A DNA stretch of 64,000 bases from Fluviicoccus sp. (GCF_030646115.1 NZ_JAUSMX010000027.1:1-64000), one strand, 5' to 3'. Positions 1-64,000 are shown, counted from the stretch's first letter. The notes: generated by a model not told the origin, from the letters alone. Numbers and translations are program-made.

Positions 1-75
1 GGCCAACAGACGGTCGGCAAATTGGAGGAGTTCAGGATCGGGCTTGGCCCGTTTGGTACTTTTTGCAGCGGTCAT
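1..75 (-). CDS. Start of an unidentified protein, cut by the window edge
   Basis: Only the first 25 codons are present, reading MTAAKSTKRAKPDPELLQFA and a few more residues before the left edge. The ATG has a GGAG Shine-Dalgarno sequence 5 nt upstream, which supports the start. The N-terminus is basic and lacks a signal peptide. Too little remains to assign a family; it is the last chromosomal-type gene before the cassette island to its right. Confidence 0.5.
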   Translation of the reverse strand, partial: MTAAKSTKRAKPDPELLQFADRLLA

Positions 76-165
76 AATGACTCCAGGGGAGCGGCAGTGT
101 GATGCCAAATGACCGTTTACACAAAGCTAATTACACCCTCCGCAGTGCCGTTAATCAGGATAAAC

Positions 166-263
166 GTAGGGGCGCTCTGCGTGCGCCCTCTCTGACGAAC
201 AGGTTTTTTTGCCGAAAATCATGGCTTTTTTGGCGACGAAGGGCGCATGCGATGCGCCCCTAC
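166..263. repeat. REPIN-like inverted pair of REP hairpins
   Basis: Two 23-nt REP-like hairpins face each other about 50 bp apart: GTAGGGGCGCTCTGCGTGCG... on the left and GGGCGCATGCGATGCGCCCC plus TAC on the right. The interior is itself imperfectly complementary, so the unit could fold as one long hairpin. A second full copy is at 3485-3583 and partial ones at 917-972, 1600-1690 and 3659-3681. It lies beyond the 3' end of the small minus-strand gene to its right, where an attC site would be expected. Confidence 0.8.
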
Positions 264-314
264 AATAGAGATTTCGCTCCGAACCTCAATTTCCCAGTAG
301 CGTATTTCTACACG

Positions 315-746
315 TTAGCCTTGGCAACTGCTTGGAAATTTTTCACGCCAAACCACATATTCCTTGCCAAGATTTTTCTCGGCCTCTTCAATCAACCGAT
401 TGATATGAAGAAAGCCGGTAATTGATCCCGCCTCCGTCAACTCCTGAAAAGATAGCTCATCCTCGTATAGATCAATAAAGAGGACTGCCAGAGCCGCTTG
501 GACTGAAGATAGGCTGTAAAAAGGGTCATCTATGGCCTCTAAAGAGCATTGCTCAAACATGCCGCTGCTTGCGTTGAAGTAGGTCAGGACAATCCCGCAT
601 TCCCAAAGAGGGACAATGTTTCGCTCAATTATGGGGGATGAGAGACAATGCTCCGGAGGCCGACAACGGAAGCCAAGAAGACTATCTGGGTCGAAACTTT
701 CTAAGTGTTTTACCAAGCTTTCTGCGAATCCAAGCCCTTTCAGCAT
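315..746 (-). CDS. Cassette-borne hypothetical protein, 143 aa
   Basis: The protein is acidic and soluble, with no signal peptide or membrane segment, and I do not recognise its family; a SMI1/KNR4-like immunity fold is possible but unproven. The ATG follows CAGGAA at good spacing and lies 17 nt inside a GTTAGCC core site. The stop codon TAA is embedded in GGCTAAC. A start hard against one core site and a stop inside another are hallmarks of an integron gene cassette. Composition is clearly lower in GC than the chromosomal genes from 4391 on. No promoter of its own is visible. Confidence 0.6.
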   Translation of the reverse strand: MLKGLGFAESLVKHLESFDPDSLLGFRCRPPEHCLSSPIIERNIVPLWECGIVLTYFNASSGMFEQCSLEAIDDPFYSLSSVQAALAVLFIDLYEDELSFQELTEAGSITGFLHINRLIEEAEKNLGKEYVVWREKFPSSCQG

Positions 747-762
747 TTCCTGATCTCTGGAT

Positions 763-912
763 GGCTAACGAGGCGTGGAAAAGCCCCTTGTTCCTTGTTG
801 ATCTCCGGCATTTCAGCCCACGAGCTATACGCCACCATCCCCTGATTTTGACTTGCCTCATGGCCCTCTACAAGCCCGTTGATTCAAGCCCGCGCTTGCT
901 GCCCGTCATCCT
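763..912 (-). repeat. 150-bp cassette-boundary repeat with attC-like core
   Basis: This stretch ends, read on the minus strand, in CCTCGTTAGCC and is about 75-80% alike to 12519-12672, which ends in CCTCGTTAGGCC. Shared blocks include CTTGTTCC(C/T)TGTTGAT near the core and GCTGCCCGTCATCCTG at the far end. Both copies sit directly upstream of a small minus-strand gene, where a long attC site would lie. I infer a family of long attC sites; only the R' core (GTTAGSC) is directly recognisable. Confidence 0.55.
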
Positions 913-916
913 GTGT

Positions 917-972
917 TTTTCCGAAAATGAAGGCTTGTTCTGAGACGAAGGGCGCATGCAATGCGTCCCCAC
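917..972. repeat. Half REPIN, right arm only
   Basis: The interior and right hairpin of the REPIN unit at 166-263 recur here (GGGCGCATGCAATGCG, then TCCCCAC). The left hairpin is missing. The tail motif TATCGCTACGTC follows at about 980, as it does after other copies. Confidence 0.6.
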
Positions 973-1008
973 ACAAGAAATATCGCTACGTCACCACCTG
1001 TTCCTCAG

Positions 1009-1509
1009 CTAGTTGCAGCGCGCCAATGCGCTGTCGGTATCACAGGGAACAACCTCTTCAAGCTTGTGCAGGTCTGACTTAACTTCCCCGCCGCAGAACA
1101 GCTGTGTTTCACGGCCTTTCCCACTTACATTGCCCACGATGACACCGTGGGAATTTGGGGGCTTCTCATGTTCTTCGTAGTAGTCAAAAACAGAGTATCT
1201 GAACTTGCCGATGGAAAATGACACTTCTGTGCGGTCGGTTTGAAACCGAGAGTAGTGAGCGAAATGGAATTGCTGAGGTGAGTTGGTCGGTGAGGATGGA
1301 AACTCAAGCTCTACTTTTCCGGGAGGCCCGAAGCGATAAGTCACACTCCCTTTTCCTTTTGACAATTGCTTCGATGCGCACAGAGACACAACCTTTGATG
1401 ACTTGGCAATGCTGCATGAAAAGACCGCTTGCTCTTGAGCCGTGCAGTGATTTTCGCTGGCAAGTGCACCTGTTGAGATGATGGCTAAGAGGATTGCATA
1501 GTGGCGCAT
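1009..1509 (-). CDS. Small secreted hypothetical protein of a cassette, 166 aa
   Basis: The start chosen is the ATG that opens a clear Sec signal peptide (MRHYAILLAIISTGALA, cleavage before SENHC). In-frame codons further upstream run through the repeated head element and are unlikely to be translated. Four or five cysteines in the mature part suggest a disulfide-bonded periplasmic or secreted protein. The segment VFSCSIAKSSKVVSLCAS is of a type I recall from other small secreted hypotheticals, with no known function. No strong ribosome binding site is seen. The stop TAG lies in CAACTAGC, an imperfect core-like sequence. It is headed by the element at 1513-1590. Confidence 0.6.
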   Translation of the reverse strand: MRHYAILLAIISTGALASENHCTAQEQAVFSCSIAKSSKVVSLCASKQLSKGKGSVTYRFGPPGKVELEFPSSPTNSPQQFHFAHYSRFQTDRTEVSFSIGKFRYSVFDYYEEHEKPPNSHGVIVGNVSGKGRETQLFCGGEVKSDLHKLEEVVPCDTDSALARCN

Positions 1510-1512
1510 GGA

Positions 1513-1590
1513 GGGTTGCTCTACATTAAATTCAACACCAAATTTGGTGGCCGATTTTTTCAAATGGGGGAAATCGTGCTCCGTCCTGAA
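1513..1590 (-). repeat. Cassette head element, copy 1
   Basis: It carries the near-palindrome CACCAAATTTGGTG (1536-1549) with the flanking GAAAAAATCGG seen in other copies. The AAAGTTAG part is degenerate here (TTTAATGTAGAG). It sits immediately 5' of the secreted-protein gene on the minus strand. Confidence 0.6.
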
Positions 1591-1599
1591 TTTCCCACT

Positions 1600-1690
1600 G
1601 CTGCGTGCGCCCTCTCTGACGAACAGGGTGTTTTTGCCGAAAATCATGGCTTTTTCGGCGATGAAGGGCGCATGTAAATGCGGCCCCTAC
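1600..1690. repeat. REPIN-like element with worn left arm
   Basis: The interior and the right hairpin (GGGCGCATGTAAATGCGGCC, then CCTAC) match the full copies at 166-263 and 3485-3583. The left arm is reduced to CTGCTGCGTGCGCCC. The tail motif ATGTCGCTAGGTCCCC follows directly. Confidence 0.7.
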
Positions 1691-1749
1691 GCAGGAAATG
1701 TCGCTAGGTCCCCTATTTCTAACCCCGGCCATGACTTCATGAGATGTGG

Positions 1750-2139
1750 CTAGGACAAATGTATGACGTCATTCCAATGCCCTCTAACGAAGACGCTAAT
1801 CCAACCGTCGTTTTCGGAATCATCGTCAACCGCCACACCGAATTTGAGACTAACCACAAACCCATGGATCAATTTTGCATAAGGATCTCTAGTTTGGAGA
1901 TAGCTGGCCAGCGCGTGCCTCGAAATCTTTGCACCTTCAAGTACAACCGTCTCCGGTCGTGCAGTAATTTCCACGACTCCCTGGGTTCCGAACCTAACCA
2001 CCATGGCTTCGTATTGAAACTCTAATTCTCCCGACCTGTTCTGTTGGCGACGAATCGGTTCACCAAAACTGAGTACAACGTCATCTTGGCTTTCTCCAAG
2101 CCGCACCTCGCAGAATGACTCATAAGGTAAGAGATTCAT
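1750..2139 (-). CDS. Cassette-borne hypothetical protein, 129 aa
   Basis: A soluble, acidic protein of unknown family, with no signal peptide or membrane segment. The ATG at 2139 is preferred over an in-frame TTG at 2187, because the TTG lies inside the GTTAGAC core site that marks the cassette edge. Upstream is a weak AGGCTCC. The gene lies 40 bp inside that core, and the next cassette gene to the right ends 19 bp beyond it. The GC content is low compared with the chromosomal neighbours. No function can be given. Confidence 0.55.
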   Translation of the reverse strand: MNLLPYESFCEVRLGESQDDVVLSFGEPIRRQQNRSGELEFQYEAMVVRFGTQGVVEITARPETVVLEGAKISRHALASYLQTRDPYAKLIHGFVVSLKFGVAVDDDSENDGWISVFVRGHWNDVIHLS

Positions 2140-2178
2140 GATGGAGCCTAGCGAGATTATGATGTTTGGATTTAGGTT

Positions 2179-2210
2179 GTCTAACAAGGTTAGGCAGGTG
2201 CTCGGTTAGG
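2179..2210 (-). other. Very short attC-like junction between two cassettes
   Basis: Read on the minus strand, TTCCTAACC (holding the stop codon of the right-hand gene) is followed about 20 nt later by TTGTTAGAC. These match the R'' (RYYYAAC) and R' (GTTRRRY) cores of attC. The spacer is far shorter than in a normal attC, so this may be a deleted or fused site. Confidence 0.5.
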
Positions 2211-2823
2211 AAGTTGAAGAACTTGCATCTTCTTCTTGGGACAGTAGAGCATCACCAATGCGTAACACGCGACTGTGCATTCGATGAAAGTATGCCTGAT
2301 AAACAGTTAAGACTGACAGCAGCAGGCCTTCGCCAGCCTCGGAGTTATTCGGTAGCTGACGCCCAAGTTCCGTGATGTGCTTTGTTGAACCAGATATTGC
2401 ACCAGCATCGATGAGCGCGAGAGTGTGCTCGAGCCAGAGCCCATGCAATTTGGTGGTGGCCTTTAGGACAGGCGGAGACAAAAAATCTATGCGGACACGA
2501 TGAGCAAAAAGGTTACGAATTTCTTTAATGACACGAAGCGCAGCTGCATCGTGCGGTGTGAGTAGGCCGACAAGTACACCTAGTTGAATTCGGGCGCCGA
2601 ATGATCCCGCTGGCGCGCGGCCATCGCCGTTCAGACCTAGGAATTCCTGAGCTTCCTTTTCTTTGTCTGCCAGACGTAGCGTGATGAGTTCAGCAAGCGC
2701 CACATCCAATACTGCTGCAGTAACGATGGCAAGCTCACGCGAAGGGAGCTCTCTGTACTCGGCATAAATCTGACTCTCTCCAGGAAATACCTCTGATAGC
2801 CAGCGTTCAATTTTCCATGCCAT
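2206..2823 (-). CDS. MltR/HEPN-like cassette protein, 205 aa
   Basis: The middle of the protein (about residues 75-112) reads FGARIQLGVLVGLLTPHDAA followed by RVIKEIRNLFAHR. That pattern, with an RN-x-F-A-H motif, is typical of the mannitol repressor MltR / DUF4145-like group in the wider HEPN superfamily. The R-x4-H motif can be an RNase active site in HEPN toxins, but MltR-like proteins are not known to be nucleases. The protein is largely helical. The ATG is 12 nt after GGGAGC. The TAA stop lies in CCTAAC of the next junction. Function in this context is unknown. Confidence 0.6.
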   Translation of the reverse strand: MAWKIERWLSEVFPGESQIYAEYRELPSRELAIVTAAVLDVALAELITLRLADKEKEAQEFLGLNGDGRAPAGSFGARIQLGVLVGLLTPHDAAALRVIKEIRNLFAHRVRIDFLSPPVLKATTKLHGLWLEHTLALIDAGAISGSTKHITELGRQLPNNSEAGEGLLLSVLTVYQAYFHRMHSRVLRIGDALLSQEEDASSSTS

Positions 2824-2831
2824 AGGTTGCT

Positions 2832-2957
2832 CCCAAAGCTAACTTTATTATCAACACCAAATCCGGTGTCCGAATTTTTCAACGGCCGTGTAACCGCCTG
2901 ATTTCTATAAATCCAAAGCTATCAGGAAAAGAAAAGTCCGACAATGTAACCCCTCGA
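2832..2957 (-). repeat. Cassette head element, copy 2 (long form)
   Basis: Minus-strand order: a 70-bp block shared with 4233-4301 (including CTATCAGGAAAAGAAAAGTC as read on the plus strand), then the near-palindrome ACACC-N6-GGTGT (2854-2869), then AATAAAGTTAGC next to the gene. The far end abuts the truncated TetR gene exactly where similarity to copy 3 stops. Confidence 0.7.
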
Positions 2958-2966
2958 ATTAACCAA

Positions 2967-3451
2967 GCCGACCCTATCAGGGCAAGCTGGCGGGGGCGCT
3001 GATCCTGGAACTGTCCAACGACATCATCCTGCTGGCGTTCCAGACCGCCGGGGAAGCGCGGGAAAGCCGGCTCCCCGTGCCCGAACTGGCGCACGCGGCG
3101 ATCAAGGCGCTCATTGAACACCTGACCGATGATCCCTGGCGCGCCCGCATCCTCTTCACCGACCTGACGGAAAGTCCCGCCGCCCGCGCCGCCCGGCGCG
3201 CCGCCATCCAGGGGCTGGAAACGGCGTTGTCGCAGTACGGACACCTGCATTACGAGGCGAATCAGGAAACGGACCCCATCGCGGCGGTGACGTCGTCATT
3301 GCTGGTCGGGGGCACCATCGAGGTGATCCTGAACTGGTTGGACGGGACGATTCCGATGGGGTGGGAACAGTTGATTGCGGATGTGGCGGCGATGTGGCTG
3401 GCGAACGGGGATGCGACGGCGGCGCGGGCGAAGGCGCGGCGGGGGGGTTAA
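2967..3451 (+). pseudogene. TetR-family regulator lacking its DNA-binding N-terminus
   Basis: The plus-strand frame reads continuously from about 2967 (RPYQGKLAGALILELSNDII...) to the TAA at 3451. It is an all-helical TetR ligand-binding and dimerisation domain of about 160 residues, high in GC like the chromosome. The helix-turn-helix half (about 45 residues) and the start codon are missing. The break coincides with the end of the cassette head element at 2957. I infer that a former chromosomal regulator was beheaded by cassette insertion or a deletion at its edge. A GTG at 3077 could restart translation but would not restore DNA binding. Confidence 0.7.
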
Positions 3452-3484
3452 CACGCCCCCTCATTCCATCTTTTCGGGATGTCT

Positions 3485-3583
3485 GTAGGGGCGCACTGCG
3501 TGCGCCCTGTCTGACGAACAGGGATTTTTCACCGAAAATAATGGCCTGTTTGGCGACGAAGGGCGCATGCGATGCGCCCCTAC
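3485..3583. repeat. REPIN-like inverted pair of REP hairpins
   Basis: A full copy of the unit at 166-263. The left hairpin is GTAGGGGCGCACTGCGTGCG plus CCC, the right one GGGCGCATGCGATGCGCCCC plus TAC. It lies just after the TetR remnant, followed by TTTCGCTTC. Confidence 0.85.
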
Positions 3584-3658
3584 ACAAGGAAATTTCGCTT
3601 CACTGGAAATGTCGCTCCGTCCCTGATTTCCGAAAATCCCAGCCTGTTTGGCGACGAA

Positions 3659-3681
3659 GGGCGCATGCAATGCGCCCCTAC
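3659..3681. repeat. Single REP hairpin
   Basis: GGGCGCATGCAATGCGCCCC plus TAC repeats the right arm of the neighbouring REPIN. The tail motif ATATCGCTACGTCCCGTATT follows directly and runs into the GTTAGCC core at 3711-3717. Confidence 0.75.
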
Positions 3682-3711
3682 GCAGGGAATATCGCTACGT
3701 CCCGTATTTCG

Positions 3712-4155
3712 TTAGCCAGCAACATCTAGTGGTTTATCATCGACTTTTGTCCCACGCACATCACATTTAACGAAGCGGACGCCTTCTAGATTACATCCAC
3801 TAAAGCGACATGCCCGAAGAAGAACATGGTTAAAGGTTGACTGAGAGAAATTGCACTCTCTAAACTTTGCACGCAGTCCACCAAACTGCCATGTAAGGCC
3901 TCGAAAAGTAGACTCACGAAAGTCGCAATTCACAAACTCAGCGTCATTGAAGTGAGAAATCAGCGTACTACCAATAAATTCGCACTCTATCCATGTTGTT
4001 TTCGCCATTAGCACGCGATCGAACTTACAACCAAGAAATTTGCAGTTCCTCATGGTTGACCCTGTGAGATTTCTTTCTAGGGTCACCCCCTCCATAACTA
4101 GGCCGCAGATCTCCTGATCAATTCTATCTTCAGCCAGTTCTGGCGGATGGCTCAT
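3712..4155 (-). CDS. Pentapeptide-repeat protein of a cassette, 147 aa
   Basis: From about residue 30 the sequence follows the A(D/N)LXX-type five-residue periodicity (CKFLGCKFDRVLMAKTTWIE, then CDFREST and CNFSQSTFNHVLL), predicting a right-handed quadrilateral beta-helix. Such proteins can mimic DNA and protect gyrase (Qnr type) or act as scaffolds. This one is shorter than Qnr (about 215 aa), so a resistance role is not claimed. The ATG follows GAGGG by 8 nt. The stop codon lies in GGCTAAC (core at 3711-3717), again a cassette feature. It is headed by the element at 4160-4301. Confidence 0.75.
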   Translation of the reverse strand: MSHPPELAEDRIDQEICGLVMEGVTLERNLTGSTMRNCKFLGCKFDRVLMAKTTWIECEFIGSTLISHFNDAEFVNCDFRESTFRGLTWQFGGLRAKFRECNFSQSTFNHVLLRACRFSGCNLEGVRFVKCDVRGTKVDDKPLDVAG

Positions 4156-4159
4156 TGCT

Positions 4160-4301
4160 ACACCCTCTATTCTTGCTACTTTGGCTTTATATTCGACACC
4201 AAATTCAATGCCTGCATTATCCGTAGTCGATGTAACCGCCTGATTTCAATCAACCCCAAAGCTATCAGCAAAAGAAAAGTCAGACAATTCACCCCCTCTC
4301 A
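4160..4301 (-). repeat. Cassette head element, copy 3 (long form)
   Basis: It contains GACACCAAATTCAATGCC (4195-4212), the worn palindrome, and shares the 70-bp distal block with copy 2 at 2889-2957. Its outer end lies 3 bp from the poly-A of the thiolase terminator, giving the right boundary of the first cassette island. Confidence 0.65.
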
Positions 4302-4304
4302 AAC

Positions 4305-4332
4305 CAAAAAAAAGGCGGCCCCAAAAGCCGCC
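4305..4332 (-). terminator. Rho-independent terminator after the thiolase gene
   Basis: On the minus strand GGCGGCTTTTGGGGCCGCC is followed by eight T residues. It lies 60 bp beyond the thiolase stop codon and ends the acyl-CoA dehydrogenase / thiolase operon. Confidence 0.85.
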
Positions 4333-4390
4333 CTCTCTTCGCCCAAACAACAACGTCGGACTCAAGTCCGACCCACAACATACCGCAGAA

Positions 4391-5557
4391 TCAAGGCAAC
4401 CGCTCAATCACCGTCGCCGTCGCCATCCCCTGCGCAATACACATCGTCTGCAACCCGTACCGCACACCCCGCCGCTCCATCTCCGCCAGCAGCTTCCCCA
4501 TCAAAATCGCCCCCGTCGCCCCCAGCGGATGCCCGTGCGCAATCGCCCCGCCGTTCACATTCACCTTCTCATCCGGAATGCCCAGCTCCTTCATCCAGAT
4601 CAACGGCACCGGCGCAAACGCCTCATTGATCTCGAACAGATCAATATCCGCCAGCTTCAGCCCGGCGCGCTGCACCGCCTGCAAGGTCGCAGGAATCACC
4701 TCCATCAGCGCCAGCGTCGGATCGCCCGCCGCACAGGCACGAGCCAGAATGCGGGCGCGCGGCCGGAAGCCGTCACGTTCCGCCGTCGCCCGATCGGCAA
4801 TCAGCAACACCCCCGCCCCGTCCGCAATCTGCGACGCATTGGCGGCAGAAATCTTGCCGACACCGGGACGGAACGGACGCGGCAGCGTCGCCATCTTCGC
4901 CGGGTCCACCGACTCGCGGATGCCTTCATCAACGTCAATTGTCACCGGCTGCCCGGCCGCATCCAGCCCCGTCAAGGGCGCAATCTGCGAACGGAAATAC
5001 CCCGCCTGCTGCGCCGCCCAGGCGCGACGGTGCGACTGCACCGCAAAACGGTCCAGATCGTCCTGCGTGATGCCGTGAATGTCACACAACCGTTCCGCCG
5101 ATTCGCCCTGATGGATGATCTCGACCTTCAGCTTCAAATCCGGATTGACGTTGTCCGGTGTACCGATATCGGAAAACATCGGCACCCGGCCCATCGACTC
5201 CACACCACCGGCCATGACGTAATCGGCATCCCCGGCCAGCACCTTCAGCGCCGCCAGATGCACCGCTTCCTGCGAGGAACCGCAGGCGCGGATGACGGTG
5301 AAGGCGTCGGTGGTGTCCGGCAGGTTGGAGAGCAGGCCCGCCAGCCGCGACACGTTGTTGCCCTGCTCGCCCCGTGCGGTGACGCAGCCGGTAATCAGCG
5401 ATTCGACCTTGGCCGGATCAATGCCGGTCTTCGCCAGCAGCGCGTTGATGACATGAGCGTACAAGTTGACTGGGTGCCAGCCGCGCAGGTTGCCTTTTTC
5501 GGCATGGCCGCGACCAATGGGCGCGCGCAGCGCCTCGACAATGACAGCGTCTCTCAT
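4391..5557 (-). CDS. Thiolase (acetyl-CoA C-acyltransferase family), 388 aa
   Basis: Catalyses thiolytic cleavage of 3-ketoacyl-CoA, the last step of beta-oxidation, or the reverse condensation. The nucleophile is Cys92 in RACGSSQEA; NEAFA (311-315) and the His loop GGAIAHGHPLGATGA (His343) are intact. The C-terminal motif is CIAQGMATA (Cys373) instead of the usual CxGGGxG, which may alter substrate range. Length is normal for the family. The ATG giving MRDAVIVEALRAPIG matches thiolase N-termini and follows AGGAAGA; an in-frame ATG at 5593 overlapping the upstream stop is possible. It is co-transcribed with the acyl-CoA dehydrogenase gene upstream, so both probably act on the same acyl chain. 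Confidence 0.93.
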   Translation of the reverse strand: MRDAVIVEALRAPIGRGHAEKGNLRGWHPVNLYAHVINALLAKTGIDPAKVESLITGCVTARGEQGNNVSRLAGLLSNLPDTTDAFTVIRACGSSQEAVHLAALKVLAGDADYVMAGGVESMGRVPMFSDIGTPDNVNPDLKLKVEIIHQGESAERLCDIHGITQDDLDRFAVQSHRRAWAAQQAGYFRSQIAPLTGLDAAGQPVTIDVDEGIRESVDPAKMATLPRPFRPGVGKISAANASQIADGAGVLLIADRATAERDGFRPRARILARACAAGDPTLALMEVIPATLQAVQRAGLKLADIDLFEINEAFAPVPLIWMKELGIPDEKVNVNGGAIAHGHPLGATGAILMGKLLAEMERRGVRYGLQTMCIAQGMATATVIERLP

Positions 5558-5592
5558 AGGATTCTTCCTAACTGGGGTCGGGGTGGAGGACA

Positions 5593-7380
5593 TCAGAACA
5601 ATTCCACGGCCATCAGCGCCGCCATCCCGGCATCGATGCCGTCGAGATGGGTCTTGGTGCGCGGCAATATCTTGCGGAAATAGAAGCGCGCCGTGTGCAG
5701 CTTGGCCTGATAGAATTTTTCTTCAGGGGTGCCGATCACCAGCGCCTTTTGCGCCACGCCGGCCATCATCGCCCAGACATAGGCCAGCATCACATAGCCG
5801 GAGAAATACAGGTAATCCACCGCCGCCGCCCCCACTTCGTCCGGGTTACCCAGCGCGCTGAGGCCGATACGCCGGGTCACCGCTTCCCACTCCTGGCACA
5901 GCGCGGCCAGCGGCGTCACGAATTCCTGCATGGCGGGGTTGTCCGACTGCTCGCGGCAGAAGGTATGGATGGCGTCCGTGACCAGCTTCAATTGCTGACC
6001 CTGGTTGGCCAGCACCTTGCGGCCCAGCAGGTCCAGCGCCTGGATTTCGGTGGTGCCTTCATAGAGCGTGGCGACACGGGCATCGCGCACCATCTGCTCC
6101 ATGCCCCATTCGCGGATGAAGCCGTGGCCGCCGTAAATCTGGATGCCGTGCTTGGCGGCTTCCAGTCCCAGTTCGGTCAGCACCGCCTTGGCGATGGGCG
6201 TCATCAGGCCCAGCAGCGCGTCCGATTCACGGCGCGATTCTTCATCGGTGGAGCCGATGATGCGGTCTTCATGACTGGCCAGCCAGTACACCAGCGCCCG
6301 CCCGCCTTCGGTAAAGGCTTTCTGCGTCAGCAGCATGTTGCGCACGGCGGGATGCACGATGATGGCGTCGGCGGCCTGCTCCGGCATTTTCGGCCCGGAC
6401 AACGCGCGCATGGCCAGACGGTCACGCGCATAGGCCAGCGAGCCCTGATAGGCCGCCTCCATGCCCGCCACCCCTTGCAGCGCCACGCCCAGCCGCGCCG
6501 AGTTCATGAAGATGAACATGTAGTTCAACCCCTTGTTTGGCTGGCCGATCAGGAAACCCTTTGCACCGTCGAAATTCATCACGCAGGTGGCGGAGCCCTT
6601 CAGGCCCATCTTGTGTTCCAGCGAACCGCAGCTGACAGTGTTGCGTGCGCCGAGGGAACCGTCGGCGTTGACCAGGAATTTGGGGACGATGAACAGCGAG
6701 ATGCCCTTGGTGCCTTTGGGCGCATCCGGCAGGCGGGCCAGCACGATGTGGACGATGTTGTCGGTGAAATCGTGTTCGCCGCCGCTGATGAAAATCTTGG
6801 TGCCGCTGATGGCATAGGAACCGTCGGCCCGGGCTTCGGCACGGGTGCGCACCAGCCCCAGGTCGGAACCGGCATGGGATTCAGTGAGGCACATGGTGGC
6901 CGTCCATTCCCCCGTCACCAGCTTGGGCAGGTAGGTACTGACCTGTTCCGGGCTGCCATGGGCGGCGATGGACTTGATGGCCCCGTGATTAAGGCAGGGG
7001 TACATGCCCCAGGCGCGGTTGGCGCCGCCGATCATTTCGTTGCAGGCCATGGCCAGCGAAGGTGGCAGGCCCAGACCGCCGCGACTGACCGGTTCGGCCA
7101 GTGAACCCAGGCCCAGCTCCACGTATTTGGCGTAGGCTTCCTTGAAGCCGGTGGGGGTGCGCACCGCGCCGTTGTCGTAGTGACAGCCTTCTTCATCGCC
7201 GGAGCGGTTGATGGGCGAGAGTTCGTTTTCGTTGAACTTCGCGGCCAGCGCCAGAATGCTGTCCATGGTTTCGCGGTCGGTTTCCGCGAAAGCGGGAATG
7301 GTGCGGTACTGTTTCTGGACTTGCAGCAGTTCGTGCAGCACGAAGTTCATGTCGCGGAGGGGTGCGGTGTACTGGGGCAT
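5593..7380 (-). CDS. Acyl-CoA dehydrogenase, long DmdC-like form, 595 aa
   Basis: FAD-dependent oxidation of acyl-CoA to trans-2-enoyl-CoA. The N-terminus MPQYTAPLRDMNFVLHELLQ, the CLTESHAGSDLG flavin loop (about 164-175) and the YEGTTEIQ motif with the catalytic Glu near 441 are characteristic. The C-terminal 130-residue helical extension is that of the roughly 600-aa family containing DmdC and related beta-oxidation enzymes. The true substrate could be a fatty acyl-CoA or 3-methylmercaptopropionyl-CoA and cannot be told from sequence. It is the first gene of the operon with the thiolase. A dyad at 7431-7456 about 50 bp upstream is a likely operator. Confidence 0.92.
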   Translation of the reverse strand: MPQYTAPLRDMNFVLHELLQVQKQYRTIPAFAETDRETMDSILALAAKFNENELSPINRSGDEEGCHYDNGAVRTPTGFKEAYAKYVELGLGSLAEPVSRGGLGLPPSLAMACNEMIGGANRAWGMYPCLNHGAIKSIAAHGSPEQVSTYLPKLVTGEWTATMCLTESHAGSDLGLVRTRAEARADGSYAISGTKIFISGGEHDFTDNIVHIVLARLPDAPKGTKGISLFIVPKFLVNADGSLGARNTVSCGSLEHKMGLKGSATCVMNFDGAKGFLIGQPNKGLNYMFIFMNSARLGVALQGVAGMEAAYQGSLAYARDRLAMRALSGPKMPEQAADAIIVHPAVRNMLLTQKAFTEGGRALVYWLASHEDRIIGSTDEESRRESDALLGLMTPIAKAVLTELGLEAAKHGIQIYGGHGFIREWGMEQMVRDARVATLYEGTTEIQALDLLGRKVLANQGQQLKLVTDAIHTFCREQSDNPAMQEFVTPLAALCQEWEAVTRRIGLSALGNPDEVGAAAVDYLYFSGYVMLAYVWAMMAGVAQKALVIGTPEEKFYQAKLHTARFYFRKILPRTKTHLDGIDAGMAALMAVELF

Positions 7381-7430
7381 GATGGCGGTCCGGGGAGGGT
7401 TTGCGGCGGGGGGAGTTGCGGGGGAAAATA

Positions 7431-7456
7431 ACTTGAATGTTTATTCGTGTTCAAGT
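7431..7456. promoter_or_regulatory. Likely operator upstream of the acyl-CoA dehydrogenase operon
   Basis: The outer arms ACTTGAA and TTCAAGT enclose a second dyad GAATGTTTATTC. It lies 51-76 bp before the start codon in an AT-rich patch of an otherwise GC-rich region. Nested short dyads of this kind are typical TetR-family fatty-acid repressor sites; the regulator is unknown. Confidence 0.5.
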
Positions 7457-7488
7457 CGCGTTGGGGGGTCAAAGCAACATCCCCGCCC

Positions 7489-7806
7489 TCATGACCCCGA
7501 CCCAGCCCGCACGGGCACCGCCACCAGCTTTACCCCCAGCGCCTGACAAACGCGGTTGATCGTATCAAACCGCGGCTGAGCATTGGGCCGCAACGCCTTG
7601 TACAGCGCCTCACGCCCAATGCCGGCATCCTTGGCAACCTCTGTCATCCCGCGTGCCCGCGCCACATCCCCAAGCGCCGCCGCCAGCAGGGCCGGATCAC
7701 CCTCCTCAATCACCAGCGTCAGGTACTCCGCAATCGCCTGCTCGCTGTCCAGATGGGTAGTCACATCGAAAACGGGCAGATCGGCAATTCTGATCTTGTC
7801 GGTCAT
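7489..7806 (-). CDS. HigA-like antitoxin of a toxin-antitoxin pair, 105 aa
   Basis: Matches the 'putative addiction module antidote' family of about 100 aa. The N-terminus has the typical HLDSEQAIAEYLTLVIEEGD segment, and a helix-turn-helix follows at about 52-90 (MTEVAKDAGIGREALYKALR). It should neutralise the toxin encoded just upstream and repress the shared promoter. The ATG is 3 bp from the toxin stop codon, so the two are translationally linked. In this family the toxin gene comes first, as here. Confidence 0.9.
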   Translation of the reverse strand: MTDKIRIADLPVFDVTTHLDSEQAIAEYLTLVIEEGDPALLAAALGDVARARGMTEVAKDAGIGREALYKALRPNAQPRFDTINRVCQALGVKLVAVPVRAGSGS

Positions 7807-7809
7807 GGC

Positions 7810-8115
7810 TCAATCCTCCACATTTCTGGACAGCTCAATGGCTTTCTCGATGTCCCGCTGTTGCGTGGACTTGTCGCCGCCGCCCAGCATCACGATCAGC
7901 AGGTCACCGCGCTGGATGTAATACATGCGCCAACCGGGGCCGAAAAACTCGCGCATCTCCCACACGCCCTCCCCAACCGGCTTGATGTCACCCAAATTAC
8001 CCAGTTCGGCTTTACGCAGCCGCAGCGCCAACCGCCGCCGGGTCAGGCCGTCTTTCAGGCCGTCTTTCAGGCCGTCAAGCCATTCTTCAAATTCGGGAAG
8101 CAGTGCAACAATCAT
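7810..8115 (-). CDS. RelE/HigB-type toxin, 101 aa
   Basis: Belongs to the phage-derived Gp49/HigB-like 'addiction module killer' family; relatives cleave mRNA at the ribosome. The core GDIKPVGEGVWEMREFFGPG followed by WRMYYIQRGDLLIVMLGGGDKSTQQRDI is intact. The N-terminal helix contains a threefold GLKD repeat (about 15-26), coded by a 12-bp tandem repeat. The ATG follows TGGAGT by 8 nt. It is first in the toxin-antitoxin operon, with a palindromic operator at 8142-8161. Confidence 0.9.
   Translation of the reverse strand: MIVALLPEFEEWLDGLKDGLKDGLTRRRLALRLRKAELGNLGDIKPVGEGVWEMREFFGPGWRMYYIQRGDLLIVMLGGGDKSTQQRDIEKAIELSRNVED
8043..8076. repeat. 12-bp tandem repeat inside the toxin gene
   Basis: TCAGGCCGTCTT occurs nearly three times in a row, coding GLKDGLKDGL. 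Twelve bp keeps the frame, so copy-number change by slippage would lengthen or shorten a toxin helix without breaking it. Confidence 0.8.
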
Positions 8116-8141
8116 CTGACTAACTCCATGTCATGGATGAA

Positions 8142-8161
8142 TTGTATTCGATCGAGTACAA
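8142..8161. promoter_or_regulatory. Palindromic operator of the toxin-antitoxin operon
   Basis: TTGTATTCGATCGAGTACAA is a 20-bp near-perfect palindrome (one mismatched pair), 27 bp upstream of the toxin start codon. It is well placed for autorepression by the HTH antitoxin. Confidence 0.6.
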
Positions 8162-8309
8162 GAAGGAAAGCCACTATCCACGCCATGGCTTATTTCACAC
8201 GTTTAATGGATGACATACGTCCTTATAAGGCCGACCCTCCCCCCTCCGGGGCGGGGTTGCCGCCGGCAGCTCCGGCTTCTATAGTGCCTGAAACAACCGG
8301 ATAGCAATC

Positions 8310-8555
8310 ATGGGCAAATTTCGTATGGCCGTGGGCATTCTCCTCATCCTGATGAGCCCGCTGCTGTTTTATATCGCGTTGGACGCTGAAAGCCAGGGCC
8401 TTAACATGGGCGAACCCAATGGCGCTCGCGGCGCGGCGTTGTTTGACTGGCTGGGGAAATGGGGCCTGCTTGCCGTGATGATCGGCTTTGGCATTGCCGA
8501 AATCCTCAACGGCTATAAGCTGCTGAAAAATCCGGAGCAGGACAGGACTCCCTGA
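8310..8555 (+). CDS. Small two-helix membrane protein, 81 aa
   Basis: Two hydrophobic segments (about 6-24 and 50-68) flank a short polar loop, predicting a small inner-membrane protein. The family is not recognised. The start ATG has no convincing Shine-Dalgarno sequence (ATAGCAATC precedes it). It stands alone between the toxin-antitoxin pair and a convergent DUF4405 gene. Confidence 0.6.
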   Translation: MGKFRMAVGILLILMSPLLFYIALDAESQGLNMGEPNGARGAALFDWLGKWGLLAVMIGFGIAEILNGYKLLKNPEQDRTP

Positions 8556-8612
8556 CGTTTCAAGCCGTAGCAGCAATCCTGCCTGCCCCTGCCCCTACCC
8601 CGGTTCATGCGG

Positions 8613-9107
8613 TCAAAGCGCCGCGCCCAGCGCCGCATTCAGCGCGCGCATCTGGTCGCCCGGGTCCTTTCCGGCCAGGTCGCTGACCGATTGTGTCGCC
8701 GCCGTGGGCTTCAGACCGGCTTTCTGCAAACGCTGAATCACCTCATCCGGCGTGGTGTTGGCCACTTGGGCCAGTGTGGTGATGGGTGTACCGGCCAGCG
8801 CCCGCACCGGCGCCATGAACGGCTTCTCGCCTTCCTCTTCCTCCAGCGGAATGAAACTCAGGGCCAGCACCACCGCAAACACGCCCACAAGCGCCTGCCC
8901 GCGACGCCCCGCCAGATGGCGTTTGAACGCGGTGACATTACTCGCCACATGCAGCCCCACCCCGGCCAGCAGCGCCCAGCTCAGCCATTCATGGGCTTCC
9001 TTGTTCAGGCCGCTGTCGAGCTCGAAAAACATCAGCAGGCCGGTAGTGGCCACCAGCAGGAACGCGCCGGCAGTGAGCGGGGTGGCCCATTCACGGGTGA
9101 TTTTCAT
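8613..9107 (-). CDS. DUF4405-type membrane protein, 164 aa
   Basis: The N-terminal half has four hydrophobic helices with the pattern MKITREWATPLTAGAFLLVA, HEWLSWALLAGVGLHVASN and a conserved pair of His residues, as in the DUF4405 family related to cytochrome b561-like proteins. Haem binding is plausible but unproven. The soluble C-terminus (about 95-164) is Ala-rich and resembles a helix-hairpin-helix segment. I chose the ATG 7 nt after GGAG; an in-frame ATG two codons earlier overlaps the TetR stop codon (ATGA) but is too close to GGAG. It forms an operon with the TetR gene upstream. Confidence 0.7.
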   Translation of the reverse strand: MKITREWATPLTAGAFLLVATTGLLMFFELDSGLNKEAHEWLSWALLAGVGLHVASNVTAFKRHLAGRRGQALVGVFAVVLALSFIPLEEEEGEKPFMAPVRALAGTPITTLAQVANTTPDEVIQRLQKAGLKPTAATQSVSDLAGKDPGDQMRALNAALGAAL

Positions 9108-9109
9108 GG

Positions 9110-9766
9110 TCATTCTCCGGTTTCAGGATTTAATGGATCCGTTTCAGCCGATAGCCGGGTATCGGCAACCGGGGTGTAAATAGCGAGGAAGGCGGTGACA
9201 GCGCGCTGCACCAGGCCATGGATGTCTTCAGTGGTGACCGTCTGGACGACCTGGAACAAGTATTCCTCAATCAGTTCCGCTTCCAGCAGTGCCCGCAACT
9301 GGCGGGCGGCCAGACGCGGGGTCAACAAGCGCAAATCCCCGCGCATGGCGGCGGCCTGCAGGAAATCTTCAATCTTTTTCTGGCTGCGCGAGACTTCGCG
9401 TTCATACATCAGCCTGCCAATGCCGGAACGAGCGGCGGAGCCAATGGCCAGCCGCCGGTTGCTTTGGATCTGAGGGGTATAAAGGAAGCCGATGAAGCGT
9501 TCACCGAAATCCTGCAAGGCTGCGCGGACATCGGGGGCGGCGGGGTCGAGCGGATCGTGGGCGTGATCAAAGCCGCTGCGGTCGCAGGTGAGAACGTCGA
9601 AAAACAGCTCGTCCTTGGAGGCGAAGTAGTTGTAGATCGTGGCCTTGGAACCGCCGACGCGGGCGCAGATTTCCGCCATGGACGCTCCTTCATAGCCGAG
9701 TTCGGCGAAAGCCTTGGCGGCGACGTCGAGGATGGCCTGGCGCTTGGCTTCGGTCTTGAGGCGCAC
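9110..9766 (-). CDS. TetR-family transcriptional regulator, 218 aa
   Basis: An N-terminal TetR helix-turn-helix is clear (AKAFAELGYEGASMAEICAR followed by VGGSKATIYNYFASKDELF). The C-terminal ligand-binding domain resembles the AcrR-like C-terminal group. Its stop codon nearly touches the start of the DUF4405 gene, so it probably controls that gene and itself. The dyad at 9783-9803 just upstream is a good candidate operator and could also affect the divergent flavoprotein gene. Confidence 0.9.
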   Translation of the reverse strand: MRLKTEAKRQAILDVAAKAFAELGYEGASMAEICARVGGSKATIYNYFASKDELFFDVLTCDRSGFDHAHDPLDPAAPDVRAALQDFGERFIGFLYTPQIQSNRRLAIGSAARSGIGRLMYEREVSRSQKKIEDFLQAAAMRGDLRLLTPRLAARQLRALLEAELIEEYLFQVVQTVTTEDIHGLVQRAVTAFLAIYTPVADTRLSAETDPLNPETGE

Positions 9767-9782
9767 GGGTGGGCTCCAAAAA

Positions 9783-9803
9783 TAAACTGTACTGTTCGGT
9801 TTA
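9783..9803. promoter_or_regulatory. Likely TetR operator
   Basis: TAAACTGTACTGTTCGGTTT plus A is an imperfect dyad (AAACTG / CGGTTT arms) located 17 bp before the TetR start codon. It is AT-rich against a GC-rich background, as expected of a promoter overlapped by its own repressor site. Confidence 0.55.
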
Positions 9804-9976
9804 CTTTAGCAGGGCATGGCCGAACGTCAATAGCGAACCCGATGGTTTGCTGATCATTGCGCAAGCCGCTGACCTTCCGCTTGCCAACCAAGCAAACCCC
9901 TGCCCAGAATCGGCCGGCAAAGCGACGATCATTCACGCCCGGCCCCCGACCCGGCACCCACACGGAAGCAAACACC

Positions 9977-11311
9977 ATGAAATGCCTGATCATCGGCGGC
10001 GGTCTCGCCGGCATGGCCTCTGCCGTCTGGCTGGCTGAAAAAGGCCATCAGGTCACCCTGCTGGAAAAACGCGGCAGCCTCGGCGGCCGCACCATCGCCA
10101 TCCCGCAAACCGCCGTCGATGACATCCCCGACAACGGCCAGCACGTCTTTGCCAGCGGCTACGAATACCTGCTGCGCTTCCTCGACAGCATCGGCACCCG
10201 CCAGCATGTCTGCTTCCCCGGTCACATGGGCGTGCGCATGCCCGGCGGCGAATTCCGGCAAACCGCCTTCTGGGGCCTTGGCGGCCTGCGCATTGCCCTG
10301 GGCGACCTGCCCTGCGTACACGGCCTCGACAAGTTGCGCACCGCCCGCGCCCAGGCCCGCATGTTTGCGCAAGCCATCCGCCAGCCTGCCGATCTGGACC
10401 AGATCACCGCCGAGGAATGGTTCAACCGCGTCGGCCTGCCCGAAGCCGCGCGCAAGGCGATGTGGGACGGCATCGTCGTCGGCCTGACCGGCGACAAGCC
10501 CGCCATCTCCTCCGCCAAGGTGCCCGCCGATCTCTTCGCCACCGGCATGCGGCAGGCGGTGCGGATGCGCACGCCGGTGTCCATTGGCTACCCGACGGTG
10601 GATCTGGACACGCTGTTCGTGCGCAGCAGCGAACGCACTTTTGTCCGGCTGGGCGTGCAGGTGCGGACCCGCGCGCCGGTACGCCACGTGGATGTGGACA
10701 ACGGCAAGGTTCGTGGCGTGACGCTGCTGGATGGCGAACAGATCGAGGCCGACTGCGTGATCTGCGCCGTGCAGGTTTGGCGCGTGCGCGGGTTGCTGGA
10801 TCAGGTGCCGGAACATGCGACGATCTATCGCGCGGTGGAGCAACTGACGGCGGTGCCGATTGTCAGCGTCAACCTGTATCTGGACCGCGACATCGGCATG
10901 CAGGACTGGGGCGAGGTGCTGTACGGCGGCGAAGGTGTGCTGGAACAGGTTTGGGACCGGCAGCGCATGCATGGCCGGAAGGCGGACAAGACCTGGTTCT
11001 TCTCCACCACCGTTTCGGCGGCGTATGAGCTGATCAAGGGGACGAATCAGGAAATCACCGACCGGCAGATGGCGGTGCTGCGCCGGTATTATCCAGCGGC
11101 GCGCGAGGCCAAGGTCATCCACAGCCATATTGTGCGGATGCCGCATTCGACCTTTGCGCAGCGGCCGGGAACCGCCGGGGTGCGGCCTTTGCAGCGGACC
11201 TCGGTGAAGGGGCTGGCGCTGGCCGGGGACTGGACGCGGACGGATTGGACGACGACGATGGAAGGGGCCTGCCAGAGTGCGGCGCGGGCGGTGGCGGTGG
11301 TGCTGGCGTAG
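9977..11311 (+). CDS. FAD-dependent phytoene-desaturase/HpnE-like oxidoreductase, 444 aa
   Basis: The N-terminus is a Rossmann FAD-binding motif (MKCLIIGGGLAGMASAVWLA, then LLEKRGSLGGR). The C-terminus has the family signature LALAGDWTRTDWTTTMEGA. Overall it resembles the squalene/phytoene desaturase-like amine-oxidoreductase superfamily, closest by eye to hydroxysqualene dehydroxylase HpnE. No hopanoid or carotenoid partner genes lie nearby, so the substrate is uncertain. The ATG has GGAAG 8 nt upstream; an in-frame ATG 120 bp earlier would add an atypical N-terminus. Divergent from the TetR gene. Confidence 0.75.
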   Translation: MKCLIIGGGLAGMASAVWLAEKGHQVTLLEKRGSLGGRTIAIPQTAVDDIPDNGQHVFASGYEYLLRFLDSIGTRQHVCFPGHMGVRMPGGEFRQTAFWGLGGLRIALGDLPCVHGLDKLRTARAQARMFAQAIRQPADLDQITAEEWFNRVGLPEAARKAMWDGIVVGLTGDKPAISSAKVPADLFATGMRQAVRMRTPVSIGYPTVDLDTLFVRSSERTFVRLGVQVRTRAPVRHVDVDNGKVRGVTLLDGEQIEADCVICAVQVWRVRGLLDQVPEHATIYRAVEQLTAVPIVSVNLYLDRDIGMQDWGEVLYGGEGVLEQVWDRQRMHGRKADKTWFFSTTVSAAYELIKGTNQEITDRQMAVLRRYYPAAREAKVIHSHIVRMPHSTFAQRPGTAGVRPLQRTSVKGLALAGDWTRTDWTTTMEGACQSAARAVAVVLA

Positions 11312-11428
11312 ACCTGACGACTATGGATACCCTTCTGCAACGCAGGGGGATATGACGGAAGAGTGCTGCTTCGACCCTGATGTCTTTCAGGGCCTCGCGC
11401 CTGCAAGTTAGCCTCAAACCCGTTCTAT

Positions 11429-11842
11429 TTACCAAATTCTCGACGTAAGAACGGACTTATCAAACCATTTCGCTCCCCAAACGTGGCCGTCTGGATCCGT
11501 GAAATCTCGGCCATACATGAACGGAAAATCATCAACTGGATTTACGTCAGAGATTCCGCCGTATTTGGCTGCAGCACTATTCATGGCGTCAACCTCTTCC
11601 CGGGAACTACACGAGATATTAAGACCGACTTCGCTGGACGCTTTCGGCGCAATTGGTCTCACCGTCAGGGCCTGCCACTTCGCATGGGTAAGCAGCATCA
11701 CGCTGATGGTTTCGCTGCAGATCATGTGCGCCGAGCCTTCATACTGGAAGTCGGGATTTTCGGTAAATCCAATCCCGGTGTAGAACGCCTTGGACAGCTT
11801 CAGGTCCGCAACCGGAAGACTGATCATTATCGTTTTGTTCAT
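11429..11842 (-). CDS. VOC-family (glyoxalase-like) protein of a cassette, 137 aa
   Basis: The sequence opens MNKTIMISLPVADLKLSKAF and has two beta-alpha-beta-beta-beta units ending RDFTDPDGHVWGAKWFD, as in the vicinal oxygen chelate superfamily (glyoxalase / bleomycin-resistance / dioxygenase fold). Possible metal ligands include Glu in the DPDGHVW region. The substrate is unknown. The ATG lies 7 nt after GGAG. Beyond the stop codon a GGCTAAC core (11407-11413) marks a cassette-type 3' end. It is headed by the element at 11862-11978. GC is lower than in the neighbouring flavoprotein gene. Confidence 0.85.
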   Translation of the reverse strand: MNKTIMISLPVADLKLSKAFYTGIGFTENPDFQYEGSAHMICSETISVMLLTHAKWQALTVRPIAPKASSEVGLNISCSSREEVDAMNSAAAKYGGISDVNPVDDFPFMYGRDFTDPDGHVWGAKWFDKSVLTSRIW

Positions 11843-11861
11843 CTTCAATCTCCGCGCGAAT

Positions 11862-11978
11862 AGCGAGTTAGCGGCAAATTTGTATCCGACCCGAATCCGG
11901 TGTCTGTATTTCCCCAGCATCGCGTCAAAAACCCGCGTTCTCACCCTCAAAGCACCACACCCCAACGCCTCCAGTCCT
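11862..11978 (-). repeat. Cassette head element, copy 4
   Basis: On the minus strand it runs GTTGGGGTGTGGTGCTTTGA, then GGTTTTTGACGCGATGC, GGGGAAATACAGACACCGG, ATTCGGGTCGG. These blocks also occur in copies 5, 8 and 9. It lies between the macrodomain gene's ACTTAAC end and the VOC gene. Confidence 0.75.
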
Positions 11979-11991
11979 CTTGATTGAAAGG

Positions 11992-12510
11992 TTAAGTCGC
12001 TGTTTCACTCAGGGCGCTTTCGTAGTGCAGCAGATCTTCGGGTGAAAAGCAGCAGAAGACAACCTCTTGAATGGATGAACTTTGTGTGAGGCTGGCGCGG
12101 ACAGTGCTGACAGCCACTTTGACAGCGAGTGCAATGGGATACCCATAAATGCCCGTGCTAATGCTGGGGAAAGCCAGGGAGGTGATGCCTCTTTCCGTAG
12201 CCAACTCAACCGACCGGCGGTAACAGCTTGCCAGCAAATCTGGCTCACCGTGCGTGCCACCGCGCCAAACCGGGCCAACCGTGTGAATGATGAATTTCGC
12301 CGGCAGCTGATAGCCCTTTGTGACTTTGGCCTCACCTGTTTTGCAGCCGCCCAAGAGCCGGCACTCGTGAACCAGCTCAGGACCCGCTGCTCTATGAATG
12401 GCCCCGTCAACACCGCCGCCGCCAAGCAAGGACGTATTTGCAGCGTTGACGATTGCCTCGACTTGGAGCTTGGTTATGTCAGATCGAAGTGCACGGAGCG
12501 TAGTGGACAT
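11992..12510 (-). CDS. Macrodomain protein, O-acetyl-ADP-ribose deacetylase type, 172 aa
   Basis: Typical macrodomain sequence: [20 protein letters not shown] followed by [13 protein letters not shown] (Asn and Asp of the ADP-ribose pocket) and [19 protein letters not shown]. Proteins of this type (YmdB-like) remove ADP-ribose or acetyl groups from ADP-ribosylated targets or O-acetyl-ADP-ribose. The start ATG is 9 bp from a GTTAGGC core (12519-12525), and the TAA stop lies in ACTTAACC, so the whole gene fits one cassette. No clear Shine-Dalgarno sequence. Macrodomains are also known cargo of defence and toxin-reversal systems, but nothing here proves that role. Confidence 0.9.
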
Positions 12511-12518
12511 GCGTAGTG

Positions 12519-12716
12519 GCCTAACGAGGCTAAAGAAAAAAGCCCTTGTTCCCTGTTGATCTTCAGCGGCCCAGCCCACAAGCCAAACGCCACCATTCCC
12601 GATGATGCCTCGCCTCATGGCCAGCTTCAAGCCCGTGGATACAACCCCGCGCCTGCTGCCCGTCATCCTGACATCAGGAATGTCGCTCCGTCCCGGATTT
12701 TTTTGACTTGTTAGGG
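12519..12716 (-). other. Long attC-like site between two cassettes
   Basis: Read on the minus strand it starts with CCCTAACAAGTCAAA (R''-like core plus the usual AA) and ends CCTCGTTAGGCC (R' core), 198 bp apart. The inner part includes the tail motif ATCCGGGACGGAGCGACATT and the 150-bp block shared with 763-912. At nearly 200 bp it exceeds the usual attC range (about 57-150), so an insertion inside an attC is possible. Confidence 0.6.
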
Positions 12717-13031
12717 CTAACTACAATAGCCGGGAAGCCAAGGATTGGCCTGCAGTTGCCCAATATTGCCTTGAGAAAGCAGAAGCCATAACTCAATGGC
12801 TTGAGCATGTGATATTTCTTTGAGATGCCAAGGGCCTTCTCCTGTTTCTACATTCTCAAAGGACATCCTACGAGATGACCCATAAGAAAGAGACCATCCT
12901 TCAGCATCGTTTAATGAAACATCAGGATGCTCTGGGTCAGAACCAGAGACAGACTCCAATAGCTCCCTCATTATTTTTTCACTCGGAGCATGAATTGATG
13001 CCCCCATTCGATCATATGCGAAGTACGACAT
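12717..13031 (-). CDS. Cassette-borne hypothetical protein, 104 aa
   Basis: A small soluble acidic protein ([20 protein letters not shown]...), family not recognised, with no signal peptide. The ATG lies 6 bp inside a GTTAGGG core (13038-13044). The stop TAG is in GTTAGCCCTAAC at the start of the long attC-like site. Such packing leaves no room for a ribosome binding site of its own. Lower in GC than flanking genes. Headed by the element at 13036-13140. Confidence 0.6.
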
Positions 13032-13035
13032 GATA

Positions 13036-13140
13036 AACCCTAACTTTCTATCCGACCCCGAATCCGGTTCCAGTAATTTCCCAGAAGGGCGTTAAAACCC
13101 GTGCCCCCCTCAAATCACCACCCCCCAACTCCCCCAGCCT
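13036..13140 (-). repeat. Cassette head element, copy 5
   Basis: Minus-strand order: GGGGGAGTTGGGGGGTGGTG, GATTTGAGGGGGG, GGGTTTTAACGCCC, GGGAAATTACTGGAACCGGA, TTCGGGGTCGGATAGAAAGT, then TAGGG next to the gene. The TTTTAAC...GTTAGGG spacing (about 60 bp) resembles an attC on its own. Confidence 0.75.
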
Positions 13141-13165
13141 ACACCACCCCCTCCCCAACCGCCAA

Positions 13166-14026
13166 CTACCGCCCCCCCGCCTTCGCCCGCACATGCTCCA
13201 GATACCGGTTCATCCCCCGCATCACCAGATCATAAGGCAGCGCAAACTTGCGCTGAAACCAATAACCCGCCGCGATATCCGGCGAAGTAAACACCATATA
13301 CTTGCCCTTCTCCACCCCCCGCAAAATCGCACCCGCCGCCGCCTCCGGCGACACCGCATGCTTCTGAAAACGCCCGGTCAGTTGCTTCATCAACGGATCA
13401 TCCCGATCCACTCCGACAATACGCACCGTCCGCACCAACCCGGTATCCACCGCCCCCGGACACACCAGCGACACCCGGATGCCATGCCGCGCCAGATCAT
13501 AGCGCAACACCTCCGACACCCCGCGCAGCCCGAATTTCGACGCACTGTACGCCGCATGCCACGGCAGCCCGAACAAGCCCGCCGCCGAGGACACATTCAC
13601 CACCGCCCCGCCGCGCCCGGCGCGGATCATCGGCGGCACGAAACACTCCATGACCTGGATCGGACCCATCAGGTTGACCTCGACACTGTCGCGCCAGTGG
13701 CGGTGTTCCAGATCCTCAATGCGGCCCCAAATGGAAATCCCGGCGATGTTCATCACCACATCAATGCTGCCGAAACGGGCGTGAATCTCGTCCGCCATCG
13801 CCTGCACCTCGGCGTAGTCCGCGATGTTGGCGGCGCGCAGGAAATCCACCCGCCCGCCTTCGGTGCGGATGGCTGACGCTGTCTGTTCCAGTTCGTCGGT
13901 GCGGAGATCGGTCAGCAACAGCCGCGCGCCCTGCCGTGCAACGGCCACCGCCACCGCCTGACCGATGCCCCCGGCCGCGCCGGTGATGAAACACAGTTTG
14001 CCGTTCCAGAAAGTGGTTGAGCCCAT
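13166..14026 (-). CDS. Short-chain dehydrogenase/reductase, 286 aa
   Basis: Classical SDR: NAD(P)-binding TGAAGGIGQAVAVAVA near the N-terminus, NIAG motif, catalytic Ser-Tyr-Lys in SSAAGLFGLPWHAAYSASKF, and VCPGAVDTGLV after it. The C-terminal extension is that of membrane-associated SDRs of lipid metabolism. I chose the ATG 7 nt after GAGGA; an in-frame ATG 12 codons upstream has a weaker GGAAG. It is divergent from the AraC-family gene at 14191, which may control it. Substrate unknown. Confidence 0.88.
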   Translation of the reverse strand: MGSTTFWNGKLCFITGAAGGIGQAVAVAVARQGARLLLTDLRTDELEQTASAIRTEGGRVDFLRAANIADYAEVQAMADEIHARFGSIDVVMNIAGISIWGRIEDLEHRHWRDSVEVNLMGPIQVMECFVPPMIRAGRGGAVVNVSSAAGLFGLPWHAAYSASKFGLRGVSEVLRYDLARHGIRVSLVCPGAVDTGLVRTVRIVGVDRDDPLMKQLTGRFQKHAVSPEAAAGAILRGVEKGKYMVFTSPDIAAGYWFQRKFALPYDLVMRGMNRYLEHVRAKAGGR

Positions 14027-14190
14027 GATGGCGTCCTCGGTGGTGGGGGTTGATGCAGCCATGATGCCGTCATCTTCCGTCCGCACACTTACCCGAACGG
14101 GACATTTCATGTTCCTCATCGGGACAGCCTCTATCCCCCTCTCGGATTTGTGCGAGGATGGCCCCATCCCGACTTTCCCCCGAAGCGACC

Positions 14191-15258
14191 ATGACCGACA
14201 CCACCCCGACCGAACCCGGCGACTGGATTTCCGCCCGACACCTGCGCCATGTGCTGGCGCGCGGCGAGGCGCTGGGCGTTGATATGGAACCGGTGCTGGC
14301 AGCGGGCGGACTCAGCCGCGCCGATCTGGCCGACGCCGACGCTGCCGTGCCGATGACCGCCGTGGAAGCGATGCTGATCGCCTGGATCAACGCCGACGGC
14401 GACCCGCTGCCCGGCCTGCGGCTGGCCGTCAGCGTGCAGCCGCCCACCTTCGGCGCGCTGGGGCTGGTGTTCCAGTCCTGCGCCACGCTGGCCGATGCGC
14501 TGCAAACCGTGGTGCGCTTCAACGGCCTGCTCAGCAGCGTGGGGGAAACCCGGCTGGAGTTTGCGCCCGGTGCGGTGCGGGTGCGCTGGCGCAGCGCGGC
14601 GGGCGGGGAACAGTTCCGCCGTCAGGCTGCCGAGTATGTGCTGGGGGTGTTTGTCACCGTCGCCCGGCTGCTGCTGGAAGACAGCGACCGCGAGCTGCTG
14701 CGCGCCGTCGAATTCCGTCACGCCGCGCCTGCAAATCCAACCTTATTGCGCGAGTACTTTGCGGTCTTTGGCGCACCGGTGCATTTCGACCGCCCGGAGA
14801 CGGCGCTGGTGCTGCCTGCCGATGCGCTGAAGCGCCAACTGCGCCACGGTGACGCCGTGCTGAAATCATTGCTGGAACAACAGGCCGACACCCTGCTGCG
14901 GCGCAGGCCGCAAAGCGGGTCGATCACCACCGCCGTGCGCACGCTGGTGGCAGCGCTGCTACCGGAGGGCCTCCCCGCCAAGGACACCGTGGCGGCTCAA
15001 CTCGGCCTCAGCGGCAAGACCCTGCAACGGCGGCTGGACGAGGCCGGCACCAGCTTTCAAACCCTGCTGGACGCGGTGCGGCTGGGCGAAGCCCACCGCC
15101 TGCTGGCCGACCCAGCCTTCCCCCTCACCGAACTGCCCGACCGGCTGGGTTTCGCCACCTATCCGGCTTTTGTCCGCTGGTTCAAACGGTTGACCGGGCA
15201 AACACCCGGTGCCTGCCGCGACACCCTTCCCCCTGCCTCAGGAGACTCACCGCCATGA
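14191..15258 (+). CDS. AraC-family transcriptional regulator, 355 aa
   Basis: The N-terminal two thirds match the 'Arabinose-binding-like' domain of OruR/ArgR-type AraC regulators (DLADADAAVPMTAVEAMLIA...). The last 100 residues are the paired helix-turn-helix domain (VAAQLGLSGKTLQRRLDEAG and LGFATYPAFVRWFKRLTGQTP). The ATG follows GAAGCG. The stop overlaps the start of the carboxymuconolactone decarboxylase gene (ATGA), so the two are one transcription unit. It likely senses a lipid or ketone and controls the divergent SDR gene. Confidence 0.9.
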   Translation: MTDTTPTEPGDWISARHLRHVLARGEALGVDMEPVLAAGGLSRADLADADAAVPMTAVEAMLIAWINADGDPLPGLRLAVSVQPPTFGALGLVFQSCATLADALQTVVRFNGLLSSVGETRLEFAPGAVRVRWRSAAGGEQFRRQAAEYVLGVFVTVARLLLEDSDRELLRAVEFRHAAPANPTLLREYFAVFGAPVHFDRPETALVLPADALKRQLRHGDAVLKSLLEQQADTLLRRRPQSGSITTAVRTLVAALLPEGLPAKDTVAAQLGLSGKTLQRRLDEAGTSFQTLLDAVRLGEAHRLLADPAFPLTELPDRLGFATYPAFVRWFKRLTGQTPGACRDTLPPASGDSPP

Positions 15259-15866
15259 CCGATTACCTGCAACCTGACGCGGGCTGGTTTGAAAGCACCG
15301 ACCGCCTGCCCGCCCCGACTCCGACCGGGCGCAAACCCTTGTTCCGCGCCTTGTCCGGCGTGGCGCGGCTGATGGGCCGCAGCGAAGTGCCGGATGTAAT
15401 CGCGCTGCTGGGCCGGCACCCGCGCCTGTTCTGGCCATGGCTGGCCTTCGCCTCACGGATGATGCCCTACGGCACGCTGCCACCAGTCACGCGGGAGAAG
15501 CTGATTCTGCGCACGGCGTGGAACTGCCGCAGCCGTTATGAGTGGGGCCAGCATGTGGAGATCGGCCTGCGGGCAGGGGTGACGGATGCGGAGATTGTGG
15601 CGGTGGCGCGCGGGCCGGCAGGCTGGGCGGCCGACCGCGATGCGGCGGCGCTGGATGCCTGCGAGGAGTTGTGCCGGGAGAAACGGGTGAGCGCGGCAAC
15701 GTGGGAACGGTTGCAAGCGCGGTTTTCGGAGGGGCAGTTGGTGGAACTGACGCTGCTGGTGGGGCATTACGAGATGCTGGCGGGCTTCCTGAATTCGGCG
15801 GGGCTGGGGCTGGAGCCGGTGATCGAGGCGGAGTTGCAGGGGTTTTACCGGCGGGTGGCGGCTTAG
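15255..15866 (+). CDS. Carboxymuconolactone decarboxylase-family protein, 203 aa
   Basis: An AhpD/CMD-like helical protein. The core TREKLILRTAWNCRSRYEWG QHVEIGLRAGVTDAEI has the Cys and His of the family, but with only one Cys (no CxxC), so it is not a classical AhpD disulfide reductase. Related proteins often sit in degradation clusters with SDR and AraC genes, as here. The start ATG overlaps the regulator's stop codon, showing translational coupling. The exact reaction is not known. Confidence 0.85.
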   Translation: MTDYLQPDAGWFESTDRLPAPTPTGRKPLFRALSGVARLMGRSEVPDVIALLGRHPRLFWPWLAFASRMMPYGTLPPVTREKLILRTAWNCRSRYEWGQHVEIGLRAGVTDAEIVAVARGPAGWAADRDAAALDACEELCREKRVSAATWERLQARFSEGQLVELTLLVGHYEMLAGFLNSAGLGLEPVIEAELQGFYRRVAA

Positions 15867-15890
15867 GAAGTAAAACCGCGCCATCCGGAG

Positions 15891-15915
15891 TGGCGCAGTT
15901 CCCGGAACCGCGCCA
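15891..15915. promoter_or_regulatory. 25-bp inverted repeat upstream of the Fic gene
   Basis: The arms TGGCGC-x-GTTCC and GGAAC-x-GCGCCA form an almost perfect dyad. Two more partial copies of ACCGCGCCA flank it (about 15874 and 15943), and GCGCCATAATGGCGC overlaps the right arm. It could be an operator for the winged-helix domain of the downstream Fic protein, or a terminator for the gene before it, though no T-run follows. Confidence 0.45.
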
Positions 15916-15957
15916 TAATGGCGCCACTTCCCGACCAGAACCGCGCCAGAACGACCC

Positions 15958-17301
15958 ATGCCCGCCACGGATACCTTGCTGGAAAGCATTGCCGAAACCC
16001 CGGACGGCATCAGCCTTGCCGGGTTGCTGACCCGTCACCCTGCCGTTGCCCGACGCACCGCGCAGCGGCAGATTGCGCACCTGCTGGAGCACGGCCGGAT
16101 TTTCGCGCAGGGCGAAGGCCGGGCCCGACGTTATTTCATTACCCGCCCGCCCGCCGGGTTACCGGTCGCTGACGATAGCTTTCCTGCCCATATCCCGCTG
16201 TCGGAGGACAGTCGGGATATTTTGCGCTATCTGGACCAGCCCCTGTCCGCGCGCAAGCCGGTTGGATACCAAACGGATTTTCTGGACAGCTATCAACCGG
16301 GCATCACATGGTATCTGCCGGAGCCACTGCGCCGCCAACTGCACCGCATGGGAAAAACCGGACCGGCGGAAGCGCCGGCGGGCACCTACAGCCGCGCCAT
16401 GCTCAACCGCCTGTTGATCGACCTGTCGTGGGCGTCGAGCCATCTGGAGGGTAACACCTATTCACGGCTGGATACCCGCAAGCTGATTGAACTGGGGCAG
16501 GCGGCCAGCGGCAAGGCGGCGCTGGAAACGCAGATGATCCTAAACCACAAGACAGCCATCGAACTGCTGGTGGACAACAGCGGCGAGGCCAGGCTCAGCC
16601 GTTACCTGTTGATGAACCTGCACAGCGCACTGGCGGAAAACCTGTTGCCCAACCCGGCGGATGAAGGACGCATCCGGCGGCATGCCGTGGACATCGGCGG
16701 CAGCGTCTATCGCCCGCTGTCCTTGCCGCAAGCGATCGAAGTCACACTGGAGCGTTTGCTGGACAAGGCAGCCGCCATTCCCGACCCCTTCGAGCTTTCC
16801 TTCTTCCTCATGGTGCATCTGCCGTATTTGCAACCGTTTGCCGACATCAACAAACGCACATCACGGCTGGCCGCCAACCTGCCCTTGTTCCGGGCAAACC
16901 TTTGTCCGCTGACGTTTCTGGATGTGCCGGAACAGGCCTACAGCCGGGCGATCCTGGGCGTGTATGAACTGACGCGGGTGGAACTGCTGCGGGATTTGTA
17001 TGTGTGGGCCTACGAGCGGTCGACGCAGGAATATGTGGCGATCCGGCAGGATCTGGCCGAGCCGGATCCCTTGCGTCTGGCCTGGCGGGAGTTGATACGG
17101 CAGACGATCCGGGAAGTGGTGCTGCATCCGGATCGGGAGGCGCTGGCGGTTATCCGTGAGGCGGTGTGGGCTGACGTCCCGGCAGCAGAGAGGGAGGCGG
17201 TGCAGGCGCTGGCGGTGGAGGAATTGCGGCGCTTGCACGAGGGGGTTCTGGCGCGATACGGGTTGCGGCCGTCGGAGTATCGGGCTTGGTGCGAAAAATG
17301 A
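15958..17301 (+). CDS. Fic-domain protein with altered catalytic motif, 447 aa
   Basis: Fic proteins transfer AMP or other phosphate groups to target hydroxyls. Here the N-terminus (about 1-65) looks like a winged helix. An inhibitory-type motif SSHLEGN (160-166) carries the conserved Glu, and the Fic core lies around 285-310. The active-site loop reads QPFADINKRTSR, where active enzymes have HPFxxGNGR. The catalytic His is replaced by Gln292 and the GN by IN. The protein may therefore be inactive as an AMP-transferase or use other chemistry. Monocistronic, preceded by the dyad at 15891-15915. Confidence 0.85.
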   Translation: MPATDTLLESIAETPDGISLAGLLTRHPAVARRTAQRQIAHLLEHGRIFAQGEGRARRYFITRPPAGLPVADDSFPAHIPLSEDSRDILRYLDQPLSARKPVGYQTDFLDSYQPGITWYLPEPLRRQLHRMGKTGPAEAPAGTYSRAMLNRLLIDLSWASSHLEGNTYSRLDTRKLIELGQAASGKAALETQMILNHKTAIELLVDNSGEARLSRYLLMNLHSALAENLLPNPADEGRIRRHAVDIGGSVYRPLSLPQAIEVTLERLLDKAAAIPDPFELSFFLMVHLPYLQPFADINKRTSRLAANLPLFRANLCPLTFLDVPEQAYSRAILGVYELTRVELLRDLYVWAYERSTQEYVAIRQDLAEPDPLRLAWRELIRQTIREVVLHPDREALAVIREAVWADVPAAEREAVQALAVEELRRLHEGVLARYGLRPSEYRAWCEK

Positions 17302-17317
17302 ATGACCGGAGATCGCC

Positions 17318-17821
17318 ATGAGGCAGATTGCACTGAGCCACGGAAAACTGCGCGGCATTCCGCGCCGGATGCGCGCCCTGGAGAAATGGGCGCAGGGCTT
17401 CCAGGGCCATGTTCGGCCCCGCTCCGATCAACAGGAGCTGTTCTGCAACTGGAAGATTCCGGTCCACACCGCGCTGGTTCAGGGGCCTCAGACCAATCCG
17501 GACATTCAGACCCGCTGTGTCGCCCAGCTGCTGAAGGCCGCGGCCGGTTTGTCGGAGGCCTCGCGCGGCAATACCCACGGGTACTACCGGGTTGCCTGCC
17601 TGATTACCTGGCCGTGGCTGCATCAAAGCGAAGTGACCATTTTCTATGACAAGGACTATTACGAGGGCTTGCTGGGCCAATCCAATACCCTGGCGCCACG
17701 GCGTCTTTCGGAGCAGCTAGCGCTGACAGTGCCCCCGCATTTCCGGGAGCATGGACACGACGTCACCCAGCCGGACGACAGTGTCCCGGTGGAGTGGTGG
17801 TGTATCGGGGAGGAGGCCTAG
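17318..17821 (+). CDS. DUF3916-type hypothetical protein, 167 aa
   Basis: The N-terminus KLRGIPRRMRALEKWAQGF and the internal WKIPVHTALVQGPQT are what I recall of the DUF3916 family. It is cytoplasmic with no signal peptide. The ATG follows GGAGATCGCC, and the gene lies 16 bp after the Fic gene, so the two are probably co-transcribed; it could be a partner of the Fic protein, but this is inference only. Confidence 0.65.
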   Translation: MRQIALSHGKLRGIPRRMRALEKWAQGFQGHVRPRSDQQELFCNWKIPVHTALVQGPQTNPDIQTRCVAQLLKAAAGLSEASRGNTHGYYRVACLITWPWLHQSEVTIFYDKDYYEGLLGQSNTLAPRRLSEQLALTVPPHFREHGHDVTQPDDSVPVEWWCIGEEA

Positions 17822-17913
17822 GCCGGGGAAACGGGGGCGGAGCCTCATGATCCCTTTTGTACGCTGTCATCCTTCGGCGAAACCCCTAGAATCAGGGCCA
17901 CCCCCCCTGCCGG

Positions 17914-18273
17914 ATGCCCGTGATGATGACCGCTTCGATCCATTTGCAATTGTATGTGCGTTTCGACATTGACGGCATGACACCCGGCCTGTGGCCGTTG
18001 CTGGCGGAGTCGCTGGGGCCGTGCGGGCCTTACCTGCTGTCGCCCCCGGAACGGTACTGGAAGATGCCGGATTGTCTGGGCTTCCATATTGGTTTTACGA
18101 CGGACCCGGAGCTGGTGTGGATACTGGTGCGCGCGCTGGCCCCGGAGGGGTGGCAGGTGTTCGGGGATGAGTTTGATTTGTCGGCGGTGTGGAATCCGGG
18201 GGCCGGGGCGGCGTTGGTGCATGCGGATGTGCGGTGGGCGGAGTTGCAGTTGACGCGGCGGGAGGGGGCGTAG
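17914..18273 (+). CDS. Hypothetical protein, 119 aa
   Basis: High-GC, soluble protein with a central YWKMPDCLGFHIGFTTDPEL; not recognised. Start is uncertain among three in-frame ATGs (17914, 17923, 17926), none with a good ribosome binding site. The repetitive GGGGCGG-rich 3' end runs to a stop just before a cassette head element, so the gene's tail may be the boundary of the next island. Confidence 0.5.
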   Translation: MPVMMTASIHLQLYVRFDIDGMTPGLWPLLAESLGPCGPYLLSPPERYWKMPDCLGFHIGFTTDPELVWILVRALAPEGWQVFGDEFDLSAVWNPGAGAALVHADVRWAELQLTRREGA

Positions 18274-18282
18274 TATGAACTT

Positions 18283-18352
18283 GGGGTGGCCGGGATTTGC
18301 GGTGGATGGTTGGGATTTTAACTGTGTACTCGGGAAATACAGGCTCCGGATT
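18283..18352 (+). repeat. Cassette head element, copy 6 (plus orientation)
   Basis: Plus-strand blocks: GGTGGATGGTTGGGATTTTA ACTG, CGGGAAATACAGGCTCCGGA and TTCGGGGTCGATATC. This copy faces right and precedes plus-strand cassette genes, showing that the element keeps its orientation relative to the gene. Confidence 0.7.
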
Positions 18353-18380
18353 CGGGGTCGATATCAGAGTATATGCGCCT

Positions 18381-18680
18381 ATGACTGACCGTGCCACGAC
18401 ACTTATTGCAAATCTTCGGAACGCAGCTGCCATTGTGCGGGCTGGTGGAGATGTGAGTTCTGACTACTTCACAAGGGCTTCCGACTTCGCGTCGGAAATT
18501 GATCGGGTGGCAGATCTCATTGAGAGAAGTTCAGATAATCCTTTGGCTTATGTCCGTGCTTACATCGCACGGAAGCGAGCAAAACATACTTGGTGCGCTC
18601 CAACTTTTGACCTAGATGACTATTTGGCCGGGACCAGTAGCGCGGTGGAACTCGGTAATGCCATATATGAGTCACTGTGA
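18381..18680 (+). CDS. Cassette-borne hypothetical protein, 99 aa
   Basis: A helical, soluble protein (MTDRATTLIANLRNAAAIVR...) of unknown family, low in GC. The in-frame codons upstream belong to the head element, so the ATG at 18381 is preferred. Twelve bp after the stop codon lies CATCTAACAATTC, a near-textbook left end of an attC site. Confidence 0.55.
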   Translation: MTDRATTLIANLRNAAAIVRAGGDVSSDYFTRASDFASEIDRVADLIERSSDNPLAYVRAYIARKRAKHTWCAPTFDLDDYLAGTSSAVELGNAIYESL

Positions 18681-18685
18681 GGGCG

Positions 18686-18745
18686 CATCTAACAATTCTA
18701 TAAGACAGGAACCAGGGGACGGATCATGATTAGCACCATAGTGAA
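18686..18745 (+). other. Left part of an attC-like site
   Basis: CATCTAACAATTCTATAAG matches the R'' core and following AATTC seen in class 1 integron attC sites. No clean matching R' core follows before the next head element; GTCGGGC at about 18821-18827, after that element, may serve. Confidence 0.5.
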
Positions 18746-18828
18746 CCTGCAGTGGATGGTTGGATTTTCAACCGCTTACATGGGAAATTACAGGCGCCGG
18801 ATTCGGGGTCGATATCAACGTCGGGCTT
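18745..18828 (+). repeat. Cassette head element, copy 7 (plus orientation)
   Basis: Almost the same as copy 6: GTGGATGGTTGGATTTTCAA CC, TGGGAAATTACAGGCGCCGG, ATTCGGGGTCGATATCAACG, then TCGGGC close to the next start codon. TTTCAAC and CGTCGGGC have the spacing of an attC R''/R' pair. Confidence 0.7.
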
Positions 18829-18835
18829 CAAAAGC

Positions 18836-19222
18836 ATGCGAAAGGGTCTGTTGCTTTTATTCTTCATGCTGCTAGGTATCGCAGCCGGATTTTTTCTCAA
18901 GTCCATAACGGCGGCGCTTCAGCCAAACTACCGTTGGGTCTTAATATTCAATGAAACGGACTGCAAAATTTCGTCCGCCTCAGTTTTGCTCCCCGATCGC
19001 AGCGTTGTGGTTCGCTCGGACCAGATCAAAAATAGCATCTATCGCTACAGCAGCGAATCGGACATTAAAATCCCTGTGCTTGTGTCGGAATCCCAAAAAT
19101 TTCAAATTCGTCTGGATTTCACGAATTGCCCTAATGTTCTGGGCCAGCCGCAAAAGATTACGTCAGGCTCACACATTCAGGCATGGTTCCGTAACAGCGG
19201 TTTCACTTATGCAACCAGGTGA
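18836..19222 (+). CDS. Membrane-anchored or secreted cassette protein, 128 aa
   Basis: The N-terminus MRKGLLLLFFMLLGIAAGFF is an uncleaved signal anchor or signal peptide. The rest is a small soluble domain with two Cys residues (ETDCKISSA and FTNCPNVLG), probably extracytoplasmic. Family unknown. The ATG is only about 10 bp after the GTCGGGC core of the head element, with no clear ribosome binding site. Low GC. Confidence 0.55.
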   Translation: MRKGLLLLFFMLLGIAAGFFLKSITAALQPNYRWVLIFNETDCKISSASVLLPDRSVVVRSDQIKNSIYRYSSESDIKIPVLVSESQKFQIRLDFTNCPNVLGQPQKITSGSHIQAWFRNSGFTYATR

Positions 19223-19249
19223 AACCTGACAAGTCCATAAGGAACCTCG

Positions 19250-19397
19250 TTATCGCTGCAAGAACCGGGAAACCCGGAGACAGAGCCTGATCAACCCCAC
19301 CCGCTCCTCCGCTTACTCCCCCGCTGCCTTGCCGTCCGTCTTCCCGGCAGAACCATCCACCTACAGGGCCGAGTAGCTCTTCCCATTCAGCCGACCT
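19250..19397 (-). pseudogene. Decayed copy of the 3' end of the lipoprotein gene at 20743
   Basis: The plus strand here matches 20685-20970 in three blocks (for example GATCAACCCCACCCGCTCCT, GGCAGAACCATCCACCT and ACAGGGCCGAGTAGC) with two internal deletions of about 95 and 55 bp and scattered changes. It corresponds to the last part of the lipoprotein gene and its downstream DNA. The two copies flank the block of three minus-strand cassettes, so duplication may have accompanied their insertion. Confidence 0.75.
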
Positions 19398-19653
19398 CAT
19401 ACTCAATGACTTCTGCAGAAACGATTAACCCGGTCAATCTATTTGAAGGCCCGTTTTCTCGAAAGTTCAGGAGATCAGTTGAACTATCCCACTTTTCAAA
19501 AACATTCACTCTTTCCGCTTCCAGAATATCTGGTGATACGGAGAAGTCCAGACATCCGTGAGCCGCGCGTGCTTTGGCAACGGCTTCCGCTGAAAGGCTC
19601 AGGAATTCCTCTCTATCTCCTGAGCGAACTGTGATGAATCCGGCAACTATCAC
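19387..19653 (-). CDS. Antibiotic biosynthesis monooxygenase-like (ABM) cassette protein, 88 aa
   Basis: A single ABM ferredoxin-like domain: VAGFITVRSGDREEFLSLSA, AAHGCLDFSVSPDILEAERV, NVFEKWDSSTDLLNF. Members are small quinol or anthrone monooxygenases or signal-degrading proteins. A GTG start at 19653 gives the expected N-terminus; TTG one codon earlier is possible, and the longer in-frame extension upstream reads through the attC site. It follows the complete attC site at 19692-19747. Confidence 0.8.
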   Translation of the reverse strand: MIVAGFITVRSGDREEFLSLSAEAVAKARAAHGCLDFSVSPDILEAERVNVFEKWDSSTDLLNFRENGPSNRLTGLIVSAEVIEYEVG

Positions 19654-19691
19654 CAAAACAAGTTCTCTGAAATTTCGCGGCCAGACAAGAC

Positions 19692-19747
19692 GCCCAACGT
19701 TGGAAATCAGCCTCCCCGGACGGGGTCCGCTGGATTGATTGTTAGGC
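19692..19747 (-). other. Complete attC-like recombination site, 56 bp
   Basis: On the minus strand it starts GCCTAACAATCAATCC and ends TTTCCAACGTTGGGC. The centre GGACCCCGTCCGGGG folds as a hairpin. R'' (GCCTAAC) and R' (GTTGGGC) pair with each other, as in integron attC sites, and the size is typical. The upstream gene's TAA stop is inside R''. Confidence 0.8.
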
Positions 19748-20020
19748 CTTCCCTGTAGATACAAAGCGGGAAAACCTCGTGCCGTCCTCTGTGCCTAGGA
19801 TGTTGTCTATAGCCTCAATCTTCTTCAAGGCCGAACCTACGTCGAAGTGGCGGCCTTCGATGATTTCCAATGCCTCGTTGTGCAACGCATACGCCATATG
19901 CGCGGCGACTCGAACCTCGATAGGGCTTTTGCACATGCTGCCAAGATGGCCCGACAAGAGAATTCTCATTTGATATAGCGCGTGAGCGAGCAATTTCACT
20001 TCGGGATTTTGGTCTGGCAT
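19742..20020 (-). CDS. Cassette-borne hypothetical protein, 92 aa
   Basis: A helical soluble protein (MPDQNPEVKLLAHALYQMRI...) ending KKIEAIDNILGTEDGTRF; not recognised. The ATG has CGGAGC 6 nt upstream and is 17 bp inside the GTTAGGC core at 20037-20043. The stop codon is part of GCCTAAC. Core-to-core, it is the best-delimited gene cassette in the window. Confidence 0.7.
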   Translation of the reverse strand: MPDQNPEVKLLAHALYQMRILLSGHLGSMCKSPIEVRVAAHMAYALHNEALEIIEGRHFDVGSALKKIEAIDNILGTEDGTRFSRFVSTGKA

Positions 20021-20036
20021 ATACGCTCCGAGGAAG

Positions 20037-20109
20037 GCCTAACGTGGAAATAACCGGCAGCGTGACATTTGCGGATTTTATGCAAAATGTCATGACGTCC
20101 GCGTTGATT
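20037..20109 (-). other. attC-like site, about 73 bp
   Basis: The right core on the minus strand is CCACGTTAGGCC; the left core is probably ATCAACGCGG. Between them TGACATTTTGC and GCAAATGTCA form a strong stem. Together they look like an attC with an extended hairpin, though the left core is less certain. Confidence 0.6.
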
Positions 20110-20195
20110 GATATGTGAGTAGAAGGACTAGCTATATTCGCTGGTGCATATTGGTTGTGTTGCACTTCGAGGTGGAACCTAGGGTGCGGTGGGAT

Positions 20196-20480
20196 CTACT
20201 CACTGCGATAGCTCCAATGAGGCGCCACAATGTGCAGAACATCGCCGGACTGCAGTTCTATTTCAAATACGCCTGGAGCTTTCTCTTGAACCGTATTGAC
20301 GCTTTGGGATGCCCCCCATGGCTCGGCCCTCGGAAAATCTAGCTTCGTGAAGCCTTCAAAAACCAACCACTGACAGCCGCCTCCGACCAAATTGAAACGG
20401 ATGTCGCAGCGCTCAGATTCCCAGCTTATGTGAATAGCTCCGATAAGGGCATCATGGAGGCGAAGATCGTTGAATCTCAT
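20196..20480 (-). CDS. Cassette-borne hypothetical protein, 94 aa
   Basis: A small beta-rich protein beginning MRFNDLRLHDALIGAIHISW and ending GDVLHIVAPHWSYRSE. I recall similar proteins in integron cassettes of other bacteria, without known function. The start ATG is preceded by GAGTGCTCC. The gene is headed by copy 8 of the head element and followed by the attC-like site at 20037-20109. Confidence 0.65.
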   Translation of the reverse strand: MRFNDLRLHDALIGAIHISWESERCDIRFNLVGGGCQWLVFEGFTKLDFPRAEPWGASQSVNTVQEKAPGVFEIELQSGDVLHIVAPHWSYRSE

Positions 20481-20516
20481 GGAGCACTCTTGCGTGTAGT
20501 TTTTCTTTGTTTTTCA

Positions 20517-20632
20517 GACGTCTAGCTTTGATATCGACACCCAATTCAGTGTCTGCATTTTCCCGACATGGTGTTAAAAACAGTGCATTCAACCTGAAAG
20601 CACCATGCCCCAAAGCCCCCAGCTTACGCCGC
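20517..20632 (-). repeat. Cassette head element, copy 8
   Basis: Minus-strand blocks: GCTGGGGGCTTTGGGGCATG, GTGCTTTCAGGTTG, TGTTTTTAACACCATGTCGG, GAAAATGCAGACACTGAATT, GGGTGTCGATATCAAAGC. It preserves nearly every block of copies 4, 5 and 9. Confidence 0.75.
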
Positions 20633-20742
20633 CCCCACAATTCCGACAACTTCCCCCTTTAATTCGCTTCAAAGGCTCTGTTGCAACGGAAAACTGCGGA
20701 ACCCCGGAGACAGAGACTGATCAACCCCACCCGCTCCTCCGC

Positions 20743-21375
20743 TTACTTCCCCACTGCCTTGCTGTCCGTCTTCCCAGTGTGCGGAATGGCCACCAGCGGC
20801 GCACCAAACAGCATCAGCACACCATCGGCTGCCCGGGAAACCGGCGAAGCCACCGCCGCCGCGATGACCTCCCCGGCAGAACCATCCACCTCCACCGGAA
20901 CGTCATAGATCCGGTTCAGGCTATAGGAGGCCTCCTTCTCCACCAACAGGGCCGAGTAGCGCTTGCCATTCAGCCGGACGCGGGCAATGGCCCCGGCCCG
21001 ACCGCGTTCGTCCTGCTGCGGTTGGTAGCCGGCGGCCAATGCAGCCTCCACCAGACCGGGTGCGGCCTCGGGGCTGACGGTCAGGTAAAGATCCCCTTCG
21101 GTGGTTCCGTCATGACGCACCCGGAACACGGCAGGCATGGCCGAGACAAAGGGATGGAAAACGCCGCGGATGGACTGCACCAGCACCGGCGGCGCCTCGA
21201 ACACGTAATGGAAATCCGGCGACAGGGCCACCAGATAACGCCCGTCCCCGGAAATCAGGACCGAGGCGATCTGCTCGTTGTAGCGTTGCCCCGTGCGACC
21301 GGCGGGCGACATGCACCCGGTCAGCACCGCGACAAGCAACGCACCCGCACCTGTCATGATCTGTCGCCTGTTCAC
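20743..21375 (-). CDS. Predicted lipoprotein, 210 aa
   Basis: The start chosen is a GTG with GGAGTGCAAG just upstream, giving VNRRQIMTGAGALLVAVLTGC: a signal peptide with a lipobox (LTGC), so Cys21 would be lipidated. Upstream ATGs in frame lack a ribosome binding site. The mature part is a mixed alpha/beta domain with the motif RYLVALSPDFHYVFEAP; family not recognised. Not next to clear partner genes. Its 3' end has a decayed duplicate at 19250-19397. Confidence 0.7.
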   Translation of the reverse strand: MNRRQIMTGAGALLVAVLTGCMSPAGRTGQRYNEQIASVLISGDGRYLVALSPDFHYVFEAPPVLVQSIRGVFHPFVSAMPAVFRVRHDGTTEGDLYLTVSPEAAPGLVEAALAAGYQPQQDERGRAGAIARVRLNGKRYSALLVEKEASYSLNRIYDVPVEVDGSAGEVIAAAVASPVSRAADGVLMLFGAPLVAIPHTGKTDSKAVGK

Positions 21376-21597
21376 CTTGCACTCCTCCGTAAACATACAG
21401 GGTCGCCGGCGCTGCTTCATGAACGCCGGTCGGTAAATCTGCCCTCCGCATCAACCACCGGAAACCCGGCAGAATACGGAGTAACGGAGCATATATACGC
21501 CGAAACGACCGCCATGCCCAGTTCCCCTTATATCGACACTTTATGCTGTGCCGGCCGGAGGGGCTGAAGTTGCTTGACCAGGACCGGCTTCAGGTGA

Positions 21598-22437
21598 TCA
21601 CCGCGTCAGCCCCTTGATGCGCCGGTCATAGCCCGCGTGCGCGGCATGATCCAGCTTGCTCAGCAGGCGGCGGTCGTCCAGGAAGCGGCGGCCCGCGTCC
21701 ACCAGACCCTGCGGCATCAGGCCGTACAATGCATGCGCCTTGTTCAGGTAATCGGGTACCGCCACCATCAGGCGCGGCGCGCGGATGGCGCTGACAATGG
21801 CGTTGGCCACGTCCTCCGGCGACACCACCGGCAGCATGCCTTTCGAGGCCTCCGAGGTGCCGGAGGTCAGTTCGGTACTGACCGCGCTAGGCATGATCAC
21901 GGTGAAGTTCACCCCGGAATCACGGTACTCGCCCGCCACCGCCTCGGTCATGCCGACCACCGCAAACTTGGTGCCGCAGTAGATCGACGCACCGGGAATG
22001 GCGAAGCGTCCGGCCAGCGAGGCGATGTTGAGGATATGGCCGCGACCGCGCGTCAGCATGCCGGGCAGCGCGGCGCGCATGCCGTGGATCACGCCCCGGA
22101 AATTGATGTCGATCTGCGCGTCGCTCAGCCCCGGCGACTCTTCCAGAAAACCGCCCATCGGCATGATCCCGGCGTTGTTCACCAGCACGTCCAGCGGGCC
22201 GAGTGCGGCCTCGGTGGAGGCCAGGAATTCGGCAAAGCTGGCGGGATCGCGCACATCGAGGCGGGCGGCATGCAGGCCGTTTTTCTTCGCCTCCTGTTGC
22301 GCCAGTTCCAGATCGACATCACCGATGCTGACGCGCGCGCCGGCAACCGTCAGCGCCTTGGCGGTGGCGAGGCCGATGCCGCGCGCGCCGCCGGTGATGG
22401 CGACCACCGCGCCGTTCAGGTTCACGGATTTCGTCAT
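21598..22437 (-). CDS. Short-chain dehydrogenase/reductase, 279 aa
   Basis: Classical SDR: TGGARGIGLATAKALTVAGA (cofactor), NNAGIMPMGG, and a Ser...Tyr-x-x-x-Lys site in IASLAGRFAIPGASIYCGTKF. The C-terminal extension is typical of SDRs beside flavin monooxygenases. ATG 9 nt after GGAG. It lies 49 bp after the monooxygenase gene in one operon and probably oxidises the alcohol that feeds the monooxygenase, or processes its product. Confidence 0.92.
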   Translation of the reverse strand: MTKSVNLNGAVVAITGGARGIGLATAKALTVAGARVSIGDVDLELAQQEAKKNGLHAARLDVRDPASFAEFLASTEAALGPLDVLVNNAGIMPMGGFLEESPGLSDAQIDINFRGVIHGMRAALPGMLTRGRGHILNIASLAGRFAIPGASIYCGTKFAVVGMTEAVAGEYRDSGVNFTVIMPSAVSTELTSGTSEASKGMLPVVSPEDVANAIVSAIRAPRLMVAVPDYLNKAHALYGLMPQGLVDAGRRFLDDRRLLSKLDHAAHAGYDRRIKGLTR

Positions 22438-22486
22438 GTGCGTGCTCCGGCCCCGGGGGCCTGTGTTGTTGTTGTGCGGAAAAGGG

Positions 22487-24019
22487 TCAACCCCACGCGT
22501 AATCGCCACTCTCAAACTGTGTCAGCCGCTTCTTGATATTCACCCCGTATTCCGGCCACACGAACTGGTTGCGGCCGCCCTTGTCGAGGTAGTAAGTCTC
22601 GCAGACATCGGCGCGGATCGGCATTTTTGCCAGCTTGCCCTCGATGCCCGCGTTGAAGGCGTCCTGCACCGGCCGCCGCACTTCCAGCTGGCGGTGACCG
22701 CCCTGCTGCAGCGTCTTCACCGCCTGCGCGATGTAGATGGCCTGATGCTCCGATGTCCACATCACCGAACCCACCAGACTGTGCGAGTTGGGGCCCAGCA
22801 TCATGAACATGTTGGGGAAACCGTGGATGGCCATGCCTTGGTAGGCGCGCGGGCAGCCCTGCCAGTGTTCGCTGAGGCTGCGGCCGTCGGCGCCCTTGAT
22901 GATACGGTAGATGGCCGGTTCGGCCACCGCGTAGCCGGTGCCGAAGATGATGGCGTCCACCGGGATTTCCTTTCCGTCATCGCCCACCACGCCGTTCTCG
23001 GTGATGTGGTGCAGGCCCTGGAACAGCACGGTGACATTGGGCTGGGCCAGCGCCGGATACCAGTCGTTGGACAGCAGCGGCCGCTTGCAGCCGAAGGTGT
23101 GGTCCGGGGTCAGCGCCTTGCGCATCGCCGGGTCCTTGATGCCGAGACGGATGTTCATTTCCCCCAGCCGGTTGCCAAAGCGCTTCACCAGGTTTTCCCG
23201 CAGGAACAGCGGCAGCAACGGCTCGAAACCGAGCAGCGCCGATTCGCGCACCAGTTTTTCCAGCATCGGCACGCGCTTGAACAGCTTGCGCACCGGCTCC
23301 GGCACCGCGTAGTCCGGCTTCGGCAGCACCCAGGTGGGCGTGCGCTGGAAGCTGTAAATATGGCCGACCTTGGGCTGGATGGCGGGCAGGAACTGGATGG
23401 CCGATGCGCCGCAGCCGATCACCGCCACCCGCTTGCCGCGCAGGTCGTAGTCGTGGTTCCACAGCCCGGAATGGAAGACCGCGCCCTTGAAGCTGTCCTG
23501 CCCCGGGAAGTGCGGCATCTTTGCCTCGCCGATGTAACCGGCGGCCGGGATGAAGAAACGGGCGCTGTAGTGCTCGCCGCCTGCCGTGGTGATGTGCCAG
23601 CGCGCGGAAGCTGCGTCCCAGCGGGCGTCTTCCACCCGCGTGTTCAGGCGGACGTGATCGACGATGCCGAAGTCATGCGCCACCTTTTCCAGATAACGCT
23701 GGATTTCCGCCTGCGGCGCATAGGTGCGCGTCCACTCGGGGTTGGGCGCGAAGCCGAGGGAATACATCTCGCTGGGCACATCGCATTGCAGGCCGGGGTA
23801 GTCGTTGACCGCCCAGGTGCCGCCGATACGGTTGGCCTGGTCGAGGATGACGGTGTCGGTGACGCCCTGCTCCTTCAGCTTGATGCAGGCGCTGAGCCCC
23901 GACGGTCCGGCGCCGATGATCAGGGCCTCCACTTCGCGGACCGGCGTCGGCGCGGGGGTTTCAGCAGCTTTGACGGCGGTCTTGCGGCGGGGCTTGGCGG
24001 CTTTCGGGGCGTCGGTCAT
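22487..24019 (-). CDS. Baeyer-Villiger-type flavin monooxygenase, 510 aa
   Basis: Inserts oxygen next to a ketone with FAD and NADPH. It has the FAD motif IIGAGPSGLSACIKLKEQG (about 34-52), the family fingerprint FKGAVFHSGLWNHD (FxGxxxHxxxW, about 190) and a second Rossmann motif AVIGCGASAIQFLP (about 209-222). The N-terminal 30 residues are Lys/Ala/Pro-rich and look disordered, not like a signal. It is the first gene of an operon with an SDR, opposite a TetR gene, with a clear operator between them. The substrate may be a cyclic or steroid-like ketone, which is not determinable here. Confidence 0.92.
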   Translation of the reverse strand: MTDAPKAAKPRRKTAVKAAETPAPTPVREVEALIIGAGPSGLSACIKLKEQGVTDTVILDQANRIGGTWAVNDYPGLQCDVPSEMYSLGFAPNPEWTRTYAPQAEIQRYLEKVAHDFGIVDHVRLNTRVEDARWDAASARWHITTAGGEHYSARFFIPAAGYIGEAKMPHFPGQDSFKGAVFHSGLWNHDYDLRGKRVAVIGCGASAIQFLPAIQPKVGHIYSFQRTPTWVLPKPDYAVPEPVRKLFKRVPMLEKLVRESALLGFEPLLPLFLRENLVKRFGNRLGEMNIRLGIKDPAMRKALTPDHTFGCKRPLLSNDWYPALAQPNVTVLFQGLHHITENGVVGDDGKEIPVDAIIFGTGYAVAEPAIYRIIKGADGRSLSEHWQGCPRAYQGMAIHGFPNMFMMLGPNSHSLVGSVMWTSEHQAIYIAQAVKTLQQGGHRQLEVRRPVQDAFNAGIEGKLAKMPIRADVCETYYLDKGGRNQFVWPEYGVNIKKRLTQFESGDYAWG

Positions 24020-24054
24020 CGGGGACTCCGGAGAGGCTGGTGGCGGTATTTTTC

Positions 24055-24070
24055 TGGTACTTCCGTACCA
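24055..24070. promoter_or_regulatory. TetR-type operator between the monooxygenase and TetR genes
   Basis: TGGTACTTCCGTACCA is a perfect 6-bp dyad with a 4-bp spacer. It lies 36 bp before the monooxygenase start and 80 bp before the TetR start, well placed to control both divergent promoters. Confidence 0.65.
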
Positions 24071-24149
24071 TTGATCGGATCATATTGTCATCGGCGGAAT
24101 GTGATGTCAACATTGGAACCGAATGTCCGTTCACAAATTCAGGACCACC

Positions 24150-24782
24150 ATGACTGACGCTTCCCTGTCCCGCGCCGAGCGCAACAAGCAGCAATTGCGG
24201 GCCGAGATCATCCAGGCCGCTTTCGCCGAATTCTCCGCCCGGGGTTATCACCAGACCGGCATCGCCGACATTGCCAAACGGCTGGGCATCGGTCATGGCA
24301 CCTTCTACCGCCACTTCGAAAACAAGCGCGACATCCTGGAGCATGTGATCAACGAGGTGTCGCGGCAGATCATGGACACGCTGGCGGCGGAGAACGCGCC
24401 AGGTGCGGCGGGGTCGCTGGCGGAGTATCGCGAGCAGTGCCGCCGCATCGGCAACCGCTTTGTGGCGGTGATGGCGGAAAACCCGGACATGATCCGCATG
24501 GTGCTGTTTGAGGCGACCTCGGTGGATGCAGAGATGACCGGGCGCATCATGATGCTGCAGGAATTCGGGGCGCGGATTACGGCGGAATATCTGGCGCACG
24601 GGGTGAAGCTGGGTTTTCTGCGGGCGGATCTGGATGCGGAGGCGACCAGTCATGCGGTGATCGGGATGTTGCTGGGGGGGGCGCTGCGGTTTTTGTACAG
24701 GCCGGATGATTTGGACGGAAGGCAGCGGTTGGTGGATGCGACGTTGGGGTTGTTGATTGATGGGGTGGCGAAGCAGGGGTGA
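24150..24782 (+). CDS. TetR-family transcriptional regulator, 210 aa
   Basis: A TetR helix-turn-helix is clear (FAEFSARGYHQTGIADIAKR followed by LGIGHGTFYRHFENKRDIL). The ligand domain ends HAVIGMLLGGALRFLYRPDD. The ATG at 24150 follows AGGACCACC; an earlier ATG at 24123 is in frame but closer to the operator. Divergent from the monooxygenase/SDR operon, which it probably represses. A decayed copy of its last 55 bp is at 26146-26200. Confidence 0.9.
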   Translation: MTDASLSRAERNKQQLRAEIIQAAFAEFSARGYHQTGIADIAKRLGIGHGTFYRHFENKRDILEHVINEVSRQIMDTLAAENAPGAAGSLAEYREQCRRIGNRFVAVMAENPDMIRMVLFEATSVDAEMTGRIMMLQEFGARITAEYLAHGVKLGFLRADLDAEATSHAVIGMLLGGALRFLYRPDDLDGRQRLVDATLGLLIDGVAKQG

Positions 24783-24825
24783 GGGGGGCTTTTAATGTCG
24801 CTCTGTCACGGATTTTCCTCAGGAA

Positions 24826-25032
24826 CAGCGGATTCGCAGGGCGCTGGGCTATGGCCAGGACACGCCGTTCTCCCCGGGGCCGCTGCTCTTCATGCCGCCC
24901 AAGGCTCTGCCTTGGCTGGAATTCATCATCGGTATCCGAATGGACGATAACGGATTCTTTGCCGGAACACGGCTGGGTATACGCAAGATGGGCGCCCACG
25001 CCAATCCACCGACCGGCATCAACTGGCAGTGA
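24826..25032 (+). pseudogene. C-terminal fragment of an unidentified protein
   Basis: A high-GC plus-strand frame reads ALGYGQDTPFSPGPLLFMPP K... to GIRKMGAHANPPTGINWQ and a TGA at 25032. It has protein-like composition but no start: upstream it runs into a tail-type motif (ATGTCGCTCTGTCACGG) and the TetR gene end. The family is not recognised. It looks like the 3' remnant of a gene whose 5' part was lost. Confidence 0.5.
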
Positions 25033-25189
25033 AGATGATGAAGCAGTTCCGCGACGAGACACAGGCGCGCAATCCGGGCTGACCGTTTGTCGGAAGCTGA
25101 CGCATGATCATATTTATGGTTTGACAAGTATCGAAGCAAGGTCTGGTTTGATACTCATCGAATTGTACGATGATCAACCGGAGCACATC

Positions 25190-25972
25190 ATGAAAAACCT
25201 GCAAGGCAAGACCGCGCTGGTCACCGGCGCTTCCAGCGGTATCGGTGAGGACATGGCGCGTGTTCTTGCCGCGAACGGAACCCACCTGATCCTGGTTGCC
25301 CGGCGCGCCGAGCGCCTGCAGGCGCTGGCGCAGGAACTGGCGGCCGCGCACGGCGTGCGCACCGACGTCATCGCCATGGACCTGGGTGCGCCGGGGGCGG
25401 CCGAGGTCCTGCATGCCCGGACGGAAGGCGCGGGGGTCGCGGTCGATATCCTCATCAACAACGCCGGATTCGGCATCAAAGGGCCTTTCCTGGATAAGCC
25501 GGTGGAGGCGCACCGGGACATGAACCGGCTGAACATGGAGACGCTGACCGAATTGTGCTGGCACTTCGGCCGCGACATGCGCGCGCGTCGCTCGGGCTGG
25601 ATTCTCAATACGGCCTCGGTGGGCGGTTATATCCCGGTCCCGGAATTCTCGACCTATGCAGCGGGGAAAGCCTATGTGCTGTCCTTCGGGGAGGCGCTGT
25701 CGAACGAGCTGGCTTCTGATGGCATTACCGTGACGACCCTGTGTCCCGGCGGCACCTGGACGGAATTCATGTCGGTCACCGGACAGCAGGTTTCGGGCAT
25801 CCAGAAGCTGGGCATGATGCCCGCGCGCAAGGTGGCCGAGGCGGGCCTGCGCGGCCTGTCGGCGGGCAGTCGCGTGGTGGTGCCGGGCTGGTTGAACCGT
25901 GTCTACGCTCCGACGTTGCGCGCCCTGCCGTCATCCCTGAAGACGGGCATCGCCCGGCTGGCCATGCAGTAA
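25190..25972 (+). CDS. Short-chain dehydrogenase/reductase, 260 aa
   Basis: SDR of the DltE/YqjQ-like type: KTALVTGASSGIGEDMARVL at the N-terminus, NNAGFG, a Ser...YAAGKAY active site (TASVGGYIPVPEFSTYAAGK), then TTLCPGGTWTEFM. The ATG follows CCGGAG by 7 nt. An upstream frame stays open for 400 bp but carries no start signals. The gene sits alone between two gene remnants (24826-25032 and 25991-26110), so it may be the surviving part of a broken operon. Confidence 0.9.
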   Translation: MKNLQGKTALVTGASSGIGEDMARVLAANGTHLILVARRAERLQALAQELAAAHGVRTDVIAMDLGAPGAAEVLHARTEGAGVAVDILINNAGFGIKGPFLDKPVEAHRDMNRLNMETLTELCWHFGRDMRARRSGWILNTASVGGYIPVPEFSTYAAGKAYVLSFGEALSNELASDGITVTTLCPGGTWTEFMSVTGQQVSGIQKLGMMPARKVAEAGLRGLSAGSRVVVPGWLNRVYAPTLRALPSSLKTGIARLAMQ

Positions 25973-25990
25973 TTCCCTGAGGCAGCGAAC

Positions 25991-26110
25991 ATGATCCAAT
26001 CCATCCTGGTGGTCGGTGCCGGCGGCGACGCCACGGTGGTGGTGGTGCAGCCGGGGCCGGACGATCTGTGTCTGCCCCCTTTTCTTTACCTTTACCCGCT
26101 CGGGCAGTAG
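25991..26110 (+). pseudogene. Truncated start of a dinucleotide-binding protein
   Basis: The frame MIQSILVVGAGGDATVVVVQ resembles the beginning of a Rossmann-fold enzyme (VVGAGGDG type, as in flavin monooxygenases) and then breaks off to a stop at 26110. It is 18 bp after the SDR gene, where a monooxygenase gene would be expected by analogy with the two intact modules. Only about 20 residues support the call. Confidence 0.4.
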
Positions 26111-26145
26111 AAATTCGGGACAGAGCACGATTAACCACCGAATTT

Positions 26146-26200
26146 ACGATCGTTGGGGTTGTTGATTTATGGGGTAGCGAGGTTGGGATGAGCGGGTTTC
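26146..26200 (+). repeat. Decayed copy of the 3' end of the TetR gene at 24150
   Basis: CGTTGGGGTTGTTGATTTAT GGGGTAGCGAGG matches 24744-24775 (CGTTGGGGTTGTTGATTGAT GGGGTGGCGAAG) and both continue in G-rich DNA after a TGA. The two copies flank the SDR gene and its neighbouring remnants. Confidence 0.6.
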
Positions 26201-26214
26201 GCGGCAGAAAATAC

Positions 26215-26233
26215 GGCGCATTTTTAATGCGCC
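26215..26233. repeat. Single diverged REP-like hairpin
   Basis: GGCGCATTTTTAATGCGCC folds perfectly and is followed by CTACGATGG, as is the hairpin at 31306-31324 (CTTACGATGGG). Related to the REP arms in the first island. Confidence 0.55.
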
Positions 26234-26245
26234 CTACGATGGCTG

Positions 26246-26647
26246 TCATGCGATCACCCATTTACCGTTGGGAAAAGTCCCATGGTAACCGCAAGGGAAA
26301 TGTCCACGCTCATACCAAGCGATACGCTGCCTTTGAAACTGATTTAGGTCTTCGGCCGCTTCTGAGGCTATGGCAACTAGAGTACGCAAGTCATCTGAAA
26401 CCAGTGAGCATAGCTCCTCATTCCCCGTGACGTTCCAAGCAATTTTGTAGGCCTTTTCCGCAATTTCCTCTGCGAATTTCAACGACTGTGAATTGCACCG
26501 TTCTGCCTTGGCGTGGTCCTCAAGACACATTCGTTCATAGGCCTGCTCATACATCTCAATGAGAACCTCGTCAATCGACGCTACGAAGTGCGCATCTTCA
26601 TATGCCACAGGCACACCAAAGTTCTTCAGAATATTGCTCTCGTTCAC
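26246..26647 (-). CDS. Cassette-borne hypothetical protein, 133 aa
   Basis: An acidic, helical, soluble protein (NESNILKNFGVPVAYEDAHF...) with a Trp/His-rich end (GHFPCGYHGTFPNGKWVIA); not recognised. The start is a GTG, 7 nt after GGAAG. It follows copy 9 of the head element, with a GTTAGCT core at about 26677-26683. The stop codon is not in a core site here, so the 3' end of this cassette may be lost. Low GC. Confidence 0.6.
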   Translation of the reverse strand: MNESNILKNFGVPVAYEDAHFVASIDEVLIEMYEQAYERMCLEDHAKAERCNSQSLKFAEEIAEKAYKIAWNVTGNEELCSLVSDDLRTLVAIASEAAEDLNQFQRQRIAWYERGHFPCGYHGTFPNGKWVIA

Positions 26648-26663
26648 GACACATCTTCCAATG

Positions 26664-26762
26664 ACAGCTAACTTTATTTGACACCAAATTCAGTGCCTGT
26701 ATTTCCCCGGCATGTCGTCGAGTACGGTGCCATCGCCCTCAAAACACTACGCCCCAAAGGCT
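26664..26762 (-). repeat. Cassette head element, copy 9
   Basis: Minus-strand blocks: CCTTTGGGGCGTAGTGTTTT GAGGGCGA, GACATGCCGGGGAAATACAG, GCACTGAATTTGGTGTCAAA, TAAAGTTAGCTG. It marks the right boundary of a one-gene island; IS6-end-like GGCTTTGTTGCAAA follows directly. Confidence 0.75.
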
Positions 26763-26804
26763 TTGTTGCAAAACTTGTATCGGATGACCCCTGCGGAAGT
26801 CAGA

Positions 26805-27044
26805 TTACCCCTCACCCCGCACCATACTGATCACCTCAAATGGACACACCGCATAACACTTCGCACACCCCGTACAACCCACCGCATCATGCAGCACCGC
26901 CGTCTTCTTCCCCCACCCGTTTGGCCGCTCCGCCTCCAGCCACAGCACATGCGGCGGGCAGGCGGCAACACAGCGGCCGCAACCGGTACAGCGGTCAGTA
27001 TCGATAACCGGCAGAGCAGGCGGCTTCATGGGCGGAAGAGACAT
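26805..27044 (-). CDS. 2[4Fe-4S] ferredoxin-type protein, 79 aa
   Basis: Two CxxCxxCxxxCP motifs (CTGCGRCVAACPP and CTGCAKCYAVCPF) bind two [4Fe-4S] clusters, making it a small soluble electron carrier. Alternative start at an ATG five codons in (MKPPALPVIDTDRC) is equally possible; neither has a strong ribosome binding site. A hairpin terminator at 27088-27112 separates it from the monooxygenase operon. It could feed electrons to the diiron protein or desaturases nearby, but there is no direct evidence. Confidence 0.85.
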   Translation of the reverse strand: MSLPPMKPPALPVIDTDRCTGCGRCVAACPPHVLWLEAERPNGWGKKTAVLHDAVGCTGCAKCYAVCPFEVISMVRGEG

Positions 27045-27087
27045 CGAATCAAGCCGGAAAAGACCAATACCGGACAGTCTAAACGAG

Positions 27088-27112
27088 AAAACCGGGGATA
27101 GCCCCGGTTTTC
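27088..27112. terminator. Rho-independent terminator after the second monooxygenase operon
   Basis: AAAACCGGGGATAGCCCCGG followed by TTTT, a symmetric hairpin with A and T runs on each side, 19 bp beyond the monooxygenase stop codon. Confidence 0.8.
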
Positions 27113-27130
27113 CTGAACCACTTTACCGCC

Positions 27131-28645
27131 TTACGACACCACCGTCACCCCCCTCCCCACCCGCACATAATCCCCCACCCTGAACCCCCGCATCTGCTTC
27201 GCATACTGCGTCGCAAACCCCGGAAACATCGTCGCATTGAAGCCGTCTTCCGTCAGATACCAACTCTTGCAGCCCGAATTCCAGTTCGTCCCCGCCAGCC
27301 GCTTCTGCATATCCCGGTTGAACGCCGCCTGCACCCCCGGCCGCACATCCAGCTGCGCCAGATTACCGTCCAGGATCGCCTTCACCCCCTGCACCGTGTA
27401 ATCAAACTGCGCTTCCATGTAGAACAGGTAGGAATTGTGCCCCGGCCCCGAGTTCGGCCCCGGCATCATGAACAGGTTGGGAAAGCCCGCCACGCTAATG
27501 CTCTTGTACGCCGACGCGCCGCGCTGCCATTGCGCGCCCAACTCCACCCCGCCCGCACCGTACACCGGGAACGGCGTACCCGCCTTGCCCACCTCGAAAC
27601 CGGTGGCGAACACCACGCAGTCCACCGCATGCACCGCGCCCTCGGCCGTCTGGATACCCTCCTCCCGCAACTGCACAATCGGCCAGGTCACCAGCTTGGC
27701 GTTCGGCTGTTGCAGCGCGGGATACCAGTCGTTGGAGATCAGCACCCGCTTGCAGCCGATGCGGTAATCCGGCGTCAGCTGCCGCCGCAGCCAGCGGTCC
27801 GGTACCTGCCGGTGCAGGTGAGCCCGCGCCACGCTTTCCACCACCGACGACAGCGGCGAGCGCCAGATCAGCGCCGTCGCCATCACCTCATGCCCGTAGA
27901 ACAAGGCCTCGCGCATCAGTTGCTGCGCCACCGGCAACCGGTGGAACAGGTGCTTGTGTGACTCCGGCGTGGCGAAGTCGGCGCGCGGCAGCACCCACGC
28001 CGGGGTGCGCTGGAATACCTTGACCTGTGCCGCCTGCTTCACCAGTTCCGGCACCAGCTGGATGGCACTGGCCCCGGTGCCGATCACCGCCACCCGCTTG
28101 CCCCGGAAGTCGTAGTCCGCGTCCCAGCGCGCGCTGTGGATCTTCTTGCCACCAAATGTCTCGATGCCGGGAATGGCCGGATAGCTGGCATTGGCCAGCG
28201 GCCCCGACGCCATCACCAGCGCCCGCGCCCGGAAGCTGCCGTGGTCGGTGGTGTCCACCCGCCAGTGGTCGTCCTGGAAATGCACGGCGGTGACGTTGTG
28301 GCCGAAACGCACGTAGCGCAGCAGGTCCAGCCGTTCGGCGGTGTGGCGGATGTAGTCATGGATTTCCGGCGCGGAGGGATAACTGCGCGACCAGTCCGGA
28401 TTGGGCGCGAAGGACCAGGAATAGAGGTTGGACGGAATGTCGCAGGCCGCGCCGGGATAGCGGTTGTCGCGCCAGGTGCCGCCGACATCCTGCGCCCGTT
28501 CGAGGATGACAATGTCGCGCACCCCCGCTTCGCGCAGGCGGTGGGTAACGCCCAGCCCGGAAAACCCGGCGCCGATCACCAGCACCTCATGCACGGCGGT
28601 ATCCGTCAGGCGGGTCGTGTCGGGACTTTTTTCATGGATGGTCAT
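27131..28645 (-). CDS. Baeyer-Villiger-type flavin monooxygenase, 504 aa
   Basis: Same family as the gene at 22487: FAD motif VLVIGAGFSGLGVTHRLREA near residue 20, fingerprint FGGKKIHSARWDAD (FxGxxxHxxxWD) and NADP motif AVIGTGASAIQLVPELV. The ATG giving MTIHEKSPDT follows AGGAAACAGACC; further upstream codons overlap the diiron gene. It is the last gene of the operon SDR - diiron protein - monooxygenase. Probably turns a ketone made by the SDR into an ester or lactone. Confidence 0.93.
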   Translation of the reverse strand: MTIHEKSPDTTRLTDTAVHEVLVIGAGFSGLGVTHRLREAGVRDIVILERAQDVGGTWRDNRYPGAACDIPSNLYSWSFAPNPDWSRSYPSAPEIHDYIRHTAERLDLLRYVRFGHNVTAVHFQDDHWRVDTTDHGSFRARALVMASGPLANASYPAIPGIETFGGKKIHSARWDADYDFRGKRVAVIGTGASAIQLVPELVKQAAQVKVFQRTPAWVLPRADFATPESHKHLFHRLPVAQQLMREALFYGHEVMATALIWRSPLSSVVESVARAHLHRQVPDRWLRRQLTPDYRIGCKRVLISNDWYPALQQPNAKLVTWPIVQLREEGIQTAEGAVHAVDCVVFATGFEVGKAGTPFPVYGAGGVELGAQWQRGASAYKSISVAGFPNLFMMPGPNSGPGHNSYLFYMEAQFDYTVQGVKAILDGNLAQLDVRPGVQAAFNRDMQKRLAGTNWNSGCKSWYLTEDGFNATMFPGFATQYAKQMRGFRVGDYVRVGRGVTVVS

Positions 28646-28656
28646 GGTCTGTTTCC

Positions 28657-29583
28657 TCACACGATCGGACTCGGATTGAGTTCCTTCACCCAGCTGGGCA
28701 CCGTTGGCATCCAGGTTTCGGGAATGTGATTGGTCGCCTCCACCAGGGCATCGACCGGCGCGTGATACCAGCGGTTGCGGCGGTTCACCATCACCTTGCC
28801 GTGGGCGCTGATGAAGTGGAACCAAGGATTGCGGCGGCCGTCTTCGGTCCGTCCGCCGATCTTCTCGAAGCGGTTGATGGCGGCGTAGAGCTTGTCTTCC
28901 GGCAGCCCCAGCTTCACCAGGTTGTCGCGCATGCGGTTGAGCAGCGGGAAGTAAGCGAGGACGCCCAGCAGCATTCTCGGGTCGACCATGGTGCCGGTGA
29001 AACGCAGCAGCTGGCTGAATAGCGGCGAGCGGCCCTGCAGTTCCAGCACGGTGAATCCGACGCCCAGATGCCGCGCCTCGTCATCATTGATGCGGGCGAA
29101 GACGTCATGACAGAGCGGGTCATCAACGGTGTCGAGCAGAAACTTGCACAGTGCGCCGTCCAGCGCCACTTCCAGCATCGGGATCACCGAGCCCAGCGCG
29201 TTCAGCGGCATGTCGTCGGCGTAGCGGTCCAGCCATTCGATGGCGAGGCGGATGTTGACGTTCGGCATCGGCAGCTGGTCGCCGTCCAGCATGCCCCAGC
29301 GTTTCATCAGCGCCATTTCGGCATTGGCGTGACGCTGCTCCTCGGCATGAAAGTAGGTGTAGATCTCGCGCAGGGTGTCGTTGGGCGCGATCTTGGCCAG
29401 CGCCGCAAAGCCGCGCGCGCCGATGTGTTCAATCCACACCAGGTCGGCCATGAAGGCTTTCAGTTTCGGCCATTGTTCGGCGGTGATGCGTTCAGCGCCG
29501 GGGCGGTTCCAGTCGAATTCATCCAGCGCCCATTGCGTGGCGCGGATCTTGGTCAGCATCTGGTTCAGGTCAATCGTCGCCAT
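28657..29583 (-). CDS. Ferritin-like diiron protein, 308 aa
   Basis: Helical protein with two Glu-x-x-His-type metal sites, FHAEEQRHANAEM (about 89-101) and INDDEARHLGVGF (about 189-201), plus IEHIGARG and MLEVALDG that could supply the remaining ligands. This is the four-helix diiron pattern of ferritin-like oxygenases and hydroxylases. The ATG follows GGAGAACCGTC. It sits between the SDR and monooxygenase genes with gaps of 32 and 11 bp, so it may hydroxylate the substrate whose alcohol the SDR then oxidises. That order of reactions is inference. Confidence 0.7.
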   Translation of the reverse strand: MATIDLNQMLTKIRATQWALDEFDWNRPGAERITAEQWPKLKAFMADLVWIEHIGARGFAALAKIAPNDTLREIYTYFHAEEQRHANAEMALMKRWGMLDGDQLPMPNVNIRLAIEWLDRYADDMPLNALGSVIPMLEVALDGALCKFLLDTVDDPLCHDVFARINDDEARHLGVGFTVLELQGRSPLFSQLLRFTGTMVDPRMLLGVLAYFPLLNRMRDNLVKLGLPEDKLYAAINRFEKIGGRTEDGRRNPWFHFISAHGKVMVNRRNRWYHAPVDALVEATNHIPETWMPTVPSWVKELNPSPIV

Positions 29584-29615
29584 GACGGTTCTCCGGTGAC
29601 GAGGTGGAAAGGGGG

Positions 29616-30437
29616 TCAGGCCTTGAGGGCATAGCGGGCGATCAGGCCCGCGCCGAAACGGTAGCTGTCCGGCATCAGCCGCTTGAAACGCCAGATCATG
29701 CGGGCATCGAGTTGCGGCATCACATACAGGCGGCCGCAATCGAGTGCATCCAGGGCTTCACGCACCACCCGTTCCGGCGACATGCCGCGGTTGATCAGCT
29801 TGCCCGCCAGCCCGGAGGCGTTGGCGGCAATGCGCCCGCCCTGCACGATGTTGGTCTTCACCCAGGTGGGACACAGCGCGGTGACGGCGACGCCGGTGCC
29901 CGCCAGTTCGGCCGCCAGCGTTTCCGACAGCGCCAACGCGGCGGCCTTGGAGACGTTGTAGGGCGACATGCCCGGCGCGGCGGCGAAGCTGGCGGTGGAA
30001 CAGACATTGATGATGCCGCCCTGCCCCAGCGCCCGCAGTTTCGGCGCGAAGACATGGCAGCCGTGCACCACGCCCCACAGGTTGATGCCCAGCGCCCACT
30101 GCCAGTCGGCCAGCGGAATCTCGCCCACCGGCTTGCCGCCGACGCCGACCCCGGCGTTGTTCACCACCAGCGTCACCGGACCGCCCAGCCAGGCTTCGGC
30201 TTCGGCGGCCAGGCTTTCCACCTCGGCGATCTGCGCCACATCGGTTTTTACCGCCAGCGCCTCGCCGCCCTTGGCCCGGATCAGCTGCACGGTTTCCTGT
30301 GCGGTATGGAGGTTGATGTCGGAGCAGATGACGCGGCCGCCGCGCGCGGCGAGTTCCAGCGCAAAGGCGCGGCCGATGCCGCTGCCCGCGCCGGTAACGA
30401 CGGCGCTGCTGTGGCGGGAGGGGTGTTTGGCTGTCAT
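29616..30437 (-). CDS. Short-chain dehydrogenase/reductase, 273 aa
   Basis: Classical SDR: SSAVVTGAGSGIGRAFALEL, NNAGVGVGGKPVG, catalytic Ser-Tyr-Lys in CSTASFAAAPGMSPYNVSKA, and TALCPTWVKTNIV. ATG at 30437; longer in-frame starts overlap the operator. First gene of the operon with the diiron protein and the flavin monooxygenase. Opposite a TetR gene with two operator-like repeats in between. Confidence 0.92.
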   Translation of the reverse strand: MTAKHPSRHSSAVVTGAGSGIGRAFALELAARGGRVICSDINLHTAQETVQLIRAKGGEALAVKTDVAQIAEVESLAAEAEAWLGGPVTLVVNNAGVGVGGKPVGEIPLADWQWALGINLWGVVHGCHVFAPKLRALGQGGIINVCSTASFAAAPGMSPYNVSKAAALALSETLAAELAGTGVAVTALCPTWVKTNIVQGGRIAANASGLAGKLINRGMSPERVVREALDALDCGRLYVMPQLDARMIWRFKRLMPDSYRFGAGLIARYALKA

Positions 30438-30503
30438 GGTGGACACTCTCGGAAAGCTTGTGCGCCGGGGCGCTTGACGGGATGACCGGATAAGCGCACT
30501 GTA

Positions 30504-30534
30504 ATCCGAGGATTTACTCGGATACAACTCGGAT
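30504..30534. promoter_or_regulatory. TetR-type operator with an extra half-site
   Basis: ATCCGAG and CTCGGAT form a perfect 7-bp dyad with a 6-bp spacer (30504-30523). A third CTCGGAT follows at 30528-30534. It lies between the divergent SDR and TetR start codons and ends 7 bp before the TetR ATG. Confidence 0.7.
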
Positions 30535-30541
30535 AGCCGTC

Positions 30542-31198
30542 ATGAACAAGCGCCCCCCGCGTCAACCCCGCCAGGAACGGGCCAAGGCCACCGTCGAGGC
30601 CATTGTCGAAGCCGCTTTCAGCGTGGTGGCGGAACGCGGCCTGCAAAACACCACGGCGCAGCACATTGCCGACAAGGCCGGGGTGGGCATCGGTTCGTTC
30701 TATGAGTATTTTCCGAACAAGGAGGCGGTGTTCGAGGAGCTTTTCCGGCGCTTGCGCGACGACACGGTGCAGATCATCCGCGAGCTGACCCCGGCAATGG
30801 TGAAGCTGCCGGTGCGGGAGGCGATCCGGGTGATGCTGATGCGGGTGGGCGACATGCTGCGGCGGGAGGACGGCAAATACCTGCGCTGCGCCCGGCACGC
30901 CATGCGCTCGGATATCGCCATCGACCGCGAGCCGATTGAACGGGAATTACGGGATCTGGCGCTGCAATACCTGTTGCAGCATCCGGAATACCTGAAGACG
31001 AAAAGCAATCCGTCGATCAGTATCTACATCTTCATCCACGGCGGCATGCATGCCTTCATCCATCACATGAACGAGCGCAATCCGGTGATCAGCTTTGAGG
31101 AGCTGATTGACGGGCTGGCGAACATGATTGGGCATTATCTGGAGCGGGAGATGCAGATGGTGGAAACGGCCGATATCAGCCGAGGGAACGACGCGTAG
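30542..31198 (+). CDS. TetR-family transcriptional regulator, 218 aa
   Basis: TetR helix-turn-helix (FSVVAERGLQNTTAQHIADK then AGVGIGSFYEYFPNKEAVF). The C-terminal domain is of the type found in regulators of alkane and fatty acid genes. The first codon is 7 bp from the last CTCGGAT half-site, so binding there would block its own transcription. Divergent from the SDR/diiron/monooxygenase operon, its probable target. Confidence 0.9.
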   Translation: MNKRPPRQPRQERAKATVEAIVEAAFSVVAERGLQNTTAQHIADKAGVGIGSFYEYFPNKEAVFEELFRRLRDDTVQIIRELTPAMVKLPVREAIRVMLMRVGDMLRREDGKYLRCARHAMRSDIAIDREPIERELRDLALQYLLQHPEYLKTKSNPSISIYIFIHGGMHAFIHHMNERNPVISFEELIDGLANMIGHYLEREMQMVETADISRGNDA

Positions 31199-31305
31199 TG
31201 GCGCAAGCGCCCGCTCCCCCCGGACACTACCCGCTTTACCTGACATGAATGCAGCCGTAGCAGCGCCAAGTCTGCTGCCCGGAGATATGGTGTGTTCGTC
31301 CGAGA

Positions 31306-31324
31306 GGGCGCAAGCGTTGCGCCC
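31306..31324. repeat. Single REP-like hairpin
   Basis: GGGCGCAAGCGTTGCGCCC is a perfect hairpin preceded by TTCGTCCGAGA and followed by TTACGATGGG. Located between the convergent TetR and SDR genes; it may also slow transcription there. Confidence 0.6.
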
Positions 31325-31348
31325 TTACGATGGGATGGCAAAGAACGC

Positions 31349-32131
31349 TTAAATGCTATTACAAACATGCCCCCCATCCACCGTTATCACCGCCCCGGTC
31401 ATGAACCGCCCCGCGTCCGACAACAACAGCAGCAACGGCCCCGCCAACTCCTCCGGCTGCCCCAGCCGCCGCTGCGGAATGCGTTTCAGCATCTGCTTGC
31501 CCGGCTCCGTCTCCCAGAAATCACGGTTCATGTCGGTGGCGATGTAGCCCGGCGCCAGCGCATTCACCCGGACCTGATGCCGCGCCAGCTCCAACGCCAG
31601 CGACTTGGTCAGGTGGATCACCCCCGCCTTCGCCGCACAATACGGCGACACCGATGCCGTCACCCGCTGGCCCAGGATGGACGCGATATTCACCACGCTG
31701 CCCGGCAGCCCCGCCGCGATCAGGCGTGTCACCAGCTCCCGCGTCACCAGATACGTCCCCTTCAGGCTGGTGTCCACCACCCCGTCCCATTCCTCTTCTT
31801 CCAGGTTCACAAACATACTGCGGCCGGACCACCCGGCATTGTTCACCAGTAACTGCACCGACCGACCGCCCAGCGCCGTTTCCGCGTCGGCAAAGGCCTG
31901 CACCACCGACGCCTTGTCCGTCACATCCATCGCCACCGCATGCGCTTTCAGGCCCTGCGCACGCAGAGCAGCGACTTCAGCCTGCAAAGTTTCCAGCCGA
32001 CGCGCCGCCAGCACCACCTCGGCCCCGGCCTGCGCCAGCAACTGCGCGAAATAGAGGCCCAGACCGCCGGACGCACCGGTCACCAAGGCCACCTGGCCGT
32101 CCAGCCGCAGGGAGGGAAGTTGCATGATCAT
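31349..32131 (-). CDS. Short-chain dehydrogenase/reductase (FabG-like), 260 aa
   Basis: SDR with VALVTGASGGLGLYFAQLLA, NNAGWSG, catalytic ASILGQRVTASVSPYCAAKA and a FabG-like end (MTGAVITVDGGHVCNSI). Likely a 3-oxoacyl or hydroxyacyl reductase or dehydrogenase. The ATG follows GAGGTAACTCC; a second ATG two codons later is possible. A dyad at 32174-32189 about 45 bp upstream may be its operator. The divergent AraC-family gene at 32394 is the closest regulator. Confidence 0.92.
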   Translation of the reverse strand: MIMQLPSLRLDGQVALVTGASGGLGLYFAQLLAQAGAEVVLAARRLETLQAEVAALRAQGLKAHAVAMDVTDKASVVQAFADAETALGGRSVQLLVNNAGWSGRSMFVNLEEEEWDGVVDTSLKGTYLVTRELVTRLIAAGLPGSVVNIASILGQRVTASVSPYCAAKAGVIHLTKSLALELARHQVRVNALAPGYIATDMNRDFWETEPGKQMLKRIPQRRLGQPEELAGPLLLLLSDAGRFMTGAVITVDGGHVCNSI

Positions 32132-32173
32132 GGAGTTACCTCGGGTGGGGCGGAAAGGTGCAGGGACATTAAT

Positions 32174-32189
32174 GTGAAAGTACATTCAC
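32174..32189. promoter_or_regulatory. Likely operator upstream of the FabG-like gene
   Basis: GTGAAAGTACATTCAC is a near-perfect palindrome (one mismatched pair) in an AT-rich patch, followed by ATTCAATTCG. It recalls the ATTCAA-containing sites at 7431 and 42458. Confidence 0.45.
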
Positions 32190-32212
32190 ATTCAATTCGT
32201 ATTGCTGTGTAA

Positions 32213-32334
32213 CCCCCTCTCCCCCTGTGGGAGAGGGTCGGGGAGAGGGGTGCGGAAAGCGGCCTGAACACACCGGCAGTTCCGTGGCCACCGCCGTACC
32301 CCTCTCCCTAGCCCTCTCCCACAGGGGGAGAGGG
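32213..32334. repeat. Large imperfect inverted repeat of CCCTCTCCC type
   Basis: The left arm CCCCCTCTCCCCCTGTGGGA GAGGG...GGGGAGAGGGG is mirrored by CCCCTCTCCCTAGCCCTCTC CCACAGGGGGAGAGGG; arms of about 43 bp are 36 bp apart. Each arm is itself self-complementary. Intergenic elements with this CTCTCCC/GGGAGAG pattern are common in many proteobacterial genomes. Confidence 0.75.
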
Positions 32335-32393
32335 AATGGACATCAGGCGCATATGTGGCATTATCCAGCCACCCCTGATCCCGGACACCTGCC

Positions 32394-33413
32394 ATGCTGG
32401 TCGCCACCGCCTACCTGCGCCTGCTGCTGAAAACCTTGTCGCTGGACGAGGCAGATCAGGCCGCGCTGTTGTCCGGCAGCGGTATCGCCCCCGACGACCT
32501 GTTCAGCCTGAACAGCCACCTGTCGCTGGACGGCCACCTCGACCTGCTGCGCAAGATCATGGAACTGCGCCCCGAACCCGGCTTCGCGCTGCGCGTCGGC
32601 CAGCAACTGCACATCGCCACCCACGGCCCCATCGGTGTAGCCGCCTATACCAGCTCCACGCTGGGCGAGGCGTTGTCGACCATTGCGCGCTTCTACAGCA
32701 TCCGCGGCCAGTTCATTGACATCGGCCTGCACAGCGACGGCGAATGCCTCAGTTTCAGCCTGCGCCTGCGCAGCGCCTTCGACGACACCGGCCTGTTCCT
32801 GGTCGAGGCCTTCCTCGCCAGCGCCCAGACCGGCATCGAGTTCATTACCGGCGGGCCGCTGCGGGAGGGGCGACTGGACATCGGCTACCCGGCCCCGGCA
32901 CATGCCTCGCTCTACCACGAACACTTCCACATGCCGGTGCGCTTCGATTGCGCGGAAACAGCGCTGGTGCTGCCGATCCGGCTGTTGCAGACGCCCTCGC
33001 TGCATGCCGACCCGGTGGCGAAGCTGCAGGCCGAGCAGCAGTGCGAGCAGCAGTTCCAGGACTTGCAGCAGGCCCCGCGCGCGGTCAGCACCCGCATTGT
33101 CACCCTGCTGCGCGCCAATCCCGGCCGCCTGTGGACGCTGCCGGAAGTGGCGGAGGCGTTGAACCTGTCGGCGCGGACGCTGATGCGGCGGCTGAAGGAA
33201 GAAGGCCAGACGTATCAGGCGCTGCATGACGCCGAACTGCATCGTCAGGCGTGCATCCATTTGCAGGACAAACGCCATACCGGCGAATCACTAGCACTGG
33301 CGCTGGGCTACAGCGACCCCTCCGGTTTCCGCCGCGCCTTCCAGCGCTGGTTCGGCATGTCGGTGCGGGAATATCTGGAGTCAGGACAATCCCGGGCCGG
33401 GACTGCCGGGTAG
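32394..33413 (+). CDS. AraC-family transcriptional regulator, 339 aa
   Basis: N-terminal OruR/ArgR-type sensor domain (HGPIGVAAYTSSTLGEALST) and C-terminal AraC helix-turn-helix pair (VAEALNLSARTLMRRLKEEG and LGYSDPSGFRRAFQRWFGMS). It is divergent from the FabG-like SDR gene. Its 3' end overlaps the convergent PilU gene by 33 bp, the last codons of both genes being coded on opposite strands. No clear Shine-Dalgarno sequence is seen before the ATG. Confidence 0.9.
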   Translation: MLVATAYLRLLLKTLSLDEADQAALLSGSGIAPDDLFSLNSHLSLDGHLDLLRKIMELRPEPGFALRVGQQLHIATHGPIGVAAYTSSTLGEALSTIARFYSIRGQFIDIGLHSDGECLSFSLRLRSAFDDTGLFLVEAFLASAQTGIEFITGGPLREGRLDIGYPAPAHASLYHEHFHMPVRFDCAETALVLPIRLLQTPSLHADPVAKLQAEQQCEQQFQDLQQAPRAVSTRIVTLLRANPGRLWTLPEVAEALNLSARTLMRRLKEEGQTYQALHDAELHRQACIHLQDKRHTGESLALALGYSDPSGFRRAFQRWFGMSVREYLESGQSRAGTAG

Positions 33414-34673
33414 CGGCGGTTCAGACGGGTTCTTTTCCTGTTCGGCTTTATGCTTTTCATGCAGCCACTTGTTAATCTGCTGTTGTTCCAGCTCCGCCTG
33501 GCGCTTGGCCTCGACCTGTTCGGGCGTGCTGTGGTCATAGGTGATGGTGTCATGGACCTTGACCGAGTCCGGCTCGCCGCGCACGCTTTTCAGCTTGATG
33601 TTCAGCCGCAACTCGTTGGGTGAATCGGCGTTACGCAGCGCTTCCTCGTAGGCAATCAGTTCCTCGTTGTAAAGCTCGAACAGCGCCCAGTCGAAGGTGC
33701 GCATGCCCAGCTCGCGTGAGCGTTCCATGATGGGCCGGATTTCATGGAACCGGCCGTGGAAGACATGCTCGGAAATGATCTGGGTATTGAGCATGATTTC
33801 GAAAGCGCCGCGCCTGCCATGGCCGTCCTGGGTACGGACCAGCCGTTGCGCCACAATGGCGTTGAGGTTGGCGGACAAGTCCATCAGCAACTGGTTGCGT
33901 CGTTCTTCCGGGAAGAAGTTGACGATGCGGTCGAAGGTCTGGTTGGTGTTGTTGGCATGCAGGGTGCCCAGGCACAGGTGCCCGGTCTCGGCGAAGGTGA
34001 TGGCGTGCTCCATGGTTTCCTTGTCGCGGATTTCGCCGATCAGGATCACGTCCGGGGCCTGGCGCAGTGTGTTCTTCAAGGCATGGAACCAGCTGCGGGT
34101 GTCCACCCCGACTTCGCGATGGGTAATGATGGACATCTTCGGCATGTGCACATATTCCACCGGGTCTTCCACGGTGATGATATGCCCGGCGCTGTTGCTG
34201 TTGCGGTGATCAATCATGGCCGCCAGCGAGGTGGACTTGCCCGAGCCGGTACCGCCAACTACCAGCACCAGCCCCCGCTTGGCCATGATGATGTCCTTCA
34301 GCACTTTCGGCAGCGACAACTGCTCGAAGGTGGGAATGGTGGCGGAAATGGTGCGGCAGACCATGCTCACCGTCTGCTGCTGGATCATGACATTGATGCG
34401 GAAGCGCGACACATTGGGCACGCTGATGGCAAAGTTGCACTCCATTTCCCGGTCGAACTCCAGCCGCTGCTGTTCGTTCATGATGGAATAGGCCAGCTGG
34501 CGGGTCATTTCCGGTTGCAGCTTCTGGCTGCCGATGGCTTTGACCTCACCATGCACCTTCATGCTGGGCGGCGAGTTGCAGGAAATGAACAGGTCCGAGC
34601 CCCCCGCCTGATTCATGTGGGTCAGCAGGTGGATCAACAGGTCGTGTGCCTGGTCATCGCTCAACGGCGTCAT
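33381..34673 (-). CDS. pilU: PilT/PilU-type pilus retraction ATPase, 430 aa
   Basis: Hexameric ATPase that pulls back type IV pili from the inner-membrane base. Walker A (VVGGTGSGKSTSLA), Asp box (ITVEDPVEYVH), Walker B-like VILIGEIRDKETMEHAITFA and the His box GHLCLGTLHANN are all intact. The N-terminus (GGSDLFISCNSPPSMKVHGE) and the long C-terminal tail favour PilU over PilT. The tail, Lys/Glu-rich then PSEPPLPGSPGPG, is about 50 residues longer than usual. ATG 9 nt after AGGA. No other pilus genes are in the window. Confidence 0.88.
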   Translation of the reverse strand: MTPLSDDQAHDLLIHLLTHMNQAGGSDLFISCNSPPSMKVHGEVKAIGSQKLQPEMTRQLAYSIMNEQQRLEFDREMECNFAISVPNVSRFRINVMIQQQTVSMVCRTISATIPTFEQLSLPKVLKDIIMAKRGLVLVVGGTGSGKSTSLAAMIDHRNSNSAGHIITVEDPVEYVHMPKMSIITHREVGVDTRSWFHALKNTLRQAPDVILIGEIRDKETMEHAITFAETGHLCLGTLHANNTNQTFDRIVNFFPEERRNQLLMDLSANLNAIVAQRLVRTQDGHGRRGAFEIMLNTQIISEHVFHGRFHEIRPIMERSRELGMRTFDWALFELYNEELIAYEEALRNADSPNELRLNIKLKSVRGEPDSVKVHDTITYDHSTPEQVEAKRQAELEQQQINKWLHEKHKAEQEKNPSEPPLPGSPGPGLS

Positions 34674-34895
34674 GTTTGGTGTCCTTATTTCCGGCGGCAT
34701 TTGCCGCCCGGTCCTTCGTGATCTGACTATCCGACAATATAGGCCAAAAGCGAAAGCCATTCTGCCCACGAAGTCCGCAACGTGACAATAATGCCGGATT
34801 GGCAGCATAGTCCCGGGGGTTGGCAGGAATGTCCCTAGTGACCAAGCAGCATCCCCGTGATCATGAAACGCTCAATTGACCCGGAGCAGCCTGCC

Positions 34896-35804
34896 ATGAC
34901 CCTGGAACTCCCCCTGCAACACGACAACGATAACCCGGAGTTGCTGAAGCAACTGCACGTCAAGCCGCCCATCTCCTGGCCGGTGGTGGGCATTCTGGCC
35001 GTCGCCCTGCCGCTGGCGCTGTTCCTGATTGTGGCGGTGACGCTGGAGTGGATAAATCCCTGGCTGGCCGCCATTCCCGGTTCGCTGATCGGCTTCTACC
35101 TGTTTACGCCCATCCATGAGGCGGTGCACCGCTCGGCGTCGAACAAGGAATCCGTCAACAACCTGATTGCCATGCTGACCATCAACCTGCTGCTGCCTTA
35201 TGTCTCGCACAAGCTGCTGCGCTGGGGCCACATGCAGCACCACCGCTTCACCAACGAAATAGGCAAGGACCCCGACCGCATGCTCACCAACCACTGGTAC
35301 GGTGCGCTGGTCTTGTGGCCCTTCTTCGAGCTGTTCTATCTGCCGCAATATTTCAAGGTCGCCGCCCAGCGCCCTAAAAGTGAAGTGCAGCAGGTCATCT
35401 GGCAGATTCCCTTCGGCCTGGCGTTGCTGGGGTTGCTGTTCTGGTTCTGCGGCTGGAAGCTGTTCCTGTTCTGGTTCGTGTCGTCCCGCGTGGGGCTGTG
35501 GCTGATTGTGTTTGTCTTCGTCTATCTGCCGCACCACCCGCACGACACCCTGCAGAAGGACGACATCTATGGCGCGTCCTCGATGCGGGAAGGCAACGAC
35601 TGGCTGCTGACGATCCTGATGGCCGGGCAAAACCGCCATCTGGTGCATCACCTGTACCCGACCGTGCCGTTTTACCGGATGAAACAGGCCTGGGAAGCGC
35701 GTCAGGCGTTTCATGAATCACACAACCCGGCGCGGGTGCGGGCCTTTGCGCTGGAACCCGTGCGGCAAGGCCGACAGGAAACGGCCCCGCCCCATTCTGC
35801 CTAA
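34896..35804 (+). CDS. Membrane fatty acid desaturase / hydroxylase family protein, 302 aa
   Basis: An integral membrane diiron enzyme with three histidine boxes: HEAVHR (about 80), HMQHHRF (about 114) and NRHLVHHLYP (about 252). Four or more hydrophobic helices lie between them. The spacing suits fatty acyl desaturases and carotenoid hydroxylases of the same superfamily. I chose the ATG after GGAGCAGCCTGCC; earlier in-frame GTG/ATG codons at 34857-34863 lack a ribosome binding site. It is 17 bp before a START-domain gene, so the two may be co-transcribed. Confidence 0.85.
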   Translation: MTLELPLQHDNDNPELLKQLHVKPPISWPVVGILAVALPLALFLIVAVTLEWINPWLAAIPGSLIGFYLFTPIHEAVHRSASNKESVNNLIAMLTINLLLPYVSHKLLRWGHMQHHRFTNEIGKDPDRMLTNHWYGALVLWPFFELFYLPQYFKVAAQRPKSEVQQVIWQIPFGLALLGLLFWFCGWKLFLFWFVSSRVGLWLIVFVFVYLPHHPHDTLQKDDIYGASSMREGNDWLLTILMAGQNRHLVHHLYPTVPFYRMKQAWEARQAFHESHNPARVRAFALEPVRQGRQETAPPHSA

Positions 35805-35821
35805 GGAAAGACCGCTTCATC

Positions 35822-36496
35822 ATGACAAGAACAACAACACGGCAGCTGCAGGCCGCCATGCTGGCGATGACCCTCTGTTTCGGTATCACCGGCCATGCTC
35901 AGGACGGGAACGAGGATTGGCGCGAGTTGCAGGACTCTGCACGCAGCCATGACTGGGTGCAGATCCGCGAGGACAAACTGCGCAACATCCGCATCTTCAG
36001 CAAGCTGGAAGAAAACAGCCGCATCCGCTCCATGAAAGCGGATGCGGAACTCAACGTTTCCCCCGAAAAAATCCTCCGGACGCTGATGGATTTTCCCGGC
36101 TATACCGAGTGGCTGTGGAACCTGAAGGATATCCGCGTGCTGCGGCAGGTTTCCGCCAACGAGTTCTTCATCCATTGCACCTTCCAGACACCGGGCGGCT
36201 TTCCGGACCGTGATGTGGTGCTGAATGTCGACATCCAGACCACGGCTGACAAACACCAGACGGTCATCCAGGGCGTGAATTCCCCGGAGTTCCTGGCCCC
36301 GGTGAAAGGGGTGGTGCGCATTCCGGACATGAAGCTGACGATCCGCATTGAGGAGGCGGGTGACCGCAAGAGCCGCTTCAGCAGTGAACTGCGGGTGGAC
36401 CCCGGCGGACAGGTGCCGCTGTGGGCAGCCAATTTTGTGCAGCGCCGGGCGCCCTATGCCACCATGCTGGGCTTGATCCGCCAGCTGGAACGGTAA
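35822..36496 (+). CDS. Secreted START/SRPBCC-domain protein, 224 aa
   Basis: A signal peptide (TTTRQLQAAMLAMTLCFGIT GHAQ) is followed by a lipid-binding START-like fold with IRSMKADAELNVSPEKILRT and GGFPDRDVVLNVDIQT. Such periplasmic proteins bind or move lipids. Located directly after the desaturase gene, so a role in lipid handling is plausible. The length is that of bacterial stand-alone START proteins. Confidence 0.8.
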   Translation: MTRTTTRQLQAAMLAMTLCFGITGHAQDGNEDWRELQDSARSHDWVQIREDKLRNIRIFSKLEENSRIRSMKADAELNVSPEKILRTLMDFPGYTEWLWNLKDIRVLRQVSANEFFIHCTFQTPGGFPDRDVVLNVDIQTTADKHQTVIQGVNSPEFLAPVKGVVRIPDMKLTIRIEEAGDRKSRFSSELRVDPGGQVPLWAANFVQRRAPYATMLGLIRQLER

Positions 36497-36505
36497 CGTC
36501 CGGCC

Positions 36506-36976
36506 TCAGCCCGGCTCCACCGGCACGCAGATCTCGCAGCTCATTTCGCCGGTTTGCGGATTGAACAGGGAGTCTTCCGGCACATACTCATACGGCGGTG
36601 ATCCGGCATGGCGGAAGCCGCTGGCCGGCAACCATACCTCCAGCAGTTGATGCCACACTGCACCGATCTGTGATGGATGACCCTGAAAACGGGTGACGGC
36701 GTACAGGCCGCCCGGCAGCACGGTCAGGTGCGCATCGCCGGTCGGGGTGTAGCCCAGCGGCGCTTCCACCCCGGCGTCATAACGGCATTGATCCGGCGGC
36801 ATTACCCCCGGATTGTCCAGGCTGACGCCGTAACGCGCCCGGCCCAGCATGCCTTCCTCGCGCAGCCAGGCATAAACCGTGTTGCGCCAGAAGGGCTCAA
36901 TGCCTGCGCCATAGGGTCCGGTGTAGCGCAGGCAGGCAATGGTGACCGACGCGCGCTCCAATACTTCGACAATCAT
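36506..36976 (-). CDS. GyrI-like small-molecule-binding protein, 156 aa
   Basis: A stand-alone domain of the kind found at the C-terminus of AraC regulators and in GyrI/SbmC: VTIACLRYTGPYGAGIEPFW at the start and VYEYVPEDS-like APYEYVPEDSLFNPQTGE at the end, with C-terminal CEICVPVE. It probably binds a hydrophobic ligand. The ATG is 7 nt after GGGAG; an in-frame ATG 16 codons upstream adds an unlikely leader. Convergent with the START gene. Confidence 0.8.
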   Translation of the reverse strand: MIVEVLERASVTIACLRYTGPYGAGIEPFWRNTVYAWLREEGMLGRARYGVSLDNPGVMPPDQCRYDAGVEAPLGYTPTGDAHLTVLPGGLYAVTRFQGHPSQIGAVWHQLLEVWLPASGFRHAGSPPYEYVPEDSLFNPQTGEMSCEICVPVEPG

Positions 36977-37101
36977 CAAATTCTCCCGACGAACGGCGGG
37001 CGTCACCCTTGCAACGCCACCCATGCAGCCTCATTACCCTTTTCAATACCACAGCCATTCCCGCCGAGGAAGAGCCTGCCGACCGCAGGCCGCCCTGCCC
37101 C

Positions 37102-38217
37102 ATGAAAATCCGTCCCGTCCTGATCCTGTTTTTGTCGTTGCTGGTGCTGCTGCACAGCTACATCGGCCTGCGCCTGCTGCCGTGGCTGCCCTTCCCCGCC
37201 CAACTGCTGGGCGGGCTGATGCTGGCCACCTCCTGCCTGCTGATGCCGATGGTGCCGCGTTTCTGGCGCACCGACCACCCGTTGCTGATCTGGCTGTCGA
37301 CGTTGTCGATGGGCTTCTTTTCATGGGTGCTGGTGCTGACCGTGTTGCGGGATGCGGCGCTGGGCCTGTCCGGGCTGTTCACGGCGATTCCGGAAGCCGT
37401 GGTGCGCGACAGCGCCATCGCCGTGGCGGGGCTGTCGGTGGTGATCACCTTGATGGGGCTGGTGTTTGCCCGGCGCACGGCGAAGGTGGTGGACGTGGAC
37501 ATCCCGGTGGCGGACCTGCCGCCGGAACTGGACGGCTTCACCATTGTCCAGATCAGCGACATTCATGTGGGGCCGACCATCAAGGGCAACTACCTGGAAG
37601 CCATTGTGGCGCGGGTGAACAGCCTGGAGGCGGACATGGTGGCCATAACCGGCGACCTGGTGGACGGCAGCGTCGAGGACCTGTCGGCGCACACGGCCTC
37701 GCTGGCGGATATCAACGCACGGCACGGCACCTTCTTCGTTACCGGCAACCACGAGTATTACTCGGGCGCGCATGCCTGGGTGGTGGAACTGCGGCGGCTG
37801 GGGGTGACGGTGCTGATCAACGAACATGTGGCGCTGGACCACGACGGGCATCCTGTCACAGTGGCCGGGGTGACGGACTATTCTGCGCACCTGTTCCACG
37901 AATCGCACCGCAGTGATCCGCACGGGGCCATGGCGGGTGCGCCGGAAAAAGGCCCGAAGCTGTTGCTGGCGCACCAGCCGCGCTCGGCGCATGCAGCAGA
38001 AGCGGCTGGCTTTGACGTGCAGTTGTCGGGGCATACCCATGGCGGGCAGTTCTGGCCGTGGAATTTGTTTGTGCCGTTGCAGCAGCCGTTTGTGGCGGGG
38101 TTGAAGCAGTTGGGCGGCTTGTGGGTCTACACCAGTCGGGGCACCGGCTATTGGGGGCCGCCAATGCGGTTTGGCGCGCCGTCGGAGATTACGCGGGTGA
38201 GGTTGCGGCGGGCCTAA
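37102..38217 (+). CDS. Membrane metallophosphoesterase, 371 aa
   Basis: Four hydrophobic segments fill the first 140 residues. The catalytic domain follows with all five calcineurin-like blocks: VQISDIHVG, TGDLVDG, VTGNHEYY, LLLAHQP and LSGHTHGGQF. It resembles YkuE/YaeI-type phosphoesterases that act on UDP- or lipid-linked substrates at the membrane. ATG 32 codons into the open frame gives the expected hydrophobic start. Stands alone. Confidence 0.9.
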   Translation: MKIRPVLILFLSLLVLLHSYIGLRLLPWLPFPAQLLGGLMLATSCLLMPMVPRFWRTDHPLLIWLSTLSMGFFSWVLVLTVLRDAALGLSGLFTAIPEAVVRDSAIAVAGLSVVITLMGLVFARRTAKVVDVDIPVADLPPELDGFTIVQISDIHVGPTIKGNYLEAIVARVNSLEADMVAITGDLVDGSVEDLSAHTASLADINARHGTFFVTGNHEYYSGAHAWVVELRRLGVTVLINEHVALDHDGHPVTVAGVTDYSAHLFHESHRSDPHGAMAGAPEKGPKLLLAHQPRSAHAAEAAGFDVQLSGHTHGGQFWPWNLFVPLQQPFVAGLKQLGGLWVYTSRGTGYWGPPMRFGAPSEITRVRLRRA

Positions 38218-38354
38218 TGGCCGGTTCCATGGGAAAGCGGCTTGCCCTGCATGCCGGTCTGCGGCGATGATGCCGGGGCGCGGCCGCGACTTCGCCTTCG
38301 GCCTGCTGAAGCGGGCGCACTGATCCGGTAATTCCCCCGACAAGGAGACCCCTC

Positions 38355-38933
38355 ATGCACAAGAACCGCCTGGAAGCCTTCACCGACGGCGTGCTGGCCA
38401 TCGTCATCACCATCATGGTGCTGGAAATCAAGGTGCCGCACGGCGAGACGCTGGATGTTCTGTTGCCGTTATGGCCGAAGTTCATCAGCTATGCGCTGAG
38501 CTTCCTCTACGTGGGCATCTACTGGAACAACCATCACCACACCATGCAGGCGGTGAAGTCGGTGAACGGCGGCATCCTGTGGAGCAACCTGCACCTGTTG
38601 TTCTGGCTGTCCTTGCTGCCCTTCTCCACCGGCTGGATGGGCGAGAACCATTTCGCGACGATGCCGACGGTGCTGTACGGGGTGAACCTGCTGCTTTGTG
38701 CGTTGGCCTATTACCTGTGGACGCGCAGCCTGGTCTGGCATCACGGCCCGGACTCAGCGCTGGCGGAAGCCTTTGGCCGCGACCTGAAGGGTAAAATGTC
38801 GCTGGGGCTGTATGCGCTGGGCATCGGGCTGAGCCTGTGGAACAGCAGCGCCGGGTTTGCGGTGTTTACGGGGGTGGCGCTGATGTGGCTGGTGCCGGAC
38901 CGGCGGATGCATAAGGCGCTGGCGCAGGGGTGA
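38355..38933 (+). CDS. TMEM175-family potassium channel-like protein, 192 aa
   Basis: About six hydrophobic segments, and the signature R-x-x-x-F-(S/T)-D near the N-terminus (RLEAFTDGVLAIVITIMVLE) that forms the pore in bacterial TMEM175 (DUF1211) channels. Bacterial members are about 200 aa with one such repeat, as here, and assemble as tetramers. ATG after AAGGAGACCCCTC, a strong ribosome binding site. No linked partner. Confidence 0.88.
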   Translation: MHKNRLEAFTDGVLAIVITIMVLEIKVPHGETLDVLLPLWPKFISYALSFLYVGIYWNNHHHTMQAVKSVNGGILWSNLHLLFWLSLLPFSTGWMGENHFATMPTVLYGVNLLLCALAYYLWTRSLVWHHGPDSALAEAFGRDLKGKMSLGLYALGIGLSLWNSSAGFAVFTGVALMWLVPDRRMHKALAQG

Positions 38934-38953
38934 ATGCCCGCATGGCTCGGTTC

Positions 38954-39045
38954 CTGTAGGTCGGGCTTAAGCCCGACAACACCCTCCGCTCAGAGAGCCA
39001 TTTCAAGATATTGACGACATCGTCGGGCTGAAGCCCGACCTACAG
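38954..39045. repeat. REPIN-like pair with CGGGCTTAAGCCCG hairpins
   Basis: CTGTAGGTCGGGCTTAAGCC CGAC on the left and GTCGGGCTGAAGCCCGACCT ACAG on the right are mutual inverted repeats about 40 bp apart. They sit in the gap between the convergent channel and plsB genes. A different family from the REP hairpins in the first island. Confidence 0.75.
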
Positions 39046-39047
39046 TG

Positions 39048-41510
39048 CTATCCCTCCACCCCCGCCAACTGCCTGATCGCCGCCAGCGTATCCGCCTGCA
39101 ACACCCAATCCGCCGTCCGCACCGACGCCGTCACCGCCGCACCAAACACCAGCTTCCCCTCCGCATCCGCCTGCACCAGCTCCAGCGCCTGCAAGGTCGC
39201 AATGAATTGCCGGAAACTCACCGGATCAAAAAAGTCCGGCGCATTGCCCTCAAATAACAGGGTCAGCCGCTGCGCCAGCAAGGTACAGGATTCCGCCAGC
39301 TGCGCCGCCTGCAAGCGCCCGCTGCCCGCCCGCGCCAGCACACACAGGGTGATGTAATAACGCTCCAGCACCGGCCGCGCACAAGCTGACAGCAAGCTCA
39401 GCTGACGATACGCCGGGGTATGGTTTTCCGCAGCCAGCACCCGGCGCCCCTCCGCCTCCAGCAACCCGGCCTCCGCCAGCACCGGCAGCAAGGCCTGGAT
39501 GCGCGCCGGAATCTCCTCCACCGGCCAGGACAGGAACAGCTCCGCCTGCAAATAGGGGTACAGGCCGACCGCCAGTTCCACCAGCTCCGACTGCGGCAGC
39601 GAACGGTTGGCCTGCACCACGCAGGCGATCAGCGCGGGCAGGATGAACACCGGCAGCACATTGTTGCGGAAATAGCTGAGGAACACCGCCTCACCCTCCG
39701 GCACACCCAGCAAATCCCCCATTGGATGCGCCACCCGCTGGAACACGCCCAGTCCCTCGCCGTAGGCCACGATGCCTTCCGGGTCCAGTTCGGTCAGGGT
39801 GGCGTCCGGTCCCAGCTGCACCGCCGCCAGTTGCCGGTAGAGCGCCATCTGCGCCGTCAGCAGCGGCGCTTCCAGCGTGTGCCGGGGAGCGGCCAGCAGC
39901 GCGGTGCTCAGCAGGTTGACCGGATTCACCGCCATCGCGCCGTTGACGCGGCGGTTGATCAGCTGCCCCAGCCGCCCGACGCTGCGGTACAGCCAGTCCG
40001 GCGATTGCACGCCGTCCCACGGCCGCTCGCGCCAGTCCGGGCAATCGTCGTCAAACAGCGTGTCCAGCCGGATGGGTTCGCCGAAGTTGAGGTAGACCTT
40101 GCCATAACCCTTGCGGGCCCGGCGCAGCGTCGCCAGCAGCGCGGTGACGGATTCCTTTTTCTTGGCCGCGCCCTGCATCTCGCTGACATAGCTGCCGCGC
40201 TCCATCAGGCGCTCATAGCCGATATAGGCGGGCACAAAGGCAAGCGGCCGCCGGTGGTCGCGCAGGTAGCTGCGGGCGGACATCATCAGCATGCCCATGC
40301 GCGGCGGCAGCAGGTAGCCGGTGCGCGAGCGCCCGGCCTCAATGTAATAGGTGACGGGGAACCCCGCCTGCGTCATGGCATGCACGTACTCGGTCAGCAC
40401 CGCGCCGTACAGCGGGTTGTCCTTGAAGGAACGGCGCAGGAAGAAAGCGCCGCTGCGCCGCATCACTTGGCCGATCACCGGCACATCCAGATTGATCCCG
40501 GCGGCGCTGTGCGGCGGCATCAGGCCGCGCTTGATGACACTGTAGCCCACCAGCAGGCCGTCCAGCTGGCTGCGGTGGCAGGGGACATAGACCAGGCGGC
40601 AGTCCTGGCTGACCTCGCTGACGCGCTCGAAATTCCGCACCTCGATGCCGTCGTACTGTTTGGCCAGAAACCAGTCCAGCCCCAGCTCCAGGGCGCGGAT
40701 GACCGGGGCGGCGTAGTCGGCGGCGATCTCGCGCACATAGCTGCGGGCCTGACGGCGGACCTCGACCGGCGATTGCCACTTGTCGGTCTCCTGCTGCTGC
40801 ATGGCATGGCGGACGGCTGGCGAACGCAGGATTTGCGGCATCAGGTTGCGCTGGTGCGAGAGGTCCGGCCCTAGCACCAGCTCGCGCTGGCGGCGGAAGT
40901 GCACGCGCAGGATACGCGCCGCCTTTTGCGTCAGCGCCGCTTCGGTCAGGCCGGGACGGCAGAGTTGCCGCAGTGACATCGGCTGGCCGAAGCGCACCAG
41001 CGACTGCTTGCCATTGAGGGCGACGGTGCCCAGTTGCATCAGCGGCCCGGCCAGCCCCCAGGTGTCACGGGTCAGCAGGCGCAGGATGGAGGATTCGTCA
41101 TCCGGTGAGCGGCCCCAGAATACCGAGACCGGCACCAGTTGCACATCGAGATTTTCATTGGCCAGCACGGCGGCGGCCAGGCGCTGCAGCCGGGGGGGAT
41201 AGGGATTGGCGTCGGATTCCTCATCCAGCGCCGGGTCAGTGAGCACCAGACAGGAATCGGCTTCGCGCAGGACGGGGCAATCGATGGGCAGCGCCAGCGG
41301 CGGCAGGCCGAGGCGCTCGATTTCCTGCTCCGCCAGCCAACGGTTGGACCACGAGGGCTGGTGCAGCACATAGCACACCGGCCGGTGCGGATCGAGTTGC
41401 AGACCTGCCAGCGGCAGCGGGTCCAGCGTCGGCGTCGACCAAGCGGCCAGCGCCGGACGACCGGCATCCTGAATCTGGCGGGACAACCATTGTTGCACGC
41501 GTTTCCTCAT
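39048..41510 (-). CDS. plsB: Glycerol-3-phosphate 1-O-acyltransferase, 820 aa
   Basis: Makes lysophosphatidic acid from glycerol-3-phosphate and acyl-CoA or acyl-ACP, the first step of phospholipid synthesis, at the inner membrane. The acyltransferase blocks are present: CHRSQLDGLLVGY (His312, Asp317), GAFFLRRSF, and IEAGRSRTGYLLPPRMGML. The second has EAGRSR where E. coli has EGGRSR. Length matches PlsB of Gammaproteobacteria. ATG at 41510 follows GAGGGGCC; a TTG one codon before is in frame. Single gene. Confidence 0.95.
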   Translation of the reverse strand: MRKRVQQWLSRQIQDAGRPALAAWSTPTLDPLPLAGLQLDPHRPVCYVLHQPSWSNRWLAEQEIERLGLPPLALPIDCPVLREADSCLVLTDPALDEESDANPYPPRLQRLAAAVLANENLDVQLVPVSVFWGRSPDDESSILRLLTRDTWGLAGPLMQLGTVALNGKQSLVRFGQPMSLRQLCRPGLTEAALTQKAARILRVHFRRQRELVLGPDLSHQRNLMPQILRSPAVRHAMQQQETDKWQSPVEVRRQARSYVREIAADYAAPVIRALELGLDWFLAKQYDGIEVRNFERVSEVSQDCRLVYVPCHRSQLDGLLVGYSVIKRGLMPPHSAAGINLDVPVIGQVMRRSGAFFLRRSFKDNPLYGAVLTEYVHAMTQAGFPVTYYIEAGRSRTGYLLPPRMGMLMMSARSYLRDHRRPLAFVPAYIGYERLMERGSYVSEMQGAAKKKESVTALLATLRRARKGYGKVYLNFGEPIRLDTLFDDDCPDWRERPWDGVQSPDWLYRSVGRLGQLINRRVNGAMAVNPVNLLSTALLAAPRHTLEAPLLTAQMALYRQLAAVQLGPDATLTELDPEGIVAYGEGLGVFQRVAHPMGDLLGVPEGEAVFLSYFRNNVLPVFILPALIACVVQANRSLPQSELVELAVGLYPYLQAELFLSWPVEEIPARIQALLPVLAEAGLLEAEGRRVLAAENHTPAYRQLSLLSACARPVLERYYITLCVLARAGSGRLQAAQLAESCTLLAQRLTLLFEGNAPDFFDPVSFRQFIATLQALELVQADAEGKLVFGAAVTASVRTADWVLQADTLAAIRQLAGVEG

Positions 41511-41600
41511 CAAGGCCCCTCACCTCGTACGATCCGGAGAACAGGGGCCATGATGGACCGGGTTGGTGCTCGGTTTCAATGTGGTTGGGCGGACAATCGC

Positions 41601-42404
41601 TCAGCAACCGTTAAACCGGGGCGGGCGCTTCTCGCCAAAAGCCGTCAGTCCTTCGGCAAAATCCGCCGTCCGGGTGTTTGCCACGAAAGCGGCCTGTTCC
41701 GCCGCCAGTTGCTGCGGCAGCGACCGGTCGCCGGAATCCGCCAGCAGGGCCTTCACCCGGGCATAGGCCTGCGTGGGTCCCGCCGCCAGCCGTTGCGCCA
41801 GCTCCAGCCCGTCGGTATCCAGCCGCTCCGGCGGCAGGGTGCGGTTCACCAGGTCCAGCCGCACCGCCTCCGCCGCCGCAAAGGACTCCGACAGCAAGAT
41901 CAGTTCCCGCGCCCGGCGCAGTCCCATCAACCGGGGCAGCCACCAGGTGGCGCCGCCGTCCGGCGGGGCGCCCAGATCCAGATAAGCCATGTGGAAACGT
42001 GCATTGTCCGCCGCCAGCACAAAATCACAGGCCGCCATCAGGCCGATGCCAAAACCCGAAGCACCGCCCTGCACCACCGCCACCACCGGCACACGCAGCG
42101 CGTTCAGACGCTCAACAACCCCATGAACGGCATCAATCAACGCCCCATAGGCCGCCTCGCGGTCGTCCTGACTGTCCGCCTGCCAGGCCCGGAAGCGCTT
42201 GACGTCACCGCCGGCGCAGAAAAACGGTCCCTCAGCGCGCAGCAGCACCGACCGGACGGTCTCGTCCGACCCGGCTCTCACCAGGGCGGCGGCCAGCGCC
42301 GCCGCCAGATCCTGGTCAAACGCGTTCAGCGACTTTGGCCGGTTGAGCGTAATGACCGCCACCCCACCGTGTTGCTCATAACCCACATCCATCGTTTCGT
42401 TCAT
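41601..42404 (-). CDS. Enoyl-CoA hydratase/isomerase family protein, 267 aa
   Basis: Crotonase fold: VAVITLNRPKSLNAFDQDLA, the oxyanion-hole segment LLRAEGPFFCAGGDVKRFRA, and GGASGFGIGLMAACDFVLAA. One catalytic acid is likely at the LDLGAPPDGG segment, where canonical hydratases have Glu; here Asp/Pro suggests an isomerase or other crotonase activity. The ATG follows TGGAGGCCGTTA. Two dyads (42458-42488) lie 54-84 bp upstream. Divergent from the DUF1330 gene. Confidence 0.9.
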   Translation of the reverse strand: MNETMDVGYEQHGGVAVITLNRPKSLNAFDQDLAAALAAALVRAGSDETVRSVLLRAEGPFFCAGGDVKRFRAWQADSQDDREAAYGALIDAVHGVVERLNALRVPVVAVVQGGASGFGIGLMAACDFVLAADNARFHMAYLDLGAPPDGGATWWLPRLMGLRRARELILLSESFAAAEAVRLDLVNRTLPPERLDTDGLELAQRLAAGPTQAYARVKALLADSGDRSLPQQLAAEQAAFVANTRTADFAEGLTAFGEKRPPRFNGC

Positions 42405-42457
42405 TAACGGCCTCCAGGGCGGCTCAGGGAAATTGGCTTGACTGGGACGCATCATAT

Positions 42458-42488
42458 TGCAAGCATTTACTTGCATTCAATTTGAATT
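42458..42488. promoter_or_regulatory. Two adjacent operator-like dyads
   Basis: TGCAAGCATTTACTTGCA (perfect 6-bp arms, 6-bp spacer) is followed at once by ATTCAATTTGAAT (42476-42488). Both lie between the divergent enoyl-CoA hydratase and DUF1330 genes and could be bound by a fatty-acid-responsive repressor. Confidence 0.55.
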
Positions 42489-42599
42489 CGGGAATTCCTC
42501 CGACTGTTCGCCTGCGCATGAGGGTGATACCTTTGGGGAAAACAGCGCCGTCGCCGGTCAAGACGGTCGCCACTTGCCCACCCCCAGGACCCCATAACC

Positions 42600-43007
42600 A
42601 TGAAAACCATCAATCCCGACCCGCAACGCCTGCCCGCTATCTTCGCCGGTATTCCCCTCGACACGCCGGTGGTGATGGTCAACCTGCTGCGTTTTCGCGA
42701 AGTGGCGCATTACAAGGACGGGCCGGCCGCCTGGTCCGGCCGCGAGGCTTACCGCCGTTATTCCGAAGTGGCGCTGGTGAAGCTGGCGGAGATCGGGGCC
42801 GAGGTCATTTTCATGGGTGACGCCAAGGGCTCGGTGATTGCGCCGCCGGAGGAAAGCTGGGATGAAGTGCTGCTGGTGCGTTATCCGTCGATTCAGGTGT
42901 TCATGGGGATGATGGCGTCGCCGGATTTCCGGGAGGCGAGCAAGCACCGGACGGCGGCGCTGGAGGATGCGCGGCTGATTGCGACAGTGCAGGGGCACTC
43001 GCTGTAA
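42600..43007 (+). CDS. DUF1330-family protein, 135 aa
   Basis: A small ferredoxin-like alpha/beta-barrel protein: PVVMVNLLRFREVAHYKDGP, REAYRRYSEVALVKLAEIGA, WDEVLLVRYPSIQVFMGMMA. DUF1330 proteins often sit in beta-oxidation or aromatic-degradation loci, with unproven function. It is divergent from the crotonase gene and may share its regulator. Confidence 0.85.
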   Translation: MKTINPDPQRLPAIFAGIPLDTPVVMVNLLRFREVAHYKDGPAAWSGREAYRRYSEVALVKLAEIGAEVIFMGDAKGSVIAPPEESWDEVLLVRYPSIQVFMGMMASPDFREASKHRTAALEDARLIATVQGHSL

Positions 43008-43029
43008 ACGACCCATGACCCTGGGAAAT

Positions 43030-43443
43030 TCATGCCTCCCAAGGATTCACCACCGTCAAACCCGGTATCTCGAAATCCCGGATGTTGCGGGTCACCAACC
43101 GGAGATCATGCCGCAGCGCGGTGGCAGCCAGCAGGCTGTCAATCGCCGGAACCGGGCGGCCGATCGTCGCGCACATCCGGCCCCACCGGTCCGCCACGCC
43201 AGCATCAACGGGCAAAACCCGGTCCCCGAACCAATCTGGCAAGTCAGCCTCCAGCCATTGCCGCAGCCGTTCCCGTCGCGCGGGATCGGTCGTCATTTCG
43301 ATGCCTTTGCGTAGTTCGCCCAGCGTCAGCACGCTGACATACAGCAGTTCATCAGGGGTGCGCGCCAGCCAGTCTCGAACACGGGGATCAGGCTGCTTGC
43401 GAACGGCTTCGGACAGGACGTTGGTATCCAGCAGGTAGCTCAC
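43030..43443 (-). CDS. vapC: VapC-type PIN-domain toxin, 137 aa
   Basis: Mg-dependent RNase toxin, a PIN fold with acidic residues in SYLLDTNVLSEAV (Asp6), LGELRKGIE and PAIDSLLAATAL (Asp), and VTRNIRDFE. The GTG start codon overlaps the antitoxin's stop codon (GTGA). Relatives cut initiator tRNA or rRNA. A complete VapBC operon under the palindrome at 43705-43726. Confidence 0.93.
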   Translation of the reverse strand: MSYLLDTNVLSEAVRKQPDPRVRDWLARTPDELLYVSVLTLGELRKGIEMTTDPARRERLRQWLEADLPDWFGDRVLPVDAGVADRWGRMCATIGRPVPAIDSLLAATALRHDLRLVTRNIRDFEIPGLTVVNPWEA

Positions 43444-43691
43444 AGGTCGACCTCGCGGGTCAGTGAGGGGTCGCGTTGCAGTGACGCTAGATCATCATCC
43501 TGAAAAGGCGATTGCTGCATGAAGTCCAGGAAGCGGGGCTTGGGGCGGGTGAGATGCAGGTAGTCGGCGCGGGAGAGCAGCACGGCGACGGCTTCTCCGC
43601 GCACGGTGATGTCCTGCGGGCCGTCACTGACAGCCTGCTTGACGAGCTCGCTGAAGCGGCTTTTGGCTTCCTGAAGTTGCCAGGTGGACAT
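43440..43691 (-). CDS. Phd/YefM-type antitoxin, 83 aa
   Basis: An N-terminal Phd/YefM dimerisation and DNA-binding fold (WQLQEAKSRFSELVKQAVSD, ITVRGEAVAVLLSRADYLHL) and an acidic, flexible C-terminus that would wrap the VapC toxin. The ATG giving MSTWQLQEAK is typical; earlier in-frame ATGs overlap the operator. First gene of the pair. Confidence 0.92.
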   Translation of the reverse strand: MSTWQLQEAKSRFSELVKQAVSDGPQDITVRGEAVAVLLSRADYLHLTRPKPRFLDFMQQSPFQDDDLASLQRDPSLTREVDL

Positions 43692-43704
43692 AAGGGTCAC
43701 CATC

Positions 43705-43726
43705 ATGGTCTGACTAGTCTGACCAT
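43705..43726. promoter_or_regulatory. Operator of the VapBC-type operon
   Basis: The arms ATGGTC-x-GAC and GTC-x-GACCAT surround a central CTAG. Apart from one mismatched pair the 22 bp are palindromic. It lies 13 bp before the antitoxin start, where toxin-antitoxin complexes usually autorepress. Confidence 0.65.
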
Positions 43727-43771
43727 TATCCATGACCAACACGCGTTATTCAATCCATCCTTTGCAGCCCC

Positions 43772-46249
43772 TCACCCCCGCCTCGGATGCTTCACCCCCC
43801 GCTGCGCCACCGCCGTGAACGGGTCCTCCGGCCACGGATGCTTGGGATAACGACCGCGCAAATCCTTGCGAACCTCACCATAAGCATTGGCCCAGAAGCT
43901 GGCCAAGTCCTGCGTCACCGCCACCGGCCGCTGCGCCGGCGAAAGCAGGTGGATGGTCAGCGGCACCCGCCCGCCCGCCAGTCGCGGCGTCTCCATCAGC
44001 CCGAACATCTCCTGCAACTTGACCGCCAGCACCGGGCTGGGGTCGGCCGTGTAGTCGATGGCGATGCGTGAGCCGGTGGGCACGGTCAGGTGCGTCGGTA
44101 GCTCGCGGTCCAGCGCCTGCTGCTGCTGCCAGTCCAGCAAGGCCGTCAGCGCCTCGTGCAGCGGAAATTTCGCCAGATGACTGAAGCGCGTCACCCCGTC
44201 CAGCCACGGCCCGGCCCACTCACCGAAAGTGTCCGCCAGCGCCGTGTCGCTGACATCCGGCCAGGCTTCCGGCTCCAGTGCATGCAGCCGCCCCACCCGC
44301 GCCTGCCACTGCCGCAGCCCATCCGTCCACGGCAGCATGCCCACCCCCGCTTCCCGCACCGCCTGCACCAGCACGCCCCTCACCCGCTCCGGCGAGGCCG
44401 AGGCCAGTGGCCGGTCTTCCAGCACCAGCGCGCCCAGCACCCGCTGCTCACGCGCCTGCACCGACTGCGTGACGGCGTCCCAGCTGACGAATTCCTCGCG
44501 ATGGATCGCCCCGCCCAACACGTCTTCCAGATCACTCACGCGCACGGTCGCCGCCAGATAGATTTTCGCCTCCCGCGCCTGCCCGTCCAGATCGGCCACC
44601 ACCAGCCACGGCTCGCGCGCCAGCCGGTCCTCGTCGGGGAGGAAGGCACCGCGTCCGTTGGCCAGCACGTAGCGCGCCGGTCCGCCCGGCCGCCGCTGCG
44701 CCACGCGGTCGGGAAAGGCCAGGGCCAGCAGCAGTCCGGCAGCCTCGCTATCCCCACGTTCACGCGAACCGCCGCCGCGTTCATACAAGCGGCGCGCGCT
44801 TTCGCGCACCAGTTTCAGGCGACCGCGATCGACCCCTCCCGGCGCCTGTTCGCCCTGCACCAGCAGCAGCCGGTCGTGCAGGTCAGCGCCGTGACCTTTG
44901 GGCAGCAAATCCCGTTCAGACAACAGCGCTGCGAGGTCGGCGGCCAGTTCCCCCAATCCCTTTTCCCGCCCGCGCAGCACCATGTGCGCCAAGCGCGGAG
45001 TCAGTCCCAGCTTGAGCATGGCGCGACCATGGGCGGTGATGCCGCACTTGGCATCCAGCGCGTCCAGCAGTTGCAGCAACTGCACCGCCTGCGCCCAGGC
45101 GGAGGCAGGCGGCACGTCCAGCCAGGCCATCGTGGCAGGATCGGACACGCCCCATTGCGCCAGCTCCAGCACGGTGTCGCACAGGTCGGCCTGCGCAATT
45201 TCCGGGGTGGCGAAGGGCGCAAGGCGGCTGTTCTCTTCCTCGCTCCACAGCCGGATGCAGACACCGGGGCCCAATCGCCCGGCGCGGCCCTTGCGCTGCT
45301 CGGCGTTGGCGGCGGCCAGGCGGCGTGTCACCAGCCGGGTCATGGCGCTGCCGGGATCGTATTCCGGCGCACGCAGGAAACCGGCGTCGATCACCACGCG
45401 CACGCCTTCAATGGTCAGGCTGGTTTCGGCAATGGCGGTGGCCAGCACCAGCTTGCGCACCCCGGCGGGCGGCGGGGCAATGGCAAAATCCTGCGCCTCG
45501 CCCGCCAGCTGACCGTACAGCGGGGCCAGCTGCATGTCGTCAGGCAGGCCGCCGTCGAGACGCTCGGCCAATCGCTTGATTTCCCCCTCGCCAGGCAGGA
45601 ACACCAGCAGCGATCCGCTTTCCGCCGCCGCCGCCTGCCGCACCACCTGTGCCAGATGATCCAGCCACGGCGTGCGGCCGGGCGGGCTGTAGCGGACCTC
45701 CACCGGGTGCATCTGCCCCGGACAGCGCAGCACCGGCGCATCGCCCAGCAGGCGGGCGATGGGGGCGGCGTCCAGCGTCGCGGACATCACCAGTACACGC
45801 AGGTCCTCGCGCAGCACCTGCTGGCATTCACGCACCAGCGCCAGCCCGAGGTCGGCCTGCAGCGAGCGTTCGTGGAATTCATCAAAGATGACCACGCCGT
45901 AGTCCTGCAGTTCTTCGTCCGCCTGCAAAAGGCGGCTGAGAATCCCCTCGGTGACCACTTCGATGCGGGTCGCGGCAGAGACGCGGGTGTCGAGGCGGGT
46001 GCGGTAACCGACGGTGTGACCGGCCTCCTCGCCCAGCAAGGCGGCCATGTAGCGGGCGGCGGAACGGGCGGCCAGGCGACGGGGCTCCAGCATCACGATT
46101 TTGCGGTTGCCAAGGAAGGCCGCATTCAACAAAGCCAGCGGCACGCGGGTGGTCTTGCCGGTACCGGGCGGAGCTTGCAAGACAGCGGCGTTCGCGGCTT
46201 CCAGCGTGGCAAGCAGGGATGGCAGAACGGCGTCGATCGGCAGGGTCAT
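43772..46249 (-). CDS. hrpB: ATP-dependent helicase HrpB, 825 aa
   Basis: DEAH-like RNA helicase. Walker A QAPPGTGKTTRVPLALL, the DEFH box FDEFHERSLQADL, SAT motif VMSATLDAA and motif VI QRKGRAGR are intact. The C-terminal HrpB domain ends with WPEDPFTAVAQRGVK, typical for this family. ATG of MTLPIDAVLPSLL chosen as the usual HrpB start; an ATG 10 codons earlier is possible. Single gene, with convergent VapBC on its left. Confidence 0.95.
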   Translation of the reverse strand: MTLPIDAVLPSLLATLEAANAAVLQAPPGTGKTTRVPLALLNAAFLGNRKIVMLEPRRLAARSAARYMAALLGEEAGHTVGYRTRLDTRVSAATRIEVVTEGILSRLLQADEELQDYGVVIFDEFHERSLQADLGLALVRECQQVLREDLRVLVMSATLDAAPIARLLGDAPVLRCPGQMHPVEVRYSPPGRTPWLDHLAQVVRQAAAAESGSLLVFLPGEGEIKRLAERLDGGLPDDMQLAPLYGQLAGEAQDFAIAPPPAGVRKLVLATAIAETSLTIEGVRVVIDAGFLRAPEYDPGSAMTRLVTRRLAAANAEQRKGRAGRLGPGVCIRLWSEEENSRLAPFATPEIAQADLCDTVLELAQWGVSDPATMAWLDVPPASAWAQAVQLLQLLDALDAKCGITAHGRAMLKLGLTPRLAHMVLRGREKGLGELAADLAALLSERDLLPKGHGADLHDRLLLVQGEQAPGGVDRGRLKLVRESARRLYERGGGSRERGDSEAAGLLLALAFPDRVAQRRPGGPARYVLANGRGAFLPDEDRLAREPWLVVADLDGQAREAKIYLAATVRVSDLEDVLGGAIHREEFVSWDAVTQSVQAREQRVLGALVLEDRPLASASPERVRGVLVQAVREAGVGMLPWTDGLRQWQARVGRLHALEPEAWPDVSDTALADTFGEWAGPWLDGVTRFSHLAKFPLHEALTALLDWQQQQALDRELPTHLTVPTGSRIAIDYTADPSPVLAVKLQEMFGLMETPRLAGGRVPLTIHLLSPAQRPVAVTQDLASFWANAYGEVRKDLRGRYPKHPWPEDPFTAVAQRGVKHPRRG

Positions 46250-46398
46250 GGGCAAGGCTCGGGGGTTCGCAATAGCCATTCCGGAGCGGCCGGAAGGAAA
46301 ATCTGGCCGGCATTATAGTCTTACCTGCGCCAAAACCGCTTGAGCCGGGCACAAGCCGCCCCTAAGCTCGGCAAACCTGATAATGCCAAGGAAGCGCC

Positions 46399-46749
46399 AT
46401 GAGCTGGGACCTCACCCTTTTCCACTTCGCCCGCCCCGTCACCACCGCCGACACGATCGCCGACGACGAACCGCTGCTGCCGCTGGGCAGCCTTGCCGAC
46501 GTGCATACCTTGGTCAGCCGCCACTTTCCGGACACCGACTGGAGCGACCCCGGCTGGGGCCGCTGGGAAACCGAATGGGATTCCATTGAATTCAACCTGG
46601 GCGATGAAGACCCGGCCGACAGCCTGATGCTGCATGTCCGCGCCGGACCGGACGTGATTCCCAAAATCCAGGCGCTATGCCGGGAAAACGGCTGGCGCTG
46701 CATCGACTGCGCCTCGGGTGAATTCCTGTCATCCGGTGATGACGGCTGA
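46399..46749 (+). CDS. Hypothetical protein, 116 aa
   Basis: A soluble acidic protein (MSWDLTLFHFARPVTTADTI...) with a Trp-rich middle (DWSDPGWGRWETEWDSIEFN) and C-terminal CRENGWRCIDCASGEF. I recall similar small proteins of unknown function in other proteobacteria. The ATG follows AAGGAAGCGCC. Divergent from hrpB, 150 bp apart. Confidence 0.7.
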   Translation: MSWDLTLFHFARPVTTADTIADDEPLLPLGSLADVHTLVSRHFPDTDWSDPGWGRWETEWDSIEFNLGDEDPADSLMLHVRAGPDVIPKIQALCRENGWRCIDCASGEFLSSGDDG

Positions 46750-46850
46750 GTCGGCACAGGAGCATCGGCCGGGGCTGTCACCCGGCCTCCTGCAGGTCCG
46801 TCCCGAAGCCATGTTCCGACGAACGCCACCCGCGCAGACATTGCCAATCC

Positions 46851-46898
46851 GCTCTGCATGAATTAATCTAATTTCCATTAGATTAATTCATGCAGAGC
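46851..46898. promoter_or_regulatory. Perfect 22-bp inverted repeat before the TetR/desaturase operon
   Basis: The left arm, beginning GCTCTGCATGAATTAATCTA, is mirrored exactly by the right arm ending TTAATTCATGCAGAGC, with TTCC between them. It is strikingly AT-rich. The right arm contains an ATG in frame with the TetR gene, and the repeat ends 6 bp before the preferred start. It could be the operator of the TetR protein, an RNA hairpin covering the start, or both. Confidence 0.8.
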
Positions 46899-46904
46899 CG
46901 CCCC

Positions 46905-47504
46905 ATGGCCAGACCGAAGAAAATTGCCGGCGCCCCCGACACCCGCGAACTGATCCTGAACGCCGCCTGCGAAGAATTCGCCGTCACCGGCGCTTCAGCG
47001 CGTCTGGAAGACATCGCGGCGCGTTGCGGCATCCGCAGTGCGTCCCTGATGTACTACTTCCCGTCCAAGCAGGCCCTGATGGACATCCTCTTCGAACGGG
47101 TCGCCACGCTCCTCGCCATCCGCTCGCAGGAAGCCTTCCGCCTGGCCGACGGCAATTATGCCGCCGCCATCCGCGGCGTGACGCTGGCGATCCGGCAGGT
47201 CGAGGAAGAACAGATCGGCACCGCCAATGTGATGCTGCACGCACTGCTGAGCGAAGACAGCCACGATGCGCTCAAACAGCAACTGCAGCAGTTGCTGGAC
47301 CTGATTACCGGGCTGGCCATGAGCGCCGGTGCGCACAGTTACCATTCCCGCGAAACCGTTCACGCCGTCATCACTCACATCTGCATGGGCGAACTGACCC
47401 GGCTCGCCTTGGGCAGCAAGGCCGAGCGCTATTGGGGCGCCGAAGATGCCGTGATGCCCCTCATCGAAGAATTCTTCAAACTTAAACCGGAAAGAGGACA
47501 CTGA
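46905..47504 (+). CDS. TetR-family regulator of the desaturase fusion, 199 aa
   Basis: TetR helix-turn-helix (CEEFAVTGASARLEDIAARC followed by GIRSASLMYYFPSKQALMD). The stop codon is 1 bp from the next ATG, so regulator and desaturase are translated from one mRNA. Such pairs (for example DesT with DesB in Pseudomonas) sense acyl-CoA saturation and control desaturation. The start MARPKK is preferred; an ATG at 46890 lies inside the inverted repeat and adds five residues. Confidence 0.88.
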   Translation: MARPKKIAGAPDTRELILNAACEEFAVTGASARLEDIAARCGIRSASLMYYFPSKQALMDILFERVATLLAIRSQEAFRLADGNYAAAIRGVTLAIRQVEEEQIGTANVMLHALLSEDSHDALKQQLQQLLDLITGLAMSAGAHSYHSRETVHAVITHICMGELTRLALGSKAERYWGAEDAVMPLIEEFFKLKPERGH

Positions 47505-47505
47505 C

Positions 47506-49743
47506 ATGGGCTCAATCACCGCCGCCGCCGCCATCGAACAGGCAGGCGCCGCCACCCTGGCGGAAGACCTGCAGGCGCTCTATGACGAGGCCCGCGCCCG
47601 AATGGGGGACGAGGATCTGGCCCATATCCGCAAGGTCGCCGCCTATTCGCGCGCCATCAAGGCCCGCAGCCGCGAGCTGATCCAGAAAGGCGGCAAGCCG
47701 GATGCGCTCAAGCGCGGCATCGCGCTCTACATGATGCATGTCCTGCTGGAGTTCTCGGAGCTCGGCCACAACATCATGCATGGCAGCTTCGACAACCTGC
47801 CCGGTGTCGGCGAGTTCCATTCGGATAAATGGCAGTGGGATTTCGTCACCGATGTCCGGGAATGGAAGGTGATGCACCACCAGAATCACCACCCGTTCAC
47901 CAACATTGTCGGCAAGGACCACGACCTGGGCTATTCCTTCGTGCGCCTCTATCCCACGCAGAACTGGTATGGTCACCATGCCGTACAGCCCGCTGTGCTG
48001 GCCGTGCTGCTGTTCCATGTCTACCATTTCAGCCTCTACACCGCGACCTCCGCCGCGCGTGTGGAAGGCCGCAAGGTGCTGAGCCTGGACACCTTCCGCG
48101 CCACCTTTGACCGGGTCAAAAAGCACGCCCTGCAGAATTACCTGAAGGAGCCGCTGGAAGCCGGTCCCCGCTTCCTGCAAACCCTGGTCGGCAACTATCT
48201 GGGCACCGCCCTCGGCTATGACCTGACCTTCCTGATCCTGGCGCTGGAACACCACTCGCCCAACGTGGAGGTCTTTCCGGATCCGGGTCCCACTGAAACC
48301 CGTGACGGGTATTTCCGGCGGCAACTGCTGGGCACCACCAATTTCGTGCCCATGCCGGAACTGGACAGTTTCTTCGAGCGCATTCTGGCCGAGGAAGTGG
48401 ACTTTCCCGACCGACCCTCGTTCGAGGTGTTCTATGGCGGTCTCACCACCCATATCGAGCACCACCTGTTCCCCGACCTGCCGTGCAACCGCCAGCGTGA
48501 GATTGCGCCTAAGGTGCGCGAACTCTGTGCGAAACACGGCCTGCCGTACAACGTCACCACCTTTGAGGTGATTGTCCCGGAGATCCTGCGCAATTTCTTC
48601 CGGTGGGCGATGCCGGTCACCGCCGCCGAGCAGGATCGTCCTTCCCTGCTGCTGAAGAAGCCGCGCGAGCTGGTCTCGCGGGTGCTGAACGGCCTGCGCT
48701 ATCGCAGCCCGACGCCGACCACTTATTTCAAGGCGCCTGGTTACTTCAACGTGCCGGCGAAGGTGCTGGCGGCCACGCCCGCCGCCGGTGGCCAGGCCCT
48801 GACCCTGACGCTGGAAAAACCCTTCGGCTGGGATGAGGTCCACTGGGACGCGGGGGCCTTCATCTCGGTGCGGGTGCCGGTGGACGGCGAGGACCTGGTG
48901 CGCCAGTACAGCCTCACCACCGACAGCCGCGGCGGCAACACCCTGGACATCACGGTGAAGCGGGTGCAAGGGGGGCGGGTCTCGAATGCGATCAATGACC
49001 GCGTGCGCAAGGGATCGTATCTGACACTGGTGGGGGGGCCGCAAAGTGACGGCAGCTTCATCATGAAAGCCCTGCCGCAGCGCCCCGTCTTCATTGCCGG
49101 CGGCGTCGGCATTACGCCCATCATCAGCATGATCCGCAAGCTGCACCGCGAAGCACCCAATACCGAAGCCACGCTGCTGTATTTCAACCGCGATCCGGCC
49201 TCCATCATCTTCGAGCAGGAGTTGCGCGTCCTGGAAATGCAGACCGGGCTCAAGCTGCACCTGATCTGCGACCAGGCGCCTGCGTCGCGGCGTGAACTGG
49301 TGCAGGCCAGGCTGTCACAGGCCTTGCTGGAGGAGTGCATCGGCTCGCTGGCGGAGGCGGATATCTATGTCTGCGCCCCGCCGGGCATGATCGGGGCGGT
49401 GCAAGGGCATCTGCTGGCGATGGGGCTGCCCGAGGCGCGCTTCCACACCGAAAGCTTCACCCTGCCGACGCTGGTGCGCCCGAAAAGCGATGGCCGGCAG
49501 CACAGCATCCACTTCGTGCGTTCCGGGCTGAAGGTCACGGTCGACGGCGCCACCACGCTGCTGGAGGCCTCACGCCAGGCGGGCATCCATGTTCCCACCG
49601 GTTGTGAACGCGGCCTGTGCAAGGCCTGTGTCTGCACCAAGATCAACGGCGTCACCCAAGAGGACGCGCAGGCAGACATTCCGCTGGTGCGCATCACGAT
49701 GTGCAACAGCCTGCCGCGCTCAGACGTCGAACTCGACATCTGA
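47506..49743 (+). CDS. Fatty acid desaturase fused to a ferredoxin reductase and [2Fe-2S] ferredoxin, 745 aa
   Basis: Residues about 70-360 are a membrane desaturase with three His boxes: HNIMH (88-92), HHQNHH (124-129) and HIEHH (316-320). Residues about 405-640 are a flavodoxin-reductase-like module with the FAD motif RQYSL (466-470) and nucleotide motif AGGVGITPI (531-539). The last 90 residues are a plant-type ferredoxin with Cys700, 705, 708 and 733 (GCERGLCKACVC...C). Normally these are separate proteins (DesB with DesC). The fusion would carry electrons from NAD(P)H through FAD and the cluster to the diiron site in one chain. Acts at the inner membrane. Confidence 0.93.
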   Translation: MGSITAAAAIEQAGAATLAEDLQALYDEARARMGDEDLAHIRKVAAYSRAIKARSRELIQKGGKPDALKRGIALYMMHVLLEFSELGHNIMHGSFDNLPGVGEFHSDKWQWDFVTDVREWKVMHHQNHHPFTNIVGKDHDLGYSFVRLYPTQNWYGHHAVQPAVLAVLLFHVYHFSLYTATSAARVEGRKVLSLDTFRATFDRVKKHALQNYLKEPLEAGPRFLQTLVGNYLGTALGYDLTFLILALEHHSPNVEVFPDPGPTETRDGYFRRQLLGTTNFVPMPELDSFFERILAEEVDFPDRPSFEVFYGGLTTHIEHHLFPDLPCNRQREIAPKVRELCAKHGLPYNVTTFEVIVPEILRNFFRWAMPVTAAEQDRPSLLLKKPRELVSRVLNGLRYRSPTPTTYFKAPGYFNVPAKVLAATPAAGGQALTLTLEKPFGWDEVHWDAGAFISVRVPVDGEDLVRQYSLTTDSRGGNTLDITVKRVQGGRVSNAINDRVRKGSYLTLVGGPQSDGSFIMKALPQRPVFIAGGVGITPIISMIRKLHREAPNTEATLLYFNRDPASIIFEQELRVLEMQTGLKLHLICDQAPASRRELVQARLSQALLEECIGSLAEADIYVCAPPGMIGAVQGHLLAMGLPEARFHTESFTLPTLVRPKSDGRQHSIHFVRSGLKVTVDGATTLLEASRQAGIHVPTGCERGLCKACVCTKINGVTQEDAQADIPLVRITMCNSLPRSDVELDI

Positions 49744-50154
49744 GCTCAGCAAACGCTTGATGGAAAAAGTGTACTCCGGCACCCGCACCAATCCGGGTGC
49801 CAGAGGCACGATATTCTGAGCTGATGAAGAACCATCGCCAATACCGCGACACCCTATAACCTGCCTCCCAACATACTTTACCCTGCTGATTCTTGTTTTG
49901 AGAATGCCCCCGGCATAACAGCCGTGCGGCAATATCGACAGGCTGCCGACAATTACCATAAATTTCATAAGGTTAATGTAACCCCGGAAATACCTCGCCA
50001 CTCCCTCCGTTAAACCCGACTGTTTTCCTCAAATATTTCCTTAAAAAACAATAAGAACGATTCTTGTTCAGGATGAAAAATAAGCACTTCACAAAGCATA
50101 CGGGTGGGTGTATAACTATCTCAAAGACCTTATTTGTTCTGTGGAGATATCATC
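49744..50154. other. AT-rich intergenic region, 411 bp
   Basis: A hairpin GGCACCCG...CGGGTGCC (about 49779-49801) just after the desaturase fusion could end its transcript, though no T-run follows. The rest is unusually AT-rich. It includes AAGAACGATTCTT (about 50053-50065), a short dyad 90 bp before the next gene. A minus-strand frame (49720-49968, MKFMVIVGSLSILPHGCYAG...) could code a small secreted protein but has no ribosome binding site. I see no other gene. Confidence 0.4.
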
Positions 50155-50358
50155 ATGAACTGGCGTTTGGCTGCGGCTTTGTTTGCTCTCGTTTTCGTCG
50201 TATTGGCAGGTTCCCTGATCACGGCCGCCTTGGCCATGGGTTATGAAAACTCACAGGGAATGATCATTTCGGTAGCGCTGGGTTTTGTGCTCTCGGTCCC
50301 GGTCACGATCATCGTCACCCGGCAAATGCAGGAATTCATCAAGCACGTTCCGCACTGA
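50155..50358 (+). CDS. Small two-helix membrane protein, 67 aa
   Basis: Two hydrophobic segments (about 5-27 and 34-52) around a short loop with GYENSQGM; topology in-in or out-out. Similar tiny proteins occur in other gammaproteobacteria, function unknown. The ATG follows TGGAGATATCATC, a reasonable ribosome binding site; upstream in-frame ATG at 50134 is less likely. Single gene after an AT-rich gap. Confidence 0.65.
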   Translation: MNWRLAAALFALVFVVLAGSLITAALAMGYENSQGMIISVALGFVLSVPVTIIVTRQMQEFIKHVPH

Positions 50359-50430
50359 AGAAAACCTGACGTTGCCGCATCACAGGCCGGACGCTGACAT
50401 CCGGCCCTTTTCTTTTATTGATCCCCCTGT

Positions 50431-51636
50431 TCAATGTCCGGACACGATCCGGAGATCCCGGTCCGGCCGCAGACGCAGGAACACCGCCAGCGCAACCAGC
50501 GCCAGCGCCGCCGCCAGCAGGAACGCCGCCGCCGGATGCAACAGCCACAAGGCCCCCGCCACCAGCGACGCCGGCAGGTACAGCATACCGGTCACGAAGT
50601 TGTACATGCCCATGGCGGAAGCGCGACGGTCCTGTTCCAGATCAGCAATGAAAGCCTTGCTCTGGGCTTCATCAATGGCATAGAACACGCCGAACATCAC
50701 GAACAGGGCAATGATCTCCGCCTGGGTGGTGGCGACGGCGAAACCCAGACACATCAGCATGTAAGTCAGGTAACCCAGCATGATCATGCGCGCCCGGCCC
50801 ACCCGGTCGCTGATCTTGCCGATCAGCGGCGCGGTCACCACGCAGGCGATGTTGAACAGTGCATACAGCAGCACAATATCCTTCACCGCAAAACCGACGC
50901 TGTAGGCGCGCAGCAACAGGAAGCTGAAACTGAAATAGGCCAGCGAGAAAATGCCGGAGCTGACCAGATAACGCTTGAAGGCCGGGCTGAGCGTGCCCCA
51001 GGTGGCAAACAGGTTCTCGCGCTCATGCGGCTTGCCCGGCTTGTCTTCCACCATCGCCAGCACGCCGATGCTGAGTACGGCGGGAACCATCGCCACCCAG
51101 AACAACACCTGATACGTGGCCATGCCCTCGCCCAGCCACGACAGCAGCGCATAAGCCAGCAACGGCCCCAGCACCGCCCCGGATTTGTCCAGCGCCTTGT
51201 GCACGCCAAAGGCGTAACCCCGGTTGCCCTGTGCGGCGACAGCGGACAGCCAGGCGTCACGCGGCGGACCGCGAAAGCTTTTGCCCAGCCGCTCAATGAC
51301 CCGGAAGACGGCCAGACCGGTCACCGAGCTGGAAACCAGCAGGATGATCTTGGCCAGCGTCGAAAAACCGTAACCGGCAATCGTAAAGATCTTGCGCTTG
51401 CCGCTGCGGTCGCTGAGCCAGCCGGACAGGTAATTCAGTGAGGAGGCGGACAGGTCGGCCAGCCCCTCGATCAGCCCCAGCAAGGCCGCCGACGCCCCCG
51501 CCACGGTGGTGAAAAAAATGGCGAAGACGGAAAAGATGATTTCGGAACTGAGGTCGGTCAGGAAACTGACCAGCCCCAGCTTCAGGATATCGGGGTGCAC
51601 ACCGGGTTGGGGGGAAGAAGGATCATCGGACCCCAT
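50431..51636 (-). CDS. Major facilitator superfamily transporter, 401 aa
   Basis: Twelve hydrophobic segments, the MFS loop motif GWLSDRSGKRK after helix 2 and a second copy GKISDRVGRAR after helix 8. N-terminus LVSFLTDLSSEIIFSVFAIF. The ATG overlaps or nearly touches the cytochrome gene's stop codon; a TTG two codons earlier is also open. It is the last gene of a four-gene operon with cytochrome and flavoprotein genes. Its substrate is unknown; a link to the respiratory chain of the operon is suggested by the context only. Confidence 0.9.
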   Translation of the reverse strand: MGSDDPSSPQPGVHPDILKLGLVSFLTDLSSEIIFSVFAIFFTTVAGASAALLGLIEGLADLSASSLNYLSGWLSDRSGKRKIFTIAGYGFSTLAKIILLVSSSVTGLAVFRVIERLGKSFRGPPRDAWLSAVAAQGNRGYAFGVHKALDKSGAVLGPLLAYALLSWLGEGMATYQVLFWVAMVPAVLSIGVLAMVEDKPGKPHERENLFATWGTLSPAFKRYLVSSGIFSLAYFSFSFLLLRAYSVGFAVKDIVLLYALFNIACVVTAPLIGKISDRVGRARMIMLGYLTYMLMCLGFAVATTQAEIIALFVMFGVFYAIDEAQSKAFIADLEQDRRASAMGMYNFVTGMLYLPASLVAGALWLLHPAAAFLLAAALALVALAVFLRLRPDRDLRIVSGH

Positions 51637-51638
51637 GA

Positions 51639-52361
51639 TCAATCATCCCCTTCCCCACCGCCTTCACCACCCCGCCTATCGCCTTCATCCGCACCCCGGT
51701 GGCACTCCGCACAATCCTCGAAGTTGCGGATGCCCTCTTCCTCGTGCTCGTTGCGGATATTGGCCGGGGTATGCTCGTGACAGCCATAACAGGTATAGGT
51801 GCGATAATTATTGCGCACATGGCAGGTGGCGCACGGCACATTGTGGTCACGATCCAGCACGAAGTAGCGGTTATGGTCGAAGGTGGCCGGTGTCCAGCGC
51901 TCCTGGGTGTGACACTGGTTGCAACTGCCGCTGATTTGCCGGTGCAGGTTGTCCCGGGGGGCGGTGTGGCAGGTCTGGCACTGCTGTAATGTCTGCGGCT
52001 GCAGCAGGGCATGGTTGAAACGGCCCTGCTGCCGGAAACGGCGGACACCGGTATGGTCGCTGTGACAGGCCATGCAGTCCTGGCTGATCAGCTTCTGGTG
52101 GAAGGGAATGGGGCTGAGGGGCTTCGCCAGCGGTGCGCCGGTGCTGGTGAGGCGGCCAATGTCGGCGGGTTTGTGGCAACTCATGCAGCGGTCGGCCTGC
52201 GCCCCCAGGAACGGGGTATGGCAGGCAAAACAGTCCGTTTCCAGCGCATGATGCGCGGGCACCAGCTTGCCGGGGCTGACCATCAGTTGCGGGTAGACAA
52301 ACACCAGCAGCGCCAGAATACCGATATTGACGGCCAGAACCCATATCACCAAGCGCTTCAT
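51639..52361 (-). CDS. Membrane-anchored octaheme c-type cytochrome, 240 aa
   Basis: Eight CxxCH haem-binding motifs: CFACH (44), CMSCH (59), CMACH (96), CQTCH (128), CNQCH (147), CATCH (177), CYGCH (191) and CAECH (217). An N-terminal membrane helix (about 4-24) anchors it facing the periplasm. This is the cytochrome c3/c7-like multihaem class that stores or relays electrons. The ATG overlaps the preceding gene's stop codon (ATGA); the long in-frame extension upstream is inside that gene. The His/Asp/Glu-rich tail is unusual. Confidence 0.9.
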   Translation of the reverse strand: MKRLVIWVLAVNIGILALLVFVYPQLMVSPGKLVPAHHALETDCFACHTPFLGAQADRCMSCHKPADIGRLTSTGAPLAKPLSPIPFHQKLISQDCMACHSDHTGVRRFRQQGRFNHALLQPQTLQQCQTCHTAPRDNLHRQISGSCNQCHTQERWTPATFDHNRYFVLDRDHNVPCATCHVRNNYRTYTCYGCHEHTPANIRNEHEEEGIRNFEDCAECHRGADEGDRRGGEGGGEGDD

Positions 52362-52933
52362 GACCAACCCCAGAACAGGAAGATGCTGACGATATGGCCC
52401 AGCCCCAGAATCACGAAAATGAAGAAGATGGGAATGTGGATCTTGCGCCACTTCGCCATGGCATCCAGGGTCACGGCATCCCAGAACACGGCATCATCCA
52501 CGGCCACGCGTGACAGGCCCCGCAACTGGAAACGTTCGCGCTGCGCCTGTACATGGCGGCGCGAACGCTCCAGCAGCAACTTGCCGACCATGCCGCTGAC
52601 CACGTTGACACCCATGGCCGCCGTGGCCAGCCAGGGCAGGATGGCATTGAAGTGGATACCGGCATGCAGCAACACCATCCACGAACCCAGCCAGGCGGCA
52701 ATTTCGTGGAATTTCAGCATCGACTTCAGGTTGCCGGAAGCGATGTACTTCCGCTTGCGCAGGGAATAGGCCAGGGAAGCCATGATCAGCAGCGTGCCGG
52801 GAATGCCCAGATAACGCCCCACCCAGACCAGGTTCAGCCGGTGCAACAGATAGTCTCCGGCCAGGGTGGCCGCCGCCAGCAGGCCCAGCAGCAGCGCGAA
52901 GGGCAGCACATGATGACGCCATAACGAAGTCAT
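52358..52933 (-). CDS. DUF4405-like cytochrome b-type membrane protein, 191 aa
   Basis: Four or five hydrophobic helices with His residues inside them (KFHEIAAWLGSWMVLLHAGI H, and KIHIPIFFIFVILGLGHIVS). Two pairs of His on neighbouring helices could bind haem b, as in the cytochrome b561/ferric-reductase superfamily. It would pass electrons across the membrane from the flavoprotein gene before it to the multihaem cytochrome gene after it. Gaps of 2 bp upstream and an overlap of 4 bp downstream show tight coupling. Confidence 0.8.
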   Translation of the reverse strand: MTSLWRHHVLPFALLLGLLAAATLAGDYLLHRLNLVWVGRYLGIPGTLLIMASLAYSLRKRKYIASGNLKSMLKFHEIAAWLGSWMVLLHAGIHFNAILPWLATAAMGVNVVSGMVGKLLLERSRRHVQAQRERFQLRGLSRVAVDDAVFWDAVTLDAMAKWRKIHIPIFFIFVILGLGHIVSIFLFWGWS

Positions 52934-52935
52934 GG

Positions 52936-54174
52936 TCAGGCCTCCAGGATCAGGTCGGTCTTGGGGGTGCAGACACAGAGCAGGCAGGAGCCGGGTTCGG
53001 GGTCATAATCCGGTTTTTGCTCATAGCTGACCTCACCGTCGGCGATAACAGTCTGGCAGGCGCCACAGCCGCCGGCCCGACAGCCGGAGTCAACACCAAT
53101 TCCGTTGGCCTCCGCAAATTCCAGCAGACTGCCGGCGCCCGGTTGCCAAAGCAGCTGCTTGCCGGAACGGGCGAAATTCACCCGGACAACAACCGCTTCC
53201 CCTGCAACCGCCTGCACCGCCGGGCGACGCACCGAGGCCGGTCCGAAGGCTTCAAAATGGACACGTTCATCCGCCACGCCCCAATCAGCCAGCCCGGCCA
53301 CCAGGCACTCCATCATCGCTCCGGGACCGCAGAGGTAGAATTGATGCGGCTTCAGCGACAAGTGCAGTCGCAGCAGCGGGATATCCACCCGTCCCCGGTG
53401 TTCATAATCACGACCGGCCACGTCTTCCGGCCGGGGATCACTGAAGCACCGCCACAACCGCAAGCCGGGGTGGGCGGCGGCCAATTCCGCCAGCCGCGAC
53501 GCCATCACCATCTCGCGCCCGTTCCTCACGCCATAGAACAACCAGACTTCGCGTCCCGGTTGTTCAGTCAGGCACCACTCCAGCATGCTCAGCATCGGGG
53601 TAATGCCAATGCCGCCGCCAATCAGCACTACCGGCTCGTCACGCCGGTCGAGGAAAAAATGCCCGGAGGGCGCACGCACCTGCAACAGGCTGCCCGGTTG
53701 CACGTGGTCATGAAAAAAACAGGATGACCGCCCTGGAGGATGACCGTCCGCGCCGGGCACCCGCTTGATGGAAACACGATAATGATCAGGCCGGGGAGAA
53801 TCGGACAGGGAATAGCAACGAATCAGCGGAGCCGCCGCCTCTGCACCGGCATCCAGGTGGAAAGTCAGGTATTGCCCGGGCAGGAACGGTGGCAGGGCTT
53901 GGCCGTCTTCGGCAACCAGGTAAAACGAACACACCGAGTTTGCCTCATCCTCCATGACCTTGCGTTGCACCCGGAACGGCCGGAGGCCGGGCCATGCGGG
54001 CGGGGGGGCCGTCTGATCAGGCGCAGGGACGGCTTCGGGCAGTTGCAGACCCAGGGCCTGGCGGTGCAGGGCTTGATGCGCCAGCCAGTGCTGCCAGAAG
54101 CTATATCCCAGCCAGACCGCCAGCTGCAGCGCCACGGCCAGCACAATCCATAACGTCAGAGACAACGAAGTCAC
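52936..54174 (-). CDS. Membrane-tethered FAD/[2Fe-2S] oxidoreductase, 412 aa
   Basis: An N-terminal membrane helix (about 5-27) precedes a ferredoxin-reductase module: FAD motif RCYSLSDSP (about 130), nucleotide motif GGGIGITPMLSMLE (about 187), CGPGAMME near 280. A C-terminal [2Fe-2S] domain has GCRAGGCGACQ...CLLC. It takes electrons from NAD(P)H in the cytoplasm. The start is a GTG behind GAGGAGGGGGAGCCTT; first gene of the operon. Together with the b-type and c-type cytochromes it forms a plausible NADH-to-periplasm electron path. Confidence 0.9.
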   Translation of the reverse strand: MTSLSLTLWIVLAVALQLAVWLGYSFWQHWLAHQALHRQALGLQLPEAVPAPDQTAPPPAWPGLRPFRVQRKVMEDEANSVCSFYLVAEDGQALPPFLPGQYLTFHLDAGAEAAAPLIRCYSLSDSPRPDHYRVSIKRVPGADGHPPGRSSCFFHDHVQPGSLLQVRAPSGHFFLDRRDEPVVLIGGGIGITPMLSMLEWCLTEQPGREVWLFYGVRNGREMVMASRLAELAAAHPGLRLWRCFSDPRPEDVAGRDYEHRGRVDIPLLRLHLSLKPHQFYLCGPGAMMECLVAGLADWGVADERVHFEAFGPASVRRPAVQAVAGEAVVVRVNFARSGKQLLWQPGAGSLLEFAEANGIGVDSGCRAGGCGACQTVIADGEVSYEQKPDYDPEPGSCLLCVCTPKTDLILEA

Positions 54175-54279
54175 AAGGCTCCCCCTCCTCAGGGATGGAT
54201 CATGATTAATTCCATACTATTTTTACGCCTATTTGCCGAAAGTTGCCATCATCATTGCGGTAATGACCGGGAAGAGGCC

Positions 54280-54606
54280 TCAGCCCGCCACGTCGAACTG
54301 GCTTTCGAAGGTCGTCCACTTGATGCGCAGCACCTGATAAGAGCCGATGCGCTGCAGCGCGGTGAGGTCGGCGGGAGCGGAGTTGGGGTTGCGAGGCAGC
54401 GCCAGCAGGATATCCCCGTCATCCAGGCCGCTGATGAATCCCACCCGCCCGGCCACGATGGTCAAGGCCGACGGCTCTCCCTCCGCCGGTTCATGCAGCG
54501 GCACCAGCAGCATCGGGCGGCGGTTGCGTACTTTCCGCCCCTTGAGTTCGTTGAGGCGGGGACGAATGCCGAACACGGCTTCGGCGGCTTTCCAGGAATT
54601 GTTCAT
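54280..54606 (-). CDS. Hypothetical protein, 108 aa
   Basis: A basic soluble protein (MNNSWKAAEAVFGIRPRLNE LKGRKVRNRR...) with SALTIVAGRVGFISGLDDGD in the middle; not recognised. The ATG is 7 nt after AAAGGA. It is on the same strand as the electron-transfer operon, 105 bp upstream of its GTG, and probably has its own promoter. Confidence 0.65.
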   Translation of the reverse strand: MNNSWKAAEAVFGIRPRLNELKGRKVRNRRPMLLVPLHEPAEGEPSALTIVAGRVGFISGLDDGDILLALPRNPNSAPADLTALQRIGSYQVLRIKWTTFESQFDVAG

Positions 54607-54761
54607 GGGCGGTCCTTTATCGGATTCTTTGAGGGTGAAACACCGGGAAAGTATTGACCCGGTTGAGTGATTCGGCAATAGGCTGGCGCGGATCGCAGCG
54701 GTAGGCCATTATCCGGGGTTGCAAGCGCTGAATCCCCTTTCCCCCATCACCGGAGTTCACC

Positions 54762-55406
54762 ATGACATCACCCACCCTGCGCCTGCTGCTGGTCGGCAGC
54801 ACCGGCGTTGTTGGCCAGGAAGTCCTGCGGCTGGCGCTGGCCGACGCCCGCGTGCAGCAAGTGGTGGCGCTGACCCGCCGTCCGCTGCCGCCGCACCCCA
54901 AGTTGCAAAACCCGGTGGTGGATTTTTCCGCCCTGCCCACCGAGGCTCCATGGTGGGCGGTGGATGCCGTGATCTGCACGCTGGGCACCACCATCAAGGT
55001 GGCCGGTTCGAAGGCCGCCTTCGCCGCCATTGACCGGGATCTGGCGGTGAGGGTGGCAACGCAGGCACGGGCGGCCGGGGCCACGCGGTTGGCGTTGAAT
55101 TCCTCGCTGGGGGCCAGTCTCACCGGCAACTTCTACCTGAAGACCAAGGCCGAGGCGGAACAGGGCATCCGGGCGCTGGGCTATGCAACCTACGTGATTG
55201 TGCGACCGTCACTGATTGATGCCAAACGGAGCGAGTCGCGGCTGGGCGAGGAATTCGGCCTGGTCGCGATGGGACTGTTCAAGCCGTTGATTCCGGCGCG
55301 CTACCGGGCGGTGAAGCCGGAGGCGATTGCGCGGGCGCTGCTGGAAGGGGTGCTGGCGGGGCAGCCGGGGGAACAGGTCATTGAGTCAGAGCGCCTGCAA
55401 GGCTGA
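54762..55406 (+). CDS. NAD(P)-binding protein of the HTATIP2/YwnB-like type, 214 aa
   Basis: An atypical SDR: LLLVGSTGVVGQEVLRLALA at the N-terminus, a middle CTLGTTIKVAGSKAAF, and NSSLGASLTGNFYLKTKAEA (Tyr-x-x-x-Lys). Function unknown; relatives are oxidoreductases or redox sensors. A miniature relic copy lies at 59086-59250 and carries only the RRxLPPHPKLxNPVVD block and the last residues. The stop overlaps the next gene (TGATG). Confidence 0.85.
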   Translation: MTSPTLRLLLVGSTGVVGQEVLRLALADARVQQVVALTRRPLPPHPKLQNPVVDFSALPTEAPWWAVDAVICTLGTTIKVAGSKAAFAAIDRDLAVRVATQARAAGATRLALNSSLGASLTGNFYLKTKAEAEQGIRALGYATYVIVRPSLIDAKRSESRLGEEFGLVAMGLFKPLIPARYRAVKPEAIARALLEGVLAGQPGEQVIESERLQG

Positions 55407-56020
55407 TGGTCAGCTACATGCCCAAATTCATCATTCACTTTGCATTGGTTTGGACGTTGCTGATGACTACCGAACCCCTTGCAGTTGCGTCATCCAGGAC
55501 AAATTTGCCGAAGGGACTTTCCAACCTTATACCCTCAGGTTTCAAGCTGGATTTTATTACAACAGGAGATCTGGATGGAAACGGTATATCGGACTACCTG
55601 CTAGTGCTGGGACCGATCAATACATCCGCTGCCAGTGCTGTTGATCCGGATATTACAAGGCCTGTCTTGCTGGTAATCAATGATGGAAAAGGCATTCTGC
55701 GTATAGTCGCGCGTAACGATCATGCTATACCCTGCGAGGCTTGCGGAGGTGCGCAAGGTGATCCTTTCGGTGGAATAGACATCGCAAAAGGTCGTTTCAG
55801 TATTCACCAGTGGGCAGGCAGTCATGGCAAATGCCATCAGGTGACGACGTTCCGATATTCAGATCATGCCAGCCAATGGCAACTTTGGAGCATCAAGGTT
55901 GAATTTTCAGATATTGACCCTCTGCCTCGGCCAGTGCTGAAAACGCGGGCTGAAGGTTTGACACCCGTCAACTTCATGGATTTTCAAGCCCAAAGTTGCT
56001 GGGATGATTGGGATAATTAA
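55406..56020 (+). CDS. Secreted hypothetical protein with calcium-type loop, 204 aa
   Basis: A signal peptide (IIHFALVWTLLMTTEPLAVA) is followed by DLDGNGISDYLLVLG, a DxDxNG loop as in EF-hand or FG-GAP/VCBS repeats, and cysteine pairs (CEACGG; CWDDW). Probably periplasmic or outer-surface. GC is lower than in the neighbours, so it may be acquired. The ATG overlaps the upstream stop codon; a second ATG is four codons in. Function unknown. Confidence 0.65.
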   Translation: MVSYMPKFIIHFALVWTLLMTTEPLAVASSRTNLPKGLSNLIPSGFKLDFITTGDLDGNGISDYLLVLGPINTSAASAVDPDITRPVLLVINDGKGILRIVARNDHAIPCEACGGAQGDPFGGIDIAKGRFSIHQWAGSHGKCHQVTTFRYSDHASQWQLWSIKVEFSDIDPLPRPVLKTRAEGLTPVNFMDFQAQSCWDDWDN

Positions 56021-56222
56021 GTTACGTATCAGGTCGCAAAAGCGCGGCCTGCGGCACACGTCTCGACCGCTAGGGCAAGCGGCTTCGCCCCTGATCGGCA
56101 CAACCGCCCGCTGTCTTGCATTCGTCACATTTCCCGCATAGTCTCGAACTGTCCCTGGCCCGACCGGGCCACACCCAGACCGGTCAGGCCGGACGCCCCG
56201 TCCCCAGCTAACGGTGCCCGCC

Positions 56223-57614
56223 ATGATCGACCATGCTTCCGCTTCCCGCCGCAAAGCCTACGTCATCGACACCAACGTCCTCATCCACGACCCCAACTCC
56301 GTACTGCAGTTCGAAGAACACCGCGTTATCATCCCCATGACCGTCCTTGAGGAACTCGACAAGCTGAAATCCGTGAAAGCCGCCGTGGCCGGGGAATGCC
56401 GCGCCGCCATCCGCCTCATCGACCGTATCCTCGGTGAAGCCGAACCGGAACGGATCCGTCAGGGCGTGCCGATCTTCCGCGAGCCCACCCGCACCCATCT
56501 GGGCACGCTGTCGGTGCTGATGGACACTCACGACATGCCCACCAAGGAGCCTCTGTCCAACGAGTTGAACGACAACAAGATCATCAACCAGCTGGTGGCG
56601 TTGCAGGCGGCAGACATCAACACCAAAGTGGTGCTGGTGACCAAGGACATCAACATGCGGCTGAAGGCGCGCGCCTGCGGGCTGGCAGCCGAGGACTACC
56701 ACAACGACCAGCTGGTCTCCGACATCAAGCAGCTGTCCAGCGGCTGCCTGGAAATCGAAGGCTCGTTCTGGAACCGGATCAAGGCCGTGGACACCCTGCA
56801 CCGTCATGGCGAAGTGCTGCACTTCGTGCCGCGCGAATACTTCACCGAACCGCTGTTCCTGAACCAGTTCGTGGTGGATGACGAAGGCTTTACCGGCATC
56901 GTGCGTGAAGTGACCGGCGAAAACGTGGTGCTGGCCGACCTGAAGCGCGACGCGCTGATGCACCGCCAGGCCTGGGGGCTGCAGCCGCGCAACCTGCAGC
57001 AGGCGCTGGCGCTGCACCTGCTGATGGATCCCTTCGTGCATCTGGTGTCGCTGACCGGCGCAGCGGGTTCCGGCAAGACCATCCTGGCGCTGGCCGCCGC
57101 CATTGAAATGACCGTGGTCGGCAAACGCTTCAACAAGATCATCGCCACCCGCTCCACGCCGCCGCTGGCGGAGGAACACGGCTTCCTGCCCGGCACCGAG
57201 GAGGAAAAGATGGACCCGTGGCTGGGGGCCATCAGCGACAACATCGAGGCGCTGCATCTGGACGACCACAGCCCGTCCGGTTCCATCCAGTACGTCAAGG
57301 AAAAGGCGAACATCCAGTTCAAGGCGCTGAACTACATTCGCGGCCGCAGCTTCCAGAAATCGCTGATCTTGATTGATGAATGCCAGAACCTGACGCCGTA
57401 CCAGATGAAGGCGATCATCACCCGGGCGGGCGAGGGGTCGAAGGTGGTGTGCCTGGGCAACCTGGCGCAAATTGATACGCCGTGGCTGTCGGCGACCAGT
57501 TCCGGCCTCACCTACATGTGCGAGCGTTTCAAGGGCTTCCGGCATGGCGGGCACATGCGGCTGGAAGGGGTGCCGAGGTCGGTGCTGGCGGAGTATGCGG
57601 AGGCGAATTTGTAA
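56223..57614 (+). CDS. PhoH-family ATPase with N-terminal PIN domain (PhoH2 type), 463 aa
   Basis: Residues 1-150 are a PIN nuclease-like domain (YVIDTNVLIHDPNS, VLEELDKLKS, LVTKDINMRLKA); residues 230-463 are the PhoH ATPase with Walker A LTGAAGSGKTILALAAA and Walker B LILIDECQNLTPYQMK. PhoH2 proteins unwind and cut RNA. The ATG is preferred to a GTG three codons earlier. Single gene with its own promoter region. Confidence 0.93.
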   Translation: MIDHASASRRKAYVIDTNVLIHDPNSVLQFEEHRVIIPMTVLEELDKLKSVKAAVAGECRAAIRLIDRILGEAEPERIRQGVPIFREPTRTHLGTLSVLMDTHDMPTKEPLSNELNDNKIINQLVALQAADINTKVVLVTKDINMRLKARACGLAAEDYHNDQLVSDIKQLSSGCLEIEGSFWNRIKAVDTLHRHGEVLHFVPREYFTEPLFLNQFVVDDEGFTGIVREVTGENVVLADLKRDALMHRQAWGLQPRNLQQALALHLLMDPFVHLVSLTGAAGSGKTILALAAAIEMTVVGKRFNKIIATRSTPPLAEEHGFLPGTEEEKMDPWLGAISDNIEALHLDDHSPSGSIQYVKEKANIQFKALNYIRGRSFQKSLILIDECQNLTPYQMKAIITRAGEGSKVVCLGNLAQIDTPWLSATSSGLTYMCERFKGFRHGGHMRLEGVPRSVLAEYAEANL

Positions 57615-57704
57615 GACCGACTGGAAATCCACGCCGGGATATTGGCAACGGCGGCCGGATGGTTTATCACTGGCATAGCCCCACCCGTTCAAGGAATGCA
57701 ATAC

Positions 57705-59054
57705 ATGCCCACCCACCACCTACGCTATCTGGCCCTGCTGCCCATGACCCTGCTGCTGGCTCCTGCCGTTCAGGCTGAAAGCCTGACAGACTTCCAGCGC
57801 GCACAGGACAACAAGAACTCCTACGAGGCCAACCGCGAATCCCGTCAGCGCAACAGCCAGGACATCCAGCTTCAGCAGGTACCGGTGCCGGGTGCCAATG
57901 ACAGTGGGAAGCCGCGCTCCAGCGATGAAGTCCAGGCAGAACACGAGCGTAAAATGCAGGCCATGCACGATAAATGGGCAGACCGCCGTTCCGAGGAACA
58001 AAAGCTTTCTGATCAGCAGAAAGCGCAGAACGCCTACTATGCGAAGCAGCGGGAAAAATACGCTGAGGACGAACGCTTCGAAAAGGAAGAGCTCGCGGAC
58101 TTCATGAAAAAAGCGCGCAAGATAGCGTTGAAAGGACCTGAAAAATGGCTGAAATTCGTCAACAAACAGGATACACGCGAACGTTCAGTATTGAAGGGCG
58201 TCATGGGCTATCGCTCCAATCTGGAGTCGCCCATGGCTGATCTGGGACGCAAGGCCTATTACGGACTGGACGGTGAAATGTCCGACCCGGCCGCCGCAGA
58301 GCAATTGTGGCAACGGGGAGCGGACATCATGGACGGCTGGTCCATGCTGAACCTGGGTCGGCTGCATGCCTCCCGCGGTGACCCTGAAGGGCTGACCACC
58401 GCCTATAAATATTTCAATCAATGCCGGTTATCCAGCCAGTATTCTGCCCCCAAAGAAATCTGCGCCCTTGAGGTGTCCCGCGCTGATGCCTTCGGGCTCG
58501 GGACCACCCCCAGCATCCGCTACGCCCTTAAGCTTTTTTACGACAAATCCTACGATGACAGCACCCCGGTGGAGAAACGTGACCAGGCCTGGATAGATTC
58601 GAAAATCCTCTATTCCGAGTTTCGCCGCACCGGAGTCGACTTCGGACCGGACAGCGCACTCGCCGACAGCATGTTGAGGAAACTGGTGGATCCCAAAAAC
58701 CCGCAAGCTTGGCGAGCCTTGCTGGCCTTGATGAAAGTCGACCGGGATATCGATGACAAGGCGTTGTCCTGGCAAATTCTCGATGCCGCCTACAAGGCAG
58801 GCTGGCGGGAAGTCAGCGGCGAACTGGCGCTTAAACTGCTGAAAGGCGAAGGTACAGCGGCGAATACCGAAGCCGGTTTTGCCATGGCAATGGCGCAGCC
58901 GCGACTGACACCGGAAACTACGATGCGGCTGGGCCGCCAACTGATCACGGCGGGGGCTCCGACCAAGGCGGCCGCACTGATTACCCGCTTCGCCCCGAAG
59001 GAGCACGCCGGATTGACGGCCTTGCTGACTGAAGCCAATTCGGCCACAAAGTGA
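57705..59054 (+). CDS. Secreted Sel1-like repeat protein, 449 aa
   Basis: A signal peptide (LRYLALLPMTLLLAPAVQA, cleaved before ESLTD) is followed by a Lys/Glu/Gln-rich coiled-coil region (about 75-150). After it come helical hairpins of the Sel1/TPR type (AAAEQLWQRGADIMDGWSML, NLGRLHASRGDPEGLTTAYKY). A periplasmic scaffold is likely. The ATG at 57705 gives the best signal peptide; 57696 (MQYMPT) is an alternative. Confidence 0.8.
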   Translation: MPTHHLRYLALLPMTLLLAPAVQAESLTDFQRAQDNKNSYEANRESRQRNSQDIQLQQVPVPGANDSGKPRSSDEVQAEHERKMQAMHDKWADRRSEEQKLSDQQKAQNAYYAKQREKYAEDERFEKEELADFMKKARKIALKGPEKWLKFVNKQDTRERSVLKGVMGYRSNLESPMADLGRKAYYGLDGEMSDPAAAEQLWQRGADIMDGWSMLNLGRLHASRGDPEGLTTAYKYFNQCRLSSQYSAPKEICALEVSRADAFGLGTTPSIRYALKLFYDKSYDDSTPVEKRDQAWIDSKILYSEFRRTGVDFGPDSALADSMLRKLVDPKNPQAWRALLALMKVDRDIDDKALSWQILDAAYKAGWREVSGELALKLLKGEGTAANTEAGFAMAMAQPRLTPETTMRLGRQLITAGAPTKAAALITRFAPKEHAGLTALLTEANSATK

Positions 59055-59085
59055 GTTCTCTCAACGGCATTTGCCGGAGTTTCCC

Positions 59086-59250
59086 ATGACCTCATCCCCC
59101 ACGCGCCGTGCGTTGCCGCCGCATCCTAAACTGGAAAATCCGGTTGTCGACTGCAACGCCCTGCCTTCCGATGCCGCCTGGTGGAACGTGGATGCCGTGT
59201 TGGCGGAACCGGCCGGGGAACAGATTATCGAGTCGGAACAGTTGCAGTGA
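59086..59250 (+). pseudogene. Miniature relic of the NAD(P)-binding gene at 54762
   Basis: The 54-codon frame reads MTSSPTRRALPPHPKLENPV..WWNVDAVLAEPAGEQIIES. It joins a block alike to residues 39-72 of the 54762 protein directly to its last 12 residues (LAGQPGEQVIESERLQ), with about 130 residues deleted. The Rossmann cofactor loop and active site are gone. Yet the frame stays open and its stop overlaps the next gene (GTGA), so it may still serve as a translated leader. Confidence 0.8.
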
Positions 59251-59678
59251 CCCAACGGATCGCCCTGCTGGCGGTGGCCATGCTGCTCGGTATTTCCCTT
59301 TTCGGCTTATATCTGAAGTCCGTTCCGCCGACCGTGGCGGCACAGGCGCTGGCGGAGGCTGTCGGCCGCTTCATGGCGACCCGCACCCCCGGCGTGGATT
59401 GGGTGCCGCTGACGGATGAGCAACCACATGCCCGGTCATTCATTACCCGGCCCGGGACGGATCATCTGGTGTTTGTGAGTGTTTACGGGGTGCGGGAGGC
59501 CGCCGGGATGCTGGGGGTTGAAACGGCGGCGCGGCAGGCGCTAAACGTGGTGGCGGGTCTGGAGGCGGTGTCGGTGGCATATTACCAGCAGCCGATCCGG
59601 GAAAGGTCGGCGGCGGGAAACATCGTCCGTCCGAGGGTTGCGTTCATGAAACGGGTGCTGGTGGAGCGCGGCAAGTAA
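59247..59678 (+). CDS. Membrane-anchored hypothetical protein, 143 aa
   Basis: GTG start overlapping the stop of the relic frame before it. The N-terminal helix VTQRIALLAVAMLLGISLFG anchors a small soluble domain (SVYGVREAAGMLGVETAARQ). Family unknown. Translation is probably coupled to the relic. Not clearly linked to the ParE remnant that follows. Confidence 0.6.
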   Translation: MTQRIALLAVAMLLGISLFGLYLKSVPPTVAAQALAEAVGRFMATRTPGVDWVPLTDEQPHARSFITRPGTDHLVFVSVYGVREAAGMLGVETAARQALNVVAGLEAVSVAYYQQPIRERSAAGNIVRPRVAFMKRVLVERGK

Positions 59679-59723
59679 CCGGCCTGAAATCGCGGTCGTG
59701 ATACACTGCATGCAACGTAATAC

Positions 59724-59969
59724 ATGTCTTACACGGTGCCTTATGTCCACCACCCTCTCCATGCACGTGAATTCGCTTCAGCCGTCAGGGAAACGGTCAG
59801 TCGGTTGGCAGACTATCCGGCGATGGGCAAACCGGGGCGGGTAGCCGGGGTGCGGGAGATGCCGGTTCCGGGTTATCCGTATCTCATTCCTTACAGGGTC
59901 ATCGCTGAGGAGCTTCAGGTGTTGCGGGTGTTTTATGTGAGGCAACAGAGGTCGGGGGAATGGGGGTAA
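59724..59969 (+). pseudogene. ParE-like toxin with missing N-terminus
   Basis: Residues from about 20 on match the ParE toxin end: ETVSRLADYPAMGKPGRVAG, VREMPVPGYPYLIPYRV, LQVLRVFYVRQQR. The usual first 30 residues (with the conserved SxxAxxDL) are replaced by unrelated MSYTVPYVHHPLHAREFASA. No antitoxin gene precedes it. It is probably a decayed toxin, though the frame is still open. Confidence 0.6.
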
Positions 59970-59972
59970 GAG

Positions 59973-60554
59973 ATGGATATTAAACATCTGACGGATATTG
60001 TGTACGAAGATCTGAATCCAGTGATTAGAAAGGTCTGTTTCGCTGCAGAACATAAGATTGCCCTCACCCTGGAATGCGATGACTGGCAAGGAGGCGATGA
60101 TCGGAGAAAATTCTTGCTCCTCTGTGATTCTGTACGAGAATCCACTATCACGATCGGGGATGCAGGTTATTTAGATTTCTGTGATGACCATCCTGTCTTA
60201 CAGAACCATAAAGGGACACAGGGAGCACTGTATTTCTCATCCGCCCCAGAATCTCCGGAATCTGTTTTCTTCAAGGCACACTCAATTTTGGGCGACTGGT
60301 TTGAGTCATGGCTAGAGCCTGGCGCTTTATTAAACGGTACACCGGCCCAACTCAAGGAATATCTGTTGAGCGGCAACGGTTTGCTAGCACGCGGACCGTT
60401 TCAGGCCCTTACAGCCTTGGCTGCCGGACTGGGATCTGAAATCAGGCTCAATCTCGTTCCAACCGTGACCCTGCAAGAAGACTGGAAAGCCCTGATCATC
60501 AATTCCACCTGGATGATATGCAAGGCTATCCGTGTTCAAGAAGTTCAGGACTGA
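59973..60554 (+). CDS. Hypothetical protein, 193 aa
   Basis: A soluble acidic protein (MDIKHLTDIVYEDLNPVIRK...) of unknown family and lower GC than its neighbours. The segment GALYFSSAPESPESVFFKAH is followed by a helical end. It starts 3 bp after the ParE remnant, with GGGGGTAAGAG upstream, and may be an acquired gene. Confidence 0.6.
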   Translation: MDIKHLTDIVYEDLNPVIRKVCFAAEHKIALTLECDDWQGGDDRRKFLLLCDSVRESTITIGDAGYLDFCDDHPVLQNHKGTQGALYFSSAPESPESVFFKAHSILGDWFESWLEPGALLNGTPAQLKEYLLSGNGLLARGPFQALTALAAGLGSEIRLNLVPTVTLQEDWKALIINSTWMICKAIRVQEVQD

Positions 60555-60566
60555 ATTGGCTGGCGG

Positions 60567-60702
60567 TCACACATCAATCGCCGTCGCCGACCCCGCCTTC
60601 TTCCGCAACTCAAATTTCTGGATCTTCCCGGTGGACGTCTTCGGCAACTCCTCAAACACCACCGCGCGCGGCAGCTTGAACCCCGCCAGATGCTTGCGGC
60701 AA
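60567..60702 (-). pseudogene. Duplicated 3' end of the acyl-CoA ligase gene
   Basis: 136 bp identical to 63042-63177, the last 45 codons of the ligase gene ([20 protein letters not shown]...ATAIDV). Upstream of 60702 the match stops abruptly and the end of the AraC gene begins. Perfect identity means the duplication is recent or kept by gene conversion. Confidence 0.9.
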
Positions 60703-61719
60703 AGATGTTGATGAGGCGGGCGTTTCACACGAATTCCTGACCTCCCCCGGCGTCTTACCCGTCCAGCGCCGAAACAGGTTGCGGAACGTCGCCGGGCTTT
60801 CATACCCCAGCCGTGAGGCAATCCGCTCAACAGGCCAGTCCGTACTGCGCAAATAATGTGTCGCCGCCTCCACCCGCAGCTCCATGAGGATTCCCCGGTA
60901 AGAAACACCTCCCTGCTGCAAATGACGCTTCAGGGTGCGCTCACTCAGGTTCAACTGCCGGGCCAACTGCCCTACCGACGGCGGATCAACCAGCTGGTGG
61001 CGTAACAGACTGCGCACCGCCCCCACCCGATCTTCCCCGGCCGTCAAGGCGGGCATACCGGCTTCGCACTGGTCCACCAACAATTGCTTGAGCGTCTCAT
61101 CCCCGGAAGGCAGCACCGCCAGCAACAAGGCCAGCGACGTTGCCAGGTGAACACCGCCCGGCTCCTCCTGCCAGCGTATTGAGGCCAGCAATGGATCACG
61201 ACAACGTTCCACCGCATTCACCGAAAAGGGAACGGTAAAGACAGCGTCCAGTACCTGCCGGTGAAACAAATCCCTGTACATGCGGGCCAGTGATCCCAGC
61301 ACCGCCATGTGCAGAAAACGCCACCCGGGAGCATCCGCCTTCAAGAGGCTTTCCAGATGCACGCGCACCCGGTCTTGCTGCACCAGCACCCGGAAATGGA
61401 TCACGCTGGTGCGGGTAGCCAGGTATTTTTCATCCAGCAGCAGGGCCTCCAGCGGCGTCCTGGCGCTTTTGGCCGCGTAACCCAGCAGACCATGGCGGCT
61501 GATATCCAGGGTAAGACCGAATTGCAGGCCTGCCGTCACCTCATCATTTTCACCGACGCAAGACTGCACCAGCGAGGCCATCACCGGCCAAGGGACCAGA
61601 CCGGTCAATACCGTAGGCATGCTGCCGGACGCCCACAACTCGGATACCGCCATACCGCGCTGCGCGGCATGTTCCAGCAAGGCGGCCACATAGTCGGCGG
61701 CAATGTAGTGCATCGTCAT
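60652..61719 (-). CDS. AraC-family transcriptional regulator, 355 aa
   Basis: Arabinose-binding-like sensor domain followed by the AraC helix-turn-helix pair ([20 protein letters not shown] and [21 protein letters not shown]). The normal family end is near TPGEVRN. The last 16 residues here (…[12 protein letters not shown]) are read from the duplicated ligase DNA in another frame, so the C-terminus is chimeric. ATG of [10 protein letters not shown] follows CCGGAATCC. Divergent from the PF10118 gene, its likely target. Confidence 0.88.
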
Positions 61720-61853
61720 GACGGATTCCGGCAGCCAATGGCCCAAATGAATACATTCATGGCATCTTAGCGGATAACCCCCGGATGGGCCAGACCACAT
61801 ACTGCTCGGGTCAACTCAAGGCGCTGCGGCGTCCACACCGGGAGAAAGCCCTC

Positions 61854-62714
61854 ATGAAACACATCGTGGTTCCCATTATTCCCCGCCGGATGCAATTTGA
61901 TTTTGCCTGCTGCAGCACGCTGGACTGGTGCGGCCAGGACCTTATCCGCACCGCCTATATGAACGGGGTGTCGCTGGCCCTGCCGATCGGCGAGCATTTC
62001 TTCATCCGCTCTGTGCGGCAGTTCGAGGATCAGGTGGATGATCCGGTATTGCAGGATGAACTGAAACGGTTTGTGGCGCAGGAGGCCATCCACTCCCGTC
62101 AGCATCAGCAATACAACGAGCAACTGGTGAAGGATGGTTTCGAGATTGCCGGAATAGAAGCGTATGTCCGCCACCTGCTGGACGAGGTCTGGGAGCAGTC
62201 CACGCCGCTGGAGCGGCTGGCCTGCACCATTGCGCTGGAACACCTGACCCATGTCATGGCCGACTGCATCGTGGGCAACCGGGAGCGCCTGCGCGACTGG
62301 GACCCGGAATTCCGCGCATTCTGGTTATGGCATGCAGCGGAAGAGATTGAACACAAGGCGGTCTGTTATGACCTGTTTACCCGTCTGGGCGGCACTTACC
62401 GGATGCGCAGCCGGGCCTTGCTGACGATGAGCCGCCGCATGATGGCCGTCTTCTGGCACGGGCAACAGGTCTTGCTGGCCCAAGCCTGCGCCATGCGCGG
62501 CATCGACGTTCCCTCGTCTGGCCGGGTAGCCCGTTCCAATCTCGACTTCATGCTGGGACGGCCGGACGGTTTGCTGCGCGGGGTGGAGTTGCCGTATCTG
62601 GCCTGGTTCCGCCCTAGCTATCACCCCTGGAAGCAGGACAACCGCAAGATGCTGGCGTCCTGGCAGCAGGAGATGCTGCCGTTGAATCATATTTCAGATG
62701 TGCCGATGGGCTGA
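61854..62714 (+). CDS. PF10118-type predicted metal-dependent hydrolase, 286 aa
   Basis: A helical metal-binding protein with FVAQEAIHSRQHQQYN (Glu-x-x-His), IALEHLTHVMADC and WHAAEEIEHKAVCYDLF motifs, which give diiron-type Glu/His ligands. The family is often found beside AraC regulators and lipid genes, but its reaction is not established. ATG of MKHIVVPIIP, 69 bp into the open frame, is the family start. Co-transcribed with the small gene after it. Confidence 0.85.
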   Translation: MKHIVVPIIPRRMQFDFACCSTLDWCGQDLIRTAYMNGVSLALPIGEHFFIRSVRQFEDQVDDPVLQDELKRFVAQEAIHSRQHQQYNEQLVKDGFEIAGIEAYVRHLLDEVWEQSTPLERLACTIALEHLTHVMADCIVGNRERLRDWDPEFRAFWLWHAAEEIEHKAVCYDLFTRLGGTYRMRSRALLTMSRRMMAVFWHGQQVLLAQACAMRGIDVPSSGRVARSNLDFMLGRPDGLLRGVELPYLAWFRPSYHPWKQDNRKMLASWQQEMLPLNHISDVPMG

Positions 62715-62725
62715 GGATGGACATC

Positions 62726-62986
62726 ATGAATCAGGTCAACACACTGAAGCAGATGTTCGTTCCCGCTCTGGTGGTGCAGCTGGAACAGGCGGAGTGGCGC
62801 AAATGCGCGCCACTGACGGAGGCGGAGGTGCTGCGATTACGGGATCAGGCCATCCGCTTCCCGGTGCCGGCCTCGCTGGTGGGCAGCTTGGAGGCCTGTC
62901 GGGGGTTCAGGGATTTGTCGCCCGGCAGTATCTGGGAGGAGTGGCAGGAGAGACGGTATTCGCTCCTGCTCCAACACCCTGCCTGA
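62726..62986 (+). CDS. Small hypothetical protein, 86 aa
   Basis: A short helical protein (MNQVNTLKQMFVPALVVQLE...) not recognised. It lies 11 bp after the PF10118 gene, with TGAGGATGGACATC as ribosome binding site; an ATG at 62717 is in frame. The gene order suggests it works with the PF10118 protein. Confidence 0.6.
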   Translation: MNQVNTLKQMFVPALVVQLEQAEWRKCAPLTEAEVLRLRDQAIRFPVPASLVGSLEACRGFRDLSPGSIWEEWQERRYSLLLQHPA

Positions 62987-63041
62987 ACACGAAATGATCC
63001 CGCAGGCCGTTGGTTAATTGCCGTGGGGCATACTCTGCCCC

Positions 63042-64000
63042 TCACACATCAATCGCCGTCGCCGACCCCGCCTTCTTCCGCAACTCAAATTTCTGGATCT
63101 TCCCGGTGGACGTCTTCGGCAACTCCTCAAACACCACCGCGCGCGGCAGCTTGAACCCCGCCAGATGCTTGCGGCAATGCTCCACGATCTCCGCCGCCGT
63201 CACGCTCGCCCCCACCTTCAACTCAATGAACGCACACGGCGTCTCCCCCCACTTCGGATCGGGCCGCGCCACCACCGCCGCCGCCATCACCGCCGGATGC
63301 CGGTACAGCACATCCTCAATCTCGATCGAGGAAATGTTCTCGCCGCCGGAAATGATGATGTCCTTGTTGCGGTCCTTGATCTTCACATAACCGTCCGGCT
63401 GCAACACCGCCAGATCGCCACTGTGGAACCAGCCGCCCGCAAAGGCCGCTTCGGTCGCCGAGGGATTCTTCAGATAACCCTTCATGGTGATATTGCCGCG
63501 GAACATCACCTCGCCCATGGTCTCGCCGTCGGCGGGAACGGGCTGCATGGTCTCGGAATCCAGCACCGTCATGCCCTGCTGCAGGTGGTAATGCACGCCC
63601 TGACGCGCGTTCAGGCGGGCACGTTCGCCCACGTCCAGTTTGTCCCATTCGGCGTGCTTCACACACACTGCCGCCGGTCCGTAGACCTCGGTCAGGCCAT
63701 AGGTATGGGTAATCTCGAAACCCATCTGCTCCATGCCCTCGATCATCGCGGCGGGCGGCGCAGCCCCGGCCACCATCGCCTTCACCAGCCAGCTGATGTC
63801 CTGCTTCATCGCCGCCGGACTGTTCACCAGCAGGTTGTGCACAATCGGCGCGCCGCAGTAATGCGTCACCTTCTCGGCGCGGATCAGGTCGAAAATGGTT
63901 TGCGGGTCCACCTTGCGCAGGCAGACATTAACCCCGGCGCGGGCAGCCAGCGTCCACGGGAAGCACCAGCCGTTGCAGTGGAACAGCGGCAGCGTCCACA
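63042..64000 (-). CDS. AMP-binding acyl-CoA ligase, C-terminal 319 residues
   Basis: The 5' part is beyond the right edge. Present are LPLFHCNGWCFPWTLAARAG (a block typical of DmdB and related long and medium-chain ligases), the core THTYGLTEVYGPAAVCVKH, GWFHSGDLAVLQPDGYVKIK and the C-terminal lysine loop [14 protein letters not shown] (Lys about 22 from the end). It activates a fatty or methylthio acid to its CoA ester. The last 136 bp recur at 60567-60702. Confidence 0.93.
   Translation of the reverse strand, partial: WTLPLFHCNGWCFPWTLAARAGVNVCLRKVDPQTIFDLIRAEKVTHYCGAPIVHNLLVNSPAAMKQDISWLVKAMVAGAAPPAAMIEGMEQMGFEITHTYGLTEVYGPAAVCVKHAEWDKLDVGERARLNARQGVHYHLQQGMTVLDSETMQPVPADGETMGEVMFRGNITMKGYLKNPSATEAAFAGGWFHSGDLAVLQPDGYVKIKDRNKDIIISGGENISSIEIEDVLYRHPAVMAAAVVARPDPKWGETPCAFIELKVGASVTAAEIVEHCRKHLAGFKLPRAVVFEELPKTSTGKIQKFELRKKAGSATAIDV

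Follow-up and report, generated by a model that had tools for sequence, protein, structure and literature searches.

The quinol pool is regarded as the source of electrons for many multihaem cytochromes. In the FRD/NOX and MsrPQ enzymes, electrons are carried outwards by two haems b held on two pairs of histidines, with a flavin NAD(P)H reductase as the donor. The inner-membrane proteins (IMPs) of the PCC3 and PCC4 clusters have five helices, with an SGXXG motif on helix 4 and WX3HX13H motifs on helices 3 and 5; two haems b have been inferred in them and He et al. (2017) proposed that they are active on quinones (PMC5566968). In a single paragraph, the same study mentions other clusters, found in neutrophilic Fe(II) oxidisers, that combine a periplasmic multihaem cytochrome with a short IMP bearing two HX13H motifs, usually with another redox protein and mostly without a porin; their function was left unassigned and a part in EET was judged less likely (PMC5566968). 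Two further systems are relevant here: the DUF4405 family, which binds haem b in vitro (FezC; PMC11334425, preprint PMC10979944), and the SHP/DHC/CytB pathway, a periplasmic haem c chain leading to an O2-binding cytochrome, for which quinol, acting through CytB, is the presumed donor (PMC2909971).

The locus described here lies in a 64,000-nucleotide stretch of DNA from Fluviicoccus sp., the whole of which is referred to as the window, and comprises the following genes, listed in the order in which they are read.

Gene 1: 52936-54174, minus strand; NAD(P)H reductase of 412 aa, membrane-tethered, with the domain order transmembrane helix, FAD, NAD(P), plant-type [2Fe-2S].
Gene 2: 52358-52933, minus strand; membrane protein of 191 aa of the WX3HX13H/SGXXG group, with five predicted helices and putatively two haems b.
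Gene 3: 51639-52361, minus strand; octahaem cytochrome c of 240 aa with 8 CXXCH motifs, predicted to be membrane-anchored and periplasmic.
MFS transporter gene: 50431-51642, minus strand; 403 aa, MFS_1, outside the conserved system.

Coordinates, strand and gene order agree with the first-pass annotation of this DNA, as an ORF and translation check of the window confirmed. Gene 1 starts at a GTG codon preceded by a strong GGAGG-type ribosome site and is separated from gene 2 by a 2-bp gap. The true start of gene 3 is the conserved ATG at 52361, which produces an ATGA overlap with gene 2, the longer ORF predicted for this gene beginning further upstream. At the other end, gene 3 and the MFS gene share a TTGA overlap, or are separated by a 2-bp gap if the MFS gene begins at its ATG. 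A promoter scan of the unit returned no signal above chance.

In GTDB genomes, 561 stretches proved to encode relatives of gene 3. The analysis used the best 80 of these, almost all of which carry betaproteobacterial labels (Rhodocyclaceae, Accumulibacter, Gallionellaceae, Thiobacillus, Sulfuritalea, Rhodoferax, Zoogloea). The order of genes 1 to 3 is kept in 79 of these best 80 of 561 relatives, all from other genomes, the exception (L047) being a contig that begins too late to include gene 1; in one further locus (L041) a frame change divides the reductase gene. Wherever all three genes are measurable (76/76 loci), genes 2 and 3 share 4 bp. With order and overlap both kept to this extent, the grouping of genes 1 to 3 is not due to chance. 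A class-wide search adds orthologous sets from several other genera, 50-60% identical, one of which has a 12-haem cytochrome. The conservation assumed in the first-pass annotation is thus borne out for genes 1 to 3, but the four-gene set that it described is not: the MFS gene (MFS_1 in Pfam, 4.8e-39), translationally joined to gene 3 in the window, has a relative adjoining the unit in none of the best 80 of 561 loci. It is therefore a local addition and was ruled out as a member of the system.

The reductase encoded by gene 1 matches the Pfam families NAD_binding_1 (1e-20) and Fer2 (3e-11), with a match to FAD_binding_6 (5e-4) slightly below the Pfam cut-off; among solved structures it lies closest to the reductase part of flavohaemoprotein, phthalate dioxygenase reductase and NqrF. 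Its N-terminal residues 1-28 are hydrophobic, and C365, C370, C373, C397 and C400 are invariant across 77 sequences. Like gene 1, NqrF combines one N-terminal transmembrane helix with FAD, NADH and [2Fe-2S] domains; the domain order of gene 1 differs, however, in that Fer2 comes last, and the Na+-NQR partners NqrA-E are absent both from the unit and from the recurrent neighbour clusters of the best 80 of 561 loci.

The membrane protein encoded by gene 2 carries two histidine pairs, H76-x13-H90 and H166-x13-H180, that are invariant across 81 sequences, as are W162-x3-H166 and the SGXXG motif S113-G114-x2-G117; a tryptophan precedes the first histidine by four residues on helix 5 (W162) and is replaced by M72 on helix 3. 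Since both HX13H pairs are invariant, the protein probably binds two haems b, a ligand pattern that upholds its earlier description as a b-type membrane protein. Basic residues at 59-62, 118-142 and 161-164 suggest that H76 and H166 face the cytoplasm and H90 and H180 the periplasm. The AlphaFold models of genes 2 and 3, used for the helix count alone, are of low confidence; that of gene 2 (pLDDT 61) has five helices and gave no significant match in Foldseek. No match to gene 2 was found in a PDB sequence search, and no Pfam family is matched by the window protein itself; among 36 members of its family, 15 match DUF4405 weakly and none matches PF01794, the FRD superfamily, at an E value of 10. 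By hhalign, the family aligns with a profile of eight 300-aa WX3HX13H proteins encoded beside multihaem genes (98.4%, E 8e-15) and with a profile of two shorter relatives, L116 and L121 (95.9%, E 5.5e-9). The likeness to PCC3 is one of motifs and of this 300-aa group profile. A profile search also brings in more remote relatives, with lengths of about 250-310 aa; most retain the motifs, and every one whose locus was read adjoins a multihaem cytochrome.

Judged by its motifs, gene 2 falls in the WX3HX13H/SGXXG group that He et al. 2017 described (PMC5566968). Like the PCC3 and PCC4 IMPs it has five (predicted) helices, an SGXXG motif on helix 4, HX13H pairs on helices 3 and 5 and a multihaem gene alongside. 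It is, however, shorter (191 versus about 300 aa) and has the W of WX3HX13H on helix 5 only, while the unit as a whole lacks a porin and giant multihaem cytochromes, has eight haems and has an NAD(P)H flavoprotein as its donor. The unnamed clusters of the same paper resemble the unit in having a short IMP and a further redox protein and, for the most part, in lacking a porin. The first-pass annotation knew of no named system with this set of genes, and the searched literature contains no named operon for genes 1 to 3; the kind of cluster, however, had already been mentioned, with its function unassigned (PMC5566968). DUF4405/FezC resembles gene 2 as a membrane cytochrome with four central histidines, besides the weak profile matches given above, but the recurrent unit neighbours examined include no ApbE-type gene, and the unit is coupled to a multihaem c cytochrome. 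In comparison, FRD/NOX and MsrPQ share with the unit two histidine pairs (the haems b being predicted in the unit), a flavin NAD(P)H donor and outward flow, and differ from it in that the unit has no PF01794 match, five predicted helices, a separate [2Fe-2S] reductase and, as acceptor, an octahaem c encoded in the operon.

Gene 3 contains exactly eight CXXCH motifs, all invariant across 81 sequences, together with nine more invariant histidines (37, 88, 103, 117, 140, 163, 173, 197 and 206), which is enough for bis-His ligation at each haem. Residues 1-31 form a hydrophobic N-terminus. The protein matches the Pfam families Cytochrome_C7, Cytochrom_c3_2 and Cytochrom_CIII, a PDB sequence search gave two weak c3-type matches, and the AlphaFold model has a pLDDT of 48. 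Kinship with octahaem tetrathionate reductase, HAO or ONR was considered and rejected: all motifs are CXXCH and invariant, and Pfam and, weakly, the PDB matches indicate the c3/c7 kinds.

Genes 1 to 3 quite probably form an electron line from NAD(P)H to the periplasm. Cytosolic NAD(P)H would reduce the FAD of the tethered reductase, and electrons would then pass one at a time from the [2Fe-2S] cluster of gene 1 to the cytoplasm-side haem b (H76/H166), across the membrane to the periplasm-side haem b (H90/H180), and on to the eight bis-His haems c of the anchored gene 3 cytochrome. This would hand them to a periplasmic acceptor, of which the likeliest are soluble dihaem cytochromes, SHP-type cytochromes that handle oxygen or NO, or a co-controlled periplasmic substrate. 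The flow order first noted for the locus, from NAD(P)H through FAD, [2Fe-2S] and haem b to octahaem c, is supported. The sequences directly show the gene content, the strictness of the unit, its invariant ligands, the order of domains and the linkage in genomes; we infer the haem b content, topology and direction of flow of this line and, more weakly, the identity of its acceptor. In functional terms, the three genes probably constitute an NAD(P)H:periplasmic-octahaem reductase that serves a periplasmic acceptor, plausibly the SHP branch.

The unit thus joins a WX3HX13H membrane cytochrome and its multihaem partner to an NAD(P)H flavoprotein as their electron source. Throughout this clade the redox partner of the short IMP is an FAD/NAD/[2Fe-2S] reductase, and NAD(P)H flavoproteins recur in two other arrangements: in L116 and L121, a distant FAD/NAD/Fer2 reductase (31% identity) is paired with a 7-haem c cytochrome, and in L125 and L126, the WX3HX13H domain is part of one polypeptide with a Pyr_redox_2-BFD [2Fe-2S] flavoprotein, beside a 10-haem c cytochrome. 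This identification of the redox partner, in the clade and in the two other arrangements, is new. Because differing NAD(P)H flavoproteins recur with the same kind of membrane protein, the evidence favours direct entry of electrons from NAD(P)H and not from quinol. If so, a compact NAD(P)H-fed line brings lower-potential electrons to the periplasm while bypassing quinones. It is possible, if speculative, that transmembrane NAD(P)H:multihaem-c reductases, in which differing flavoproteins are combined with one kind of small dihaem b protein, are widespread as a class that has yet to be named; they would supply low-potential electrons to the periplasm independently of quinones and, among other uses, drive the orphan SHP.

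The unit and SHP are clearly associated in genomes, and the clustering of the unit with SHP/DHC oxygen-binding cytochrome operons and with a CDF metal exporter is likewise new. SHP binds oxygen, and NO oxidation has been reported for it. A search by tblastn places an SHP (DUF1924) gene within about 8 kb of the unit in 21 of the best 80 of 561 loci, against an estimated chance expectation of about 0.4% per locus; the other 59 have none in the DNA covered, many contigs being short. Collapsed at 90% identity, the best 80 loci give 52 groups, of which 13 include SHP and 18 include CDF. The usual neighbours of SHP are DHC, a cyt b561 or ferric-reductase-like flavocytochrome (FRE), PepSY and a two-component system. 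Genome-wide, SHP occurs in 20 of 24 unit-bearing genomes (that of the window included) versus 57 of 369 in the class (Fisher p 0.003), a figure that ignores phylogeny and draws on a class sample in which only 8 genomes carry the unit, the order of genome G404 consisting of two genomes, too few for phylogenetic control; SHP may be common in unit-bearing betaproteobacteria generally. Within the window's own order, 13 of 293 genomes have SHP, and the window's genome itself has an SHP-DHC-cyt b561 operon with PepSY, a response regulator and a kinase on contig 4 (L128), a different contig from that of the unit. In this kinase the SGRYWQ/RSRSLWD motifs described for the SK1 type are present. As this operon includes the usual cyt b561/DHC donor of SHP, and as the co-occurrence figures ignore phylogeny, SHP is only plausible as an acceptor, and the proposal that its branch is the main one is tentative. 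Whereas the classical SHP donor is presumed to be quinol, the unit would supply electrons from NAD(P)H; the link bears on the function and electron source of SHP, and the tendency of the unit to adjoin oxygen-binding cytochrome genes makes its role testable.

The first-pass annotation had envisaged either an external acceptor or a periplasmic enzyme encoded elsewhere. A census of the window's genome for a single pattern, CXXCH motifs 20-50 bases apart, found no other protein with closely spaced motifs, apart from one chance-like match, and the neighbourhood of the unit in the window contains no gene for a porin or outer multihaem cytochrome. The genome therefore gives no indication of an outer wire of the Mtr or PCC3 kind, which speaks against the external option, while the SHP/DHC/cyt b561 operon speaks for the periplasmic one. 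The same result weighs against the proposal, unlikely in our estimate, that the unit reduces metals or extracellular substrates; the octahaem cytochrome would then pass electrons, at the periplasm or cell surface, to oxidants such as soluble Fe(III) or flavins, for acquisition, detoxification or electron disposal. That proposal draws on a gene for a CDF cation exporter present in 30 of the best 80 of 561 loci, of which 24 have it immediately after the unit and in the same orientation, on P-type ATPase and ZIP-like genes near the unit at a few of these loci, on the c3/c7 kinds indicated for gene 3 by Pfam, and on the numerous iron or sulfur bacteria among the hosts. The hosts, however, also include polyphosphate accumulators and Zoogloea, no CDF gene adjoins the unit in the window, and He et al. 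2017 considered a role in EET less likely for porin-less clusters of this kind (PMC5566968).

Membership of gene 2 in the WX3HX13H/SGXXG group, with its hypothesised quinone-active role (PMC5566968), would also accommodate a quinone-linked cytochrome b that exchanges electrons with the quinone pool, the reductase feeding or draining that pool. This is improbable, as the reductase is kept with the unit in 79 of the best 80 of 561 loci and the covalent fusion of flavoprotein and membrane domain in L125 and L126 favours direct transfer. The HX13H pairs and FAD/NAD reductase of the unit recall FRD/NOX enzymes and would suit a split NOX-like enzyme that makes superoxide or peroxide and in which the octahaem cytochrome is no more than a minor relay. 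This reading is very improbable, given that an octahaem cytochrome with all eight haem motifs is kept at every locus, that the reductase has a [2Fe-2S] domain, to our knowledge atypical of NOX, and that PF01794 is matched by none of the 36 gene 2 members.

The hosts of the unit matter in wastewater, nitrogen and iron cycling. None of 36 other genomes of the same family contains the unit, one (G017) having a weak, stop-bearing match to the cytochrome, and none of the 292 other sampled genomes of the window's order does. The closest relatives, at no more than 69% identity, are betaproteobacterial, and a tree puts the window inside the betaproteobacterial set, at the end of a long branch and without a supported sister. 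This nested position makes it likely that the unit was acquired by transfer; as its base composition (0.625) matches that of the window (0.614), any such transfer was probably not recent.

The membrane protein of the unit belongs to a group characterised by the motif WX3HX13H, and members of this group are also found with multihaem cytochromes of other sizes and, in two loci from other genomes, fused to a flavoprotein; the features concerned are as follows.

L114, 3501-4482: ortholog of the octahaem cytochrome, its frame C-terminally extended, with 12 CXXCH motifs, truncated at the contig end
L125, 7774-9816, minus strand: flavoprotein (Pyr_redox_2 and BFD-type [2Fe-2S]) fused to a WX3HX13H membrane domain
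L126, 9156-11201, minus strand: the same type of fusion, its domains assigned by eye only

Both fusions are adjoined by a 10-haem cytochrome. In five further loci (L117, L118, L119, L124 and L127), 10-haem proteins of 532-578 aa are paired with WX3HX13H membrane proteins, and their N-terminal regions look FHA-like when judged by eye; a forkhead-associated protein with 10 haems is listed in PMC10734462.

Directly downstream of the octahaem gene, 24 of the 80 loci (the best of 561 stretches encoding cytochrome relatives) carry a gene for a CDF-family cation exporter, a placement that constitutes a puzzling link to metals. Two examples are given here.

L068, 9063-9950: CDF-family exporter gene
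L078, 8761-9651: CDF-family exporter gene

The units of L057 and L059 are identical while their MAGs are labelled Accumulibacter and Dechloromonas, reflecting either recent transfer or mis-binning.

The window's own genome (G000) also encodes the oxygen-binding sphaeroides haem protein SHP, which is rare in this order (only 13 of 293 genomes).

L128, 7791-12012 (G000 contig 4, about 167790-172011): SHP-DHC-cytochrome b561 operon, accompanied by divergently oriented genes for PepSY, a response regulator and a kinase of the SK1 type

Within the window, a TetR gene immediately precedes a desaturase-reductase fusion gene.

46890-47504, plus strand: TetR regulator
47506-49743, plus strand: fatty acid desaturase fused to an FAD/NAD/[2Fe-2S] reductase, 745 aa
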